In this document: positions 1 through 64,000 of the stretch, one piece after another
How positions within the stretch are numbered: position 1 is the stretch's first letter
How the letters are laid out: every line of letters starts with the position of its first letter
Source of the DNA: an uncultured Coriobacteriaceae bacterium
GTDB lineage: Bacteria; Actinomycetota; Coriobacteriia; Coriobacteriales; Atopobiaceae
Assembly (NCBI GenBank): GCA_902793195.1
Contig: CADBCS010000005.1
Location: 94,491-158,490, forward strand
Direction of reading: 5' to 3'
DNA: 64,000 nt
The notes under the pieces: generated by a model
The model's input: only the letters and a program-made list of their open reading frames with translations
Database searches by the model: none
What the model was told of the DNA's origin: nothing
Translations under genes and position numbers: made by a program

Positions 1-116
1 CTTCCAACAAAAAGGAGGGGGCTGATCGCTGCGATGCCAAAGGTGACTCCTTCCGCTAGTCCCCATTTTTCCAGTGTGAAACGGTTTTTTCGGTATGCGA
101 CGACCAAGAGTAGGTT

Positions 117-130
117 ATCGTATATACGAT
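117..130. promoter_or_regulatory. Perfect 14-bp palindrome ahead of the folate cyclo-ligase gene
   Basis: The sequence ATCGTATATACGAT is its own reverse complement and sits directly before the ribosome binding site of the first gene. It overlaps a TATATA stretch that could act as a -10 box, so it could be an operator, but no -35 box stands out and no regulator can be named. The rest of bases 1-116 shows no gene I can support. An out-of-frame reading frame starting at 34 overlaps the real gene and looks spurious. Confidence 0.3.
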
Positions 131-146
131 TGCAAGGAGGTTGTAT

Positions 147-752
147 ATGGCAAGTTCACAGGGCACCGATGCGAGCAAGGCCTCTCTTAGACAGACCTAT
201 CTTTCACTATGCGAACACATGCCAAAGGACTTCTCGGGGCGCATCGACGGACAGGTGCGCACGATGCTTCGCATGCTCGATTCGTATCGCAACGCACCGC
301 TCGTTCTGTGCTACCTTCCCGTTCACGAGGAGATAGACACCAAGCCCATCATCGACGATGTCTTTGCAGCAGGCAAGCGTCTTGCCCTGCCCTTCCTCGA
401 CACCACAGCCGCCAAGCTCTCATTCTACGAGATAGAATCGCCCGAGCAGATCACGCGCGGTGCGCGCGGGCTGTCGAAGCCCCCGACCCCAGATGCGGTC
501 CCGCTCGACGAGTGGGACTTCCTGGATTCGGTCTGCTTCGTGCCCGGTCTCGTGTTCGACGGCGAGGGACATCGCGTGGGCTACGGCGCTGGCTACTACG
601 ACGAGTTCCTGGCCTACTATCCCGGCGAGAAGATCGGCCTCGTGCGCTCCGTGCAGGTAAGCAGCAATCCCCTCCCCCACGACGACCACGACATTCCCGT
701 GGACGTGCTCGTTACCGAGGGCAGCATCTGGCGTTGCCGCGCCCTCTTCTAG
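147..752 (+). CDS. 5-formyltetrahydrofolate cyclo-ligase
   Basis: This 201-residue protein matches the MTHFS family, which uses ATP to convert 5-formyl-THF to 5,10-methenyl-THF and returns the storage folate to one-carbon metabolism in the cytoplasm. The family signature is visible at about residues 130-155 (GLVFDGEGHRVGYGAGYYD), where the glycine/tyrosine-rich loop binds nucleotide, followed by the usual HDIPVDVLVTE segment near the C-terminus. Length is typical. The start is ATG at 147 because AAGGAGG at 134-140 is spaced 6 nt from it; a TTG at 141 is in frame but too close to that site. The gene stands alone and converges on ilvN. Confidence 0.93.
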   Translation: MASSQGTDASKASLRQTYLSLCEHMPKDFSGRIDGQVRTMLRMLDSYRNAPLVLCYLPVHEEIDTKPIIDDVFAAGKRLALPFLDTTAAKLSFYEIESPEQITRGARGLSKPPTPDAVPLDEWDFLDSVCFVPGLVFDGEGHRVGYGAGYYDEFLAYYPGEKIGLVRSVQVSSNPLPHDDHDIPVDVLVTEGSIWRCRALF

Positions 753-786
753 CGGACATACCGCAGCACAACCAAAACCATGCACG

Positions 787-811
787 GACCACGTGCGGAG
801 CGGTGGTCTTT
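787..811. terminator. Short hairpin between convergent genes
   Basis: GACCAC (787-792) pairs with GTGGTC (803-808) around a 10-nt loop and is followed by TTT on the plus strand. It lies between the cyclo-ligase stop codon and the ilvN stop codon and overlaps the last bases of ilvN. It is a modest candidate terminator. Confidence 0.35.
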
Positions 812-1319
812 ATGCCGTTATGTCGTCGCGCATGGTGCTCACGCCACGGGAGAGCGAGATGACGCCCGTACGGCAGCTCTCCAGAATCTCGTAGTCGCGC
901 ATCAGGTCGATGAAGTTGTCAATGAGCGCGGTGTCTCCCACCAACTGCAGGATGATGTCGTCGCGGCTGTACTCCATGATCTTCGCCTCGAACGCGGTGG
1001 CAGCATCCAGGATGTCGTTTCGCTTGTCCCGCTCCTGGTTGGCGAGCTTGATGAGCAAGAGCTCGCTCGTCACCGAGGCGTCGCCGTCGAGCTCACGCAC
1101 CATCACCACGTCCGGCAGCTTGTAGAGCTGCCTCATGAGCTGCTCCTTGGCGGCGTCGTCTCCGTCGAACACGGCCGTGATGCGCGAGTAGGCGGCCGTC
1201 TCGGTCTCGGACACGGTAAGCGATGCGATGTTGAAGCGACGACGCCTGAACATGCTCGTAACGCGGTTGAGCACGCCAAATCGATTGTGCACCAGAATAG
1301 CGAACGTGTAGCGACCCAT
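810..1319 (-). CDS. ilvN: Acetolactate synthase small (regulatory) subunit
   Basis: The 169-residue protein is the regulatory subunit of acetohydroxyacid synthase, the first common enzyme of valine, leucine and isoleucine synthesis. The N-terminal ACT domain (residues 1-75) begins with the family-typical run MGRYTFAILVHNRFGVLNRV and contains RRRFNIASLTVSETE. The second half is the usual C-terminal domain. In this family the ACT dimer binds valine and transmits feedback inhibition to IlvB. The start codon follows the ilvB stop codon with no intervening base, so the subunits should be translationally coupled. Length is normal (about 160-170). Confidence 0.95.
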   Translation of the reverse strand: MGRYTFAILVHNRFGVLNRVTSMFRRRRFNIASLTVSETETAAYSRITAVFDGDDAAKEQLMRQLYKLPDVVMVRELDGDASVTSELLLIKLANQERDKRNDILDAATAFEAKIMEYSRDDIILQLVGDTALIDNFIDLMRDYEILESCRTGVISLSRGVSTMRDDITA

Positions 1320-2993
1320 CTATGCCCTCACCTCAACAATAATGTCGTCGAGCCCACCGGCCGGCGCCAGCATGGGTAGCACCAGCTCGTCCTTGTCTAT
1401 AACGCAGTCTATGAGATAGGGGCCCTCGCATGCCGACGCCTCGTCGAGCGCCTGCCTGAGGTCGTCGATGCTCGTCGCGTGCATGCCCTTGGCACCAAAC
1501 GCCCGGGCGACGGCCACGTAGTCCGTGTGCCTATGGTCCAACAGCGTGGTGCCCACATAACGGTGGTCGTAGAAGAGCCGCTGCCATTGCCGCACCATGC
1601 CCAAGACGCCGTTGTTCATGAGCAGGATGGTGAGGGGAACTCGCTCGGACACGGCCGTAGCCAACTCCTGGACGCTCATCCCCAGCCCACCGTCACCCAC
1701 GACCAGCAGCGTCCGCCTTCGGGTGGCCAATGCCACGCCGATCGATGCGGGCAGGCCAAATCCCATTGCCCCCAAGCCGCCATTGGTGACGAACGAGCGC
1801 GGCCTGTCGAAGGTCAGGTGCTGTGCCGCCCACATTTGGTGCTGTCCCACGTCGGTGACGACCGCGGCATCCCTCTCGCGATGGGAGTCCACGACCTTGA
1901 GCACGTTGAAGGGCGTCATCCCCAACCTCGCGTCGACCTGGGACGCCTCGTCCGCGCGCATCTTGTGCAGCAGCTCGTGCCAGCCACGGTGGTCGGCCTG
2001 CTCCAGAAGGGGCATCAGTCTTTGGATTGCCAGACGGACGTCGCCCACGATTCCAAAGTCATCCGAGGTCGTCTTGTTGATCTCGGAGCCGTCCACGTCG
2101 ATGTGGACAATGTGGACGGCCGCACCAAACCGTTCGCGATCACCTGTGGAGCGATCGTTGAAGCGGCAGCCCAACGCAACGATGCAGTCGGCGTTCTTCA
2201 TCGCCATGGTGGCCGCATAGCGCCCATGCATGCCCTCCATGCCGAGGAACCGCGGATGGTCGGTGGGAATGGCCGAGATCCCCATGAGCGAGCATGCGAG
2301 CGGAGCGTCGATTCTCGCCGCGAGGTCGAGGATCTCGTGCTCTGCCCGTGCCGCCAAGATGCCACCGCCAAAATAGACGAGCGGACGGTGGCAGGCGTTT
2401 ATGCAGGCGGCGGCAGCCTCGATCTGCTCGACGTCCACGAGCCTCGGCTCGCTGGCGACGATGCGTCCCGCGGGCTCGAACGTCCCCATCGCCTGCTGGA
2501 CGTCCTTGGGTATGTCGACGAGCACCGGACCAGGACGACCGGAGACCGCAAGGCGAAACGCGTCGCGCATGACGTCGGCAAGCTCGTTGACGTCCTCGAC
2601 GAAGTAGTTGTGCTTGGTGATGGGAAGCGTCACGCCCGTGATGTCTATCTCCTGGAAGCTGTCGGTTCCGATCTGCGACGTCGCCACGTTGCCTGTGATC
2701 ACGACCAGCGGAGTCGAGTCCATGTAGGACGCCGCGATGCCGGTGACCAAGTTGGTAGACCCCGGGCCAGACGTCGCCAGGCACACGCCCACCTTGCCGG
2801 TGGCGCGGGCATAGCCGTCGGCCGCGTGGGCCGCTCCCTGCTCGTGGGCAACCAGCACGTGTCGCAGCTCGGCCTGGTGGTCCAAGAGGGAGTCGTATAT
2901 GTCTATGACGGTGGCACCGGGAAACCCAAACACGAGGTCCACGCCCTGCTCCACCAGCGTGCGCACCACAATATTGGAACCTTTGAGCAACAT
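1320..2993 (-). CDS. ilvB: Acetolactate synthase large (catalytic) subunit
   Basis: This ThDP- and FAD-dependent enzyme condenses pyruvate with pyruvate or 2-ketobutyrate in branched-chain amino acid synthesis. Recognisable features are the N-terminal VFGFPGATVIDIYD segment, the catalytic glutamate in AHEQGAAHAADGYAR near residue 50, and the ThDP/Mg site GDGGLGMSVQEL near residue 430 followed by NNGVLGMVRQWQ. I chose ATG at 2993 (557 residues) because GGAAGG lies 8 nt upstream; the in-frame GTG at 3002 overlaps that site. It forms a two-gene unit with ilvN. No T-box or leader peptide was recognised in the 260-nt upstream gap. Confidence 0.95.
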   Translation of the reverse strand: MLLKGSNIVVRTLVEQGVDLVFGFPGATVIDIYDSLLDHQAELRHVLVAHEQGAAHAADGYARATGKVGVCLATSGPGSTNLVTGIAASYMDSTPLVVITGNVATSQIGTDSFQEIDITGVTLPITKHNYFVEDVNELADVMRDAFRLAVSGRPGPVLVDIPKDVQQAMGTFEPAGRIVASEPRLVDVEQIEAAAACINACHRPLVYFGGGILAARAEHEILDLAARIDAPLACSLMGISAIPTDHPRFLGMEGMHGRYAATMAMKNADCIVALGCRFNDRSTGDRERFGAAVHIVHIDVDGSEINKTTSDDFGIVGDVRLAIQRLMPLLEQADHRGWHELLHKMRADEASQVDARLGMTPFNVLKVVDSHRERDAAVVTDVGQHQMWAAQHLTFDRPRSFVTNGGLGAMGFGLPASIGVALATRRRTLLVVGDGGLGMSVQELATAVSERVPLTILLMNNGVLGMVRQWQRLFYDHRYVGTTLLDHRHTDYVAVARAFGAKGMHATSIDDLRQALDEASACEGPYLIDCVIDKDELVLPMLAPAGGLDDIIVEVRA

Positions 2994-3157
2994 GCCAAGC
3001 ACCTTCCATACGTTGCGTAAGGGCGATTATACGACAAGCACGTGGGCAATTCCCGTTAGCGAGAGGAGCCATAGCCCTTTTCCCACCCGCCCCATTGGTT
3101 ACCGATTGTGTGGGTATGCGCACTTACGTTTTACATTCGTGGGCAAAAGCGCGAGAA

Positions 3158-3166
3158 TGGTACACT
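3158..3166 (+). promoter_or_regulatory. Extended -10 promoter candidate for the XRE-cupin gene
   Basis: TGGTACACT matches an extended -10 element (TGnTAnnnT). No good -35 box lies 17 nt upstream, as is common for extended -10 promoters. It would give a leader of about 95 nt before the regulator gene. The remainder of the 3003-3265 gap, which also serves ilvB on the other strand, shows nothing else I can name. Confidence 0.35.
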
Positions 3167-3265
3167 GCTTTGCACGCTATGGGGCTGGCAGGAACTGCCA
3201 TCGTCCGCAGCATGCGACATGCCTTTTTGTCGACGATCGTGCACGTGCATGGAGGGATCGCAAAT

Positions 3266-3826
3266 ATGTCAACAGACGAGCAAGCACTGAGGGAGATAGG
3301 CGAGCGCATCTGTGGCCTTCGCGAGGCATGCGACGTCTCGCGTGAGGACATGGCCGCCGACCTCGAGGTAAGTCTCGAGACCTACGTTGGGTGGGAGGAG
3401 TCGGGAGCCGACGTGCCCATCTCGGCCATCTACCACATGGCCCAGCGCTTTGGGGTCGAGATGACCGAGATTCTCACCGGCACCGCCGCCAAACTCGACA
3501 CGTTCCAGGTGGTGCGCGCAGGCGAGGGACGCGAGGTGGAGCGCTATCCCGGGTATCACTTCGAGGATCTGGCATTTCGCTATCGCAACAAGATAATGCA
3601 GCCGCTCGAGGTCACCATCGGACCGTCCGACGAGCCCGCCAAACTCGTCTCTCACTCCGGGCAGGAGTTCAACCTCGTGCTCGAGGGCACCCTTATCGTC
3701 GTGTGGGGAGACCGCAAGTTCGTGCTCAACCCCGGTGACAGCATCTACTTCAACCCGACCGTCCCCCATGGCCAGCGCTGCGGCGGCGAGGTACCCGCAC
3801 GGTTTGTGACCGTGATCGCCGAGTGA
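3266..3826 (+). CDS. XRE-family transcriptional regulator with C-terminal cupin domain
   Basis: The 186-residue protein has an N-terminal helix-turn-helix of the XRE/HTH_3 type (about residues 7-65, including SREDMAADLEVSLETYVGWE). A C-terminal cupin_2 fold follows (about 105-180, with the HSGQEFNLVLEGTL strand pair and PGDSIYFNPTVPHG). Such proteins bind DNA and sense a small molecule in the cupin barrel. The start is ATG 3266 with GGAGGG at 3251-3256; the longer frame upstream to 3095 lacks a comparable site. It sits 51 nt ahead of an acyl-CoA synthetase in the same direction. This pairing is common in anaerobes and suggests the regulator controls the synthetase in response to an acid or acyl-CoA. 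Confidence 0.85.
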   Translation: MSTDEQALREIGERICGLREACDVSREDMAADLEVSLETYVGWEESGADVPISAIYHMAQRFGVEMTEILTGTAAKLDTFQVVRAGEGREVERYPGYHFEDLAFRYRNKIMQPLEVTIGPSDEPAKLVSHSGQEFNLVLEGTLIVVWGDRKFVLNPGDSIYFNPTVPHGQRCGGEVPARFVTVIAE

Positions 3827-3877
3827 TCGAACGGCGACAACGTAGCGAGCCGCCAAGCAACAGAGGGAAGCAAGACC

Positions 3878-5611
3878 ATGAATCACATTTTGAGCAAGTA
3901 TTGTCCGCGTATCGACTTTGACAGCTACGAGGACTTCTACGACAACTTTGTCATCAACGTGCCCAAGGACTTCAACTTTGGCTACGACGTCGTTGACGAG
4001 TGGGCGCGCGTGGAGCCCGAGAAAAAGGCACTCATGTGGTGCGATGACAACGGCGAGGAGCGGGAGTTCACCTTCACCGACATCAGCCGCCTGTCCAATC
4101 GTGCGGCAAACGCCTTCGCGAAGCTCGGCATTGGAAAGGGCGACGTGGTGATGTGCATCCTGCGTCGTAGATGGGAGTACTGGGTGGTGGCGACCGCGCT
4201 GTGCAAGATTGGTGCCACCATCATCCCCGCCACGCTGCAGCTCACCACGCACGACATCAAGTACCGTGCCAACACCGCGAACGTGCGCATGCTGGTGTGC
4301 GTGGACGACGACTACGTGTGCACCCAGGCAGAAGGTGCCGTCGAGGACTCCCCTACCATCCAGAACAAGGTGTGCGTTGCCGGCTCCCGCGAGGGATGGC
4401 TGTCGTTTGACGAGCTTATTGCAGGCGAGTCCGAGGAGTGGACACGCCCAACGGGCAATGACGCCACCAGCTCCAAGGACATCATGCTCATCTACTTTAC
4501 CAGCGGGACCACCGGCAACCCAAAGGCCGTCATGCACAACTTCGCGCATCCGCTCGGGCACATCCTCACGGCCAAGTACTGGCAGCAGGTCCGCGAGAAC
4601 GGCCTCCACATGAGCGTGACCGACAGCGGCTGGGCAAAGTTCGGCTGGGGAAAGATCTATGGCCAGTGGATCTGCGGCGCCGAGATCTTCTGCTACGACA
4701 TGAAGAAGTTCGTTCCCACCAAGCTCCTGCAGCACATGCAGGACTACGACCTCAAGACGTTCTGCGCGCCTCCCACCATGTACCGCTTTATGCTGCAGGA
4801 GGACGTGGCCAGCTACGACCTCTCGAGCATCCAGAACTTCGCAACCGCAGGTGAGCCGCTCAACGCCGAGGTCACCATCCAGTGGGAGCGCTACACGGGC
4901 AAGAAGATTCGCGAGGGCTTTGGCCAGACCGAAGGCCCCGTGCTGCTCGCCACCTATCCCTGGATCGAGCCGCGGCCGGGCTCCATGGGCAAGCCTTCTC
5001 CCCTGCTCAATATTAAGCTTCTTGATGACGACGGAAACGAGGTCGAGGATGGCGACGAGGGCGCCATCTGTGTGACGGGGCTCAAGGAGGCCTATCCCCC
5101 AGGCCTGTTCGTGGGCTATGTCAACAACGCCGAGGCCACGGCCGACGCCGTTGGCGGCGAGTACTACAACCTGCACGACATGGCTTGGCGCGACATCGAC
5201 GGCTACGTGTTCTTTGTGGGACGCAACGACGACGTGATCAAGTGCTCCGGCTACCGCATTGGCCCCTTCGAGGTGGAGAGCGCCCTGGTCAAGCATCAGG
5301 CCGTGGTGGAGTGCGCCGTTACGGCTGCCCCCGACCCCATTCGTGGCATGGTGGTAAAGGCGACCATCGTGCTCGCGCGCGGATTCGAGCCCTCCCCCGA
5401 GCTCACCAAGGAGCTCCAGACCTGGGTCAAGAAGGAGACGGCGCCCTACAAGTACCCTCGCATCGTGGAATATGTGGACGAGCTGCCCAAAACCGTTGGC
5501 GGCAAGATCAAGCGCAAGCTCATCCGCACGCGTGACGGCGTGACAGACGAGAAGACGCACTCCCACGGCGTGGACAAGTCCCATGCCGACGAGTCCTGGC
5601 ACAACCGATAG
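3878..5611 (+). CDS. AMP-forming acyl-CoA synthetase (acetyl-/medium-chain type)
   Basis: This 577-residue ANL-superfamily adenylate-forming enzyme activates a carboxylic acid through an acyl-AMP to its CoA thioester. The ATP-binding P-loop is at about residues 205-219 (YFTSGTTGNPKAVMH), the adenine motif GFGQTEGP near 346, the hinge region GRNDDVIKCSGYRIGPFEVE near 450, and the adenylation lysine in PKTVGGKIKR near 540. Sequence style is that of the acetyl-CoA synthetase-like branch paired with XRE-cupin regulators. The exact acid cannot be read from sequence. The start ATG follows a GAGGGA site. Confidence 0.88.
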   Translation: MNHILSKYCPRIDFDSYEDFYDNFVINVPKDFNFGYDVVDEWARVEPEKKALMWCDDNGEEREFTFTDISRLSNRAANAFAKLGIGKGDVVMCILRRRWEYWVVATALCKIGATIIPATLQLTTHDIKYRANTANVRMLVCVDDDYVCTQAEGAVEDSPTIQNKVCVAGSREGWLSFDELIAGESEEWTRPTGNDATSSKDIMLIYFTSGTTGNPKAVMHNFAHPLGHILTAKYWQQVRENGLHMSVTDSGWAKFGWGKIYGQWICGAEIFCYDMKKFVPTKLLQHMQDYDLKTFCAPPTMYRFMLQEDVASYDLSSIQNFATAGEPLNAEVTIQWERYTGKKIREGFGQTEGPVLLATYPWIEPRPGSMGKPSPLLNIKLLDDDGNEVEDGDEGAICVTGLKEAYPPGLFVGYVNNAEATADAVGGEYYNLHDMAWRDIDGYVFFVGRNDDVIKCSGYRIGPFEVESALVKHQAVVECAVTAAPDPIRGMVVKATIVLARGFEPSPELTKELQTWVKKETAPYKYPRIVEYVDELPKTVGGKIKRKLIRTRDGVTDEKTHSHGVDKSHADESWHNR

Positions 5612-5614
5612 CAC

Positions 5615-5653
5615 GAAGGCGAGAAAAGGGGTTTGGCCTCTTTTCTCGCCTTC
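5615..5653. terminator. 14-bp perfect inverted repeat, GAGAAAAGGGG family
   Basis: GAAGGCGAGAAAAG (5615-5628) pairs perfectly with CTTTTCTCGCCTTC (5640-5653). It starts 3 nt after the synthetase stop codon. The core GAGAAAAGGGGTTTGGCC recurs in the large palindrome at 44701-44778, so this is a repeated hairpin type placed at convergent gene ends. Confidence 0.65.
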
Positions 5654-5693
5654 CGTGGGGACCCTGGCGCGTACGATTTCGTGACAAATACGC

Positions 5694-5747
5694 TCCCTAC
5701 CGCGTACGATATTGACCTCGAATCGTACGCGGTAGGGACTGTTTTTT
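5694..5747 (+). terminator. Rho-independent terminator, 17-bp stem and T6 tail
   Basis: TCCCTACCGCGTACGAT (5694-5710) pairs perfectly with ATCGTACGCGGTAGGGA (5722-5738) and is followed by CTG and six T residues (5742-5747). It is the clearest classical terminator in the 5612-5982 gap and ends the acyl-CoA synthetase transcript. Confidence 0.8.
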
Positions 5748-5773
5748 ACCAGAAATGGTGCGCGGTGCCAATC

Positions 5774-5860
5774 AGGTGGCCTGCCGGGGTCCCGCGTTGT
5801 TCGCAAAAAGGTGGCCTGCCGAGGTACCGCGTTGGGCGCAAAAAGGTGGCCTGCCGAGGT
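5774..5860 (+). repeat. Three tandem copies of a 35-bp repeat
   Basis: Copies begin at 5774, 5809 and 5844, exactly 35 bp apart. Each opens with AGGTGGCCTGCCG; the first two continue through a CCGCGTTG segment to CGCAAAA. The third copy runs into the branched hairpin at 5844-5921 and supplies its 5' outer arm, so the array looks like repeated duplication of one arm of that structure. Confidence 0.8.
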
Positions 5861-5921
5861 CCCGCGCGCAGTTCCGCGCGAAGCGCGGCTGTGTGAGCAC
5901 GGGATCATCGGCAGGCCACCT
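5844..5921. ncRNA. Branched hairpin element, copy C of a three-copy structured motif
   Basis: The outer stem is AGGTGGCCTGCCGA (5844-5857) with TCGGCAGGCCACCT (5908-5921). A second short stem CCCG/CGGG follows. The inner hairpin is CAG-TT-CCGCGC-GAA-GCGCGG-CTG (5869-5891), with TGTGAGCA left unpaired on the 3' side. Copies at 17493-17570 and 48169-48245 keep this architecture with different stem sequences. It lies between the convergent synthetase and htpG genes. It may be an RNA element or an elaborate bidirectional terminator; the sequence cannot tell which. Confidence 0.5.
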
Positions 5922-5933
5922 GTATCGAAAGAG

Positions 5934-5960
5934 TGCGAAGCGCGGCTGCTTGAGCACGGG
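5934..5960. repeat. Partial 3' half copy of the branched hairpin
   Basis: GCGAAGCGCGGCTG followed by CTTGAGCACGGGG repeats the 3' half of the element just upstream, from the loop onward. No matching 5' arm is present, so it is a truncated copy lying immediately before the htpG stop codon. Confidence 0.5.
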
Positions 5961-5982
5961 GAGACGCCTGGCCGCGACCCCC

Positions 5983-7965
5983 CTACATCAGAGCACAGAC
6001 GTTCTGCGCAAAGGCCACGGGATCGTCCACCGAGAGGCCCTCCACCAGCAGTGCCTGGTCGTAGAGCAGGCTGGCATACAGGGCGAGCTTCTCGTCGTCG
6101 CCCGCCTCCTGCGCGGCCACGAGCTTCTCGAACACGGGGTGGCCGGCATTGAGCTCGAGCACGCGGCGGCTGTGAGGCGCCTGCATGCCCTCGGGACCCT
6201 GTGCGAGCACGCGCTCCATCTCGAGCGAAACCGGTCCCTCGGTGGTGATGCGCGCCGGGGCATCGGTGGGATTGGCGGCAGCCACGACCTTCTCGACCTT
6301 GTCGCCCAGCTGGCTGGCCAACGCCGAGAACAGGTCCTCGTGCTCGGAGGTCGCCTTCTGGGCCGCCTCCTTCTCCTCTTCGGTGGCGAGGTCGAGGTCG
6401 CCCGACGTCACGTTCCTGAGGTCGTAGTCACGCTCGTCTGTGCCCTTGTTCTCGGAGTCGCCGGCAACGGCCTTCGCGTGATAGGTGCGCATGGCCTGGA
6501 ACGTGAACTCGTCCACGTCCTGAGTGCATAGCAGCACGTCGAATCCCTTGTCCAGCACGGTGCGCACGATGGGCATCTTGGCAAGGCGGTCCCTAGAGTC
6601 GCCCGCCACAAAGTAGATGACGTCTTGTCCCTCGGGCATCGCGGCGACGTACTCTGCAAAGGTGACCATCTTCTCGTCGCGCGCCGACCAGAACAGCAAC
6701 AGGTCTGCCAGCGGGTCGGCCTTGGCGCCGTAGCTGTTGTAGATGCCAAACTTGATGCCGCGACCAAAGTTGTCGAAGAACTTCTCGTACGCCTCGCGGT
6801 CGTTGTCGCGCATGTCCTGCAGGTTCCGCGTAATCTGGCGCTCCACCGAGCGGGCCATGGCGCGCAGCTGACGGTTCTGCTGTAGCGTCTCGCGGGAGAT
6901 GTTGAGGCTCACGTCGGGAGAGTCCACGACGCCGCGCACGAAGTTGTAGTAGTCGGGCACCAAGTCCGCGCACTTCTCCATGATGAGGACGTTGGAGGAG
7001 TACAGCGCGAGGCCCTTTTGGTAGTCCTTGCTGTACAGGTCGAACGGTGCACGACCCGGCACGAAGAGCAGCGCGTGATAGTCGAGCGTGCCCTCCACGT
7101 GGAAGGGGATGGTGCGCGCGGGCGGATCCCAGTCGTGGAAGGTCGACTTGTAGAACTCGTCGTAGTCGCTCTGCTCGACGTCCTGCTTGCGCTTGCGCCA
7201 TATGGGCGTCATGGAGTTGAGCGTCTCGAGCTCCTCGTAGTCCTCGTACTGGGGCTGGTAGTCGTCACCCGCATCCTCGGGCTTTGGCAGCTCGCGGCTC
7301 TTGGTGACCATCATTCGGATGGGATGGCGCACGTAGTTGGAGTAGCGCGTCACCAGGTCGCGCAGGCCCCACTCGCTGAGATAGTGGTCGAATCCCTTGT
7401 CCGCCTCCTCGCCGTCCGCGGGAGTCTCGGGTTCGTCGCGCAGCGTAAGGACGATGTCGGTGCCATGCGTGGGGCGGTTCTGGTCGGCACGCTCGATGGT
7501 GTAGCCCTCGGCGCCGTCGGACTCCCATACGTAGGTCTCGTCGGAGCCAAAGGCGCGGCTGGTCACGCGCACCTTCTTTGCCACCATGAACGACGAGTAG
7601 AAGCCTACTCCAAACTGACCGATAATGTCCACCTCGCCACCCTGGGCATCGGCGTTCTCCTCCTTGAACTGCTCGCTGCCGGAGTGCGCGATGGTGCCCA
7701 GATTCTCCTCGAGCTCGGCCTCGGTCATGCCGATGCCATTGTCCGAGATGGTGATGGTACGTGCGTCCTTGTCGAAGGCAATGCGGATCTGCAGGTCCTC
7801 GTCGCCGAGCTTGGCGGACGAGTCGGTAAGGCTCTGGAAGGAGAGCTTGTCGATGGCATCCGACGCGTTCGACACCAACTCGCGCAGGAAGATGTCGCGA
7901 TTGGTGTAAATCGAGTTGGCCATGAGGTCGAGGAGCTTCTTGCTCTCCGTCCTAAATTCCTTCAT
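5983..7965 (-). CDS. htpG: Molecular chaperone HtpG (Hsp90 family)
   Basis: This 660-residue cytoplasmic ATP-dependent chaperone assists folding and stabilisation of client proteins. The N-terminal GHKL ATPase domain shows the ATP-binding residues in ELVSNASDAIDK (about 29-40), DNGIGMT (about 78-84) and GQFGVGFYSSF (about 120). The middle domain contains the SREXLQ-type segment NISRETLQQNRQLRAM, and a C-terminal dimerisation domain ends the protein. Length is slightly above the 620-640 usual for bacteria, mostly through an acidic middle stretch. AAAGGAAG precedes the ATG. No CIRCE or other heat-shock operator was seen upstream. Confidence 0.96.
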   Translation of the reverse strand: MKEFRTESKKLLDLMANSIYTNRDIFLRELVSNASDAIDKLSFQSLTDSSAKLGDEDLQIRIAFDKDARTITISDNGIGMTEAELEENLGTIAHSGSEQFKEENADAQGGEVDIIGQFGVGFYSSFMVAKKVRVTSRAFGSDETYVWESDGAEGYTIERADQNRPTHGTDIVLTLRDEPETPADGEEADKGFDHYLSEWGLRDLVTRYSNYVRHPIRMMVTKSRELPKPEDAGDDYQPQYEDYEELETLNSMTPIWRKRKQDVEQSDYDEFYKSTFHDWDPPARTIPFHVEGTLDYHALLFVPGRAPFDLYSKDYQKGLALYSSNVLIMEKCADLVPDYYNFVRGVVDSPDVSLNISRETLQQNRQLRAMARSVERQITRNLQDMRDNDREAYEKFFDNFGRGIKFGIYNSYGAKADPLADLLLFWSARDEKMVTFAEYVAAMPEGQDVIYFVAGDSRDRLAKMPIVRTVLDKGFDVLLCTQDVDEFTFQAMRTYHAKAVAGDSENKGTDERDYDLRNVTSGDLDLATEEEKEAAQKATSEHEDLFSALASQLGDKVEKVVAAANPTDAPARITTEGPVSLEMERVLAQGPEGMQAPHSRRVLELNAGHPVFEKLVAAQEAGDDEKLALYASLLYDQALLVEGLSVDDPVAFAQNVCALM

Positions 7966-8009
7966 GAGGTGCTTCCTTTCTTACGTACTACGTGCACACG
8001 AACATACAT

Positions 8010-8066
8010 ATACCCCGCTTTGGTCGATTCGAAACACGGCGCTTTGAATCGACCAAAGCGGGGTAT
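8010..8066. terminator. 21-bp perfect inverted repeat between co-directional genes
   Basis: Bases 8010-8030 (ATACCCCGCTTTGGTCGATT plus C) pair perfectly with 8046-8066 around a 15-nt loop. It follows the stop codon of the STAS-kinase gene on the minus strand and precedes htpG. There is no U-run after either arm, so if it terminates transcription it does so as a long stem without a tail. Confidence 0.55.
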
Positions 8067-8097
8067 GGCATCATGCGGGAATGGCGAGCGTGCCAGC

Positions 8098-9282
8098 CTA
8101 CCAGTCCAGCGGCTTTGCGGCCTGAATGAGTGGGAACAGGCGCTGTCGCATGCCCGGAACCGACGTGCTCCGCATGTAGTCCTGGTTGAAACCGCTCCGG
8201 CGCGTCCCGTGATAGCTGACCAGCAGCTGCGCGTAGGGGCTGGTGTCCTGCGTGATGCGTCCCACCTCGCTCACGCCGACGCCAAAGTACGCCGTGCACA
8301 TACCTGCCCACATCGCGGGCGCGTCCTCGAGCGAGAAGCCCAGCAGGCGGCTCTTCTCATCTTCGGGCATCTGGGACCTGGGCAGATACACGTACGGCAG
8401 GACGAGGCCCGCCACGTCGAACACGGGATGGCCCACGGCGGCGTCGCCGACGTCTATGAGCAGGAACTCGCCGTCCTCGGTCACCATGACGTTCTTTGAG
8501 TTGAAGTCGCCATGCAGGAAGGTGTTGCGGTCGGGCACGGACTCGATGAAGGCACGAATCGCCTGCGCCTCTTCGGGCTCCAGCACTGGCTCGACGTTGG
8601 GCAGCCACTCCAGGAACTCCGCCTTGCGGTTGGGCAGCGCCCCGCCCGGCATCTCGATCTCGTGCAGCTCCTTGAGCAGGGCCGCGCTCTTCTGTGCCAT
8701 CTCGGGCACGCGGCTTCGGTCGGCATCGATGACCTGCGCCACGGTCTTGGCGTTGAGCAACTCGTACACCACGCCGTAGCTCTCGCCGCAGCGCACGACG
8801 TCGTAGGATATGGCCGTGGGCACGCCCGCCAAGAACGTCTTCTGCGCGGTGTCGCGCTCGTGCTGCACCATTTCCAAGCGGATGCCGGGGTTGTACACCT
8901 TAACGATGGTCTCGGGATCGGTGCGATAGACCTTGCCGAAGCCACCGGACCCGATGAGTTCGCAACCCTCGACCGACACCTCGCGCAGGCGCTTCCTCAC
9001 GTCCAGGAACTCCGTGAAGCCCGTGACCTCAAACACCTCGTAGACCTCGGGCGAGACGTCGAGGACGGGAATGGCGCTCTTGGCACGCTTGCGCAGCCGC
9101 ATGAGGATGCGCAGGCCGGCCGACGAGATGTACTCCAGATGCGCGGCGTCGAGGGAGAGACCCGCACCGGGGTGCTCGTCCACCGCGGCCAGAAGCTCGG
9201 CCTCCACCGCCTGGGCGTTGTTCGAGTCGATGTGGCCCTCCAGGTGAATGGTGAGCACGTTGTTGCTAAGCGTTGCGTTCAT
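8098..9282 (-). CDS. STAS-domain protein fused to a small-molecule-kinase-like domain
   Basis: The 394-residue protein joins two domains. Residues 1-95 form a STAS domain of the anti-sigma-factor-antagonist type, with the phosphorylatable serine context EYISSAGLRILMRL. Residues 105-394 form an aminoglycoside-phosphotransferase/choline-kinase-like fold: a glycine-rich GSGGFGKVYR loop, the catalytic loop LHGDFNSKNVM near 252-262 and the metal-binding LLIDVGDA. The kinase part resembles the TIGR02172 phosphotransferase paralogue family, by recollection. Substrate is unknown. The start is ATG 9282 with GAAAGGA upstream. It lies 16 nt behind the PAP2 gene and is probably co-transcribed with it. 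Confidence 0.8.
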   Translation of the reverse strand: MNATLSNNVLTIHLEGHIDSNNAQAVEAELLAAVDEHPGAGLSLDAAHLEYISSAGLRILMRLRKRAKSAIPVLDVSPEVYEVFEVTGFTEFLDVRKRLREVSVEGCELIGSGGFGKVYRTDPETIVKVYNPGIRLEMVQHERDTAQKTFLAGVPTAISYDVVRCGESYGVVYELLNAKTVAQVIDADRSRVPEMAQKSAALLKELHEIEMPGGALPNRKAEFLEWLPNVEPVLEPEEAQAIRAFIESVPDRNTFLHGDFNSKNVMVTEDGEFLLIDVGDAAVGHPVFDVAGLVLPYVYLPRSQMPEDEKSRLLGFSLEDAPAMWAGMCTAYFGVGVSEVGRITQDTSPYAQLLVSYHGTRRSGFNQDYMRSTSVPGMRQRLFPLIQAAKPLDW

Positions 9283-9298
9283 GGCGATCCTTTCGCAT

Positions 9299-10192
9299 CT
9301 ATGTGTTCGCACGGGTGGGTATAACGAACGCGACAAGTACGGGAGCGAGCACGCCAACCGACACGTCGCTGAGGTAGTGGGCCCCCAGAACGATCCTACT
9401 CACGCAGATGGCCAGCACCAGCACGAGTCCCACGACTATTCCCACGCGCCATTTGTTCCTAAGCGAGGGAAAAAGCGCGGTAAGCCCGTAGAACCCCGAC
9501 AAAAACGACCCTGCCTGTGCCGCATGCCCGCTGGGGAACGACTTGAACGCGTCGCCAATCACGCCGCTCTCGATAAGCTCCTTGTAACCGCTGAACGGCT
9601 TGTACCAAGGCTGGAACGAGACCCCCTCTATCCCCGCCACGACGGTATAGTAGCGCGGGCGATGCATGATTGCCTTGCCCAGCTCGACCAACGCATACGA
9701 CACGGCGAGCACCACGATGGCGAGCAGAAGGCGACGAACGAGCTCTGCCTCGTCATTTTTCCGCGCGGCAACAAAACCTGCGGCGACGCAGCCCAAGCCC
9801 AATACGAGACTCGCAATCACCAGCGCGATGCCAGAAAGTTCGATGGACACTTCCGGCCCGCCAATCGTTGGCAAGCCCTTGACGGCAACGTAGGCAATCA
9901 CGCATGCCAACGCCACGCATACGATGGCGAGAAGCACCCGCAGTGCCACGGGCTTTTCGCCCACCATCTGCCGCTGGGCCAGAGCACCCAGGAAGACGCA
10001 TGCGGGAATCGTGAGGGGCAGAAGCCCCACGATGGAGAAGAAGATTGCAAACGGATTGGCGGGCTGGTAGAGGGTTTGCGATATCTGCAGGTCGAAGAAC
10101 GTGCCCACGCACAACCCCGCAATGCACAGGACCGTGCATGCGCATAGCGTCTTGAGCATGAGCGACCTGTCCTGCTTGCCAATACACGTCAT
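9299..10192 (-). CDS. PAP2-family membrane phosphatase
   Basis: The 297-residue protein carries the three acid-phosphatase motifs: KAIMHRPRYY (about 171), FPSGHAAQAG (about 217) and SRIVLGAHYLSD (about 263). These supply the catalytic Lys, Arg, His and Asp residues. Multiple hydrophobic segments surround them, so the active site should face outward at the cytoplasmic membrane. Such enzymes dephosphorylate lipid phosphates such as undecaprenyl pyrophosphate or phosphatidic acid. I start at ATG 10192 behind AAGGAGAGG; the frame is open to 10327 but that extension is not hydrophobic and has no binding site. It leads the STAS-kinase gene. Confidence 0.85.
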   Translation of the reverse strand: MTCIGKQDRSLMLKTLCACTVLCIAGLCVGTFFDLQISQTLYQPANPFAIFFSIVGLLPLTIPACVFLGALAQRQMVGEKPVALRVLLAIVCVALACVIAYVAVKGLPTIGGPEVSIELSGIALVIASLVLGLGCVAAGFVAARKNDEAELVRRLLLAIVVLAVSYALVELGKAIMHRPRYYTVVAGIEGVSFQPWYKPFSGYKELIESGVIGDAFKSFPSGHAAQAGSFLSGFYGLTALFPSLRNKWRVGIVVGLVLVLAICVSRIVLGAHYLSDVSVGVLAPVLVAFVIPTRANT

Positions 10193-10330
10193 GGGAAAGC
10201 GCCTCTCCTTCGCTTGTAAGGCCAACGTGGCGATCGATGGTGCGTTGCATACGTCTCTCATCCTACCATCGCTTGCATAGCCGAGTATGACAACGTTCTC
10301 CAAACGTTTGTTACCATGTCGTTTCATCCG

Positions 10331-10359
10331 TTGGCAAGCATCCGCTCCAAAGGTACTAT
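10331..10359 (+). promoter_or_regulatory. Sigma-70-type promoter of the T-box/trpB unit
   Basis: TTGGCA (10331-10336) and TACTAT (10354-10359) are separated by 17 nt. Transcription would begin near 10366, just ahead of the T-box fold. This is the best-spaced promoter seen in the window. Confidence 0.7.
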
Positions 10360-10380
10360 CCCTTTAATCGCATAGCGTCA

Positions 10381-10654
10381 CCCAAACCGACGATGCGGAA
10401 GTAAAACCTGTTGGTGCGCATACAGAGAGTTCGGGCAGCTGAGATCCGAGCAGTGGCAGGCAGGCATAATGGACCCGCAGAGGGCGCGAAGAACCGGCAA
10501 GTCCGAGGAAGTCGCGACGGGCGCTCCCGTTACAGAGCAGGGAGGTAGCGGCCTCCCACAGAGAGAGCGGACGTGCGCGTTCGCTAATCGAGGTGGCACC
10601 GCAGGCGTACGCGCTTGTCCTCGAGTCCTAGTTGGCTGAGGACGGGCGTTTTTT
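10381..10654 (+). promoter_or_regulatory. Tryptophan-specific T-box riboswitch with terminator
   Basis: Stem I is closed by TGCGG (10394-10398) with CCGCA (10475-10479) and contains the conserved GAAGTA, AGAGAG and CAGCTGAGATCCG segments. The specifier loop CATAATGGAC presents TGG (Trp codon) at 10470-10472 followed by A, as in known T-boxes. The antiterminator T-box sequence AGGTGGCACCGCAG is at 10591-10604; its TGGC would pair with the GCCA end of a tRNA whose discriminator base is G, as in tRNA-Trp. The terminator stem 10612-10622/10638-10648 ends in six T residues (10649-10654). Uncharged tRNA-Trp should therefore switch on the downstream trpB-like gene. Confidence 0.93.
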
Positions 10655-10706
10655 GTTGCCGGTCCTCACGGTTTGAGACGCTTTGGCGTCTGAGAAGGAG
10701 GCTGTT

Positions 10707-12128
10707 ATGACCGCCAGCGAGTTTGCCAAGGATCCGTATCGCGTCTACCTGTCCGAGGACCAGATTCCCTCGAGTTGGTATAACCTGCGGGCAGACATGC
10801 CCAACAAGCCCGGTCGCATGCTGCTTCCCAACGGCGTTCCGGCCGAGGTCGCCCACATCACCCCCGTCTTTGCCGAGGAGCTGTGTCGACAGGAACTCGA
10901 CGACGACACCGAGTTCGTGACCATTCCCGAGGGCGTCCGCGAGATGTACAAGGTGTATCGCCCCAGCCCCCTGTGCCGCGCATACAACCTCGAGCAGGCC
11001 CTGGGAACCCCGGCCAAGATCTACTACAAGTTCGAGGGCAACAACACCAGCGGCTCGCACAAGCTCAACTCCGCGCTTGCACAGGCCTACTACGCCCATG
11101 AGCAGGGCCTCTCGACCATTACCACCGAGACCGGCGCCGGCCAATGGGGCACTGCCCTCTCGGAGGCGGCGGCACACTTTGGCCTGGATTGCGACGTGTT
11201 TATGGTACGCGCGAGCTACGAGCAAAAGCCCTTCCGCCGTTCCGTGATGCAGACCTTTGGCGCCAACGTCACCCCCTCCCCCTCCGACACCACCGAGATC
11301 GGTCGCAAGATGCTCCAAAACCCCGAGAACCGCACCGGCTCCTTGGGCACCGCCATCAGCGAGGCCGTTGAGCGCGCCCTACACGTGCCCGAGAACCGTG
11401 GCCGCTACCAGCTGGGTTCCGTGCTCAACCAGGTGCTGCTTCACCAGTCCGTCATTGGCCTGGAGAGCTACACCGCGCTCGAGCAGCTCGGCGAATACCC
11501 CGACGTCGTGATCGGCTGCGCGGGCGGCGGCTCCAACCTCGGCGGCCTCATCGCGCCGTTCATGCGCGACAAGCTCACCGGCGTGCGCCCCGACACGCGC
11601 TTCGTCGCCGTCGAGCCCGCAAGCTGCCCGTCGCTCACGCGCGGTCGCTTTGCCTACGACTTCGCCGACACGGGCCAGACCTGCCCGCTGTGCAAGATGT
11701 ACACGCTTGGCAACGGCTTCATCCCCAGCCCCGACCACGCCGGCGGCCTGCGCTACCACGGCATGAGCCCGGTCGTGTCGCAACTCAGGCACGACGGCTA
11801 CCTGGACGCCGTTGCCGTAAAGCAGACCGACGTGTTCGCCGCCGCGGAGCAGTTCGCCAGGCTGGAGACCATCCTGCCCGCTCCCGAGAGCGCCCACGCC
11901 ATCTGCGTGGCGATAGAGGAGGCGCTGGCATGCAAGGAGACGGGAGAGGAGAAGGCCATCCTCTTTGGACTCACCGGCACCGGCTACTTTGACATGACCG
12001 CCTACGAGGCGTACAACGAGGGTCGCATGGTGGATCACGTGCCTACCGACGAGGAGCTCGAGGCTGGCTTCGCCACCATCCCCGCCGTGCCCGGAATCCA
12101 GGCTAAGGGTGGCTTACCGCTGGAGTAG
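10707..12128 (+). CDS. trpB: Tryptophan synthase beta chain, TrpB2 type
   Basis: The 473-residue PLP enzyme makes tryptophan from indole and serine. The PLP lysine lies in NTSGSHKLNSA (about residue 119), the phosphate-binding loop is GCAGGGSNLGG (about 270) and TETGAGQWGTA is the COMM-region signature. Its length and divergent N-terminus fit the TrpB2 branch, which often acts without TrpA. No trpA or other trp gene is adjacent, so it may salvage indole rather than finish a full pathway. GAAGGAGG precedes ATG 10707. The upstream tryptophan T-box supports the function independently. Confidence 0.92.
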   Translation: MTASEFAKDPYRVYLSEDQIPSSWYNLRADMPNKPGRMLLPNGVPAEVAHITPVFAEELCRQELDDDTEFVTIPEGVREMYKVYRPSPLCRAYNLEQALGTPAKIYYKFEGNNTSGSHKLNSALAQAYYAHEQGLSTITTETGAGQWGTALSEAAAHFGLDCDVFMVRASYEQKPFRRSVMQTFGANVTPSPSDTTEIGRKMLQNPENRTGSLGTAISEAVERALHVPENRGRYQLGSVLNQVLLHQSVIGLESYTALEQLGEYPDVVIGCAGGGSNLGGLIAPFMRDKLTGVRPDTRFVAVEPASCPSLTRGRFAYDFADTGQTCPLCKMYTLGNGFIPSPDHAGGLRYHGMSPVVSQLRHDGYLDAVAVKQTDVFAAAEQFARLETILPAPESAHAICVAIEEALACKETGEEKAILFGLTGTGYFDMTAYEAYNEGRMVDHVPTDEELEAGFATIPAVPGIQAKGGLPLE

Positions 12129-12152
12129 CTTAAATCTCACCAAGGTCACCTA

Positions 12153-12201
12153 AAGGAAGTGCCCCCGACAGGACGTTGCGTCCTGTCGGGGGCACTTCCT
12201 T
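12153..12201. terminator. 22-bp perfect hairpin between convergent genes
   Basis: Bases 12153-12174 pair perfectly with 12180-12201 around the 5-nt loop GTTGC; the arm includes GTGCCCCCGACAGGAC. It lies 25 nt after the trpB stop. No U-run follows on either strand. It is the strongest simple stem in the 12129-12424 gap and probably a bidirectional terminator for trpB and the histidine kinase. Confidence 0.7.
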
Positions 12202-12227
12202 GGTGGCGTATACACCAGACCAGGCAC

Positions 12228-12392
12228 CAAAAGTGGACAATCGTTTTACGCAGAACAACGCCCAACTGGGGTTTTACCGATTTTGATGTAACGATTGTCC
12301 ATTCGGTAAAATAGCGAGTGGACAATCGATTTGCACAGACTCCCCATCAACTGGGGTTATACAGAACGAAACTAAACGATTGTCCACTTTTG
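12228..12392. repeat. Two tandem 68-bp elements with terminal inverted repeats
   Basis: Copy 1 (12234-12301) and copy 2 (12319-12386) are both exactly 68 bp, begin TGGACAATCG and end with its reverse complement CGATTGTCCA. Both contain CAACTGGGGTT in the middle and are 17 nt apart. The outermost ends form a 19-bp perfect inverted repeat (12228-12246 with 12374-12392). No reading frame fits. The pair sits between the hairpin and the kinase stop codon. It resembles a miniature mobile or REP-like element; origin is unknown. Confidence 0.8.
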
Positions 12393-12424
12393 AATCTAAT
12401 CAGGGTGCACTCCCCCAGCAGTCA

Positions 12425-14728
12425 CTACGAAAGAACGCGGGTAAGCTCGTCGAGCACGGTGCCCACGTCGATGGGCTTGGGAACGTAGCCGTCTATCCCA
12501 GCCTGTCGAGCCGCCTCGATGTCCTCTTGGAACGCGTTGGCCGACATCGCCACGATGGGAGTGCTCGCGAGCTCGGGATCGTCCAGGGATCGGATGGCCC
12601 TGGCTTCCTCGTAGCCGTTCATCACGGGCATCTGGATGTCTGTGATCACCACGTCGTAGTACCCCGGGCCCTTTGCGCAGAGCTGGTCGACGGCCTGTCT
12701 GCCATCGCCCACGACATCGATCGCGAACCCAAGCTCCTCGAGCAGGATGCAGGCGATCTCCTGGTTTATCTCGTTGTCCTCGGCAAGCAGGATTCGCTTG
12801 CCCTCCAGATCGACGAGCGCAGGCTCAACGTATTCGGTCGGTTCCTCGCGCGAGAGGCCCATGTCCGTCGACATGAGCTCCAGCTGGATGCGAACCACGA
12901 ACTCGGTACCTGCACCCTGCTCGGATTTAACGAGTATGCTGCCATTCATCATGTCCACGATGCGTTTGGTTATTGCCATGCCAAGACCGGTTCCCTGGAT
13001 GCCGCTGGTCGTGGTGTTGCGCTCTCGCTCGAACGCATCGAACACCTTCTCGGCAAACTCTGGCGACATGCCTATTCCCGTGTCGCGCACCACAAGCTCA
13101 TAGCGGCCATATCCCTCGGGCGCCTCCTCCAGCTGCCGCAGGACCACCAGCACCTCACCGCCATCCGGGGTGAACTTGTAGGCATTGCTCAGCAGGTTGA
13201 GAAGCACGCGGTTGAGGCGCGTGCGGTCGCAGAGCACGTACCTGTTGCGTATGGCCGAGGAATCGACCGTAAACGCAATGTGCTTCTCGCCCATCTGCAC
13301 CTCGAACATGTCGCGCAGGTCACCCATCATCTCAAGGAGGTCGGTGTCCTCGGGCTCCAGGTCGATCTTGCCGCTCTCGATGCGGCTCATCTCCAGAACG
13401 TCATTGATGAGCGCCAGCATGTACTTGCTGGACGCATCGATCTTCGCGAGGTACGAACGGACCTCGGGGAGGGTCTCGCTGCGCTCGGCGAGGTCGGTGT
13501 ATCCAACGATGGCGTTCATGGGCGTGCGAATGTCGTGCGACATGTTCGAGAGGAACGTCGTCTTGGACGCGCTCGCCCTCTGGGCCTGTTCGAGCGCCTC
13601 CCGCAGACGCCGGTTGCGCTCCATCTCCTCCACGCGCGCGTCGGTCGTGTCCGACTTGAGGAGCAGGAAGAACCGGGACTCCCAGTCTACGACGTAGTAC
13701 ACGAACCGCTTGTAGAACGTCTCCCCGTCGATGAGGCAGGCAATATTGACGACATACGGCTCTCTGGTGGCAAGCTCTTGCTCGACGTTAGACAGACTCA
13801 ACGACTCAAGAAGGGCAACGCGCTCCTCCTCGGTCCCTGCGATGACGGGGGCAAGCTGCTCGCTGAGGTATTGCTCGTACCACCCGCTTCGTTGGTTGGG
13901 GAAGATGCTGCCGCGCTCGATGGCGTCCTTGTCGCCGATCACGACGCTGTACCGACCGTCCATGAGGTAGGTGATCATGTCGAACTGCCCGATGAGCGCC
14001 TTGTTGAGCAGCGCCTTGGTCACCAGCTCGTCGTTGCAGTCCTCCTCGATGATGAAAGCGATGACATCCGCGGACCCTGGCATGGCAGCCATGCGAACTC
14101 GAACGCGCACGAACCCCGTGAGGTTCTCGTCGATCCTGCACCAGACCGTATCCTCCAGCTCGGTGCGTCCGGCTTTGAAACTGCGCAGCAACCCCTCGCG
14201 GGTAAGCAACCCGATACCCTGTATCGTCTTGGAGTCCGACAACAGGTACTGTGCGCGGGAGTTCATGAGCTCCGTGTACGTCTGCGCCACGCAGTCGCTC
14301 GGATAGAGCCGCGTGCCACGGCGGTCCTCGATCTCGTCTGTGGTGAGATTGACGCGAAACACCGCCACGCAGTCCTCGGTAAAGCTGTCGAGGTCCTCGC
14401 TCATCCCGGCATAGAGTGCCTTGGAACGGCTGTCGCTCTCGCGGAGCTGGGCAACTATCTCGAAGATGATGCTCAGCAGCACGAACACGAACACGCTGCC
14501 ACCAAGGAGGATTCCCGCCATAACGAGGTCGGGGTTTCCAAACAGGCCGACGATGAGGTATCCAATGAGGAATGAGACGAGCAACCCCAGGGGCACGTAG
14601 AACAACACCCGGGAGTACTTCCACGTTTTGAGGTCGCGCACCTGCATCACGAACTGATAGCAGCGTATGATGTTGTATACCATGAGCGCGCTGCCCGCAT
14701 AGATCATCGCGCCTATGAGTATGCCCAT
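12425..14728 (-). CDS. Hybrid sensor histidine kinase/response regulator
   Basis: The 767-residue protein starts with about three membrane segments (residues 1-105). A PAS-like sensor region follows (about 120-370). HisKA has the phospho-acceptor His in FLSNMSHDIRTPMNAIVGYT (about 397), HATPase_c has DTGIGMS and GTGLGMAI, and a C-terminal receiver domain has its phospho-aspartate in DVVITDIQMPVMNGYEEA (about 697) and the conserved Lys in GYVPKPID. It should autophosphorylate and relay to its own receiver, then to an unlinked partner, since no output regulator lies next door. ATG 14728 is chosen because AGGAG lies 7 nt upstream; the frame runs on to 14824 without a better site. Confidence 0.9.
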   Translation of the reverse strand: MGILIGAMIYAGSALMVYNIIRCYQFVMQVRDLKTWKYSRVLFYVPLGLLVSFLIGYLIVGLFGNPDLVMAGILLGGSVFVFVLLSIIFEIVAQLRESDSRSKALYAGMSEDLDSFTEDCVAVFRVNLTTDEIEDRRGTRLYPSDCVAQTYTELMNSRAQYLLSDSKTIQGIGLLTREGLLRSFKAGRTELEDTVWCRIDENLTGFVRVRVRMAAMPGSADVIAFIIEEDCNDELVTKALLNKALIGQFDMITYLMDGRYSVVIGDKDAIERGSIFPNQRSGWYEQYLSEQLAPVIAGTEEERVALLESLSLSNVEQELATREPYVVNIACLIDGETFYKRFVYYVVDWESRFFLLLKSDTTDARVEEMERNRRLREALEQAQRASASKTTFLSNMSHDIRTPMNAIVGYTDLAERSETLPEVRSYLAKIDASSKYMLALINDVLEMSRIESGKIDLEPEDTDLLEMMGDLRDMFEVQMGEKHIAFTVDSSAIRNRYVLCDRTRLNRVLLNLLSNAYKFTPDGGEVLVVLRQLEEAPEGYGRYELVVRDTGIGMSPEFAEKVFDAFERERNTTTSGIQGTGLGMAITKRIVDMMNGSILVKSEQGAGTEFVVRIQLELMSTDMGLSREEPTEYVEPALVDLEGKRILLAEDNEINQEIACILLEELGFAIDVVGDGRQAVDQLCAKGPGYYDVVITDIQMPVMNGYEEARAIRSLDDPELASTPIVAMSANAFQEDIEAARQAGIDGYVPKPIDVGTVLDELTRVLS

Positions 14729-14859
14729 GCCAACTCTCCTACCGCCGCGTCCACATGCGTCGCAATCTGCCGTACGCCCCGTACCCTTCGAGCGCCTCCC
14801 CGCCGATGGAGCTCGCGTGGGCAACCCATTTCACCTAGCTGTTGTCTAAACGCAGCATT

Positions 14860-14868
14860 AGCATACCA
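14860..14868 (-). promoter_or_regulatory. Extended -10 promoter candidate for the hybrid kinase
   Basis: On the minus strand TGGTATGCT reads as an extended -10 element, giving a start near 14853 and a leader of about 125 nt. The surrounding 14729-14988 gap also serves the small plus-strand gene and holds nothing else recognisable. Confidence 0.4.
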
Positions 14869-14988
14869 CGTACGGGCACGCAGTTATAAACGGCGCCGTC
14901 GAACCCGTAATACACTCATGAATATCACTTATAGTTGTTTAACATCCGTCAAGACCAGAGCCGTCTCCCATCTTTCTTGGAGCAAGCC

Positions 14989-15192
14989 ATGTACCCAACG
15001 TCTCGTCCCGGCATCGACTCATCCACGCGCGACGAGCGGCTCGCGTATGTACGACAGCGCTACGCGTGCATCTCGAACTGCGAGTCGTGCGGCCTCTGCG
15101 TGCTCTTCCGCCATGAGCATCCCGAGGACGCACTGGCCGACTACATCGACGGCAAGGAGGAGCTATCCAAGGTGCTCATGCGCTACCGCTAG
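14989..15192 (+). CDS. Small cysteine-containing hypothetical protein
   Basis: This 67-residue protein is not one I recognise. It contains a compact cluster CISNCESCGLC (three CxxC-like spaced cysteines plus one) around residue 25, which could bind zinc or an iron-sulfur cluster. An acidic helical tail follows. The ATG at 14989 has GGAG about 7 nt upstream, whereas the frame's earlier start has none. It has no membrane segment or signal peptide. It lies alone between the divergent kinase gene and the DUF349 gene. Its coding status rests on the ribosome binding site and codon composition. Confidence 0.6.
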   Translation: MYPTSRPGIDSSTRDERLAYVRQRYACISNCESCGLCVLFRHEHPEDALADYIDGKEELSKVLMRYR

Positions 15193-15333
15193 GCATCGGA
15201 TGAGAGATGCCACCGGTGGCTTCAAATCATCTGAGCGCCGCACCTTTATTTTATTGGGACCAAACGTTACAATAGCGCTTTGTATGTATGTTCGCCGCGC
15301 GACATTGACCGCGCGCTTGTGAAAGGATGTGCC

Positions 15334-16536
15334 ATGGAGTCCGAAGCAAACCTCTCGCAGGACCTCGACGCCAACGAGACGACTGCCCAGCCCGAGGCTG
15401 CGGAGACGTCGAGCGAGGCCACGGAAGCTGTCCAGCAAGACGCCGTGGCACCCACGCAGGACCAGCTCGTCGACGAGGCGACCGCCGAGCCCTCTGCGGA
15501 CGAGACGGCCGAGCCTACGGCAGAGGAGCCTTCGGCGGCCGAACCGGCGACTGAGGAGCCCTCGGCAGAGGATGGGACGCAGGCAGACGGCACCATCGTC
15601 GCCACCGCCGACGTCGCACCCGCGCAATCCAAGATGGAGCTTGCCCGCATCGCCAAGGAGGCGCTCATCGAGCGCGCCAAGGAGCTGTCCGATTCTACCG
15701 AGTGGCGCAAGGCATCCGACGCGCAGCGTGCGCTCATGGACGAGTGGCGCGCGGCCGGATATGCCGGCAAGGAGCTCAACGACAAGCTGTGGGAGGAGTT
15801 CCGCGCCGCACGCGATGCGTTCTTCACCCGCCGCGACGAGCACTATGCCGAGCTTCGCGCCCACCAGGCCGAGGTCATCAAGGTGAAGAAGGGCATCATC
15901 GAGGAGGCCAAGGAGCTTACGGCCGACATCCAAAACTGGATCAAGACCTCCGACGCCCTCAATGGGCTCATGGACCGCTGGAAGGCGGCCGGCAACGCCG
16001 GTCGCGAGAACGAGCAGCAGCTGTGGGAGGAGTTCAACGGCATCCGTCGCGACTTCCGCAACCGCCGCAAGGCCGACCTCGCCGATCGCCGCGCAAAGGA
16101 GCGCGAGAACGCAGATGCCAAGCGCAAGCTCGTGGACGAGGCAAAGGCCATCGCCGAGTCCGAGGAGTACACCCGCGAGAACAGCGAGCGCATGCGCGCG
16201 CTCAACGACGAGTACAAGGCCATCGGCTATGCCGGCAGGCCGGCAAACGACACGCTGTGGCAGGAGCTTCGCGCCGCCCAGAACTCGTACTGGGAGGGCA
16301 ACTCCGCCCATCGCAACCAGCAGCGTCGCGAGCGTTCCGAACGCCTGCAGGAGGCAGTCGAGCGCAAGAGCGGGCAGATCGAGCACCTCAAGGACCAAAA
16401 CGAGACGCTCACCACCCGCCTCGAGTCGACCCTCAACCCCGAGAAGGTGGCCCAGATCAAGCGTTGGATCGAGGAGAACACCGAGCGTCTGGACGGTCTT
16501 AAGGACGACATCGACGAGATCAAGAAGAAGATCTAG
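15334..16536 (+). CDS. DUF349 repeat protein
   Basis: The 400-residue protein has an acidic, Ala/Glu/Thr/Pro-rich low-complexity N-terminus (residues 1-105). At least three DUF349-type helical repeats follow, each with a W-x-A-G-x-A-G-[KR] core (for example DEWRAAGYAGKELNDKLWEE and MDRWKAAGNAGRENEQQLWE). A basic coiled C-terminus ends the protein. Molecular function of DUF349 proteins is not settled; they are cytoplasmic and rich in charged helices. GAAAGGA lies before ATG 15334. The gene is followed by its own terminator. Domain identity is clear, role is not. Confidence 0.85.
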   Translation: MESEANLSQDLDANETTAQPEAAETSSEATEAVQQDAVAPTQDQLVDEATAEPSADETAEPTAEEPSAAEPATEEPSAEDGTQADGTIVATADVAPAQSKMELARIAKEALIERAKELSDSTEWRKASDAQRALMDEWRAAGYAGKELNDKLWEEFRAARDAFFTRRDEHYAELRAHQAEVIKVKKGIIEEAKELTADIQNWIKTSDALNGLMDRWKAAGNAGRENEQQLWEEFNGIRRDFRNRRKADLADRRAKERENADAKRKLVDEAKAIAESEEYTRENSERMRALNDEYKAIGYAGRPANDTLWQELRAAQNSYWEGNSAHRNQQRRERSERLQEAVERKSGQIEHLKDQNETLTTRLESTLNPEKVAQIKRWIEENTERLDGLKDDIDEIKKKI

Positions 16537-16582
16537 CATCTCGGCAAGTGCCCAGGCACCACATCCAAGGTGCTGCCAACGA

Positions 16583-16633
16583 CCCGCCCCCCGCTGCCTT
16601 TGACGTATACTGGCAGCAGGGGGCGGGTTTCTT
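16583..16633 (+). terminator. Terminator after the DUF349 gene
   Basis: CCCGCCCCCCGCTGCC (16583-16598) pairs with GGCAGCAGGGGGCGGG (16612-16627) with one mismatch, followed by TTTCTT. It ends the DUF349 transcript just upstream of the esterase gene. Confidence 0.75.
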
Positions 16634-16654
16634 GTATGGTATGGATGCCATGGG

Positions 16655-17461
16655 ATGGGAGCGCACGTGATTGTTTGGCAAGACTGCTGGTACGAACCAC
16701 ATAAATCAAACCGGCTTCTGCACATCTGCCTACCCGACTGGTATTACGACTCCAACGAGCGCCTGCCGGTGATGTACTTCTTCGACGGGCACAACCTGTT
16801 CTTTGACGAGCACGCCACCTATGGCAGGAGTTGGCGCCTCGAGCGCTTTTTGGCTCGCTGGGAGAAGCCCATGATAGTGGTGGGAATGGAATGCAGCCAC
16901 AAGGGCAACGAGCGGCTGAGCGAGTACAACCCCTACGACAGGCGCCTGTTCGGCCGCCATGCCGAGGGTCTGGGCGAAGAGACGATGCAGTGGGTCATAA
17001 GAGACGTGAAGCCAGCCATCGACCAGCAGTTTCGCACATGGGGCCATCGCGAGGCGACCGGCATTGCCGGATCGAGCATGGGCGGGCTGATGAGCCTGTA
17101 TGGCGTCATCTGCCACAACGAGACGTTTGGTAAGGCCGCTGCGCTCTCCGGCGGAATACGGTTCAGCCGACGAGACCTGTTAAGAGACCTCACGACCGCA
17201 ACCGTCTCTTCCGACACGCGCGTGTTCATCTCTTGGGGCGAGCGGGAGGCCGGCAGGCTCTACTCGCACGACGGGGAACCGGGTGACCCCGCCTGGGACA
17301 GCGCCGAGGCGCGTGCGACGCACATCATAGGCGACAGACTCTGCGAGCGCGGCGCGGCCGTGATGACGCACTACCAGCCCGGTGGAAGACACCGCGAGGC
17401 CGACTGGGAGCGCCAGCTCCCTCGTCTCATGGACTTCCTCTGGCTGGACCGCAGCTGGTAA
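16655..17461 (+). CDS. Putative esterase (alpha/beta hydrolase, esterase D family)
   Basis: The 268-residue protein has the nucleophile elbow GIAGSSMGGLMSLYG (serine near residue 143), an early LPVMYFFDGHNLF strand with the oxyanion-hole region, and a late GGRHREADWERQLP segment that supplies the catalytic histidine. This fits the Pfam esterase family (PF00756) seen in feruloyl esterases and enterobactin esterase-like enzymes. There is no signal peptide, so it should act in the cytoplasm. Substrate is unknown. The start is uncertain: ATG codons at 16641, 16650 and 16655 cluster here and none has a strong binding site. Confidence 0.78.
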   Translation: MGAHVIVWQDCWYEPHKSNRLLHICLPDWYYDSNERLPVMYFFDGHNLFFDEHATYGRSWRLERFLARWEKPMIVVGMECSHKGNERLSEYNPYDRRLFGRHAEGLGEETMQWVIRDVKPAIDQQFRTWGHREATGIAGSSMGGLMSLYGVICHNETFGKAAALSGGIRFSRRDLLRDLTTATVSSDTRVFISWGEREAGRLYSHDGEPGDPAWDSAEARATHIIGDRLCERGAAVMTHYQPGGRHREADWERQLPRLMDFLWLDRSW

Positions 17462-17492
17462 CGGAGTGACAAGGTCACGCCAAGCGATTTGA

Positions 17493-17570
17493 GGGCCCAT
17501 GCAAGAGCTTATCCGGCGCAGTTCTCGCGAAGCGAGCTGCCTGAGCACGGACAAGCTCTTGCACGGGCCC
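17493..17570. ncRNA. Branched hairpin element, copy A of the structured motif
   Basis: The outer stem is GGGCCC-AT-GCAAGAGCTT (17493-17510) with AAGCTCTTGC-AC-GGGCCC (17553-17570). CCG/CGG closes a second stem. The inner hairpin is GCAG-TT-CTCGC-GAA-GCGAG-CTGC (17518-17540), with CTGAGCA unpaired on the 3' side. The fold matches copies at 5844 and 48169 although stem sequences differ. It separates the convergent esterase and small minus-strand genes. Confidence 0.55.
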
Positions 17571-17629
17571 TATCCCGATAACGCGTTTCCGTTCTAATCC
17601 AACTTAGTGCGACCCTGGCAGGCCCCACC

Positions 17630-17818
17630 TTACTCCCCGCCCATGCGCGCGATGAGCTCGGCTCGGACCTGCTCCCGCCAGGCGTCCTCCGCATCCTGGG
17701 TCGCCTGTTGGTCCCCCGACCTCTGGGCCGCACGATACGAATGCATTGCGGCAAAGAACCTCGCCTCGTTCTCCAACTCGTCTACGGGGACTCCGGCCAC
17801 CTCTTTCTGCTCGGACAT
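17630..17818 (-). CDS. Small hypothetical protein
   Basis: This 62-residue, mostly helical and charged protein (contains DELENEARFFAAMHSYRAAQ) is not assigned to a family by me. ATG 17818 is preceded by GAGGAG at suitable spacing, so it is probably a real gene. It lies immediately downstream of argF on the same strand (28 nt before argF's stop in map order means argF is transcribed separately upstream of none of its own partners here). No transmembrane segment, signal peptide or metal motif is visible. Confidence 0.55.
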   Translation of the reverse strand: MSEQKEVAGVPVDELENEARFFAAMHSYRAAQRSGDQQATQDAEDAWREQVRAELIARMGGE

Positions 17819-17846
17819 GTCTCGCTCCTCTCGCACGGCGGTGTGT

Positions 17847-18839
17847 CTACTTTAGCGTCGCATACATGATCGCCTTAATTGAATGCATGCGGTTCTCGGC
17901 CTCATCGAACACGACGGATCGCGAAGACTCGAACACCTCGTCCGTTACCTCCATCTCATCGATGCCGAACCGCTTGGAGATGTCAGCACCGATGGTCGTC
18001 TTGGTGTCATGGAAGCTGGGAAGGCAATGCATGAAGATGACGTCGTCTGCCGCCATGCCCATAACCGCGGCATTGACCTGATAGGGCGAGAGCAGACGGA
18101 TGCGCTCGGCCCAGAGCTCCGCGGGCTCCCCCATCGAAACCCAGATGTCGGTATAGATCACATGAGCGCCAGACGCCCCCTCCTCCACGGAGTCGGTGAG
18201 CGTGACCGAACCTCCCGTTTGTGCGGCAATCTCCTCGCACGTGCTCACCAGCTCCGGCTCGGGCATGTTCTGCTTGGGGCCACACGCACAGAAGTGCATG
18301 CCCAGCTTTGCGCAGACCACCATGAGCGAATTTGCCACGTTGTTGCGGGCGTCACCAAAGAACGTGAGCTTAAGACCGTCGAGTCTGCCAAAGCTCTCCT
18401 GCACGGTGAGCATGTCCGCGATCATCTGCGTTGGATGGAACTCGGTGGTGAGCCCGTTCCACACCGGAACGCCCGCATTGCGCGCAAGCTCCTCGACGAT
18501 GTCCTGTCCAAAGCCGCGGTACTCGATGCCGTCGTAGATCCTGCCCAGCACGCGAGCCGTGTCCTCTATCGACTCCTTCGCGCCCATCTGCGAGCTGCCG
18601 GGATCGAGGTAGGTCACGCCCATGCCCAGATCCATGCCACCCACCTCAAACGAGCAACGCGTGCGCGTGGAGGTCTTCTCGAAGAGCAGCACGATGTTCT
18701 TTCCCTCCAAATAGCGATGGGGAGTTCCGTCGTGCTTGAGGCGCTTGAAATCTGCCGACAAGTCTATGAGATACCGAATCTCGTCGGACGTAAAATCCAA
18801 GAGCTTGAGGAAGCTGCGTCCCGCAATGTCTACACTCAT
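17847..18839 (-). CDS. argF: Ornithine carbamoyltransferase, probably catabolic
   Basis: The 330-residue enzyme interconverts ornithine plus carbamoyl phosphate with citrulline plus phosphate. The carbamoyl-phosphate site STRTRCSFE is at about residues 56-64, HPTQMIADMLT near 136 completes it, and the ornithine-site loop HCLPSFHD lies near 271. The gene follows arcA (53 nt gap) on the same strand, so in context it is likely the ArcB of the arginine deiminase pathway, running in the citrulline phosphorolysis direction. No carbamate kinase (arcC) or arginine/ornithine antiporter (arcD) is nearby, so the ATP-yielding step must be encoded elsewhere. Confidence 0.94.
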   Translation of the reverse strand: MSVDIAGRSFLKLLDFTSDEIRYLIDLSADFKRLKHDGTPHRYLEGKNIVLLFEKTSTRTRCSFEVGGMDLGMGVTYLDPGSSQMGAKESIEDTARVLGRIYDGIEYRGFGQDIVEELARNAGVPVWNGLTTEFHPTQMIADMLTVQESFGRLDGLKLTFFGDARNNVANSLMVVCAKLGMHFCACGPKQNMPEPELVSTCEEIAAQTGGSVTLTDSVEEGASGAHVIYTDIWVSMGEPAELWAERIRLLSPYQVNAAVMGMAADDVIFMHCLPSFHDTKTTIGADISKRFGIDEMEVTDEVFESSRSVVFDEAENRMHSIKAIMYATLK

Positions 18840-18892
18840 CTTTCATCCTTTCGGGAGAGCCGCACATGCGCACTCCACTGTACTACAGCCGG

Positions 18893-20146
18893 TTACAGTT
18901 CGTCGCGCACAAAGGGCATGCTCATGCAATGAGGTCCGCCGCGGCCACGACTGAGCTCGGCCGACGGAATCTCCAGCAACTCGAAGCCCTCCTTGTACAG
19001 AATGTCGTTGGTCACCGAGTTGCGCTGGTACACGAACACCCTGCCGGGACGGACGGCCAGCGTGTTGGAGCCGTCGTTCCACTGCTCGCGCGATGCGGCT
19101 ATGGAGTCGGTACCACCACAGCGCACAAGGCGCACCGAGTCGAGCCCAACAATGTGCGCCAGCACCGTGGACAGCGGAGAGTCCATACGCTCGATGCGCA
19201 ACTCCCCAACGTGTGCGCCACGCGTGACCCTAAACACCTCAAGCGTGTCCAGAATGCCCGGGTGGTACAGGAACGCGTCCACATCGAGCTGCGTGAACAC
19301 CGTGTCCAAGTGCATCATCGCGCGCGTCTCGGGAATGAGGAACGCATAGATCTCCTCGATCGGCGGACGATACTCCCCGCCCCAAAACATGTTCTTGGCG
19401 TAGAGGTCGATGGCCGCCGAGATGGTACGTTGCGATATGCCAATGGCGACCGCGCGCTCCGAGAGGTTGAGGAAATCGCCACCTTCCAGCTGATACGCGC
19501 TGTTGCGCCTGTACCACACCGGCGTGTCGCGATATAACGGATGATACGTAAACACGTAGTAGCCCAAAAGCGTCTCTCGGCGGCGCGTGACGCTGTGCAT
19601 GCTATTAAGGTTCACGCCGTCTCCCACAATGGTGAAATTGTCACGTGTAAAGTAGAGATTGGGCATGGGGTCGATCACCAGGTCGGGATTGCCGCTTTGC
19701 GCGGTGCCCACCAAGTCGGCGAGCTCTCTGGCATGCGCGTGCGACATGTCGAGTTCGTCACGACGCACGCCGCATATGATCTTGTTCACGAACGCACGGG
19801 TATCCGCTATGTCATCGAGGCACTCAGCCACCGCCGACCTCGTGCGCGAACCCACGATGCCGCTCTCGCTGAGATAGTCCTCCGTAAACTGTCTGCGCAG
19901 AATCGTGGAGCCCTCAAGCGTTTGGGTGAGAAGGTCCTCCAAGTAGATGACCTCGACCCCCTCCTCGCGCAACATGCGCGCAAACGTGTCGTGCTCCTGC
20001 TGGGCGGTCTCCAAAAACGGGATGTCATCGAAGAGCAGGGGTTCGAGGTTGGACGGAGACAGGTTGAGCAGCTCGTCTCCGGGTCGATGCAGCATTACCG
20101 TGCGAAGTCGACCTATCTCGTTGTGCACACACAGCTTGACTTGCAT
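18893..20146 (-). CDS. arcA: Arginine deiminase
   Basis: This 417-residue cytoplasmic enzyme hydrolyses arginine to citrulline and ammonia, the first step of the energy-yielding and acid-protective ADI pathway. The nucleophilic cysteine is in RGGPHCMSMPF about 12 residues from the C-terminus. The Asp/Glu/His residues of the guanidinium-hydrolase fold lie in NLYFTRDNF, EGGDFLNL and MMHLDTVFTQ. Length is standard. AAGGAGGTAACCC precedes the ATG. It heads a two-gene unit with the ornithine carbamoyltransferase. No ARG-box-like operator was recognised in the 160-nt upstream gap (20147-20306). Confidence 0.96.
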   Translation of the reverse strand: MQVKLCVHNEIGRLRTVMLHRPGDELLNLSPSNLEPLLFDDIPFLETAQQEHDTFARMLREEGVEVIYLEDLLTQTLEGSTILRRQFTEDYLSESGIVGSRTRSAVAECLDDIADTRAFVNKIICGVRRDELDMSHAHARELADLVGTAQSGNPDLVIDPMPNLYFTRDNFTIVGDGVNLNSMHSVTRRRETLLGYYVFTYHPLYRDTPVWYRRNSAYQLEGGDFLNLSERAVAIGISQRTISAAIDLYAKNMFWGGEYRPPIEEIYAFLIPETRAMMHLDTVFTQLDVDAFLYHPGILDTLEVFRVTRGAHVGELRIERMDSPLSTVLAHIVGLDSVRLVRCGGTDSIAASREQWNDGSNTLAVRPGRVFVYQRNSVTNDILYKEGFELLEIPSAELSRGRGGPHCMSMPFVRDEL

Positions 20147-20306
20147 GGGTTACCTCCTTGCCGCCGCATATGTCCCAAGTTTATTACAAGAGGCGGGGCA
20201 CGGGGAAGTTCGTCCCACACCCGTCCGCTCTAAGACCGCCCGTCAGTGGCAGGTCACGCACGGCGTAGCCAACTGGAAGTGGGGTCAAGCCTTTTTCACC
20301 CGCGAC

Positions 20307-20999
20307 TCATGGCTTTACGCATCGCACGACCTTGGTCCCATGGACTTCGTGGACACCAACAAGATCTGCGACCTGTCGGGCGTTCTGCCAAGAGATGCCT
20401 CCACCAGGGAGAATGATGAGGTGAGTGCCCGCATGGGCCACGAGCTCGCGGAGATGCTCGACGTTCTCCGCAATGGGCGTGCCGGCCGGCCCCCCATGCG
20501 TGAGAACGCGTTCGACGCCAAGGGACGCAAGCACGTCCAGGGCATCGAGCTGTGCCTCGCCGTCCAACGCGTCAAACGCCATGTGGAAGGTTACCTGCAC
20601 GGGGGGCGCATCGACGCTCAGGCCAGAGCCAGGCCCCTTGGCCGCGTCGACGAGGCGCTTGGCGAGCTCCGCGTCTAGCGCGGCCCGAGCGTCGCCGTAT
20701 CGTAGGCAACCAAAGACCACGCCGTCAACGCCAAGCGCACGGGCACAGGCAATGTCGTCCAACATCATCCGTTGCTCACGGACATCGTAGGCAAAGTCAC
20801 CCCCACGCGGGCGAACCATGGCCATAACCCACACGTCATGCTCGCGCGCAAAGGCCACGGCCGCCTTCGTGACGCCATAAGACGGCGAGGTGCCGCCCAC
20901 CGCAAGGTTGTCGCACAGCTCGATACGATGCGCCCCAGCTGCGACCGCAGCGGGTACCAGCGTCATGTTCTCGGCACAGAACTCCTTGAGCAGCTCCAT
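20307..20999 (-). CDS. cutC: CutC-family TIM-barrel protein
   Basis: The 230-residue protein has the CutC hallmarks: GAHRIELCDNLAVGGTSPS near the N-terminus, VMVRPRGGDF-type strand (here AMVRPRGGDFAYD) and the later VTFHMAFDAL and LPGGGIS segments. CutC was named for copper tolerance in E. coli, but its biochemical activity is not established and the copper role is disputed. It is a cytoplasmic TIM barrel. It lies 146 nt downstream of the damaged metal-ATPase gene on the same strand, which may or may not be meaningful. The length is slightly shorter than the usual 240-250. Confidence 0.85.
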   Translation of the reverse strand: MELLKEFCAENMTLVPAAVAAGAHRIELCDNLAVGGTSPSYGVTKAAVAFAREHDVWVMAMVRPRGGDFAYDVREQRMMLDDIACARALGVDGVVFGCLRYGDARAALDAELAKRLVDAAKGPGSGLSVDAPPVQVTFHMAFDALDGEAQLDALDVLASLGVERVLTHGGPAGTPIAENVEHLRELVAHAGTHLIILPGGGISWQNARQVADLVGVHEVHGTKVVRCVKP

Positions 21000-21145
21000 G
21001 GTTCACCCCATTGCCCGTCGAGGGCCCCCACGCCCCACTTGTCGGTCGTCCCTGCCCGACCTCTCCCCCATTCTATCGACAAACCCACAGAAGGGAGCGG
21101 GCGGGTGGATGGGAATAGGCCCAAACGACGGTGGCGCCCCACACG

Positions 21146-22702
21146 TCAGACAAGATAGTTGCGCATGGCCGAGGCTCCGAGTACCACGGTTGAGGTGTTG
21201 TGCAGCAACGACGACGTTTGCGGACTGATGGTGCCACCGATGCCCGCTGCCAGAAGGCCCGAGTTCCACAGCATGATCTCCCAGAAGCTCCTGTCGAGCC
21301 TGCGCATCAGACCTTGGCTCAGCTTTCTCAGACGCACCAGCGATCCCAGGTCGGGATCGGTGAGCGTGATGTCGGCGACCTCGCGCGCGATGGCGGTGCC
21401 CGCCGCCATTGCGACGCCCACATTCGCCTCCCTGAGCGCCGGCGAGTCGTTTACGCCATCGCCCACCATCACCACGCGACGGCCGGACGCTCTCAGCTTG
21501 CGCACGTATTCGTACTTTTGCTCGGGCAGCATGTTCGCGACCCATTCGGTCACGCCCACGGACTCTGCCACGCGCTGGGCAGCCGCCCGATTGTCGCCCG
21601 TCAGCATGACCACGTGGTCGAAGCCGAGGGCACGCAAGTCGCGAATCGCCTGACGCGCTCCCTTCTTTATTGGGTCCTCGATGCCAAGCACGCCCACCAG
21701 CACGCCGTCCACGGCGAGGTAGAGCGCCGAGAGAAGAAAGTTCCATGGCACGATGCCATTCGCGAGGCGCTCTCGGCGCGCCTCAGCGACACTCTTCTGC
21801 TCCCCCGACTGCTCGACCAGCGAGACGATGGAGCGCAGGCGCGTCTTGTTCGCGGGCTTGGAAACCCGCACGAATATCTCGCCCTCCTCCAGCGAGGTCC
21901 CCGCATACACCGAGTCCCCCACCGCACGCTCCACCGCCAGCGGCTCGCCCGTAAGCGCCGCCTGGTTGACCATGCCCACGCCCCGCTCGATCGTTCCGTC
22001 TATGGGAACCGGCTGTCCGGTGCGCACCACTACGAGGTCGCCCTCGGCCAAGTCGGTGGCGGGCACGCCGATCTCCTGCCCACGCCCCACGCGCGATGCC
22101 AGGTCGGGCACGCTCAGCAGCGAGTAGATGAGCTCGTTGGCGGACTGCGCGCGCGTGTAGTCCTCCAGCACCTCGCCCACGTCCAAGAGAAACATCGTCT
22201 CGCTCGCCGTCGACGCGTCGCCTTGCGCAAACGACGCCCCGATTGCGGCCGCGTCCAGCGACGCCACGTCGAGCTTGCCCTTGGCCAAGGAGCCGAGCGC
22301 CAGCCGCAGGAAGTGCCGGTACTGCCAGATGGCGTACACCATGTTGAGCGCCGCAGGCAGGAACAGCCGTCGCGCCACAAAGCCGCCTACCGTGCACGCG
22401 AGGTCGAGCACGAGGTCGTGGGTCCGCGTGGCCAAGGCATACGTATAGTCCGAACGGACCGCATCGAGCTGCGTGCCGTCGACGGCATCGAGAAAGTCGA
22501 GGACGCGCCTGCGCGTCGAGGCACCCTCCAACGTACCGTACGTGATGGCAATCGACCCGATGCGCGGGTATATGGTTGCGCCCTGTATCGCCGTGCAGTC
22601 GAGCAGCACCCTAAGGAGCGGATCCACGTCGTCTTGGCGCACCACGCCGTTCAGTCGCACACGCAGGCGCCCGGGCACCTCGTGCGCTATGGAATAGTAC
22701 AT
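21146..22702 (-). pseudogene. P1B-type metal ATPase lacking the phosphorylation domain
   Basis: The 518-residue frame begins like CtpC-type heavy-metal P1B ATPases. It has an N-terminal HMA-like region (residues 1-70), membrane segments, the actuator motif NQAALTGEPLAVE near 250 and then ERLANGIVPWNFLLS near 315. At residue about 319 it jumps straight to LAVDGVLVGVLGIEDPI, normally found at the end of the nucleotide-binding domain. The hinge motifs MLTGDN (368) and GDGVNDSPAL (414) remain. The membrane helix bearing the metal site, the DKTGT phosphorylation aspartate and most of the N-domain are missing. The frame is intact, so this is an in-frame deletion of roughly 170-200 codons. It cannot act as a pump. 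Confidence 0.85.
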
Positions 22703-22708
22703 GCGTCG

Positions 22709-22942
22709 TTACTCCGAGTCGCCAGCGGCGGCTGCCTGCTCGTTCATGTAGGTTGCCTCGGCAACCATGTCGCCAACCTCGGCACGCGCCTGCTCCACGA
22801 GGTCCAAATAGCTCGCCTTCGCACGCATTCCTGCGGCGATGCACTGCACGTAGCAACGCTTTGCCGGATCACTCGCAAGAATCCTTGGTACCACTTGCCC
22901 AAGCACAGCCCCGCCCAACAGCAAACGAATCGTCGGTCCCAT
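22709..22942 (-). CDS. Small protein encoded with the P1B ATPase (DUF6110-like)
   Basis: The 77-residue protein has a short N-terminal hydrophobic stretch (MGPTIRLLLGGAVLGQVVPR) and then an amphipathic helical tail with one Cys-containing KRCYVQCIAAGMRAKA segment. Small proteins of this kind, which I recall as DUF6110, are often encoded directly before CtpC-like ATPases. Here the stop codon lies 6 nt before the ATPase start. Function is unknown; membrane association is plausible. AAGGAGGAAA precedes ATG 22942, which is preferred over the upstream in-frame start at 22975. Confidence 0.65.
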   Translation of the reverse strand: MGPTIRLLLGGAVLGQVVPRILASDPAKRCYVQCIAAGMRAKASYLDLVEQARAEVGDMVAEATYMNEQAAAAGDSE

Positions 22943-23017
22943 GGCAGTTTCCTCCTTGTTTACCACGACTAACACTTACGCTCCTATAGCGTAATTCTTT
23001 ATGTTGCGAAATTTGTT

Positions 23018-23036
23018 AAGTTCGGGAAACTTTTTT
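23018..23036. promoter_or_regulatory. Small inverted repeat in the divergent ATPase/ABC gap
   Basis: AAGTT-CGGGA-AACTT followed by TTTT lies between the divergently transcribed metal-ATPase pair and the ABC exporter genes. TATAGT at 23050-23055 could be the -10 box of the ABC unit, and the inverted repeat would then overlap its -35 region. It may be an operator, but no regulator is encoded nearby. Confidence 0.25.
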
Positions 23037-23089
23037 GTCGGATTTGTCCTATAGTTACCTCACGTTTACTTATGTGACACGGAGGAGCC

Positions 23090-23797
23090 ATGTCGGACGG
23101 ATTCTTGCGCATTGCCGACTTGCGCAAACACTATGGCGAGGGAGAGGCGCGTGTCGAGGTGCTGCGCGGCATCACCACCTCGCTCGGTCGCGGCGAGATC
23201 TGCGTTCTGCTTGGCCCCAGCGGCTCCGGCAAATCCACGTTCCTCAACCTCGTCGGTGGCCTCGAGCCAGCCAACGGCGGAAGCATCGGCATCGGGCACA
23301 CCGAGCTCACCACACTGAGCGACCACGAGCTCGTGGAGTACCGACGCAGCCAGCTCGGCTTCGTCTTCCAGTTTTACAACCTCGTCCCCGACCTCACGAT
23401 ACGCGAGAACATCGAGGTGTGCGAGTACCTCTCGCCCAACCCATTGCCCCTCGACGACCTGCTGGACTCGCTTGGCCTCTGGGAGCATCGCTCGAAGTTT
23501 CCAAACCAGGTGTCGGGCGGACAGCAGCAACGTTGCGCCATTGGGCGTGCGCTGGTCAAGAACCCGAGCCTGCTGCTTTGCGACGAGCCCACCGGGGCGC
23601 TCGACTACAACACCTCAAAGGAGATTCTGGAACTCATGGAGCGCGTCAATCGAAAGTACGGATGCACCATCGTAATCGTCACGCACAACGACGCGATCAG
23701 GCACATGGCCCATCGCGTCCTACGCCTGCGCGACGGCCTTTTGGTGGAGGACGTCGTCAACCACGACGTGTGGCCCGCCGCAAAACTGGAGTGGTAG
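23090..23797 (+). CDS. ABC transporter ATP-binding protein (MacB/LolD type)
   Basis: This 235-residue ATPase has Walker [10 protein letters not shown] (about 42-50), the Q-loop [15 protein letters not shown], the signature [14 protein letters not shown] (about 141), Walker [13 protein letters not shown] (about 162) and the H-loop IVTHND. The pattern is that of MacB/LolD/FtsE-type ATPases that drive FtsX-like permeases in mechanotransmission or lipid/peptide export. It is cytoplasmic and membrane-associated. GGAGGAG precedes the ATG. The permease gene follows one base after its stop codon, so the two form an operon, although the permease frame is broken. Confidence 0.93.
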
Positions 23798-25264
23798 CAT
23801 GCGCAGCCCACTCTTCAGGCGACACGGGCGCGAGCTCTTGGGCAACCTGGGCAAGTACGTCGGGCTCTTTTTGATGATGGCGTTTGCCGTGTCGTTTACC
23901 AGCGGCTTTTTGCTGGCAGCAAGCAGCATCGAGACGATCGTCAACGACATGAGGGAGACCTATCGCATAGAGGACGGCCGCTTCGCGTGCGACTTCGAGC
24001 CCACGGACGACGCGTTGGCCGCGGTCCGCGAGCTGGGCGTGACGCTGTACCCAGACTTCTACAAGCACGTGAACGCCACGCTGGAGGGTGGCGACGGCGC
24101 CGGCGGCATAACGTGTCGCGTCTATCCCACGCGCACGGACGTCAACCTACCCGCATACGCCCAGGGTCATGCTCCCGGGTCGCCGCGCCAGATCGCGCTC
24201 GACCGCGTCTTTTGCGAGAACCACGGGCTCGAGGTTGGCGACGTCGTGCGACTCGGCGACTCGGCATTCACTATTTGCGGCATCGTCACGCTTCCCGACT
24301 ACCAGGCGCTCTTTCAGAACAACAACAGCTTCATGTTCAATGCACTCACCTTTGCGGTGGCCGTCGCCGACCCCGCGGGATACAAGGCCTTAGGAACCAG
24401 GGGCGAGGTCTGCAACTACGCGTTTGTCTTCGACGACCAGGCCCTCACGCGCGAGCAGCGGACGGACGTGGAGGAGCGGATGATGGACGTCCTCTCCGAT
24501 CACGACGCGTCGCTCTCCAGCTTTATCGACGCCGAGGACAACCAGGGCTTTTGCTCGTCGTTATTATGGGATTCGTATTCGTGGTGCTTTCCAGCGCAAC
24601 CATCGAACAAGAGAGCGCCGTGCTGGGAACCCTGCTGGCAAGCGGCTGGCGCAAGCGAGAGCTGGTGCTGCACTACCTGTTCTTGCCAGCCGTCGTGGGG
24701 CTCCTCGCCTCAGTCATCGGCCTTGCAATTGGCGTGTGCCTGCTGTGCGATCCCTTTAAGGACCTGTATTATCACAGCTACAGCCTTCCGCCCTATCACA
24801 CCATTTGGAATGCGCGCATCGTGCTGGTGACCGCCGTCCTCCCCTATCTGCTGCTGGTGGGCATCACGCTGGCGGGGCTGCTCAAGAACCTGCGCTTTAC
24901 CCCGCTGCAGTTTTTGCGCCACGAGGCCGCAGGGCGTCGACGAAACAGCCATTTGCGGCTGCCCGAAGGATTGCGATACGTCACGCGCTTTAGGGTACGC
25001 GTGCTCGCACGCAACGCCAGCCATTTTGTGACGCTGTTCTTTGGCATCATGTTTGCAAGTCTGCTGTTGCTCTTTGGCCTCTGCATGCTTCCCGTGGTCA
25101 ACAACTATTCCCAGGCGCTGCGCGAGACCGTTGCCGCGCCGCACCAATACGTGCTCAAGGCTCCCCTGGAGCTCGAAGGCACCAACCAGGACCGCGCGGC
25201 CTACGCCGCCGTGCTACGCCTCGCCCAGGACTCAGATCGCATGGACGCAAACCGCCCGGCAGTC

Positions 25265-25888
25265 GATGCGCTCGATCGGCTGCAGAAGAACAAGCCTCTT
25301 GCAGACGCGCTCAAGCGCCTGCAAGACAACACCGGGCTCATGGACGCCATCGAGCGACTGCAGGCCAACTCGGACCTGATGGATGCCATCAAGCGCCTAC
25401 GCGACGACACGGAGCTTATGGATGCGGCAGAGCGGCTCGATTCCAAGCGGGAGCTGACAGATGCCGCCGAACGCCTCCAAGCCAAGCAGGATCTGGTCGA
25501 TGCCGTGCAGAGGCTGCTCGAGCAACAGGATCTGGTCGAAGCAGCGCAGCGGCTGCAAGACCAGCAGGAGATCGTGGAGGCGGCACAGCGACTCGCGGAC
25601 CAGCAGGATCTGGTAGCTGCCGCCCAGCGCCTTCAGGGCAAGCAAGACGTGGTGGCAGCCGCGCAGCGACTTGCAAGGCGACAGGACGCTGTGGCCGCGG
25701 CGCAGCGGCTGCAGAGCAAAAAGGATGTGGTGGCAGCCGCGCAGCGACTGGCAAACAAGCAGGACGTCGTGGAGGCGGCGCAACGGCTGGCCGACAGACA
25801 GGACGTCGTGGAGGCGGCGCAACGGCTGGCCGACATGCCCGACGTCGTCGCCGCTGCGCAGCGCGTGGCCGAAGGCGCGGGCACGCAA
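25265..25888 (+). repeat. Sixteen 13-residue (39-bp) repeats within the permease
   Basis: Units follow the pattern [DEA]-A-[AI]-[QEK]-R-L-x-x-[KQ]-Q-D-[LV]-V, for example DAAERLQAKQDLV, EAAQRLADQQDLV and AAAQRLANKQDVV. The period is exactly 13 residues over about 16 units. The later units are more alike than the early ones, which suggests recent tandem growth. Helical, charged and outside the membrane by topology. Confidence 0.85.
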
Positions 25889-25909
25889 GAGGACGCCGCG
25901 CTCTTGGCG

Positions 25910-26581
25910 CAGCTCGACGATGCCACCAGAGCGGACCTGGAAATCGTCCTGGCAGCGGACGAGCAGACCCGCGGCGACCTCGCGCTTGTCTTGGACGCTG
26001 ACGAACAGACACGCCGCGACCTTGCACTCATGTCCAAGGTCAACGATCGGACCCGTGCCGACCTCGCCCTCGTGGCAACCCTCAGCAAGCAAGACAAGGC
26101 CGACATGGCACTCATGGCCAAGGTCGACGCACAGACCAAGGCCGACATGCAGGTGGTCGCAAACATGGACGAACAGACCAAGGCCGACATGCAGACGTTG
26201 GCCACCGCGGACGAGCAAACCCTCGAAGACCTCCAGCTTGCCGCCGGCATGGACGAGCAGACCCGTTCCGACATGGAGGTCGCCGCAGATCTCGACGAGC
26301 AGACGCAGTACGACTTGGAAATCGTTGCGAACATGGACTCGCAAACACGTGACGACCTGCAAACCGTGGCAAACGCAAACGAGCAGGCTCGCGCAGACCT
26401 CGAGCTCGTATCCAACCTCGACGACGAGACGCGTGCTGACCTCGAGCTCCTTACCAAGGCCGAAGGGCAGACCAAGGACGACCTGGAGCTGCTCATGGGC
26501 CTCGACGAGGCAACGCTGGCAGACGTCGACCTCGTGCGCTCCATGGACCGCGACCTCCTGGACGACCTGCGCCTTGCGGCA
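25910..26581 (+). repeat. Sixteen 14-residue (42-bp) repeats within the permease
   Basis: Units follow x-[ML]-D-E-Q-T-[RK]-A-D-[ML]-[EQ]-x-[VL]-A, for example NMDEQTKADMQTLA and NLDDETRADLELLT. The period changes from 13 to 14 residues (two heptads) directly after the first block, so two different repeat arrays are joined end to end in one extracytoplasmic rod. Confidence 0.85.
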
Positions 26582-27575
26582 GACATCGACGAGGATGCCC
26601 ATGTGGTAAACACGCAGGCAAACAGTGCCGACGCCATTGCCCAGGCCGAGAAGTACGCCCTTGCCACCGTGGAGATCGAGCGCGCGTTTGGTGGCGAGTG
26701 CGAGGAGGTCTCGGTTTACGGCATTCAGCCAAACAGTGCCTATTGGACCAACGTCCCCGTGGCAAACGGCACCGTCGTGGCCGGCCGTGGCCTCACGGAA
26801 AAGACCAAAGCACAGGTGGGTGCACCCGTCACCATGTTCGACCGACGAGAAGGCGAGGTGTACGAAGTCACGATTGCGCAAGAGGCGTCCAATGCGGCCG
26901 ACACCAACCTATACATGAGCATCGATGACTTCAACCGACTGTTTGGCAACGATGCCGACTACTTCAACGCGTATGCAAGCGCCGAGGAGCTTGCACTCGA
27001 CGACCGTTACGTTGCGACGAGCATCGTCCCCGAGGACATGGACGACATCAGCAACCAGATGCAGGAGTCCATGGGGAACATCATGACCATGATGATGCTC
27101 ATGGCCGTGCCGATCTACCTCATCCTGCTCTACTTGCTCACCAAGACGGTCATCGATCGCAGTGCACGCTCCATCAGCTATATGAAGGTATTTGGCTATC
27201 ACAGCGGCGAGGTCGACGGCCTCTACATCCACCCCATCACGCTCTTTGTGCTCTTTAGTCTACTGGCGAGCATTCCGCTCATCATCGCGCTGCTCACCGG
27301 CCTCCTCAAGGTGGTCTTTAGTCGCTATGCAGGCAACTTCCCCATCAGCATTCCGCCCGATCGCCTGGCACTTCTTGTCGTCGTTGGCATGGCTGCCTAT
27401 GCGACGGTTGCGGCGCTTCACGTTCGACGCATTCGCAAGGTGCCGCTGTCACTCGCGCTCAAGGCACAGGAGTAGTCGCGCATAGGCTAACCCCATGCGA
27501 GCCGCTCCATGGTGCCGTCCGAACATCGGGAGGCAGGCGGGGGCTGTGGCCCGCGGCCCTCCCAGTGGCGCATGC

Positions 27576-27617
27576 CAAGAGTGGCGCGAAAGGAGTCTCC
27601 CCTCCGTGCCACTCTTG
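27576..27617. terminator. Hairpin between permease and flavodoxin genes
   Basis: CAAGAGTGGC (27576-27585) pairs with GCCACTCTTG (27608-27617), with further imperfect pairing inside. A second G/C-rich nested structure lies just upstream (GGGAGG near 27530 with CCTCCC near 27560). The junction is convergent and neither stem has a U-run. Confidence 0.5.
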
Positions 27618-27637
27618 CGTAATGTCTTGGTCCTGAG

Positions 27638-28036
27638 CTATGCCAGCTTGGACGCTGCCGCCTTGAGGGCCTCCCCTGCCTCGTCATCGGGCTCGAGGTG
27701 CGCGATCACGGTCTCCACGACGTTTACGCCGGCGTCGCGTGCGGAGTCTGCCCAAGCCTCCATCCACTCGCCGGTTCCCCAGTCGTAGGAGCCAAAGAGC
27801 ACGACGGGCTTATCCGCGAGCTCGTCCGTGCAGTCGTTCCACAGCTCCTCGAAGTCGGGGTCGAGCTCCTCATCGCCCATGGCGGGACAACCGAACGCGA
27901 GGGCGTCGAAGTCTGCAACTTGGTCCGCCGAGAATCCGTCCCACTCGAAGACCTCTCCCCCGCACGCTTCGGCCAAGATGTTGGCCATGGCCCCGGTATT
28001 GTCCGTTTGCGACCAGTACACGATTGCCACACTCAT
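27638..28036 (-). CDS. Flavodoxin
   Basis: This 132-residue protein is a short-chain flavodoxin, a cytoplasmic FMN electron carrier. The FMN phosphate loop is YWSQTDNTGAMA (about residues 7-18); the canonical T/S-x-T-G-N-T is here S-Q-T-D-N-T. The isoalloxazine-contacting loops are FGCPAMGDEEL and FGSYDWGTGEWM. It is very acidic, as expected. The gene is separated from enolase by 32 nt on the same strand, downstream of it, so the two may be co-transcribed. Its redox partner is not evident here. Confidence 0.9.
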   Translation of the reverse strand: MSVAIVYWSQTDNTGAMANILAEACGGEVFEWDGFSADQVADFDALAFGCPAMGDEELDPDFEELWNDCTDELADKPVVLFGSYDWGTGEWMEAWADSARDAGVNVVETVIAHLEPDDEAGEALKAAASKLA

Positions 28037-28068
28037 GTCTGTTCCTTTCCGTCAAAACCTTGGTTGCG

Positions 28069-29520
<1,452 letters not shown>

Positions 29521-29649
29521 CTAGAGTACCAATCGTCAGGAAAGAGGCGGGTCCAACAAACCCCCTCACGATGGCAGGCCCTATCCGGAGGATCCTCTCC
29601 CCTCCCGTCTGGGCACACTTGCAGAACGTCCGGTCCTCCCAACCGGACA

Positions 29650-29677
29650 GGGCACCCCGAATCCGTTCGGGGTGCCC
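29650..29677 (-). terminator. 12-bp perfect hairpin downstream of the LURP-one gene
   Basis: GGGCACCCCGAA (29650-29661) pairs perfectly with TTCGGGGTGCCC (29666-29677) around TCCG. A second stem, GTCCGGT with ACCGGAC, lies next to it at about 29629-29648. On the minus strand these follow the LURP-one-related gene by about 100 nt. Confidence 0.5.
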
Positions 29678-29775
29678 ATCTCTTTGCGCCAACAGTGCGA
29701 GAGCACATGGCCATCCACTCGCGACGAGGTGGCCGCGCGAGGCGTCCACTGTGCCCAGATAACTACAGCGTCGCG

Positions 29776-30387
29776 CTAAAGTCTGCGCATGACGTCGAGC
29801 ACCAACGAGGATGACCTGCCGCTCTTGGTGCGACCTCGCAGCGTGTGCTGCAGCGCCACGAGTACTGCGACGACCTCCTGCTCGAGCTCGGGACGATATA
29901 TGTCGATGGCGTACTTGTCCTTGATGGAGATGAGCTTTTTACCAACGACTGCAATAATCTCGTTGTTTTGGTCGTACAGCTCGAAGTTGAGCGATGCGTA
30001 GTTGCCCCTGAGCGTCCATCCCAGGTCGGTGATCTCGGCCGTGTCGTCCAAGACCTGCAAAAGCTCGTGCGCTATGTCAAACCGGGTGCCGTCCGCCATC
30101 GTCACGCGGTGGTACTCGCGCAGCGTGAGGACCTTCCTCTCCAGCGTGGCGACGAGCTGGCCACGCGCATCTTTGATGTAGGTCTTGTCGTGCAGCGAGA
30201 TGGAGCGCGACTTGGCGCGGTAGGCAATCGACCCGTCCTCTTCCATAATCTTGGTCTTTTGCCTGAACGACCAGAAGTTGGTCGAGATGAAGAGCGAGTG
30301 CGACGGCGTGCCGAACCGCTCGATGTTGACGGTGTTTGCCTCCTGCCCGCGCTCGCGATAGCGCAGGAACTTCGAGGATGTGCCCAT
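29776..30387 (-). CDS. LURP-one-related (tubby-like fold) protein
   Basis: The 203-residue protein matches the LURP-one-related family (formerly DUF567), a tubby-like barrel wrapped round a hydrophobic helix. Visible are YRAKSRSISLHDKTYIKD, VATLERKVLTLREYH, LGWTLRGNYASLNFELYD and VGKKLISIKDKYAIDIY. Bacterial members have no settled function; a role in membrane or phospholipid-linked regulation has been suggested for the fold. ATG 30387 follows AGGAGG. The protein has no signal peptide. The ORF stays open to 30654 but that extension is GC-rich noise without a binding site. Confidence 0.8.
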   Translation of the reverse strand: MGTSSKFLRYRERGQEANTVNIERFGTPSHSLFISTNFWSFRQKTKIMEEDGSIAYRAKSRSISLHDKTYIKDARGQLVATLERKVLTLREYHRVTMADGTRFDIAHELLQVLDDTAEITDLGWTLRGNYASLNFELYDQNNEIIAVVGKKLISIKDKYAIDIYRPELEQEVVAVLVALQHTLRGRTKSGRSSSLVLDVMRRL

Positions 30388-30646
30388 GTTGCCTCCTGTG
30401 TCTGCGAACGTCTCCCGCGTTCTTGTCTTCTGCATGGTTGCGCCGTCGCGGCTCCCAAAACGGCGTGTGCCCAGGTGCCACGTTGGCCTTTTATTACAGT
30501 ACGCACACCGCGCATGTGTGTCTCGGAGGTCTGGTGGCTCTTTTGGGCGCAGAGGCACAAGCCGTCCCAAGGGCGAGCAGGAGCTACCCCGCGGCACATG
30601 CGGAGGTATGTGCACTCGAGGAGGCCAGGGTCCTACATGAGGGGCG

Positions 30647-30677
30647 TTACCCACTGGGGGAAACCCCCAGTGGGTAA
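30647..30677. terminator. 14-bp perfect hairpin with AAA loop
   Basis: TTACCCACTGGGGG (30647-30660) pairs perfectly with CCCCCAGTGGGTAA (30664-30677). It lies just beyond the stop codon of the first MBG/ChW surface protein and again lacks a U-run in the sense of transcription. The rest of the 30388-30712 gap contains no gene I can support. Confidence 0.6.
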
Positions 30678-30712
30678 TTTGCCGGTAAGGGACTGTCTTT
30701 TGACTTTTGAGG

Positions 30713-32854
30713 TTACTTCTTCACGAACGCCTTGGCGTAGGTCTGCGTGACGCCGTTGTAGGTCTTTCCCGGGGCGGGGCTGCCCTTGCGCACGACCGCC
30801 ACCTGTATGGCCTCGATGCGCAGGGACTTGCCCTGGGTGCCGGCCCCCTGGCCGTTCTTCGCCCAAGCCATCCAGCCGTAGCGCTGCGCGTGGACGCGAT
30901 AGTAGATGTCGTAGCTCTGGGCCATCTGACCAGCAAGACGCATCTGGAAGGCCTCTACGCGACGAGACTTCCCCTGCGTGCCGGCCAAGGCCCCATCGGC
31001 TACCCAGCCCTGCCAGCCGATTCGCTGCACGTGGGCGCGATACTCGATGCCGCCGGGAAGCTGCTGGCCACAGAGGCTCAAGTGCAGCGACTCGAGGCGT
31101 AGCGAACTGCCCGTGGTACCCACGACCTTTCCCACGCCGGTAGATGTCGCAAGCGTGCCCTTGCGCTGCACGTGGGCGACAGCGGTGACGGGACACGAAT
31201 AGGAAGCGCACACGGTGAGCGTGCCGGCCCGGTAGCTGATTTCGTAGTTCGGAGCCCAAAGGCCCGATGGGGTGATTGGGTACGTGCCGATGGGCGAGCC
31301 CGCCTGACAGCCGCCGAAGTCGTATGCCAGCGTCCCGGAGAGGACCTGCTTGCCCTCACTCGCAGCGAAGCCCGAATAGGTTACGCCGGCACCTGCCGGA
31401 GCCTCACCGAATGTGACCGCGTTGTCCCTGGCGGCCACGGTAAGAGGGGCCTTCTTGATGGAGAAGGGCGCGACAAGCTCGTAAGGCGTGCCCGCGGCGC
31501 TCACCGTGACCCTCGCCTCGTACGCGCCCGCGTCCCTGGGCGCGGCGGCAAGCTGCTTGCCGCCGGCATAGTAGGCAACGCCTCCCGCGGCCGTACCGGT
31601 AGCCTCCCAGCCCGCGCTCGCTTGCGTCGTCGCGCCCACAGGCCCGCCATCGTAGGTCTTGTCTTCGGCGACGAGCGTGAGCGTCTGGACGTTGCCGCTC
31701 TCGGCCGTGCAGTGCTCGTTCGCGCAGGTGACCGTAAGCACGTTGCCGCTCGCCTCCCATTGCCAGGCGTGCGTGTGGGGCTTGAGCACGGCCTCGCCGC
31801 CCTCCAAGGCAACATAGTAGCCGGGGTCGTCGCTCGCGAAGAAGCGCGCGGGGTCGACACCGGGATTGTGCTCGCCAAAGCCGCTGGTAAAGACCACCGA
31901 GCTATCGGCCGTGGGCTTCGTCTCGGTCGTCACGCCGATGTGCGCGCCGTCCGCGAGCGTGTCAGCAACCGCAATGGTCTTGCCCGCTGGCAGGTAGACG
32001 TTGCATGCCCGGCCGTCCCTCACGTTGCCCGTGACCACAGGTGTACCGCTCACCTTGAGCGTGCCGTTCGCGCCCACGGTGACCCCGCCACCCACGCAGC
32101 CCGTCACGCTGCCGCCGGCCATCGCGAACGTACTCGCATAGTCACCACCCACGTCCACGCCAACGCCGTTCTCCATGGCACTGTTCTTGTTGGTTATGGT
32201 GCCATCGGTCATAAGGCACTCGGCCCTGCGTTGCCCGTAATGACTACGGCTCAGCTTCACGCAGCCGTTTATGGTGCCGCCGCGTATGACGAGGTTACCA
32301 GGAATCGAATCAAAGGATTCGTAGGCATAGGCGTCAACAAGGATGTAGCATGCGTCAAGCACGCCGCCCCCAGCGGTGTCGGTAATCGTGAGTGTGGGAC
32401 CGGTGTATCTGTTGGCCACCTTCAGCTCATGGTCGGTCATGTTGGCTGTGCAACCATTGAGGTCGATCGTGGTGTTGGCCTGCTGGAGACTGAAGAATTG
32501 GGAAGCATCATAGTAGTCCTGCGTGACGGTCGTGTCGTTCACGAGCTTGAGGGTTACCGTGCGATTCGGATAATCAGTAGTATTCAGCAGGCGCAGCGCC
32601 ACGACCAGGTCGCCATAGCATTGGGGCTCTTGGGGCGGCTCGATCCCCCTAATCGTTACCTCCACCACGTCCGCGTACTGCGGCTCGAGTTGGATGTCGT
32701 CGTTCTCCGACGTATCCTGGGGCTGCATAGCCTGGCCCTCTCCGCCCGATGCGACCTCGACGCCCTCCTCCGCAAGTCCCCACGCTGGGCACATGCCCAA
32801 CACCATGACGACGGCGAGCGCGACGCCAAGCGCGATTCTCCCCCATTGCCTCAT
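30713..32854 (-). CDS. Secreted MBG-domain surface protein with ChW repeats (paralogue 1)
   Basis: This 713-residue protein starts with a clear signal peptide (IALGVALAVVMVLGMCPAWG, cleavage after about residue 28). A beta-helix-like region of polymorphic-outer-membrane/right-handed-helix style repeats follows (DLNGCTANMTD, GGTINGC, MAGGSVTGC). Then comes an MBG-type domain (PLTVAARDNAVTFGEAPAGA). The C-terminus has three clostridial hydrophobic W (ChW) repeats of the H-x-Q-R-x-G-W-x-x-W type (HVQRIGWQGWVADGALAGT, HAQRYGWMAWAKNGQGAGT). No LPXTG signal is present, so wall attachment would depend on the ChW region. The start is ATG 32854 behind GGGAGGGAG. A similar gene lies 72 nt upstream. Confidence 0.85.
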   Translation of the reverse strand: MRQWGRIALGVALAVVMVLGMCPAWGLAEEGVEVASGGEGQAMQPQDTSENDDIQLEPQYADVVEVTIRGIEPPQEPQCYGDLVVALRLLNTTDYPNRTVTLKLVNDTTVTQDYYDASQFFSLQQANTTIDLNGCTANMTDHELKVANRYTGPTLTITDTAGGGVLDACYILVDAYAYESFDSIPGNLVIRGGTINGCVKLSRSHYGQRRAECLMTDGTITNKNSAMENGVGVDVGGDYASTFAMAGGSVTGCVGGGVTVGANGTLKVSGTPVVTGNVRDGRACNVYLPAGKTIAVADTLADGAHIGVTTETKPTADSSVVFTSGFGEHNPGVDPARFFASDDPGYYVALEGGEAVLKPHTHAWQWEASGNVLTVTCANEHCTAESGNVQTLTLVAEDKTYDGGPVGATTQASAGWEATGTAAGGVAYYAGGKQLAAAPRDAGAYEARVTVSAAGTPYELVAPFSIKKAPLTVAARDNAVTFGEAPAGAGVTYSGFAASEGKQVLSGTLAYDFGGCQAGSPIGTYPITPSGLWAPNYEISYRAGTLTVCASYSCPVTAVAHVQRKGTLATSTGVGKVVGTTGSSLRLESLHLSLCGQQLPGGIEYRAHVQRIGWQGWVADGALAGTQGKSRRVEAFQMRLAGQMAQSYDIYYRVHAQRYGWMAWAKNGQGAGTQGKSLRIEAIQVAVVRKGSPAPGKTYNGVTQTYAKAFVKK

Positions 32855-32926
32855 GTGTTCTCCCTCCCTGCCGTCAGGCATGCGTCGACGGTGGCGAAGC
32901 GGGCCATCGTACCCGCCACGGCCAGA

Positions 32927-35251
32927 CTATTTACTCAAGAAGGCCTTGTTGTAGGCCTGGGCCACGCCGTTGTAGGTCTGTTCCGAAGCCGGCGAGCCCT
33001 TGCGGACGATCACCACCTGCACCGCCTCGGCACGCAGGGCCTTGCCCGTGGTGCCGGCAGCCGCGCCGTTCTTGGCCCACGCCATCCAGCCGTGGCGCTG
33101 CACGTGGACGCGGTACCAGACGTCGTACTGCTCCCCCATCTGGCCGGTAAGACAGATGCGAATCGCCTCGATGCGGCGAGCCTTCCCTTGGGTACCCGCC
33201 ATGGTCCCATTTGCCCTCCAGCCTTGCCAGCCAGTCCGCTGCACGTGGGCCTGGTACTCGATGCCGCCCGAGAGGGACTGGCCAGAGAGCGACAGACGCA
33301 TCGACTCGAGCCTGCGAGACTTGCCCGTCGTGCCCACGACCTGGCCAACGCCGGTGGAGACGGGCAGCGTGCCCGCCCTTTGCACATGAGCGACCGCCCT
33401 CACGGACACGACGTCAGGCAATGCAGCCGGGTTCGGCAAGGGCGCGGCTCTTACCGTAAGCACGCCGGCCTCGTACGTGATGTCGTAGTTGGCCGACGAG
33501 AGGCCCGAGGGGGTGATGGCGTACGTTCCCGCAGGAGAGCCGGCCGCATATCCGCCGTAGTCGTAGGCGAGCGTGCCGGAGAGCGCGGACGCGTCCTCGC
33601 CGCCGACGAAGCCCGCGTACGAGACGCCGGCGTTCGCTGGGGCCTCGCCGTAGGCGATCGCCTTGTCCTGGGCGGCAACGATGAGGGCGACCCGCCGGAT
33701 TGTGAAGGGGGCCCTTACGACCTGCTCGCCACCGGCGATGCGCACCGTCGCCCTCGCCTCGTACGTACCCGCATCCCTGGGCGTGGCGTCGAGCTTCTTG
33801 CCTCCCTCGTAGTAGGTAACGTCTGTGACCGCCCCGGTCGCGGCCCAGCCCGCGCTCGTCTGGACCTTCGTAGCCACGGGCCTTCCGTCGTAGTCCTTGT
33901 CCTGCGCCACGAGCTCAAGCGTCTGGACGGCGCCGCCCTCGGCGATGCAGCTCTCTGTGGCACACGTCGCGGTAAGGACGCTGCCCGCGACGTCGCATGT
34001 CCAGTCGTGCTGGTGATACTTAAGGGCGGCCTCCGCCTTCGTAGCATCGTTGTTCCAGTAGATACCGGCGTCTGCCTGGGCCACATCGCTAAAGTAGTAC
34101 TTCGTCGGGAAGACGTCCGGGTTGTTCGCGCCATAGCCCGTTGTGAACGTCACGACGGGTTCGCTCGCAGAGGGCACATCCGCGGTCGTCACGCCGATGT
34201 GCGCGCCATCCGCAAGCGCGCCGGCGACTGTGACGGTCTTGCCAGTGGGTAGGCAGACATTGCCCGTCTGGCCATCCTTCGTGTTGCCCGTGACCACGGG
34301 CGTACCGCTCACCGCAAACACACTCTGCTCGCCCGGGTCCACGCAAACCCCACCGCCCGTACAGCCCTCTATGGTGCCGCCGGTCATCGTAAACACGCTA
34401 TTTTGGCCCACGACCACGCCGGCGCCATGCCCGTTGGTGATGGTACCGCCGCTCATGGCAAAGTTGACACGATGCACTTCTTGCGAAGACCGACCTTGCA
34501 ACAAGACCTCGCCATCAATCACGCCACCAAGCAGCGTCGAGACCATTATGGCCGAACTACACCGCACGGCATACGCGTCGACGGCGCTGATCGTGCCGCC
34601 CCGCATGATGAGCCTTCCCTTAGGATCAACGTTAACGCAAGCATTCGTTGTGCCTGCGTTTACGGGGCCGCGGTACGTTATGGTTCCGCTCCTCATGACG
34701 AACGTGCTCGCGCTCGCGTCCAAGATTGAGACACAACAGTTCTCCAACACGCCGGCCGCATCGCCCGCAGCAGAGCCGGTGCTGTCCTCCAGGACGAACG
34801 TGGGGCTGTTGTAGGCGTACTCCATCAGCTGGATCGTGCCACCATTCATGTTGAGGGAGTGGCCGTTGAGGTCGAGCGTCTTGTAGTAACCATAGACAGC
34901 AAACGTTGTTTTGTCGCATTCGCAGTCGTCCAGAAGGATGAGCGAGGCACTGCCACTCTCAAGGTTGCCAGGCATGATATTCGCCCACACACTGAGCGCA
35001 TCAGCCACGCTTGAATAATACGTAGTCTCGGGGATGCCACCCTCTTTGGCGGCCTGGACCATCGCCACCTTCTGCGCATCCTGCGCCTCAAGAGCGGCCG
35101 CATCCTCCGCCCCGCTCTCGACCTCGACGACCGTCTCGTCGCCCCCGGGCCACACCTCTACCTCCTGCGCAATGCCCCTCGACGGGCACAGGCCCAACGT
35201 CATGGCAAGGCTAAGCGCGATGCCGATCGCAAACCATCCCCGGTGTCTCAT
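32927..35251 (-). CDS. Secreted MBG-domain surface protein with ChW repeats (paralogue 2)
   Basis: The 774-residue paralogue has the same plan as the neighbouring gene: a signal peptide (FAIGIALSLAMTLGLCPSRG), a parallel-beta-helix region with repeated GGTI-type turns (MSGGTITNGHGAGVVVGQ, MTGGTIEGCTGGGVCV), an MBG-type domain (ALIVAAQDKAIAYGEAPANA) and three C-terminal ChW repeats (HVQRTGWQGWRANGTMAGT, HVQRHGWMAWAKNGAAAGT). The two proteins are closely related along the second half and diverge in the N-terminal beta-helix, consistent with tandem duplication and divergence of the exposed part. The start is ATG 35251 behind GGAGGGGAG. Likely displayed on the surface or secreted; ligand unknown. 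Confidence 0.85.
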   Translation of the reverse strand: MRHRGWFAIGIALSLAMTLGLCPSRGIAQEVEVWPGGDETVVEVESGAEDAAALEAQDAQKVAMVQAAKEGGIPETTYYSSVADALSVWANIMPGNLESGSASLILLDDCECDKTTFAVYGYYKTLDLNGHSLNMNGGTIQLMEYAYNSPTFVLEDSTGSAAGDAAGVLENCCVSILDASASTFVMRSGTITYRGPVNAGTTNACVNVDPKGRLIMRGGTISAVDAYAVRCSSAIMVSTLLGGVIDGEVLLQGRSSQEVHRVNFAMSGGTITNGHGAGVVVGQNSVFTMTGGTIEGCTGGGVCVDPGEQSVFAVSGTPVVTGNTKDGQTGNVCLPTGKTVTVAGALADGAHIGVTTADVPSASEPVVTFTTGYGANNPDVFPTKYYFSDVAQADAGIYWNNDATKAEAALKYHQHDWTCDVAGSVLTATCATESCIAEGGAVQTLELVAQDKDYDGRPVATKVQTSAGWAATGAVTDVTYYEGGKKLDATPRDAGTYEARATVRIAGGEQVVRAPFTIRRVALIVAAQDKAIAYGEAPANAGVSYAGFVGGEDASALSGTLAYDYGGYAAGSPAGTYAITPSGLSSANYDITYEAGVLTVRAAPLPNPAALPDVVSVRAVAHVQRAGTLPVSTGVGQVVGTTGKSRRLESMRLSLSGQSLSGGIEYQAHVQRTGWQGWRANGTMAGTQGKARRIEAIRICLTGQMGEQYDVWYRVHVQRHGWMAWAKNGAAAGTTGKALRAEAVQVVIVRKGSPASEQTYNGVAQAYNKAFLSK

Positions 35252-35424
35252 GCGTGCTCCCCTCCGCGCAGCAACGTCGGTCTGTTTGCTTGTGCACATA
35301 TGATTCTATGACAATACAATTCCATGGCAATACCCTTGGCTCCATCGTTCCTCGCAAAATAGCCATAGCGAACGGAGCCGGTTCGCGAGATAATGACGTA
35401 TCACCACGCACACGGGAGGATGCC

Positions 35425-38055
35425 ATGGCAAAGAAAGACAAGAAGACCCGCGAGCTGGCCGAGATTGAGGCCGCACGCCAGGAAAAGCTCACCCCCAAGG
35501 GGGAGCAAGTCGACAAGTACTCCGCCACAACGAGCGCGTACGAGCACGAGTCGTCCAAGAAGACCCGCAAGGCCATCAAGGAGACCATGGACCGCCTCGG
35601 CGCGGGCAAGCACCGCAAGGGCGGCGGACTGGACACCTCCTACACGCAGAACCGCGAGGTGAGCTGGCTGCGCTTCAACAACCGCGTGCTCGACGAAGCG
35701 TTCGACGAGACGGTTCCGCTGTTCGAGCGCCTCAAGTTCGTGGAGATCTTTGGCTCCAACCTCAACGAGTGGTTTATGATCCGTATCGGCGGCCTTTCGG
35801 ACCTCGCCTCCCTCAAGCACGAACCCGTGGACAACAAGAGCGGCCTCACGCCCTCCCAGCAGCTCGAACTCATCTTCAAGATGCTGCCGCCGCTCGTCGA
35901 GCGCCAGGAGAAGGCGCAGCTCGACCTCGAGGCAATCCTTCGCACGCGCGGCCTCAATCGCGTGACGCGCAACACCATGACCGAGGAGGACGCGGAGGTC
36001 GTGGCGACGTACTTTAGGAAGAACCTCTCACCCATCCTCTCCCCGCTCATGGTGGATCCGCGTCATCCATTTCCCAACCTGCGCAACGGGTCGCTGTATG
36101 TGGTCTGTGCCCTAGACGGGCAGGAAGAGACCGGCGTGCTGGGTATCATCGAGGTGCCGCATCGTCTCCCGCGCGTGATCCAGCTCCCCTCCCGTCCAAG
36201 CAAGTTCCGCTTCATCCTGCTCGAGGACGCCATCGCCTCGCAGGCAGACAGCTGCTTTGGGGCTTATCTGTCCACGAGCACGGCCATCATCCGCGTAACG
36301 CGCAACGCCGACGTGGATCCCGACGGCGAGGGCGTTGGCGAGGAAGAGGACTATCGCCAGCATATGAAGAAGGTGCTCAAGAAGCGCCTGCGCCTGCAGC
36401 CCGTTCGCCTCGAGATTCAGGGTGAGTTCGACGAGTCCCTCAAGCACTTCATCCGTGAGGAGCTCGGCCTCTCCGAGGCGCGCGTCTTCGTGCGCAACGT
36501 ACCCCTCGATCTCTCGTACGTCTATGGCCTCGAGGGCAAGATCCCCGAGAAGCACCATCGCGAGCTGACCAACGAGCCGGTGGAGCCGCAGGCCAGCCCC
36601 ATGGCAGACCTCACCCGCCCAATGCGCGAGCAGGTGGAGGACCACGACATCCTACTGTTCTATCCCTACGAGTCCATGAGTCCGCTGCTCAACCTGCTGC
36701 GCGAGGCAAGCTCGGATGACGATTGCATCTCCATCAAGATCACGCTCTATCGCGTGGCCAAGCAGTCGCACCTGTGCGAGAGCCTCATACAGGCCGCCGA
36801 GAACGGCAAGGACGTCACCGTGCTCATGGAGCTGCGCGCGCGCTTTGACGAGGCCAACAACATCGAGTGGGCCGAGCGCCTGGAGGCGGCCGGTTGCACG
36901 GTCATCTATGGCTCGGAGGGCTTTAAGTGCCATTCCAAGATCTGCCAGGTCACCTACCACATGGACGGCAACATCATGCGCATCACGTGCTTGGGTACCG
37001 GCAACTTCAACGAGAAGACCGCCAAGCTCTATTCCGACTTCATGTTGCTCACCGCCCACGAGGGCATTGCCGAGGACGGCAACGTCTTCTTCCGCAACCT
37101 CTCGCTCGGCAACCTTCGTGGCACCTACCGCTACCTGGGCGTCGCGCCCGAGGGCCTCAAGCCGCTCATCGTGCGCGGCATGAACCGCGAGATCGAGCGC
37201 GCACGCGCCGGGCAGCCCGCGCAGCTGTTCATGAAGATGAACTCGCTTACCGACCGTGACGTCATCGACAAGATCGTCGAGGCCTGTCGCGCGGGCGTGA
37301 AGGTGATACTTGTGATTCGCGGCATCACCTGCATCGTGGACGTGGACGGCACGGGAGAGGGCCTGATCATTCGACAGATCGTGGGACGGTTCCTGGAGCA
37401 CGCGCGCGTGTATGCCTTTGGCGCCGACGTCGACACGGTGTACCTCTCGTCAGCCGACATGATGACGCGCAACACCGAGCATCGCGTGGAGATCGCCTAC
37501 CCCGTGCTCGACCCCACCTGCCGCGCGTTGGTGCTGCAGTACATGAACATCCAGCTCGCAGACAACGTCAAGGCGCGTCAGCTCACCTCGGAGGGGACGT
37601 GGGAAAAGGTCGCACGCGAGGAGGGGGTGCCTCTGGTTGACAGCCAGCAGTCCCTCATCGTGCTCGCCTACGACCGCGCGCGCAAGGCTCGCGACAACGA
37701 GGACGTGCCGCTGGTGCCCGAGGCGTCCGTCATGCCGCCAATACCCGAGGTGCTGCATGGTGACAGGGACCACGAGATGGTGATGGCTGAGGCAGACGAC
37801 ATAGAGCTGGACCCCGACAGCATTGGAAAGCCCGAGGGGCCCTCTCGCGCGTTTATGGACAACGCCGAGAGCGAGCCCGCCCGTCCGGTCGCCCCATCGC
37901 TCATCGCCCGCGCCCAAGAGCGGACGCGCGCGCACATCGAGACGCTCGACGCCATCGCAGAGACCGCAGAGCCCGCACAGCCGGCAGGAAGCCGCATGCA
38001 GCGCGCCCTCAGGCTGTTTGGCGCGGGTCTGCGCACGCTCTTTGGCAGCGACTAG
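35425..38055 (+). CDS. ppk1: Polyphosphate kinase 1
   Basis: The 876-residue enzyme reversibly polymerises ATP gamma-phosphate into inorganic polyphosphate. After a charged extension (residues 1-65) comes the N domain starting REVSWLRFNNRVLDEAFDET, then the H domain and two phospholipase-D-like catalytic domains. The autophosphorylated histidine lies in GFKCHSKICQV (about 503). A second conserved stretch is TGNFNEKTAKLYSDFMLLTA. The segment MMTRNTEHRVEIAYPVLDP carries the second catalytic His region. The C-terminal tail past residue about 760 is longer and more acidic than usual (PPK1 is normally near 690-720). GGGAGG precedes ATG 35425. No exopolyphosphatase gene adjoins it. Confidence 0.94.
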   Translation: MAKKDKKTRELAEIEAARQEKLTPKGEQVDKYSATTSAYEHESSKKTRKAIKETMDRLGAGKHRKGGGLDTSYTQNREVSWLRFNNRVLDEAFDETVPLFERLKFVEIFGSNLNEWFMIRIGGLSDLASLKHEPVDNKSGLTPSQQLELIFKMLPPLVERQEKAQLDLEAILRTRGLNRVTRNTMTEEDAEVVATYFRKNLSPILSPLMVDPRHPFPNLRNGSLYVVCALDGQEETGVLGIIEVPHRLPRVIQLPSRPSKFRFILLEDAIASQADSCFGAYLSTSTAIIRVTRNADVDPDGEGVGEEEDYRQHMKKVLKKRLRLQPVRLEIQGEFDESLKHFIREELGLSEARVFVRNVPLDLSYVYGLEGKIPEKHHRELTNEPVEPQASPMADLTRPMREQVEDHDILLFYPYESMSPLLNLLREASSDDDCISIKITLYRVAKQSHLCESLIQAAENGKDVTVLMELRARFDEANNIEWAERLEAAGCTVIYGSEGFKCHSKICQVTYHMDGNIMRITCLGTGNFNEKTAKLYSDFMLLTAHEGIAEDGNVFFRNLSLGNLRGTYRYLGVAPEGLKPLIVRGMNREIERARAGQPAQLFMKMNSLTDRDVIDKIVEACRAGVKVILVIRGITCIVDVDGTGEGLIIRQIVGRFLEHARVYAFGADVDTVYLSSADMMTRNTEHRVEIAYPVLDPTCRALVLQYMNIQLADNVKARQLTSEGTWEKVAREEGVPLVDSQQSLIVLAYDRARKARDNEDVPLVPEASVMPPIPEVLHGDRDHEMVMAEADDIELDPDSIGKPEGPSRAFMDNAESEPARPVAPSLIARAQERTRAHIETLDAIAETAEPAQPAGSRMQRALRLFGAGLRTLFGSD

Positions 38056-38081
38056 AGTTTGCCGAACCCAAGCGCTACGAC

Positions 38082-38150
38082 CAAAGTGCCACGTCGGGGA
38101 GTATCTCCGGCGTGGCACTTTGACACGTTGGGGAGTATCTCCCCCTGTGG
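38082..38150. terminator. Pair of hairpins, CAAAGTGCCACG family
   Basis: CAAAGTGCCACG (38082-38093) pairs perfectly with CGTGGCACTTTG (38111-38122), with a further GGAG-TAT-CTCC inside. A second hairpin follows at once with GGGGAG-TAT-CTCCCC near 38130-38144. The same CAAAGTGCCACG-type stem recurs at 57973-58011. The pair sits between convergent genes ppk1 and the C_GCAxxG gene. Confidence 0.6.
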
Positions 38151-38154
38151 CAGT

Positions 38155-38613
38155 CTAGGCCAGGTACTCGCCGAGCACCCGAGCCGCGGTGGCGCAGAAC
38201 TCGGCGCAGGGCCTCTCGTGGTAGTACGCCTCGCTACGCTTCTCGGGCACGGGCGCGTCGGGTCCCTTGCCAAGCTCCAAGAGCTCCCGGCACAGGATGG
38301 TGCCATGCTCATCCCTAAACTGCCCGGCAAGCTCCTGCACGTGCTCATAGAGCTCCTTCTTCGCCTCGAAGTCCTCGGGATCGGAATAGCCCTCCACGAG
38401 GCCAAGCACCATGAGCATGCCCGAAACGGCACCGCACACCTCTCGCATGCGTCCCATCCCGCCGCCAAACGGCGAGGCGAGCCGGGCGGCCGTGTCCGCG
38501 TCGATGCCGCACTTCGCCAGCACGTCATCGAAGGCCAGCACCACCGACTGTGGGCAGTTGCATCCTCCAAGGAAGTTCTCTCGCGCTCGCTCGGCACGTT
38601 GTGCTGCGTCCAT
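38155..38613 (-). CDS. C_GCAxxG_C_C-family redox-type protein
   Basis: This 152-residue protein belongs to the C_GCAxxG_C_C family. It shows the ordered cysteines in GGCNCPQSVVLAF (near residue 18), REVCGAVSGMLMVLGLVEG (near 60), ILCRELLEL (near 107) and RPCAEFCATAARVLGEYLA at the C-terminus. The conserved cysteines suggest a redox or metal-binding role, but no reaction has been assigned to the family. It is cytoplasmic. Divergently transcribed from the PH-domain gene with a 68-nt gap that must hold both promoters. Confidence 0.85.
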   Translation of the reverse strand: MDAAQRAERARENFLGGCNCPQSVVLAFDDVLAKCGIDADTAARLASPFGGGMGRMREVCGAVSGMLMVLGLVEGYSDPEDFEAKKELYEHVQELAGQFRDEHGTILCRELLELGKGPDAPVPEKRSEAYYHERPCAEFCATAARVLGEYLA

Positions 38614-38681
38614 ACATCACTCCTTCCAACTGTTGTAACATCAGCTTAGTGCATTCGACGCCAACGTAAGGAGCAAACAGG

Positions 38682-39212
38682 ATGGCAGAGCGAAAAGCGC
38701 GGCGAAAGCTTCGTGGCATACAGTTTGACTCGCCCGGCGAGCGCGAGGTGTTCCACGCAAAGGAGTCTTGGGTCCCCCTCGTGCTGGGAGGCATCCCCTT
38801 CCTGCTGTTGGGCATCGTAGGGCTCGTCGTCTCGTCGATGGCCTTCTCGCGCAGCGACATTGGACTCATGATCCTTGCCGTTGCGCTCGTCGTCGCCGTG
38901 GCGACGCGCATCCCCGGCATTATCGCCAACCTCGACACCGACGTTGTCGTGTCCGACCGGCGGCTCTATGCGCGCACCGGCATCGTTGACATAAAGGACC
39001 AGGTGTGCGACCTCAGCAGCATCTCCGACGTCACGGTGGACCCCAACGTGTTTGGGCGCATATTTGACTACGCAGACGTGCGCATCCAGACCTATGCGGG
39101 AGACCAGGACTTCGACCTGCGCAGCATCGCCCACGCCTACGACATGCGCCGCGCGATAAGCCAGGGGGCCGACGCGAACAAGTCGGACCGACCGCGCCGT
39201 GCGCGGCGATAG
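38682..39212 (+). CDS. Bacterial PH-domain membrane protein
   Basis: The 176-residue protein has two membrane segments (WVPLVLGGIPFLLLGIVGLV and GLMILAVALVVAVATRI, about residues 28-75). A bacterial pleckstrin-homology (bPH_2) domain follows with VVVSDRRLYARTGIVDIKDQ and the LSSISDVTVDPNVFGRIFDY segment. Such proteins sit in the cytoplasmic membrane; function is generally unknown. AAGGAG precedes the ATG. The methyltransferase gene begins 12 nt after its stop, so the two are probably co-transcribed, although no functional link is obvious. Confidence 0.82.
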   Translation: MAERKARRKLRGIQFDSPGEREVFHAKESWVPLVLGGIPFLLLGIVGLVVSSMAFSRSDIGLMILAVALVVAVATRIPGIIANLDTDVVVSDRRLYARTGIVDIKDQVCDLSSISDVTVDPNVFGRIFDYADVRIQTYAGDQDFDLRSIAHAYDMRRAISQGADANKSDRPRRARR

Positions 39213-39224
39213 GGCGAGTGGCAC

Positions 39225-40565
39225 ATGGCTAAGGACCAGACCCTCCGCCTGAGCGTCGAGCGCATGTCATACGGCGCCGAGGCCATAGCCCACGACGATT
39301 CGGGCAAGACCGTGTTCGTGACGGGAGCCGTTGCGGGAGACGTCGTGGATGCGCGCATAACCCAAGACACAGACACCTTCTCCCGAGCCCAGACGACCAG
39401 TGTGCTCGAGGCGTCCCCCAACCGCGTGACGCCACCCTGTCCCTATGCCAACCTGTGCGGCGGTTGTCCCTGGGCAGCCCTCGCGTACGAGGAGCAGCGG
39501 GCGGCCAAGCGCAACAACGTGGTGGATGCCTTCGTGCGCATTGCCCACATGGAGCGGCAAGTTGCGGAGGAGCTGGTCTTGGACTGCCTGTCTCCCAGCC
39601 CGGCATGGGGCTATCGCAACAAGGTCGAGCTCGCGTTCTCCCGCAAGGGCAAGAGGGCACACGTGGGCATGCATGCCGCAGGGGTCGGATCGCCAGCTGG
39701 AATCATAAAGGTCGATGCCTGCCCCCTTCTGGAGCGTCGATATCAAAAGTTGGTCAAGTCCGTCTCGGGGGCCCTGGGATATCTGGCGGGCTCCCATGAG
39801 CTTGAGCTCGACCGGGTGGGCATTCGCACCTCGGCCAGAACCAAAGACGTCGAGATCTCGCTCTGGACCAAGCCGGGCGCGTTTCCCCGTGCGCAAGCGG
39901 CCAAGTTCCTTGTCGACGCCACCAAGGCGACCTCGGTCGTTCGCGTAATGACCAAGGGTCCGAGCAAGGCCCGCAAGGTCGCGGGCGTCGAGGTCCTCTC
40001 GGGTCGCGGGCATTGGCGCGAGCGCATAGGCAACGAGACCATGCGCCTCTCGGCACCATCGTTCTTCCAGGTCAATACGGCCGGGGCCGAGAAGCTCGTG
40101 CAGCTGGTGCTCGATGGGCTGGCACCCACAGAGCAAGACGAGGCCATGGACCTGTACTGTGGGGCCGGCACCTTTACGCTGCCCCTTGCCCGAAAGGCCG
40201 GGTGGGTCAGTGCCGTCGAGTCGTACGGACCGGCCGTACGCGACCTGCGTCGCAATCTGGACGGCGCGCAAATCGCCAACGTGGACCCCATTGGTGGTGA
40301 TGCCGGGCGCGAGTTTCCCGACACCCAGGCAGATGTCATCGTGGTGGATCCTCCGCGAGCGGGCCTCTCCGCAGACGTCGTGACACAGCTGAGCGCGCAG
40401 CCCGCGCGCGCCATCGCCTACGTGAGCTGCGACCCGGCGACCCTTGCGCGCGACATCGCCCGCTTCGCGAAGGAGGGGACCTTCGCGCCCTCGTCCGTCA
40501 CGCCCGTCGACCTCTTCCCGCAAACGTATCACGTGGAGTGCGTCGCCTTGCTGTCAAGAACATAG
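39225..40565 (+). CDS. rlmD: 23S rRNA (uracil-5-)-methyltransferase, RlmD/RumA type
   Basis: The 446-residue enzyme uses SAM to methylate C5 of a uridine in 23S rRNA (or tRNA; the family includes both). A TRAM domain occupies residues 1-60. The [4Fe-4S] cysteines are in CPYANLCGGCPW (about 72-82), with a fourth in KVDACPLLERR (about 165). The SAM site is MDLYCGAGTFTLPLA (about 308) and the nucleophile/base motif is AYVSCDPATLARDIA (about 401). Position specificity (U747, U1939 or tRNA U54) cannot be fixed from sequence alone. Confidence 0.88.
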   Translation: MAKDQTLRLSVERMSYGAEAIAHDDSGKTVFVTGAVAGDVVDARITQDTDTFSRAQTTSVLEASPNRVTPPCPYANLCGGCPWAALAYEEQRAAKRNNVVDAFVRIAHMERQVAEELVLDCLSPSPAWGYRNKVELAFSRKGKRAHVGMHAAGVGSPAGIIKVDACPLLERRYQKLVKSVSGALGYLAGSHELELDRVGIRTSARTKDVEISLWTKPGAFPRAQAAKFLVDATKATSVVRVMTKGPSKARKVAGVEVLSGRGHWRERIGNETMRLSAPSFFQVNTAGAEKLVQLVLDGLAPTEQDEAMDLYCGAGTFTLPLARKAGWVSAVESYGPAVRDLRRNLDGAQIANVDPIGGDAGREFPDTQADVIVVDPPRAGLSADVVTQLSAQPARAIAYVSCDPATLARDIARFAKEGTFAPSSVTPVDLFPQTYHVECVALLSRT

Positions 40566-40646
40566 GAAGGTAGGAACCCCGGAATGCTCAAGGCCAAGGA
40601 ACCCCGAGGATTTCACGTCCGTCCACTGCAAAGGAAGGCTGCGACC

Positions 40647-41843
40647 ATGCGAAAACGGAAGACGACGTTGACACTGCTCTTTGCCATCGTGGCCTTGGCG
40701 GCCTGCCTGGTGGCGTGCGGCACGGGACAGCCCTCCGGCCAAGAGGGCGGCACGGAACAGCCAACCGGCCAGAAAAGTGACACAAGCGCACGGGCACCAA
40801 TCAGTTATGAGGCGTATGGGTTCAGCTATCCGGTACTCGGATCCATTGTGGGCGACGACTCAAGCGACGATCCGGAAGACGCTATGTACGGCTACTCAAG
40901 CGACGATCCGGCAGACGGATCTGATTGCGATTGGAGTTACTCGTTCACCGTCGATCAGCTTGGCACTGGCGATGAAAACAACGAACTGCAGATACGCAGC
41001 AAACACACGAAACGAAGTCTCGAAGCAGTGTGGCAGGAGGCTGCCTTAACAAGTTTTAAGGAGGCTCTCGAGGCATACGATGACGGGGAAACCTATTCCA
41101 AACAGGAGGAATTCGAAAAGACATCCTCCGGAAAGATATCCATTGGTGATAAAGAGTGTTATTGGTATAACACGTACGATGGGTCCGACTGTTTTGAACA
41201 CATACGTATGACCCTGCTCATCCCGCAGGCCGAGGAGAACAAATACATTGTGATTGAGCACAACGTTGGACTAGAGGATACGGAAAAGAAAGAGAACAAG
41301 GAAAAGGCAGATGCCTTCTTCAAGGAGCTCCTAAACGGGTTGAGATTCACCGATAGTCTAGACCATGTAATCCGGAAAGACTGTATTACAATCGGTGGTG
41401 TTCAGATTCCTGCAGAGGGAATGCATCCGAGACGATTCGACTATGCGACGCTGGAAACGAGCGCGACAGGCAACACGGAATCCACGCAGGTCGTCTTCTT
41501 GGCAGGAAACGAGGCGAAGGAAACGGAGCAGCTCTACAATGATATGGCCTGGGATGAAACCGGGGGGCTACTGGATGATGGCACAATCGATATCGACGGC
41601 GTTACCGGCAAGTGGTACACAACACTCACCACTGGTACTGGTGCGCCAGAGGATCAGGAGCCAGAGGGTCTGTGCATGGGTCATGACATATTGATTCCCG
41701 TTGATGAGATGCAAACGACAATGGACATCGAATACGTATTCGATGGAAGTGTCAAGGACCGCAGCAGCTACGACAAGCTGATCAAACAGCTGGACGCGCA
41801 GTTCCATTATAAGAAGCCGCGTAGCGAACAAAAGAAAGATTAG
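40647..41843 (+). CDS. Predicted lipoprotein of unknown function, AT-rich
   Basis: The 398-residue product has a basic N-terminus and hydrophobic core ending in a lipobox (LAACLVAC, lipidated Cys near residue 25), then a Gly/Gln/Ser-rich linker. No known domain is recognised; the rest contains a short internal duplication (YSSDDPADG after SSDDPEDAMYG). ATG 40647 follows GGAAGG; an ATG at 40584 is in frame but would bury the signal peptide. From about 40980 the gene is clearly richer in A+T, with codons such as AAA, GAA and TAT common, unlike its neighbours. Together with the broken kinase behind it, this suggests an acquired segment. Confidence 0.7.
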   Translation: MRKRKTTLTLLFAIVALAACLVACGTGQPSGQEGGTEQPTGQKSDTSARAPISYEAYGFSYPVLGSIVGDDSSDDPEDAMYGYSSDDPADGSDCDWSYSFTVDQLGTGDENNELQIRSKHTKRSLEAVWQEAALTSFKEALEAYDDGETYSKQEEFEKTSSGKISIGDKECYWYNTYDGSDCFEHIRMTLLIPQAEENKYIVIEHNVGLEDTEKKENKEKADAFFKELLNGLRFTDSLDHVIRKDCITIGGVQIPAEGMHPRRFDYATLETSATGNTESTQVVFLAGNEAKETEQLYNDMAWDETGGLLDDGTIDIDGVTGKWYTTLTTGTGAPEDQEPEGLCMGHDILIPVDEMQTTMDIEYVFDGSVKDRSSYDKLIKQLDAQFHYKKPRSEQKKD

Positions 41844-41924
41844 GTGCGACCACATCCCCCAAGGCGGTAGTGGTGTATACGGCTGACGAAGGCATTCAGA
41901 ATGACTTGCCGACTATTCGTTTGA

Positions 41925-42567
41925 CCCACAACCCTTGACGGCCCTTCAATAACCATCAAGAACCCGCATACCACGAACAAGCAGGTCGTCATTACCGTGC
42001 CGGTTCGCGACAAGAACCTGTACATCGACGGGCAGCAACTCGTTGCCTGCTTCATGGAAATCGACATGGATGTAATGTTGAAAAACATATCCGTGACCTC
42101 CCAGAACAATGGGACGACATTCTGCAACTGTTACACCTCCGACGGCATCGCGCTCACCAATACCGTGCTCGGTGGACTCGCGACGGAGGACAACCTTCTG
42201 GAAGCCTTGGAGCAGGCACAGTACGAGCCGGAGTATTCGTTCGAGCAGGTACGGCGAGACTTCGCCGAGGGCAACAAGGGTGTCGTGTCCTTTACGTACA
42301 ACGGGATTCATGAGACGCTCAGCTACGCTCCCATACCGGATACCAATGGACATGCGCATGCCGGAGATGGACGGACTGGAGGCAACGAGGGTCATACGGG
42401 CCATGGACCGACAGGATGCACGGGAGATTCCGATCATCGCCCTTACCGCCAACGCCTTCGACGAGGACGTTCAGCGCAGCATGCAGGCGGGACTGGACGC
42501 ACACCTGTCCAAGCCTGTCGACCCGGAGATGCTGTTCGACACGCTCGAAAGACTGATAGAGGGTTGA
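41925..42567 (+). pseudogene. Remnant of a hybrid sensor kinase (sensor and receiver ends only)
   Basis: From 41925 to about 42330 the frame encodes part of an extracytoplasmic sensor domain ([51 protein letters not shown]). Then a different frame encodes the second half of a receiver domain ([53 protein letters not shown]) ending at 42567. The membrane helix, HisKA, HATPase_c and the start of the receiver are missing, and no start codon with a binding site is present. It is best read as a gene that lost its middle by deletion with loss of frame. Upstream bases 41844-41924 hold only stops and fragments. Confidence 0.75.
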
Positions 42568-42791
42568 TCGGTGCCAATACGAGGGGGCACTTCCGTTTGG
42601 GTAGCGTCAATAATCAAACGATATGGCCCCGCGATATTTTGCTCATTCACAAATTGGGGGTGGCATAAAAGCGTGCGAGGGTGTACAAAAGAGATGTGAG
42701 TGCGGGTAGGGAGCCCGCCTCCAGGCTCGGATGGGATTCGAGCCGCATAGGCGCCAGGGCAAACCGCCCTGCACGAGTGAGAGGAACCAAC

Positions 42792-42974
42792 ATGAAGGTT
42801 ACCGTCAATGAGGATTGCATTGGTTGCGGTCTGTGCGAGTCCACCGCCGCTGACGTGTTCGCCATCAACGATGACGGCGTTGCCGAGGTCATCATCGATG
42901 ATGCCTCCGACTACGAGGACGAGGTCCAAGAGGCTGTCGACAACTGCCCCGTCTCTGCCATCGAGGCTGAGTAA
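42792..42974 (+). CDS. Single-cluster [4Fe-4S] ferredoxin
   Basis: The 60-residue protein binds one [4Fe-4S] cluster through CIGCGLC (residues 9-15) and a distant CP pair in NCPVSAIE (Cys 52). It is strongly acidic, which is typical of small electron carriers. No partner oxidoreductase is adjacent, so it is probably a general low-potential donor. GAGAGGAACC lies just before ATG 42792. The 42568-42791 leader has no gene; it contains a tRNA-like looking stretch near 42690-42770 that does not fold as a tRNA. Confidence 0.92.
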   Translation: MKVTVNEDCIGCGLCESTAADVFAINDDGVAEVIIDDASDYEDEVQEAVDNCPVSAIEAE

Positions 42975-43002
42975 CACCCGATTCGTGCTATAGCACCTTG
43001 TG

Positions 43003-43040
43003 AGCCGGAGGTCGAGCGTCGGCCTCCGGCTTCTGTTTTC
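43003..43040 (+). terminator. Terminator after ferredoxin
   Basis: AGCCGGAGG (43003-43011) pairs with CCTCCGGCT (43023-43031) and is followed by TCTGTTTTC. A compact rho-independent terminator separating ferredoxin from maf. Confidence 0.75.
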
Positions 43041-43086
43041 AGAGGTTTGCATCCCAACACCAATCACAGACTGTGAGGCATCTGCC

Positions 43087-43710
43087 ATGATTCTGGCATC
43101 AGCATCGCCGCGCCGCCTCGAGCTGCTCAGTCAGGCGGGCTTTCGAGTTACGGTCCATCCCGCCAACATAGACGAGTCGCGTCTGCCAGGAGAGTCCCCC
43201 ACCGACCTGGTGAGGAGGCTTGCCGAGGACAAGGCCCATGCGGCACTCCGCGACTTCGCGAGCAATGCCTTCTCGCACGTCACGCTCGCCGCAGACACCA
43301 TCGTCTGGACAAAAGACGACGTGCTGGGCAAGCCACGCGATCCCGAGGATGCCATACGCATGCTCCAAGGGCTCTCGGGAAAGACGCATCAGGTCTCCAC
43401 GGGCGTATGCCTGCTCGCACAAGACGACGGCGGGTCCTTGCGGGAATGCTCGTTCGTCGAGACGACGGCAGTCACCTTCTTCGAGCTAGGCGACGACGAG
43501 ATTCGCGCATACGTGGCAACCGGAGAGCCCATGGACAAGGCCGGTGCCTACGGCATCCAGGACCGTGCCCGCGTGTTCGTCCGCCGCATAGAGGGCGACT
43601 ATTCCAATGTGGTGGGCCTGCCCGTGGGCAGGGTCATTCGCGAGCTCAGTGCGCTCATACCTCACAAGAAGGGCCTTCCTGCGACGCTCATGTCGCTGGC
43701 AAGCGCATAG
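43087..43710 (+). CDS. maf: Maf-family nucleotide pyrophosphatase
   Basis: The 207-residue protein opens with the Maf signature ILASASPRRLELLSQAGF, followed by LAEDKAHAALRD, ADTIVW and GKPRDPEDAIRMLQGLSGKTHQVSTGV, ending with IEGDYSNVVGLPVGRV. Maf proteins hydrolyse non-canonical or modified nucleoside triphosphates (dTTP/UTP or m7GTP depending on subfamily) and can inhibit septation when overproduced. Length is normal. It is followed 21 nt later by the P1 peptidase gene and likely forms an operon with it. Confidence 0.94.
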   Translation: MILASASPRRLELLSQAGFRVTVHPANIDESRLPGESPTDLVRRLAEDKAHAALRDFASNAFSHVTLAADTIVWTKDDVLGKPRDPEDAIRMLQGLSGKTHQVSTGVCLLAQDDGGSLRECSFVETTAVTFFELGDDEIRAYVATGEPMDKAGAYGIQDRARVFVRRIEGDYSNVVGLPVGRVIRELSALIPHKKGLPATLMSLASA

Positions 43711-43731
43711 CGACAGTGCTAAGGAGACAAG

Positions 43732-44706
43732 ATGATTGAGAGCATCACCCAGATTCCCGGCATCCTTGCGGCCCATGTCACCAACGAGGAGGGAGGCACG
43801 GGTTGCACGGTCATCGTCTGCCCTGCCGGTGCCACAGGAGGCGTGGACGTGCGGGGAGGCGCACCGGCAACGCGCGAGACCGACCTGCTCAGGCCCGAGG
43901 AGACGGTGCAACAGCTGCATGCCGTCGTCCTTTCGGGTGGCAGCGCCTTTGGCCTCGCCGCATCGTGCGGCGCTGCCGAGGAGCTCGAACGGGCGGGCAT
44001 CGGCTTCGACGTGCAGGTGGGCGTCGTCCCCATCGTGAGCAGCGCATGCCTGTTCGACCTCGCCGTGGGAGACCCACATGCTCGCCCCACCGCCGACGAC
44101 GGCGCCCTTGCCGTGAGGCGGGCCCTCGTCGAGTGCGACGTGGAGCCTGGCAAGCGCACCCCGCTCGAGCGTGGCAACGTGGGCGCGGGAACCGGGTGCA
44201 CCGTGGGCAAGTTCGTGGACTTCTCGCATGTGATGAAGTGCGGCCTCGGGGAGGCTGTCGTCTCGGCGGGAGACATCGTCTGCGGCGCCGTGTCCGCCGT
44301 CAACGCGTGCGGCGACGTGCGCGACCCGCAAACCAACGAGTTCCTGGCCGGCTACACCAATCCCAGCGACGGCACGCATACCACCGAGGCGCTTCTTGGC
44401 AACGCAGCCTATCGCTTCTCGTTCTCGCAGCGCGAGAACACCACCATATCCTGCGTCGTCACGAACGCGCGTCTGAGCAAGGCACAGGCCACCAAGGTCG
44501 CCCAGATGGCCGCAGACGCCTACGCACACGCCATTGACCCCACGCACACCACAGGCGACGGCGACACGATCTTTGTGATGGCCACAGGAGAGGTCGATGC
44601 GGGCGTGGACATGGTGGGCATGCTGGCAACACGTGCTCTCGAGCAGGCCATCGTCGACGCGGCTCTGTCCGCCAAGCCAGCCTACGGGCTTCCCGCCGCC
44701 AGGTGA
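43732..44706 (+). CDS. P1 (S58/DmpA-like) family peptidase
   Basis: The 324-residue protein matches the DmpA/BapA-type P1 family of N-terminal nucleophile hydrolases. Signature segments are HAVVLSGGSAFGLAA near residue 63, the GNVGAGTGCTVGK region near 148, and NTTISCVVTN near 243, where family members self-cleave ahead of a Ser/Thr nucleophile. Known relatives act as aminopeptidases on D- or beta-amino-acid peptides; the true substrate here is unknown. No signal peptide. AAGGAGA precedes the ATG. Possibly a second gene of a maf operon. Confidence 0.85.
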   Translation: MIESITQIPGILAAHVTNEEGGTGCTVIVCPAGATGGVDVRGGAPATRETDLLRPEETVQQLHAVVLSGGSAFGLAASCGAAEELERAGIGFDVQVGVVPIVSSACLFDLAVGDPHARPTADDGALAVRRALVECDVEPGKRTPLERGNVGAGTGCTVGKFVDFSHVMKCGLGEAVVSAGDIVCGAVSAVNACGDVRDPQTNEFLAGYTNPSDGTHTTEALLGNAAYRFSFSQRENTTISCVVTNARLSKAQATKVAQMAADAYAHAIDPTHTTGDGDTIFVMATGEVDAGVDMVGMLATRALEQAIVDAALSAKPAYGLPAAR

Positions 44707-44778
44707 GAAAAGGGGCCAAACCCCTTTTCTCATTTTGCGGCAAATATGAGAAAAGGGGTTTGGCCCCTTTTCTCACCT
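44701..44778. repeat. 78-bp palindrome with 33-bp arms and two nested hairpins
   Basis: Bases 44701-44733 are the exact reverse complement of 44746-44778, with the 12-nt loop TTTGCGGCAAAT. Each arm is itself a hairpin of GAGAAAAGGGG and CCCCTTTTCTC around CCAAA or TTTGG, giving two 29-bp hairpins. It overlaps the P1 peptidase stop codon and lies before the convergent glycosyltransferase stop. The core recurs at 5615-5653. Confidence 0.8.
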
Positions 44779-44788
44779 CACAGCTCCC

Positions 44789-45823
44789 TTAGTTGAACTT
44801 CATGATCTTCTGGGCGGCGTGATAGATCCCAATGGTCACGCGCTCCCCCACCGGCCCGCGGAAGTTGGTAAACGTACCCACGATGCCATGGCGGGCGCGG
44901 TTGTACATGCGTATGTCGAAGCGCATGAACTCGTGCCAGAAGTCATCCAGGTTCTTGCGGGCGTCGGGCGCATCCGACATCTTGGAGAGGACGGAGCAAA
45001 CCGACATCATGAGCGTGAGATGCCCGATCATGTATGAGCGCAGACGCTTCTCCGGCACGTCGTCGTAGAGGTGATACGCCCGTATCATGATGCGCGACAC
45101 GCGAATCTGCTGGTCGATGCGAGAAATCTGAACGTCGAGGTTGACCGACTGGTCCTCCCTGCCAATGAAGTATCGGTACAGATCGACATCCAGGTAGTAG
45201 AGCGTCTTGCAGTGCGGCAGCGGCACGTAGGCATAGATGTTGTCCACGTAGAACGTGTGCGCGGGCAGGTCGAGCCCGCACTCACGCAGCACCTCCGTGC
45301 GATAGCACAGCGCGTGCATGAGCATGTACTGGGTCATGTTGAAATGGCCGATCTGGCGCCATCCGCAGATCTTGCCCTTGGGAAGCGCGAAGCTGTACTC
45401 TACCGTTCTGCTCTTGCCGTCCTCCGCATGCTCGAAGACGTAGTTGGTAACCACGAGGTCCACTCTCGTCTGGAATGCGACGAAGGAGCGAAGGTGCTCG
45501 AGCAGCTCACCAAGCGCCTCGGCATCCACCCAGTCATCCGAATCGACGACCTTGAAGTAGACGCCCTTCGCATGCTCGATGGCAGTCATCACGGCGCGAC
45601 CGTGCCCGCCGTTCTCCTGGTGTACCACGTCCACGATGCTAGGATAACGATCGTGCCAAGTCTGGGCACGATCCAGCGTATCGTCCTTGGTTGACCCATC
45701 GTCAACAATCACCACGTGCACGTCCTCGGCGCAGCCGCTGCCCTCCACGATCGAGGAGATGCAGTGGTCCATGTACTCCGCCGAGTTGTAACAGGGGATG
45801 CCGAAGGTAATTGTCTTGTCCAT
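44789..45823 (-). CDS. Family 2 glycosyltransferase
   Basis: The 344-residue GT-A enzyme has the nucleotide-sugar fold of GT2: TFGIPCYNSAEYMDHC, VVIVDDGSTKDDTLD, the NGGHGRAVMTAIEHAKG loop and the metal-binding VDSDDWVD near residue 97. It has no N-terminal signal; a basic C-terminus (RVTIGIYHAAQKIMKFN) could touch the membrane. It follows glf with a 6-nt gap, so it probably uses UDP-galactofuranose or works in the same glycan pathway. The acceptor is unknown. Confidence 0.85.
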   Translation of the reverse strand: MDKTITFGIPCYNSAEYMDHCISSIVEGSGCAEDVHVVIVDDGSTKDDTLDRAQTWHDRYPSIVDVVHQENGGHGRAVMTAIEHAKGVYFKVVDSDDWVDAEALGELLEHLRSFVAFQTRVDLVVTNYVFEHAEDGKSRTVEYSFALPKGKICGWRQIGHFNMTQYMLMHALCYRTEVLRECGLDLPAHTFYVDNIYAYVPLPHCKTLYYLDVDLYRYFIGREDQSVNLDVQISRIDQQIRVSRIMIRAYHLYDDVPEKRLRSYMIGHLTLMMSVCSVLSKMSDAPDARKNLDDFWHEFMRFDIRMYNRARHGIVGTFTNFRGPVGERVTIGIYHAAQKIMKFN

Positions 45824-45829
45824 GACTTC

Positions 45830-47029
45830 CTATCGCTGTTCGATGATTTCGTCCGAGAGTGCAAGTGCCGAGGCGACGGCACCGTCCATGTCATAGTAAC
45901 GGTATTCTGCGAGCCTGCCCACCACGTGGAAATTGAGCACGTTCTCAACACGCTCATAGTATTGCTTGTAGAGCCGGACGCTCTCGCTGCTGTGCATTAC
46001 GTAGCAGGGCGTCTGTCCGCTGCCGGGCACATACGGCTTGGGGTACTCGCGCACGATGGTGGTCTTTCCGGCGAGCTCCTGTCCCGTCATGTGCTTGAAC
46101 TCCGAGACGCGCGTGTACTCCTCGTCAACCGTGTAGTGAATCGTCCCCACGGGCTGATACTGGTCCACTTCGAACGTGAGGAACTCCATCTCGACCGTTC
46201 GATACGGTAGTGGCCCAAGATCCATGGAGAAGAACTCGTCCAACGCCCCGGTATACACGACCTCGCCGCCATAGGGCTCGTCGCACACCCTCAGGCGACC
46301 GTCCTCGACGCGCAGGACGTCACGCGCGTCCACGCCAAGAAAGACGGAGATGAGGTCGTGGTCGAGCATGCGCGCGAACAGTGCCGTGTAGCCCTGCGTG
46401 GGAACACCCTGATACGTCGCCCACGGGAAATAGCGGTCGTCCTTCCCCACCCATATGGGCACGCGACCGATGATCTCCTCGTCAACCTGCTCTGGCAGGA
46501 CTCCCCATTGCTTGATCGTGTACTGGCGATAGATGTTCTCGTACACGTAGTCCGCAATGCGCACAAGGTCCTCGTCGTTCTTCTTTCTCAGGCTCATGAG
46601 GGTGACTGCCTTGTGCTTGCCGAACGTGCGCACCAGCTTCTTGTACAGTCGCTTGCCCTCCTCCTGACCAAAGGCAAGGAGCAGGGATCGCTTGTTAAAC
46701 GGAACGGGCATGCGCAGCCCATGGACGTCGGCCAGAACGCGGTATTGGTAGTCGTTGAACGTGGCGAACCGCGAGAGGAACTGATGAACGCGCTCGTCGT
46801 TGGTGTGATAGATGTGCGGTCCATATTGATGGACGAGGATGCCCGCGGAGTCCACCTGGTCGTAGGCGTTTCCGGCGACGTTTCCTCGCCGCTCGAGCAC
46901 GGCTACGCGCATGTTGGCGCGCTCGGCAAGGGAGCGAGCGCACACAGCACCGGCAAACCCTGCCCCCACCACGATTGCATCGTAGGCCGAGGGAACAAAG
47001 TCAGCGATGAGGTCACGCCCAATGCCCAT
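45830..47029 (-). CDS. glf: UDP-galactopyranose mutase
   Basis: The 399-residue flavoenzyme interconverts UDP-galactopyranose and UDP-galactofuranose, the precursor of galactofuranose-containing surface glycans. The FAD Rossmann motif IVVGAGFAGAVCARSLAER begins near residue 19. GNAYDQVDSAGILVHQYGPH and the substrate-loop segments YTIKQWGVLPEQV and GRVPIW follow in the expected order. Length is typical. ATG 47029 has GAGG close upstream; the longer frame to 47074 lacks a better site. It leads a two-gene unit with the GT2 gene. Confidence 0.94.
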   Translation of the reverse strand: MGIGRDLIADFVPSAYDAIVVGAGFAGAVCARSLAERANMRVAVLERRGNVAGNAYDQVDSAGILVHQYGPHIYHTNDERVHQFLSRFATFNDYQYRVLADVHGLRMPVPFNKRSLLLAFGQEEGKRLYKKLVRTFGKHKAVTLMSLRKKNDEDLVRIADYVYENIYRQYTIKQWGVLPEQVDEEIIGRVPIWVGKDDRYFPWATYQGVPTQGYTALFARMLDHDLISVFLGVDARDVLRVEDGRLRVCDEPYGGEVVYTGALDEFFSMDLGPLPYRTVEMEFLTFEVDQYQPVGTIHYTVDEEYTRVSEFKHMTGQELAGKTTIVREYPKPYVPGSGQTPCYVMHSSESVRLYKQYYERVENVLNFHVVGRLAEYRYYDMDGAVASALALSDEIIEQR

Positions 47030-47125
47030 AACAACCTCGGTTCCCACGTGTCCAAAGCCACCCTGCCGCGGCAAATACAGACAGGTCTACGAAATCTGCA
47101 AACAACGCCATTCTAGCACGTAGCA

Positions 47126-47131
47126 TATAAT
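47126..47131 (+). promoter_or_regulatory. -10 box of the pta promoter
   Basis: A perfect TATAAT lies 50 nt upstream of the pta start codon. No matching -35 hexamer is obvious 16-18 nt further upstream. Confidence 0.45.
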
Positions 47132-47180
47132 GGGCATACAGTCTCATCAAATGACCAACCTGGAATGGGAAAGGAACATC

Positions 47181-48152
47181 ATGAGCGACTTCCTAAACAA
47201 GATGAAGGATGCGGCGCGCTCCGACGTGCGCACCATCGTGCTGCCCGAGGGCGAAGATCCGCGCACCATCGATGCGGCGCGCCAGATCGTTGCCGAGGGC
47301 ATCGCGAACCTTGTGATCCTGGGCGACCCCCAGACCATCGACGTACCTGGCGCCACCGTCATCGACCCCAAGACGGCAAAGAAGCACGACGAGTACGCCG
47401 CGGCGTTCGCCGAGCTGCGCAAGAAGAAGGGTGTCACACTCGAGCAGGCCTTGGAGCAGATGGATGACGCCACCTACTTTGGCACGATGATGGTCAAGAT
47501 GGGAGATGCCGACGGCCTGGTCTCTGGAGCATGTCACTCCACCGCAAACACGCTGCGCCCCGCGCTGCAGATCCTCAAGACGGCACCTGGCACCAAGCTG
47601 GTGAGCTCGTTCTTCATCATGTGCACCCCCACCGAGTACGGCGACGACGGAACGCTGCTCTTTGCCGACTGCGGCCTCAACATTAACCCGGACGCCGACC
47701 AGCTCTCCGAGATAGCCATCGCATCGGCAGCTACTTGGAGGAGCCTCATCGGCACCGAGCCCAAGATTGCCATGCTGTCCTACTCCACCATGGGCTCTGC
47801 CGGTGGCGACACGGCGACCAAGGTGCAGGAGGCCACGCGCCTCGCCAAGGAGAAGGCCCCCGACCTGCTGCTCGACGGCGACCTGCAGCTTGATGCGGCC
47901 CTCGAGGCCAGCGTGGGCAAGCTCAAGGCCCCCGACTCCCCCGTTCCGGGCGAGGCCAACGTCCTCGTCTTCCCCGACCTCGCTGCCGGCAACATTGGCT
48001 ACAAGCTCGTCCAGCGCTTTGGCAAGGCCGAGGCATACGGCCCCGTGCTGCAGGGCATTGCCGCTCCCGTCAACGACCTGTCGCGCGGCTGCTCCGCCGA
48101 GGACATCGTGGGCGTCGTTGCCATCACCGCCGTGCAGGCGCAGATAGCCTAA
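47181..48152 (+). CDS. pta: Phosphate acetyltransferase
   Basis: The 323-residue short-form enzyme transfers acetyl between CoA and phosphate. With acetate kinase it makes ATP and acetate in fermentation. Family segments include IVLPEGEDPRTIDAA at the N-terminus, MVKMGDADGLVSGACHSTA near 110, FADCGLNINP near 165 and the C-terminal VQRFGKAEAYGPVLQGIAAP. No ackA gene lies next to it, which is a departure from the common pta-ackA pairing. ATG 47181 follows GGAAAGGAAC. Confidence 0.94.
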   Translation: MSDFLNKMKDAARSDVRTIVLPEGEDPRTIDAARQIVAEGIANLVILGDPQTIDVPGATVIDPKTAKKHDEYAAAFAELRKKKGVTLEQALEQMDDATYFGTMMVKMGDADGLVSGACHSTANTLRPALQILKTAPGTKLVSSFFIMCTPTEYGDDGTLLFADCGLNINPDADQLSEIAIASAATWRSLIGTEPKIAMLSYSTMGSAGGDTATKVQEATRLAKEKAPDLLLDGDLQLDAALEASVGKLKAPDSPVPGEANVLVFPDLAAGNIGYKLVQRFGKAEAYGPVLQGIAAPVNDLSRGCSAEDIVGVVAITAVQAQIA

Positions 48153-48168
48153 CTGGGTCGCATCCCAT

Positions 48169-48245
48169 AGATGCCCCGGCCCTCTTACCATGCGAGTTCT
48201 CGCGCAGCGAGCTATCTGAGTCATGGGAAGAAGGCCGGGGCATCT
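48169..48245. ncRNA. Branched hairpin element, copy B of the structured motif
   Basis: The outer stem is AGATGCCCCGGCC (48169-48181) with GGCCGGGGCATCT (48233-48245). A second stem CTCTTACCATG pairs with CATGGGAAGA. The inner hairpin AG-TT-CTCGC-GCA-GCGAG-CT (48195-48213) follows, with TCTGAG unpaired on the 3' side. It fills the space between pta and the convergent guaB gene. Confidence 0.55.
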
Positions 48246-48261
48246 CTTTGTAAACCGTTAT

Positions 48262-49789
48262 TTACCTGAAGTTGGACTCCGTGCTGTCCTTGAGAATAAC
48301 GTCGTGCGCGCCGCCCTCTACCAGCGAGGTGGCAGATACCAACGTTATCTTGGCCTTGTCGCGGAGCTCTTCCAGGGTGAGCGCCCCGCAGTTGCACATG
48401 GTGTGACGCACCTTGTTGAGCGAGCCCTCGACGCCGTCCTTGAGCGCACCCGCATACGGCACGTACGAGTCGACGCCCTCCACGAACGTCAGACCCTTCT
48501 TGCCGCCCAGGTCGTAGCGCTGCCAGTTGCGCGCACGGGCAGAGCCCTCGCCCCAGTACTCCTTGACGTAGTTGCCGTTCACGTTGAGACGACGGGTGGG
48601 ACTCTCGTCAAAGCGGGCGAAGTAGCGGCCGAGCATGAGGAAGTCTGCGCCCATGGCCAGGGCGAGCGTCATGTGGTAGTCGTACACGATGCCACCATCC
48701 GAGCACACGGGGACGTAGATGCCCGTCTCCTCGAAATAGCGATCGCGCTCCGCGCACACGTCGATGAGAGCCGACGCCTGACCGCGACCGATGCCCTTCT
48801 GCTCACGCGTGATGCAGATCGACCCGCCGCCAATGCCGACCTTCACGAAGTCCGCGCCACACTCGGCAAGGTAGCGGAACCCCTCGCCGTCGACCACGTT
48901 GCCCGCACCCACCTTGAGGTCGGTGCCATAGTGCTCGCGAATCCAGTCGATGGTGAGCTTCTGCCACTCCGAATAGCCCTCGGACGAGTCGATGCACAAG
49001 ACGTCGGCACCGGCTTCCACGAGCAGCGGCACGCGCTCCGCGTAGTCGCGCGTGTTGATTCCCGCGCCAACCAGATAGCGTTTGTGCTCATCGAGCAACT
49101 CGAGCGGGTTGGACTTGTGCGAGTCGTAGTCCTTGCGGAACACGATGGAGACCAAACGGTTGTCTTTGTCGACGATGGGCAGGGCGTTGAGCTTGTGATC
49201 CCAGATGATGTCGTTGCAGTCGCTGAGGGTCGCCTCGTCGGAGGCCACCACCAGGCGCTCGCGAGGCGTCATGAAGTCGCGGACCAGCTTGTCCAGGGGA
49301 TCGCGGCTCGGACGCCAGTCCCTGCTCGTTACGATGCCCAGCAGATGGCCGTGGGAGGTTCCATCGTCGGTTACGGGCATGGTGGAGTAGCCGCTCGTGC
49401 GCTTGAGGTCCATAACCTCCTCGAGCGTCATGTCGGGCGTGAGGTTGACCGCCGAGACCACGAAGCCGGCCTTGGACGCCTTTACCTCGCGCACCATGTC
49501 GGCCTCGTCCTCGGCCGTCTGGGACCCATAGATAAACGAGATGCCGCCCTGCTGCGCAAGCGCCACCGCAAGGCGAGGTCCCGACACCGACTGCAGGTCC
49601 CGACACCGACTGCATGATGGCCGAAGCCATGGGAACGTTGAGCGTGATGGCGCTCTGCTCGCCGCGCGCGAAGCGAACCAGCGGGGTCTTGAGCGTCACG
49701 TTTTGGGGAACGTTCTCCACCGAAGAGTAGCCAGGAACAAGGAGGTATTCGCTAAAGGTGTGGGATTCGCCCTCGAAGAACGTGGCCAT
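48262..49789 (-). pseudogene. guaB: IMP dehydrogenase gene split by a 19-bp tandem duplication
   Basis: The gene starts at ATG 49789 (GAGGGG upstream) with FSEYLLVPGYSSVENVPQNV and [13 protein letters not shown], but the frame is lost at 49613. From 49587 another frame carries all of the rest: two CBS-type regulatory segments, [31 protein letters not shown], the catalytic loop [18 protein letters not shown] and the C-terminus. Removing one 19-bp copy restores an uninterrupted protein of about 503 residues reading [23 protein letters not shown] makes XMP for GTP synthesis. A GTG at 49587 might restart translation, but the protein would lack the first barrel strand. Converges on pta. Confidence 0.88.
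49576..49613. repeat. Exact 19-bp tandem duplication inside guaB
   Basis: AGGTCCCGACACCGACTGC occurs twice in direct tandem (49576-49594 and 49595-49613). Because 19 is not a multiple of three, it shifts the guaB frame. Loss of one copy by slippage would repair the gene exactly. Confidence 0.95.
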
Positions 49790-49875
49790 GTGTATATCCC
49801 CTCTCGCCGAGATATTGTTACCGTCTGTCGATTAGAGCTACACATGCATTGTAGCAGCATTCAATAAGTGTGCCG

Positions 49876-51165
49876 CTACGCAGACTTCACCACGTCGTCA
49901 AAATTCACGGCTATGTCATGCTTGGTGGGCACCCACTCGACCTTCTTGAACAGGGCGACGACCGTAATGGGAATGTATGTCATCATGAAGAACGGGAAGG
50001 TAAAGATGTTCGTGAAGATGCGCCACCGCTTTGTGGCATAGATGCGCTTGCGCTCGCTGATGGTAGTGATGATGCCAAGCAGCAAAAACGACACGTACAC
50101 CGACCCAAACGTCATTATGAGCGATCCCACGCACATGAGAATCTCGCCCTCGGTGGCAAAGAACCCGTGGCTCAGCCATCCCACCACCAGATAGCCGCCG
50201 TTGAGGAGAACCGAGAACAACGAGATGAGCATGGCTGGAGCCACGGTCATGAGCATGTCGTACGAGGCAAAGCGGTGCTCCGAGGCGATGCCGTGGAGCA
50301 GCTCGCCACAATACGAGAAGAACACCTGGTAGAATCCCTTGGTCCAGCGCAGGCGCTGTATCCAAGAGGCCTTGAACGTAATGGGCTGCTCGTCGAAGAA
50401 CTCGGCGGGCGCATAGCCGATCTGGATGCCGTTGGCGCAGCAGAAGGTGGAGAATTGGATGTCCTCGGTGAGCGTGTGGAAGCGCCAGCCGTGCATGCCG
50501 CGAACGATGGAGGAATGCACGAGCCAGCCGGACCCGGATATGGCACAGCTGGTTCCCAGCATCACGCGCGCGTTGTTGAGGTAGCGAGCCTCCCGCAAGA
50601 ACCAAGTGGCATAGGCGGAGCTGATCCAGCTCGAGTCGAAGTTCTTCGAGTTCCTGTAGCTCGTGCACACCAGATATCCCTGGTCGAAGGCCTCGTTCAT
50701 AACCTTGACGTACGTGGGCGAGAGGATGTTGTCGGCGTCCATTACGAAGAAGCCCTCATATTTGTCGCCATACTCGTCGATGATGCGGGCAAAGGCGTAG
50801 TCCAGCGCCCAGCTCTTCCCCTTGCGCACCAGGTCGTTGCGCTCCCATGCGGTGGCACCAGCCTCGCGGGCGACCGCGGCCGTTGCGTCGGTGCAGTTGT
50901 CGGCAACGACGAAGCAGTCAACTATTCCGTCGTACTCCTGCGTGAGGATCGACTGCACCAGATGCGCGATGACCGGCTCCTCGTTGTGGGCGGCAATCAC
51001 AAAGGCAAAGCTGTGGTTGCGCTTTGCGGGGGGAAACTTCACCGTGCCCTTTTTAAACACATATAGCATATAGATTATCTGATACAAATAGGCAACTGTA
51101 AAGAATGCCCAGATAATCGTGTTAATGATGACAATGGGAGTGAAGCCAACGCTATTGAGTTCCAC
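49876..51165 (-). CDS. Membrane-bound family 2 glycosyltransferase
   Basis: This 429-residue protein starts with a membrane segment (IVIINTIIWAFFTVAYLYQI). A processive-type GT2 domain follows (AFVIAAHNEEPVIAHLVQSI, FVVADNCTDAT, FFVMDADNILSP, a TEDIQFS acceptor motif and QRLRWTKG in place of the classical QxxRW). At least four more membrane segments lie at the C-terminus. The layout is that of synthases such as cellulose, hyaluronan or poly-GlcNAc synthase, so it probably makes or exports a surface polysaccharide. I start at GTG 51165 because GGAAGG lies 6 nt upstream; a GTG at 51192 is an alternative. No partner genes for a known polymer are adjacent. Confidence 0.85.
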   Translation of the reverse strand: MELNSVGFTPIVIINTIIWAFFTVAYLYQIIYMLYVFKKGTVKFPPAKRNHSFAFVIAAHNEEPVIAHLVQSILTQEYDGIVDCFVVADNCTDATAAVAREAGATAWERNDLVRKGKSWALDYAFARIIDEYGDKYEGFFVMDADNILSPTYVKVMNEAFDQGYLVCTSYRNSKNFDSSWISSAYATWFLREARYLNNARVMLGTSCAISGSGWLVHSSIVRGMHGWRFHTLTEDIQFSTFCCANGIQIGYAPAEFFDEQPITFKASWIQRLRWTKGFYQVFFSYCGELLHGIASEHRFASYDMLMTVAPAMLISLFSVLLNGGYLVVGWLSHGFFATEGEILMCVGSLIMTFGSVYVSFLLLGIITTISERKRIYATKRWRIFTNIFTFPFFMMTYIPITVVALFKKVEWVPTKHDIAVNFDDVVKSA

Positions 51166-51234
51166 AAGACGCCTTCCTTCTTGATTACGCACTCAGTATA
51201 GCGCAAGGAACAATGCGGACCGGCGCAAACCCAG

Positions 51235-52263
51235 CTACACCAACTGTGTACAGATCGTTTTTCCCACGTCCGTCCGGCCCATCGACAATGGCGCCAAGCG
51301 CTCCAGCACGTCGATGAGGTCCGCAGACAGCTTGTCCACGCACTCCACACGCTCCCCGGTAACGGGATGGTCGAAGACCAAGCGCCACGAATGGAGGAAC
51401 TGGCGCTCAAGACCCAGGTCGCGGCACTTTGCCCGTACCCTTCGCGCGGTCACGCCATACAGCGGATCGCCCACGACGGGATGGCCTATGTGACGCATGT
51501 GTACGCGGATCTGGTGCGTGCGACCCGTGTAGAGGTGGCACTCGAGCAAGGTGTACCCATCGTCCCTTCGCCCCGCCTCGAACCGCTCGAGGGTGCGGAA
51601 GGTGGTGATGGCCTCACGTGCCTGTGGGTCGTCGCTCACCATCATGCGCATCCGGTCGCGCGACGAGCGCGTGATGCCGGTCGTTATGATGCCCTCGTCG
51701 GGCGCCACGTACCCTTGCACCAACGTAACGTAGCGCCTGTCGAGCACGCGCAGGCGAATGAGGTCCTGCAATGCCTGCTGGGTGGCGTCATCCTTGGCCG
51801 CGAGCATGAGGCCCGAGGTGTCCATGTCAAGACGGTGGACGATGCCCGGACGGTCGTCTCCCTGCAAGAGCCCCAACCGCTCGTAGCCGCAATGGGCGAC
51901 CAAGGCGTTTGCCAGCGTGTCGTCCACATGCCCGGGACTGGGATGGCAAACCAGACCGCTCTGCTTGGAGAGCACGATGAGATAGTCGTCCTCGAAGCGT
52001 ATGTCCAGCGGGATGCTATGGTTGGGAGCAAGCACATGCCGCTCGGACTCCTCGATCGGAAGCTCCACCTGGACCCGGTCGCCAAGGACGACCCGCTCCG
52101 ACTTGCTGGTCGCCAACGTGCCGTTAATGGTTATGGCCCCCGACTCAATGAGATGGGCGCATGCGGAGCGGCTGGGAAGCTCGGGGTGAGCCGCCAAAAA
52201 GACATCAAGGCGCTTTCCGTCGGCGACGGGATCCACCAATGCATCTACCACGCGGCTTTCCAT
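51235..52263 (-). CDS. rluD: RluD-type 23S rRNA pseudouridine synthase
   Basis: The 342-residue enzyme has an N-terminal S4 RNA-binding domain (about residues 15-75) and the RluA-family catalytic domain. HRLDMDTSGLMLAAK (about 146) carries the catalytic aspartate, and the domain also shows GRTHQIRVHMRHIGHPVVGDPLYG. It isomerises uridines in 23S rRNA; the RluD assignment rests on the S4 domain and the neighbouring lspA, which is a common gene order. Its start lies 15 nt after the lspA stop. Confidence 0.92.
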   Translation of the reverse strand: MESRVVDALVDPVADGKRLDVFLAAHPELPSRSACAHLIESGAITINGTLATSKSERVVLGDRVQVELPIEESERHVLAPNHSIPLDIRFEDDYLIVLSKQSGLVCHPSPGHVDDTLANALVAHCGYERLGLLQGDDRPGIVHRLDMDTSGLMLAAKDDATQQALQDLIRLRVLDRRYVTLVQGYVAPDEGIITTGITRSSRDRMRMMVSDDPQAREAITTFRTLERFEAGRRDDGYTLLECHLYTGRTHQIRVHMRHIGHPVVGDPLYGVTARRVRAKCRDLGLERQFLHSWRLVFDHPVTGERVECVDKLSADLIDVLERLAPLSMGRTDVGKTICTQLV

Positions 52264-52278
52264 GGAGCACTTCCGTCG

Positions 52279-52824
52279 CTATACGCTGTCGGCGCCGTCG
52301 TCGTGGAGCGTGGCAACGGGAACTCGCTCCTCTTGCCCGCGGCGAGACTCCCACATCATGTAGCCGACGAACGAGCAGACGATACCCACCGTTATGCAGA
52401 TGTCGGCGACGTTGAACACGGGGAAGTCGATGAACGTCGTGGCAAAGAAGTCGGTCACCGAGCCCTTCATGATGCGATCGACCATATTGCCCACGCCGCC
52501 GCCGGCGATGAGCCCGATGGTGATGACCAGCGGGATGGGCATGTCCGGGGATCGCCACACGAGAAACACCGACACCGCCACGAATATGACGGCGGCACAG
52601 ATGAATAGCAGCCCCGCCCCCTGTCCAAACGAGAATGCGGCACCGGTGTTCTCGACAAGCACGAGGTCAAGAACGCCGGGCACGATGGTCTTGGGGCCTT
52701 TGGCCAGCATGACCTCGACCGCGGCCTTGGCCGACTGGTCGATGATGACCACCAAGATCACCGTTATCCAGAACACGATCGTACGCATTCCCCTACCGTG
52801 GAAGATGGAAAGATGCGAGTCCAC
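52279..52824 (-). CDS. lspA: Lipoprotein signal peptidase (signal peptidase II)
   Basis: This membrane aspartyl protease removes signal peptides from diacylglyceryl-prolipoproteins. Four membrane segments are present, and the two catalytic aspartates lie in GGVGNMVDRIM and VFNVADICIT; VENTGAAFSF is the third conserved block. GTG 52824 is preferred (181 residues) because AGGAGG lies 4 nt upstream; ATG 52788 (169 residues) is possible but has the purine run directly against it. Anything starting upstream of 52840 is excluded by a hairpin. It is sandwiched between ileS and rluD on the same strand. Confidence 0.88.
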   Translation of the reverse strand: MDSHLSIFHGRGMRTIVFWITVILVVIIDQSAKAAVEVMLAKGPKTIVPGVLDLVLVENTGAAFSFGQGAGLLFICAAVIFVAVSVFLVWRSPDMPIPLVITIGLIAGGGVGNMVDRIMKGSVTDFFATTFIDFPVFNVADICITVGIVCSFVGYMMWESRRGQEERVPVATLHDDGADSV

Positions 52825-52839
52825 ACGTCCTCCTCGTAC

Positions 52840-52865
52840 GCCTTTCCGCCCCAAGGCGGAAAGGC
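52840..52865 (-). terminator. 11-bp hairpin between ileS and lspA
   Basis: GCCTTTCCGCC (52840-52850) pairs perfectly with GGCGGAAAGGC (52855-52865) around a 4-nt loop. On the minus strand it follows the ileS stop codon and lies just before the lspA ribosome binding site, with no U-run. It could attenuate read-through or protect the ileS mRNA end. Confidence 0.5.
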
Positions 52866-52881
52866 TCACGTTTTCGTTACC

Positions 52882-55695
52882 CTACTCCTGGAAACCCTCA
52901 ATGGCATCGTGACAGCGATGGCACAGGTGGTCTTCGTCCAGCTCGCGCCAGTTCCAGCAACGCTCGCACTTCTCGCCGGAGGCCGGCACGACCTCGCACG
53001 CAAGCTCGTCGCCCTGCGTGAGCGTAACCTCGGCACACACGAACGGCTCGGCGAGCTCGCAGCCCAGCGGACCCGCCAGAAGCTCGTTCTGCTCGGACGT
53101 CACCGTGAGGTTGGCGTGCGCCGCCTGCGTGGTCTTCTCGGTTATGACGCCGCTGCCGATGGCATCCTCGTATGCCTTGGTAAAGGCGGCGCGCGCCTCC
53201 ACGACCGCATGGTATACGGGGAGATACGGGGAATACTGCGCCTCGCCCATGGGCGCCTGCCACCAGTCCAGCAACGCCGCGAACTGCTGGTCGTCGCGCA
53301 TGCTCTTTGGCAGATATGCCATGACCTCGTCAGTCGTGTAGACCAGGATGGGCTGCAAGTCGCGCAACAGCATCGAGAGGATGTGGGCCCACACCGTCTG
53401 CGCGCTGCGGCGGGCGTGGCTCGCAGGGGCATCGCAGTACACGCGGTCCTTGGTGGCGTTGAGGTAGCCGTTGGAGAGCTCGGTGATCACGAAGTCGTAG
53501 AGGGTGCGATAGACCTGGTTGAAGTGATACTCGGCATATGCCGCGCTTACCTGCTCGTGCACCTCGCACAGCCTGGCGAGGACAAGACGGTCGTAGGGCT
53601 CCAGCTCCTCGATGGGGACACCGTCGACTGCCGGGTCGAACTGGTCCTCGATCTCGCCGAGCAGGAAGCGGAACGTGTTGCGGAAGCGGCGATAGGCCTC
53701 GCCCACGTGGTTGAGGATCTGCGCGTCGCACGGCACGTCCACCGAGGTGTCGACCGAGGCGACCCACAGGCGCAGCACGTCGGCGCCGCGGGTGGCGCAC
53801 TCCTTGTTGGGGTCGATCACGTTGCCCAGCGACTTGCTCATCTTGCGGCCCTTGCCGTCGAGCGTGAAGCCCTGGCTCACGACGGCCTTGTAGGGTGCCT
53901 CGCCATAGGCGCCGATGCTCGTGATGAGCGAGCTCATAAACCAGCCGCGGTGCTGGTCCGAACCCTCCAGATACATGTCGGCCGGGAAGCCCAGGTAGTC
54001 GCGATGGCGGCACACGGCGGTGTGGGAGACGCCAGAGTCCCACCACACGTCCAGAATGTCGCGGTCGGCCTTGAGGTTGTGGCTGCCGCAGGAGGGGCAC
54101 ACGCACGCGTCACCCAGATAGCTTGCGGGCTCGTCGGTAAACCAATGGTCGGAGCCCTGCTCGCGGAAGAGCTTGATAACGGCATCGAGCGTGTCGTCGT
54201 TCATCACGGACTCGCCACAGTCCTGGCAGGTGAACGCAGGGATGGGGACGCCCCAGTTGCGCTGGCGCGAGATGCACCAGTCGGGCCTGCCCTCCACCAT
54301 GGAGCCGATTCGCTTGACGGCATGCGGCGGGTAGAACGACACGTGATCGAGCGCCTCGCGCGCCTCCTTGCGCAGGCCGGTCTCGTCCATCGACACGAAC
54401 CATTGGCTCGTTGCCCTAAAGATGACGGGGTTCTTGCAACGCCAGCAGTGCGGGTAGCTATGCTCCATGTCCTCGTGCAGGATAAGCGAGCCCCGCTTGT
54501 CCAGCCACTCGATGATGAGCGGGTTGGCCTCGTTGACCTCCATGCCGCCCCATGGGCCGCCGGTGCCCATGGCGTCGCCCTTGAAGAAGCGTCCGTCGTC
54601 ATCGACGGGCATGACCACGGGCACGTCGAACTGCATGCCGGCGAGGTAGTCGTCCACGCCATGGCCGGGGGCCGCGTGCACGATGCCCGTGCCATCGTCC
54701 AGCGTAACGTAGTCGGCATAGATGAACTTTCCGGTCTCGCCCTGGTCGCCAAAGATGGGCTGCTTGTAGCGGTTCTCGGCAAGCTCGGTGCCGGTGGCGC
54801 GCCAGGGTTCTCCGCTGTCGCCGCATACGAGCGCGACGTCTGCCCAGCCGAACTTGGCGACGCAACGCTCCCACAGCGCCTCGGCAAAGATGACCGCCCG
54901 GCCCTCGTGTTCCACGGCCACATAGGTGGCCTCGGGATGCAGGATAACGGCGTCATCGGCCGGAAGTGTCCATGGGGTCGTGGTCCAAATGGCCACGTCG
55001 ACCTTGCCTTCCCAAGCCTCCAGGCCAGAGGGAACGGTCGTAAGCTCAAAGCGCACGAAGATCGCCGGGCTCGTCTCGTCGCCATACTCTATCTCGGCCT
55101 CGGCCAGCGCCGTGTGGCAGTGGCTGCACCAGTGAACGGGCTTGCGGCCGCGGTAGATGGCACCGGAGTCCCAGATGGCCTTGAAGATCTCCACGTCGGT
55201 GGCGTCGTAGTCGTTGGTGTAGGTGAGGTAGGGGTTGTCCCACTCCCCCAGCACGCCAAGGCGCTTGAACCCCTGGCGCTGGGTGTCCACCTGCTCCACG
55301 GCCATCTCACGGCACAGGCGACGAATCGTCGCCGTGGGAAGCTCGCGGAACTTCTTCTGGCCGACCATGTCCTCCACCTTGTGCTCGATGGGCAGGCCAT
55401 GGCAGTCCCAACCGGGAACGTAGGGAACCTCGCGTCCCTGCATCATCCAATAGCGGTTGATGATGTCCTTGGAGATCTTGTTCTGTGCGTGGCCCAGATG
55501 GATGGGGCCGTTCGCGTAGGGAGGACCATCGTGCAGCACGAATCGCTCGTGACCCTCGTTCTTCTTGAGCGCAAGACCATAGACGTCCGCCTTTTCCCAA
55601 GCCGCGAGCCGCTTGGGCTCGTTCTGCGCCAGATTCGCGCGCATGGCGAAGCGCGTGCGCGGCAGATTGGTGGTCTTCTTGTATTTGTTTGCCAT
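52882..55695 (-). CDS. ileS: Isoleucyl-tRNA synthetase
   Basis: The 937-residue class I synthetase charges tRNA-Ile. It shows HIGH as GPIHLGHAQNK (about 62), PGWDCHGLPIE, the editing domain TTTPWTLPADDAVILHPE and WCSHCHTAL, KMSKS as GRKMSKSLGNVI (about 616), and the C-terminal zinc site CERCWNWRELDEDHLCHRCHD. The zinc-containing C-terminus is that of the bacterial type 1 IleRS. The ATG is 8-10 nt from a GGAAGG-type site. No T-box precedes it, unlike many Gram-positive ileS genes. Heads ileS-lspA-rluD. Confidence 0.97.
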   Translation of the reverse strand: MANKYKKTTNLPRTRFAMRANLAQNEPKRLAAWEKADVYGLALKKNEGHERFVLHDGPPYANGPIHLGHAQNKISKDIINRYWMMQGREVPYVPGWDCHGLPIEHKVEDMVGQKKFRELPTATIRRLCREMAVEQVDTQRQGFKRLGVLGEWDNPYLTYTNDYDATDVEIFKAIWDSGAIYRGRKPVHWCSHCHTALAEAEIEYGDETSPAIFVRFELTTVPSGLEAWEGKVDVAIWTTTPWTLPADDAVILHPEATYVAVEHEGRAVIFAEALWERCVAKFGWADVALVCGDSGEPWRATGTELAENRYKQPIFGDQGETGKFIYADYVTLDDGTGIVHAAPGHGVDDYLAGMQFDVPVVMPVDDDGRFFKGDAMGTGGPWGGMEVNEANPLIIEWLDKRGSLILHEDMEHSYPHCWRCKNPVIFRATSQWFVSMDETGLRKEAREALDHVSFYPPHAVKRIGSMVEGRPDWCISRQRNWGVPIPAFTCQDCGESVMNDDTLDAVIKLFREQGSDHWFTDEPASYLGDACVCPSCGSHNLKADRDILDVWWDSGVSHTAVCRHRDYLGFPADMYLEGSDQHRGWFMSSLITSIGAYGEAPYKAVVSQGFTLDGKGRKMSKSLGNVIDPNKECATRGADVLRLWVASVDTSVDVPCDAQILNHVGEAYRRFRNTFRFLLGEIEDQFDPAVDGVPIEELEPYDRLVLARLCEVHEQVSAAYAEYHFNQVYRTLYDFVITELSNGYLNATKDRVYCDAPASHARRSAQTVWAHILSMLLRDLQPILVYTTDEVMAYLPKSMRDDQQFAALLDWWQAPMGEAQYSPYLPVYHAVVEARAAFTKAYEDAIGSGVITEKTTQAAHANLTVTSEQNELLAGPLGCELAEPFVCAEVTLTQGDELACEVVPASGEKCERCWNWRELDEDHLCHRCHDAIEGFQE

Positions 55696-55839
55696 CCGAG
55701 AGAATCCTTCCTCACAACGCGATGGGGGACGGACGGAATTCTAGCATGCTTAGACGCCGTTTGCAGCGCGAATCGTACCGTTTACGAGACTGATACCCAC
55801 GCGACGCGCCGCTTCTTGCAACCCGAGTCCCGTTGGCTG

Positions 55840-55903
55840 GTCCGTCGGGGACGGTCCCTTCCGGACTTACATATCAGTCCGTCGGGGACCGTCCCTTCTG
55901 GGG
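55840..55903. repeat. Two copies of a GGGAC-N-GTCCC hairpin unit
   Basis: GTCCGTCGGGGACGGTCCC (55840-55858) and GTCCGTCGGGGACCGTCCC (55877-55895) repeat 37 bp apart, each containing the palindrome GGGAC-N-GTCCC, with CTTCCGG/CTTCTGG after each. A related GGGACCGTCCC occurs at 58042-58052 downstream of ftsH. Together they occupy the middle of the 55696-56021 divergent gap; the bases flanking them must hold the ileS and ftsH promoters, but neither is clear. Confidence 0.65.
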
Positions 55904-56021
55904 CAGTCCATGCGCAGATGTGAGTCCATAACGCTTACATTTGTTCGTGCCGTCGTGAAAAACGCGCCCGCAAGCGGGTACCATAGATTTCGTATGCACG
56001 ATAACGCAAGGAGTTATGCAG

Positions 56022-57926
56022 ATGAAGACAAAAAACGAAAAACGTCGCCAATGGATGTTCCTCTATGTCCTGATCGCGATCGCCGTGGTGTTTGCCTTCA
56101 GTCAGTCCTGGGCCACACTCCAGCGCCAACAGATCAAGACCGTGAGCTACAGCGAGTTCCTGAGCATGGTCGACGGCAACAAGGTGAGAGAGGCGGAGCT
56201 CAACACTGGCACGGGCAAGATTCGCTTCTACGACGGCACGAAGGGCGAGCAGGGAACACAGGTCTACGAGACGTCTCTGTTCCCCAACGACGACGGCCTG
56301 GTGGACCGTCTCACCAAGCACGAGGTGAACTTCTCGGCCCAGATTCCCGACACGAGCAACGACCTTTGGTTGTACATGCTCCTCACGTATGGTCTGCCCA
56401 TTGGCATCATCGTGTTCTTTGGCTGGCGCCTCAACCGCCGCATGAAGAAGGCCATGGACGGCGACGACCCCTCCATGGACTTTAGCGGTGGCTTTGGCGG
56501 CTTTGGCATGGGCGGGCTCGGCAAGTCAAACGCCAAGATCGTGGGCGAGAAGGAGACGGGCGTCACCTTTGCCGACGTGGCCGGCCAGGACGAGGCTAAG
56601 GAGTCCCTCCAGGAGATCGCGAGCTTCCTCGAGAATCCCCAGAAGTATGCCGACATCGGCGCGCGCTGCCCGCGCGGAGCTCTGCTCGTGGGACCTCCGG
56701 GAACGGGCAAGACGCTGCTCGCCAAGGCCGTGGCCGGCGAGGCGAAGGTGCCCTTCTTCCAGATCTCGGGCTCCGAGTTCGTGGAGATGTTCGTGGGGCG
56801 CGGTGCCGCCAAGGTGCGCGACCTCTTTAAGCAGGCCAACGAGAAGGCTCCCTGCATCGTGTTTATCGACGAGATCGACACGGTGGGCAAGCGCCGCGAC
56901 ATGGGCCTCACCACCAACGACGAGCGCGAGCAGACCCTAAACCAGCTGCTCACCGAGATGGACGGCTTTGACAACAACAAGGGCATCGTGGTGCTGGGCG
57001 CCACCAACATGCCCGATTCGCTCGACGTGGCCCTCACCCGTCCCGGCCGCTTTGACCGTCGCATTCCCGTGGAGCTGCCAGACCTTGCAGGACGCGAGGC
57101 CATCCTCAAGATTCACGCCAACGACGTGAAGATGGAGCGAAACATCGACCTGAGCGTGGTCGCCAAGGCCACGCCCGGCGCCTCGGGCGCAGACCTCGCC
57201 AACATGATCAACGAGGCGGCGCTGCGCGCGGTGCGTCTGGGACACGAGCTCGTGACGCAGGAGGACCTCGTCGAGTCGGTGGACGTGGTCATAGCAGGCG
57301 AGAAGAAGAAGTCCACCGTGCTGAGCGAGCACGAGAAGCAGGTCGTCGCCTACCACGAGACGGGTCACGCCATCGTCGCGGCCACGCAAAAGGGCTCGGC
57401 GCCGGTGAGCAAGATCACCATCGTGCCACGCACCTCGGGTGCGCTCGGCTTTACCATGCAGGTGGACGAGAACGAGCACTTCCTCACCACCGCAACGGAG
57501 ATGCGCAACAAAATCGCGGTGCTGTGCGGTGGACGTGCGGCCGAGGAGCTCATCTTTGGGGAAAGCACCAACGGCGCCTCCAACGACATCGCAAAGGCCA
57601 CGCAGATCGCCCGTGCCATGGTTACCGAGTACGGCATGACCGACAAGTTTGGCATGGTCGCCCTCGGCCAGAAGCGCAATCGCTACCTGGGCGGCGGGTC
57701 CGAGCTGACCTGCTCGGAGGGAACGGCCGAGGATATCGACCGCGAAGTGCAGCGCATCGTGGAGGAAGGTCACAAGACCGCGCTCGAGACGCTGCGCGCC
57801 CATCGCTTCAAGCTGCACGAGATCAGCCGCTACCTACAACGCAAGGAGACCATCACCGGCGAGGAGTTCATGCGCATCTTTACCCGCGAGGATGGGTTTG
57901 CGCCATCGTTGCCCAATCAGGCATAA
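56022..57926 (+). CDS. ftsH: ATP-dependent zinc metalloprotease FtsH
   Basis: The 634-residue hexameric membrane protease degrades membrane and regulatory proteins. Two membrane segments (about residues 10-28 and 112-132) flank an extracytoplasmic domain. The AAA module has Walker A GPPGTGKT (about 224), Walker [15 protein letters not shown] (about 285), and second-region-of-homology RPGRFDR. The zinc site is HETGHAIV (about 446). The C-terminus is short and lacks the acidic extension of some actinobacterial FtsH. ATG 56022 is chosen because AAGGAG is 8 nt away; ATG 56016 is only 2 nt from it. Confidence 0.96.
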
Positions 57927-57937
57927 GAGCAAAGCTG

Positions 57938-58052
57938 CCACGTTGGGGACACTCCCCGACGTGGGAGAAGCAAAAGTGCCACGTTGGGGACACTCCCCGA
58001 CGTGGCACTTTGTATCAAAAGGAAAGGGGGCCGTCCCATCGGGGACCGTCCC
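57938..58052. repeat. Hairpin pair and GGGACCGTCCC unit between convergent genes
   Basis: CCACGT-(15 nt)-ACGTGG occurs at 57938-57964 and again at 57979-58005. The second copy is extended to a 12-bp perfect AAAGTGCCACGT/ACGTGGCACTTT stem (57973-58011), and both copies have GGGGA-CAC-TCCCC inside. A GGGACCGTCCC palindrome follows at 58042-58052. The first two match the family at 38082. They lie between ftsH and the convergent oxidase-like gene. Confidence 0.7.
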
Positions 58053-58068
58053 ATTCCTTGTTGCGGCC

Positions 58069-58467
58069 CTAGAACCGCACCGTGCGCGGTGGCTCAGTAA
58101 ACGACGCGAAGGTCGCCTCGCCGTCCTGTACGTAGTACACGACGGTGTTTCCGTCGCCAGCCGCATACATCCGCTTGAGCTCGGGATACGCATCGAGCAT
58201 CGACGCCTGTGCCTCGACGCGCGGGTCCTCCACCAGCGTGCCGCTCACGCGAATCCACGAGTCCTTGAAGGCGCAGATCTCGAACTTGGGGTTTGCCGCG
58301 AGCTGCTTGGCCACGTCCTTGGACTTGCCGGATTGGATGTAGAGCCTTCCCTCAAAGACGTGGGCTGTGCCAAAGGGGCGCACGCGCGGCTGGTCGCCGT
58401 CCACGGTCGCCAGGTAGTACGTCCCCGCACCCTTGAGAAACTCGCATACCTCGTTGATTGCTGCCAT
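58069..58467 (-). CDS. Pyridoxamine 5'-phosphate oxidase-like FMN-binding protein
   Basis: The 132-residue protein has the split-barrel flavin-binding fold of the pyridoxamine 5'-phosphate oxidase-like family (GTYYLATVDGDQPRVRPFGT at residues 15-34, then LYIQSGKSKDVAKQLAANP, and WIRVSGTLVED). Small members include NimA-type nitroreductases and F420/FMN-dependent reductases. The length fits that group rather than true PdxH. The exact reaction cannot be assigned. It lies 38 nt downstream of asd on the same strand and may be co-transcribed with it. Confidence 0.85.
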   Translation of the reverse strand: MAAINEVCEFLKGAGTYYLATVDGDQPRVRPFGTAHVFEGRLYIQSGKSKDVAKQLAANPKFEICAFKDSWIRVSGTLVEDPRVEAQASMLDAYPELKRMYAAGDGNTVVYYVQDGEATFASFTEPPRTVRF

Positions 58468-58505
58468 GTTCTTCTCCTCTCGTACGCTCGCCGTACAGGG
58501 CCACG

Positions 58506-59513
58506 CTAGAGCAGCTCTGCAATCTGGACGGCGTTGGTAGCCGCACCCTTGCGGATCTGGTCGCCGCAGCAGAAGAGCGTGAGTCCGTTTACGCCCTCGG
58601 GAGCGGAGAGGTCGCGACGTATGCGGCCCACATAGATGAGGTCCTGGTCGCTCGCCTCAAGCGGCATGGGATAGCGCAGCGCCTCCGGGTCGTCCACCAC
58701 GCGGATGCCGGGAGCCTTGGCAAGCACCTCGCGTGCCGTGTCCGGATCGATGGGACGCTCGAACTCCATGGTGATGGACTCGGAGTGCGACCGCATCACT
58801 GGGATGCGCACGCAGGTGCAGTTGACGAGCAGGTTGGGCAGGTGACAGATCTTGCGCCCCTCGTTCTGCATCTTCATCTCCTCCGAGGTGTATCCCACCT
58901 CGTTGAAGCCACCGATCTGCGGAATGAGGTTGGCCGCCAGCTGATAGGCAAACGGCGCGGTCTCGCCCACGTCCTCGCCCGCGGCCACGAGCGACATCTC
59001 GCGCTGCAGCTCGGTGAGTCCGGGCATGCCCGCACCCGAGGCCGCCTGATACGTGGAGACGATCAGGCGCGTCACGCCTGCGACCTGATGCAGGGGCCAC
59101 ACCGGCAACAGGCCAATGATGGTGGCGCAGTTCGGGTTGGAGATGATGCCGTTGTGCCACTTTACGTCCTCGGCATTGATCTCGGGGATCACCAGGGGCA
59201 CGTCGTCGTACAGACGGAACGCATGGCTGTTGTCGACGCACGTGGCGCCGCGCTTTACCGCCTCCGGAAGCAGACGCTTGGCCGTGGCATCGTCCGCCGC
59301 ACCCAGCACCACGTCCACGCCCTCGAACGCCTCGGGTGTCGCCTCGCGAATCGCAACCTCCTCGCCGCGAAACTGCATCGTCTTCCCTGCCGAGCGCGAA
59401 CTCGCCAGCGGAATGAGCTCCTTTACGGGATACTCGCGCTCCTCCAGGAGCTCACTCATCTGGCGGCCCACCACACCGGTGGCGCCAAGGATGGCCACGA
59501 CCTTCTCGCTCAT
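58506..59513 (-). CDS. asd: Aspartate-semialdehyde dehydrogenase
   Basis: The 335-residue enzyme reduces beta-aspartyl phosphate to aspartate semialdehyde with NADPH, for lysine, threonine and methionine. It starts VVAILGATGVVGRQMSELLE (NADP site). The catalytic cysteine is in SNPNCATIIGLLPV (about 127), with STYQAASGAGMPG following and a histidine in SHSESITMEF. GAGGAGGGAG precedes ATG 59513. It lies 201 nt downstream of lysC, with a possible own promoter in the gap. Confidence 0.95.
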   Translation of the reverse strand: MSEKVVAILGATGVVGRQMSELLEEREYPVKELIPLASSRSAGKTMQFRGEEVAIREATPEAFEGVDVVLGAADDATAKRLLPEAVKRGATCVDNSHAFRLYDDVPLVIPEINAEDVKWHNGIISNPNCATIIGLLPVWPLHQVAGVTRLIVSTYQAASGAGMPGLTELQREMSLVAAGEDVGETAPFAYQLAANLIPQIGGFNEVGYTSEEMKMQNEGRKICHLPNLLVNCTCVRIPVMRSHSESITMEFERPIDPDTAREVLAKAPGIRVVDDPEALRYPMPLEASDQDLIYVGRIRRDLSAPEGVNGLTLFCCGDQIRKGAATNAVQIAELL

Positions 59514-59594
59514 GTACTCTCCCTCCTCACGGCGACCCGAACTGCATCGGATGCGCCCATACCAAACTCGCCGAGCATACAAACTACCCACGCA

Positions 59595-59600
59595 TTATAC
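59595..59600 (-). promoter_or_regulatory. -10 box candidate for asd
   Basis: On the minus strand a perfect TATAAT lies 81 nt upstream of the asd start, inside the lysC-asd gap. No good -35 is evident. An imperfect long hairpin closed by CCTCCCAGG and CCTGGGAGG (about 59606-59691) lies just ahead and may end the hom-lysC message. Confidence 0.35.
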
Positions 59601-59714
59601 GCGACCTCCCAGGCGGCTTCGCGCCGCGCATGCCTCGAAGTACGCAGAGAACTTCAAAGACAGCGTGGCGCGCATCCGTCCTGGGAGGCCAAAACCGCAA
59701 CTCTGGCGCTGACG

Positions 59715-61046
59715 CTAATCGCTAACGACCACCGCGTCACCAAAGCGCTCGTAGATTACCCGGATCGCGTGCTCGAAGTCCTCGTTCTGCACGCCCATGA
59801 TGATGCTGATCTCCTGTGAGCTCTGCGTGATCATGCGGATGTTGATGCCAGCCTGGCCCAACGCGCCAAAGATCTGGCCCGACGTGCCAACGCGACGGCT
59901 CATGTTGCGTCCCACCACCGAGATGAGAGACAGGCCCGGAAGCACGTTGATGGAGTCGGGCTTGAGCTCGCGTTGGATGTCGGAGACGATGGCGTAGATG
60001 GTGTCCTTTACGTCGTCACCGTTGACCACGATGGCAAACGAGTCGACTCCGGTGGGAATGTGCTCCACCGAAACGTTGTAGTTCTCGAGAATGCTGAGCG
60101 CGCGACGCACACAGCCCACCTCGTTGGACATGTGCGCCCTCTGCACGTAGATGCCCACAAAGTCCTTCTTGCCCGCGATGCCGGTGATGAGATGCTCGCG
60201 AGTGTGTTTGTTGGCTGTCTCGCGAATGATCGTGCCAAAGTCGTCGGGTGCGTTCGTGTTCTTTATCTGGATGGGGATGTTGACCTCACGCACCGGGAAG
60301 ATCGCCTCCTCCTGGAGCACCGAGGCACCCATGTAGGACAACTCGCGCATCTCCTCGAAGGTGATGCGGTGGATGCCGCGCGGGTTGTCCACGATACGCG
60401 GGTCGGCCGCGAGGAATCCCGAGACGTCAGTCCAGTTCTCATAGAGGCCCGCGTCGATGCAACGGGCGAGGATCGCGCCGGTAATGTCGCCACCACCGCG
60501 CTTGAAGAGCTTGATCTGGCCGTCCACCGTGGCGCCGTAGAAGCCCGGGAGCAGGAACGTCCCACCGTTGTACAACACCGCCTCGCGCAGACGCGTCTGT
60601 GTGCGCTCCATGTCCACGTTGCCGTCGTGATGGAACACGATTACGTCGGCGGCATCCACAAAGGGCATGCCCAGGTACTCCGCCATGAGCTGGCCCGTGA
60701 GCCACTCGCCACGCGAGACCACATACTCCGGCGTGGCAGTCTCGATCTTTTCGACGATCTTGGCGAACTCCTCCGACACCGGAAAGCTCAGGCCCAATTC
60801 GGCGGCTATCTCGACATACCGCTCCTCGATGGTGGCGAGCAGTGAGGTGCAGTCGACCCCATACTGCACGTGCGCGTTCACCAAAAGCAGCAGGTCGGTG
60901 ATCTTGTTGTCTCCCCCATGACGCTTGCCTGCGGCGGAGACCACCACGAACCTGCGGTCCTCGTCGGCCTTTACGATGCTACGCACCTTTTGAAACTGCG
61001 ATGCGTCAGCGACGCTCGACCCGCCAAACTTTGCTACCTTGATCAT
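59715..61046 (-). CDS. lysC: Aspartate kinase
   Basis: The 443-residue kinase phosphorylates aspartate at the head of the aspartate-family pathway. It starts with KFGGSSVADASQF (phosphate/aspartate loop). SRGEWLTGQLMAEYL and GRGGSD-type GFYGATVDGQIKLFKRGGGD follow. Two C-terminal ACT domains (about 300-443, including MSNEVGCVRRALSILENY and VGTSGQIFGALGQAGINIRM) should bind the feedback amino acid. It begins 2 nt after the hom stop codon, with its GAAGGGATAAAC site inside the end of hom, so translation is probably coupled. ATG 61046 is used. Confidence 0.95.
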   Translation of the reverse strand: MIKVAKFGGSSVADASQFQKVRSIVKADEDRRFVVVSAAGKRHGGDNKITDLLLLVNAHVQYGVDCTSLLATIEERYVEIAAELGLSFPVSEEFAKIVEKIETATPEYVVSRGEWLTGQLMAEYLGMPFVDAADVIVFHHDGNVDMERTQTRLREAVLYNGGTFLLPGFYGATVDGQIKLFKRGGGDITGAILARCIDAGLYENWTDVSGFLAADPRIVDNPRGIHRITFEEMRELSYMGASVLQEEAIFPVREVNIPIQIKNTNAPDDFGTIIRETANKHTREHLITGIAGKKDFVGIYVQRAHMSNEVGCVRRALSILENYNVSVEHIPTGVDSFAIVVNGDDVKDTIYAIVSDIQRELKPDSINVLPGLSLISVVGRNMSRRVGTSGQIFGALGQAGINIRMITQSSQEISIIMGVQNEDFEHAIRVIYERFGDAVVVSD

Positions 61047-61048
61047 GT

Positions 61049-62179
61049 TTATCCCTTCTGTGGCAGCGCCACCATAAAGGCGGACGCATCCTCGGTCCAA
61101 AGCCGTTCAAGCAACGCGCGGGCCTCAACGGGCGTCTGGTTCCGCACGAGCCAATAGCCCTGCGCCCACTCCTCGCTCCCCTGCGGTGCCACCGACGAAC
61201 GATACACGTAGTCTCCCACAAGCAGCGTGGGGTCGTAGGCGAGCGAGCGCGAGAAGTCGTAGCAGGGGCGCTTTCCGCCATGGGCGTCGATGATGTCCTG
61301 CACGATGGCATTTCCCGTTGGCAGGCTGCCCGCACCTTGCCCATAGAACTTGAGCTCGTCTACCGTCGTGCCCACAAAGGACATGAGGTTGAAGTTGGTG
61401 GGAACCGACGCCTCCAGCGAATCGACGGGGACGGCCACCGGCTCGACCGCCACGGCATAGGCGCCGTCCCGCTGGGCGCCGCGCCCAAAGAGCTTGACGG
61501 TAAGGCCGCGCTCGGCCAGCGCGACGATGTCTGCGGCCTGCAACGTCGCGATGCCCGTAACCGGGAGGTCGCGCACGCAGTCCACGTCAAACGATACGCA
61601 CGCGGTGATGATGGTCTTGTTAGCCACGTCAATACCATCGATGTCCGCGGACGGGTCGCGCTCCGCGTATCCCAGCTCCTGAGCCTGCGCCAGAGCCACG
61701 CCGAAGTCGAGCCCCTCCTTGCGCATGGAGTCAATAACAAAGTTGGTGGTACCGTTCATGATGCCCCAGAACGACTGCACCTCGTCGACGCGACGTGCCT
61801 TCTCGATGCTCGCGATCCATGGGATGCCGCCACCAACGGAGGCCTCGATGAGGAAGGCCACGTCATGCTCACGCGCGAGCTGCGCGAATTCGGCAAAGTG
61901 AGCGGCAATGACGGCCTTGTTGGACGTCACCACGTGCTTGCCCGCACGCAACGCCTCGGCGATGAAGGTATGTGCGGGCTCGATGCCACCCATGCACTCC
62001 ACAACGAGCTCGATGTCCTCGTCGCCCACGATGTCCGCGAAGTTCGAGGTCATGCGCTCGTCGCAGATCCTGTCGGGAAGCTCGAGGATGCGTGTGACCG
62101 CGATGTTCGGAACGCGTGTGGCAATGATCTGGTCCACACCACGACCAACGGTTCCAAATCCCAAAAGAGCGATGTTCAT
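61049..62179 (-). CDS. hom: Homoserine dehydrogenase (short form without ACT domain)
   Basis: The 376-residue enzyme reduces aspartate semialdehyde to homoserine. The NAD(P) site IALLGFGTVGRGVDQ is at the N-terminus, TSNKAVIAAH near 105, and the substrate domain contains EASVGGGIPWIAS, GIMNGTTNFVIDSM and the DIDGIDVANKT motif. The protein ends at 376 residues, whereas common Gram-positive forms reach about 430 with a C-terminal ACT domain, so threonine inhibition may be absent. ATG 62179 follows AGAGGG. Leads hom-lysC(-asd). Confidence 0.93.
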   Translation of the reverse strand: MNIALLGFGTVGRGVDQIIATRVPNIAVTRILELPDRICDERMTSNFADIVGDEDIELVVECMGGIEPAHTFIAEALRAGKHVVTSNKAVIAAHFAEFAQLAREHDVAFLIEASVGGGIPWIASIEKARRVDEVQSFWGIMNGTTNFVIDSMRKEGLDFGVALAQAQELGYAERDPSADIDGIDVANKTIITACVSFDVDCVRDLPVTGIATLQAADIVALAERGLTVKLFGRGAQRDGAYAVAVEPVAVPVDSLEASVPTNFNLMSFVGTTVDELKFYGQGAGSLPTGNAIVQDIIDAHGGKRPCYDFSRSLAYDPTLLVGDYVYRSSVAPQGSEEWAQGYWLVRNQTPVEARALLERLWTEDASAFMVALPQKG

Positions 62180-62239
62180 AGGTTCCCTCTCGTAGTCGAG
62201 CATACTTAGCGCCTTTTGCCAGCGACTAACTACCTTACA

Positions 62240-62267
62240 CCAATACGCGCAAGCGCTGCAGCGTCAA
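62240..62267 (-). promoter_or_regulatory. Promoter candidate for hom-lysC
   Basis: On the minus strand TTGACG (62267-62262) and TATTGG (62245-62240) are 16 nt apart, giving a leader of about 50 nt. The -10 box is weak. No lysine or threonine riboswitch was recognised between here and hom. Confidence 0.4.
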
Positions 62268-62355
62268 ACGAAGACCGAAACATTCGATTTGCCATTGATG
62301 TTTCCACGTCCGGGTAGGCGGGCAGCATCACCGCGGCTCGACTGAGCCGACATGA

Positions 62356-62647
62356 CCTGACAAAGTGAAAAAAGCAGGTCGTTTTTGGCGTTTTTCGTCA
62401 CATTGTCAGGTTGGGGTGGGGGTCGAACCTGACAAAGTGACGAAAATGGCCGTTTTTGGGAAAAGAATTTCACTTTGTCAGGCCTATCGTCCTTGTGGAC
62501 ATGCTGTATGGGAATACAGACCTGACAAAGTGATTTTTTGGGGCCAAAATCGATGGGTTTGTTCACTTTGTCAGGTTGGAGGTGACGCCCAACCTGACAA
62601 AGTGAAAACCGGTGCCGTATTTGAGGTTCAATAGCCACTTTGTCAGG
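62356..62647. repeat. Array of four 55-bp elements with 12-bp terminal inverted repeats
   Basis: Elements lie at 62356-62410, 62428-62482, 62521-62575 and 62593-62647. Each starts CCTGACAAAGTG and ends CACTTTGTCAGG (one mismatch in the first), with exactly 31 nt between. The interiors differ but three share a central TCG/CCG-TTTTT-GG-like core. Elements 1-2 and 3-4 are each 17 nt apart; pairs are 38 nt apart. The array fills much of the 62180-62814 gap between hom and the helicase. No recognised gene, transposase or cas gene accompanies it. Confidence 0.9.
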
Positions 62648-62802
62648 TCCGCAATCGAGGCGGTCCCGTTAAGTCCCGGCGAAATCTGCACCTGGGCTTG
62701 GCATTGCCAGCAGATACTCATCTCAGGGTGGATGCTGCATGCCGAGCGCGCCAAGCTGACGCATTTATTGTGCACAATTGGGAGGTCGAGCGCCTTTTGG
62801 GC

Positions 62803-62808
62803 CATACT
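62803..62808 (+). promoter_or_regulatory. -10 candidate for a leaderless helicase transcript
   Basis: CATACT ends 6 nt before the ATG of the helicase gene, so transcription could start at or next to the start codon. No ribosome binding site lies at normal distance; the nearest GGAGG is about 30 nt upstream. TTGGGA at 62778-62783 could be a weak -35 (19-nt spacer). Confidence 0.35.
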
Positions 62809-62814
62809 GAACGC

Positions 62815-64000
<1,186 letters not shown>

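Follow-up and report, generated by a model that had tools for sequence, protein, structure and literature searches.

The array of four 55-bp units at 62356-62647 of the window, the 64,000-nucleotide stretch of an uncultured Coriobacteriaceae genome analysed here, is one copy of a dispersed family of ~290-bp intergenic DNA elements belonging to one Coriobacteriales genus. The family is apparently undescribed so far. Small dispersed repeats are usually recognised by their sequence, whereas here the letters change from one species to the next and the spacing and helical phase of composition stay frozen, and selection on DNA shape can therefore be separated from selection on letters. We give roughly even chances to the view that the element is under selection for its geometry as double-stranded DNA and bears a nucleoprotein complex that is sequence-specific and either bent or wrapped. 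The arrays offer a concrete case for asking what protein reads such a shape, whether the DNA is wrapped, and whether repeats of this kind are parasites, topological anchors or both. The parts of the window array and its neighbours are as follows.

62356-62647, no strand: whole array, 292 bp (296 bp including the conserved outer GA/TC), two palindromic modules and a central linker
62356-62482, + strand: module 1, 127-bp palindrome of unit 1, a 17-nt linker and unit 2 (match of model R1 at C5:156846-156972)
62521-62647, - strand: module 2, 127-bp palindrome of unit 3, a 17-nt linker and unit 4
62356-62410, no strand: unit 1, 55 bp, half-sites at 62356-62367 and 62399-62410 (the second with one mismatch)
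62428-62482, no strand: unit 2, 55 bp, half-sites at 62428-62439 and 62471-62482
62521-62575, no strand: unit 3, 55 bp, half-sites at 62521-62532 and 62564-62575
62593-62647, no strand: unit 4, 55 bp, half-sites at 62593-62604 and 62636-62647
62411-62427, no strand: linker 1, 17 nt, forming with its flanking half-sites the hairpin or dyad whose sides covary best
62483-62520, + strand: central linker, 38 nt, with a GTATTC-like...GAATAC palindrome in most copies; its asymmetry orients the element
62576-62592, no strand: linker 2, 17 nt, TTGG...CCAA
61049-62203, - strand: left neighbour outside the element, a homoserine dehydrogenase gene named hom in the sequence-only reading, present in all 16 genus genomes
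62815-64000, + strand: right neighbour outside the element, a DEAD-box RNA helicase gene that continues past the window end

The four 55-bp units, with spacers of 17, 38 and 17 nt, lie where the sequence-only reading had placed them. The two 17-nt spacers are TTGGGGTGGGGGTCGAA and TTGGAGGTGACGCCCAA. Ends common to all units, as that reading described, were found at seven of the eight positions (CCTGACAAAGTG / CACTTTGTCAGG), the exception being the second end of unit 1 (CACATTGTCAGG), with one mismatch. The 55-bp units it took for the element are real, but the true unit is larger, a 127-bp palindromic module used twice. Its proposal that the array acts between hom and the helicase did not hold: copies adjoin unrelated genes, relatives do not have hom next to the helicase, and an array lies upstream of the helicase in only two of 16 species. 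Regulation tied to either gene was rejected, as neither synteny nor arrays are conserved there. In the two species concerned, that of the window (G000) and G062, differently ended arrays (L043, L122) precede the same DEAD-box helicase gene; the other 14 species showed none at that position. Over window positions 62264-62638 the array is open in reading frame on both strands (PDKV...SLCQ), a chance effect of the palindrome; coding repeats were rejected because spacings of 94 or 166 bp in some other arrays break the frame.

The census of the family was based on pattern and model searches of drafts or MAGs, one per species. In the window's own genome (3.04 Mb, 64 contigs), the two ends around a 31-nt interior matched 8 exact and 33 near copies (up to three mismatches) on one strand, and the reversed control pattern matched none in the same search, which excludes a chance origin of the units. 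About nine arrays were found there besides that of the window; those of this genome lie on contigs C2, C5 (window), C11, C14, C16 (two), C20, C35 and C39, with partial ones on C15 and C24, and the C20 array is a shortened copy of three units. R1, a covariance model of the half-element, picked up diverged relatives in other members of the genus, and the broader model R2 was used to complete the census. Arrays are present in 8 of the 16 species of the genus, with up to about 20 per genome, the numbers per genome being estimates from R2 match counts (both strands counted: G000 40, G062 35, G064 54, G065 76, G066 34, G076 85, G067 4 and G068 2). G069 gave a single weak R2 match (E 0.03), and seven other species of the genus gave none. 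The suggestion of a miniature element family was thus borne out, with copies elsewhere in the same genome and in relatives.

Outside the genus, no genome reached a meaningful score, with 397 searched from the order and 396 from the phylum; the order search returned two short, chance-like matches. Further pattern-scan matches, in genomes of Bacteroides, Aeromonas and other named organisms, were left aside as single units that probably match by chance. A phage or plasmid origin was rejected, since there was no match in the IMG/VR patterns, INPHARED or PLSDB. Rfam held no family match at the gathering threshold. Literature searches, with most subscription papers outside their coverage, gave only chance matches in unrelated papers for the end sequence and nothing relevant on coriobacterial palindromic repeats and MITEs.

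Every full array holds eight half-sites, spaced ~41-30/31-41-52-41-30/31-41 in nearly all full arrays and in species with different ends, and consists of two palindromic modules of 124-127 bp around a 38-40-nt linker. The full G000 arrays carry eight 12-mers at 43-29-43-50-43-29-43, a few with single-base departures, which corresponds to 41-31-41-52-41-31-41 in homologous coordinates; across the family, almost every full array is spaced 41/42-30-41/42-52-41/42-30-41/42. Within a species, units can differ in size by 1 bp. Meanwhile, 12 positions of the half-sites are nearly fixed, with letters that vary from species to species: CCTGACAAAGTG in G000 and G067, CCGAACAAACGG in G065 and G076 with an additional CCGACCAAGTGA subfamily, CCGATTAAGTGA in G066, CCGACAAAGCTC-like ends in G062, CCGAATAAGTGA in G068, and CCGAACAACCTCCC-like ends in G064. 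These ends are species-specific, yet largely alike within one array. The idea that the size of the unit matters is upheld by this geometry, which is kept across species with changed end sequences, and a check for free drift in relatives showed that the spacing does not drift. Arrays of three or two units equal a full array minus whole modules or unit-sized pieces.

With the asymmetric 38-nt linker setting the orientation, nine arrays can be aligned over their whole length, at overall identities mostly of 0.59-0.72; the window array and the G067 copy reach 0.78. Similarity is lost abruptly beyond GA-CCTGAC...GTCAGG-TC, and across the nine aligned copies the edge of the window array is equally abrupt against unrelated flanks. 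The GC content of full arrays is 0.42-0.53, compared with 0.57-0.65 in the surrounding loci. A CRISPR array was rejected as a candidate: CRISPR arrays have direct repeats and unrelated spacers, whereas the repeats here are inverted and fixed in number, and the interiors are related between copies.

The interiors had been taken to be free, and their letters do vary, but they keep helically phased A/T and G/C content and are therefore not free. An average of 80 units showed alternating A/T-rich and G/C-rich stretches, and over the whole element A/T content has a single dominant period of 10.25 bp in every family. Summed over 19 arrays, the power was 81.3, compared with 24.7 (maximum 31.2 in 200) for shuffles of the interiors and linkers that left the ends in place, and 4.6 after full shuffling. 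The peak arises partly from the fixed unit spacing and ends; most of it comes from the order of the interiors, because the ends-kept shuffles score far lower. Mean power at 10.25 bp was 11.3 in G000, 14.2 in G066, 20.3 in G065/G076, and 12.7 in G064 and G062 (11-20 times the variance), and flank power was 0.8-1.3. Modules 1 and 2 keep a common phase on either side of the central linker (R 0.94, n = 31), and the dyads fall at G/C maxima. Units are spaced 71-72, 93 and 71-72 bp apart, or 7, 9 and 7 turns of 10.25 bp, and the phased stretch covers about 28 turns, ~288 bp. Such phasing is the expectation for DNA bent in one plane or wrapped. Composition phasing need not imply wrapping, and the genome-wide 10-11-bp periodicity has been argued not to serve bending (PMC7537859).

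Across the short linker, 93.4% of cells were paired in 33 half-elements, with 99 double-change cells, compared with 85.6% for pairing within the unit, and the within-unit hairpin is thus less supported as the folding unit. In oriented G000 copies, mismatches between paired half-sites were G.U and A.C in 10 and 6 cases at positions 1-12 and in 13 and 12 at positions 13-16, all small numbers. The two are similarly frequent, and nothing therefore points to selection on a single transcribed strand; this near equality fits double-stranded recognition better than RNA pairing. That covariation is best across the short linker would also fit hairpin-forming DNA or template-switch correction, and pairing alone does not discriminate between a double-stranded dyad, a cruciform and such correction.

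The gaps that hold arrays were tandem in 18 cases, divergent in 8, convergent in 8 and undetermined in 6 with a crude ORF caller. There was no gene-orientation bias, no array lay within a convincing gene, and the neighbours are unrelated (PPK2, an aminotransferase, MetG, IMP cyclohydrolase, a nitroreductase and others). Similarity between unlinked copies barely exceeds the element (88.7% for L213/L219, 80% for L204/L213), with boundaries mostly within a few bp, in many copies 2-9 bp from the outer half-sites, and up to about 21 bp away in L213/L219; the G066 copies have an extra 20-80 bp of flank in common. Since unlinked copies are alike over little more than the element, copies have spread. 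Between sister species they are mostly retained at orthologous loci. G065 and G076 have ten orthologous arrays in common, an eleventh pair has two units in one species and four in the other, and one array was lost or replaced, leaving a 14-nt remnant. No clean empty site was found.

Taking the family, its architecture, dispersal, covariation, helical phasing, intergenic placement and persistence at orthologous loci as established, we infer protein binding, wrapping and a purpose for the complex, which may lie in movement of the element itself, in the topology of the chromosome, or in both. The conserved product of the repeat would be double-stranded DNA geometry, with the eight species-specific half-sites (12-16 bp) arranged as two twofold-symmetric modules of 124-127 bp. 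Through the alternation of A/T-rich and G/C-rich stretches every 10.25 bp over about 28 turns, the DNA would be predisposed to bend one way along its full length. The half-sites would be bound by a putative DNA-binding protein with sequence specificity, probably a multimer, which would wrap or strongly bend each module by itself or together with gyrase or a nucleoid protein. The fixed spacings would be the geometry of this proposed complex, and the genome-wide change of half-sites its co-evolution with the protein. Copies would spread within genomes as compact elements and then be inherited in place. The best reading is a spreading intergenic repeat whose putative complex would resemble a gyrase site in size, symmetry and phasing. 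A bolder form, which we consider doubtful, is a nucleosome-like wrapped particle of ~288 bp, 28 turns and eight half-sites with a dedicated, fast co-evolving protein, used ~10-20 times per genome for local topology or architecture.

A selfish miniature element of REPIN/MITE type, whose modules fold as single-stranded or cruciform hairpins for a transposase supplied in trans and whose lengths serve transposition only, is unlikely but a serious contender. It would account for the dispersed copies with close boundaries, the species-specific subfamilies (two within one genome), the compensatory stem changes and the strong single-strand folding (z -10 to -14). REPINs likewise conserve spacer length and hairpin capacity, with inverted conserved ends and compensatory changes (PMC3116915), and the arrays have these inverted ends, fixed spacer lengths and compensatory changes. 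They resemble REPINs and REPs with their RAYT genes also in being intergenic and palindromic, in having species-specific families, and in occurring in a genus with RAYT-like genes (Y1_Tnp, in 15 of the 16 genomes). However, the RAYT genes here adjoin other near-perfect palindromes: no array units were found at the Y1_Tnp loci examined, several of which have their own long palindromes, and G062 has arrays yet no Y1_Tnp match. REPs are defined as palindromes preceded by a conserved tetranucleotide, mostly GTAG (PMC8266576), whereas the flanks of about 50 arrays had no consistent GTAG-type tag, GA/TC, AAAC/GTTT or CGA/GGTG being common there. Membership of the RAYT/REP system was rejected on these two defining features, the tag and the repeat flanking the RAYT gene. 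The arrays differ further in that their ends are not small palindromes themselves, and in forming a fixed four-unit composite of 288-292 bp, in about 10-20 copies rather than hundreds, with 10.25-bp phasing throughout. With prokaryotic MITEs and BOX, RUP or SPRITE repeats they have in common a short length, A/T-richness relative to the genome, terminal inverted repeats, intergenic dispersal with sharp ends, modular unit loss and copies at conserved loci. But no parent IS was found, and no target duplication was recognised, as no consistent direct repeat was seen by eye outside the ends of these old copies. No transposase lay beside the arrays with identified neighbours, in fragmented genomes where part of the arrays was read. 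The internal geometry is frozen across species with little common sequence, and the module number of BOX repeats is far more variable. The lack of a clean empty site also speaks against a selfish element, and hairpins do not explain phasing over 28 turns.

Quite improbable in our view, though likewise a serious contender, is that each module is a strong DNA gyrase site and that the element, like BIME-2 in E. coli, is a pair of such sites which fixes supercoiling at particular places. Gyrase in E. coli has a symmetric motif of ~130 bp, with two flanking arms of GC content periodic at 10.75 bp, and BIME-2 elements are preferred gyrase sites (PMC6379681). The arrays have comparable palindromic modules of 124-127 bp with helically periodic GC, and regularly spaced palindromes in alternating orientation as in BIME-2. 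Their period is 10.25 bp and extends over the whole element, however, and gyrase reads a degenerate motif, whereas the arrays have strict half-sites and a fixed unit number. Gyrase is also universal, while only about half of a single genus carries arrays. There is overlap between our preferred explanation, the selfish hairpin element and the paired gyrase sites: the proposed complex may act in transposition of the element itself, or may bring in gyrase. Readings as RNA or as a shufflon are disfavoured. A structured non-coding RNA, in which the transcribed array folds as a four-armed cloverleaf, is very unlikely, even though RNAalifold picked the cloverleaf independently (13 of 64 pairs changed on both sides) and it is also the + strand MFE structure. 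The near-equal G.U and A.C mismatches, the few G.U cells among paired half-sites, the lack of an Rfam match and neighbours on both strands with no common function argue against it, and loop and linker lengths are fixed, whereas RNA loops would drift. A shufflon-like array, with units flipping between inverted half-sites by site-specific inversion, is scarcely credible. Shufflons do have multiple segments bounded by short inverted sites, and unit 1 of the orthologues L107/L158 is inverted between G065 and G076 (identity 0.86 inverted vs 0.59 direct). But this was the one clear inversion in about 40 orthologous unit comparisons (sister species, one genome each), on which count the candidate was rejected; short and long linkers stay in place, and template switching in a hairpin would also be expected to give a single flip. 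The segments here are also non-coding, measure 29-31 bp and hardly ever differ in orientation between sister species.

Several individual loci had further peculiarities. Besides the unit 1 flip, unit 3 of one of L107:2243-2295 and L158 resembles unit 2 of the other, a possible unit exchange. The orthologous three-unit arrays L105:4233-4428 and L111:2139-2334 (G065, G076) are almost identical except in unit 1, while identity in their immediate flanks is only about 85%, which would fit stronger constraint on the array or a recent conversion of it. In G076, a 2.1-kb segment with at least two ORFs (L112:2020-4115) lies directly beside an array and is absent from G065. An array-bearing 2-kb stretch occurs twice on G076:C56 (L217/L218), inverted, about 40 kb apart and 100% identical, possibly an assembly artefact. 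Arrays of three species (L041, L114, L116) lie near the same partly rearranged galE-adjacent region, which suggests a tolerated or preferred site. Finally, at the RAYT loci L166, L167, L169, L174 and L176 (of G076, G070, G069, G073 and G074), near-perfect palindromes of ~40-70 nt, such as TGACCACAAACCCGCTGTGGGATCGTGGTCA-GTTT-inverted, flank the RAYT-like genes and are apparently the genus's own REP type.
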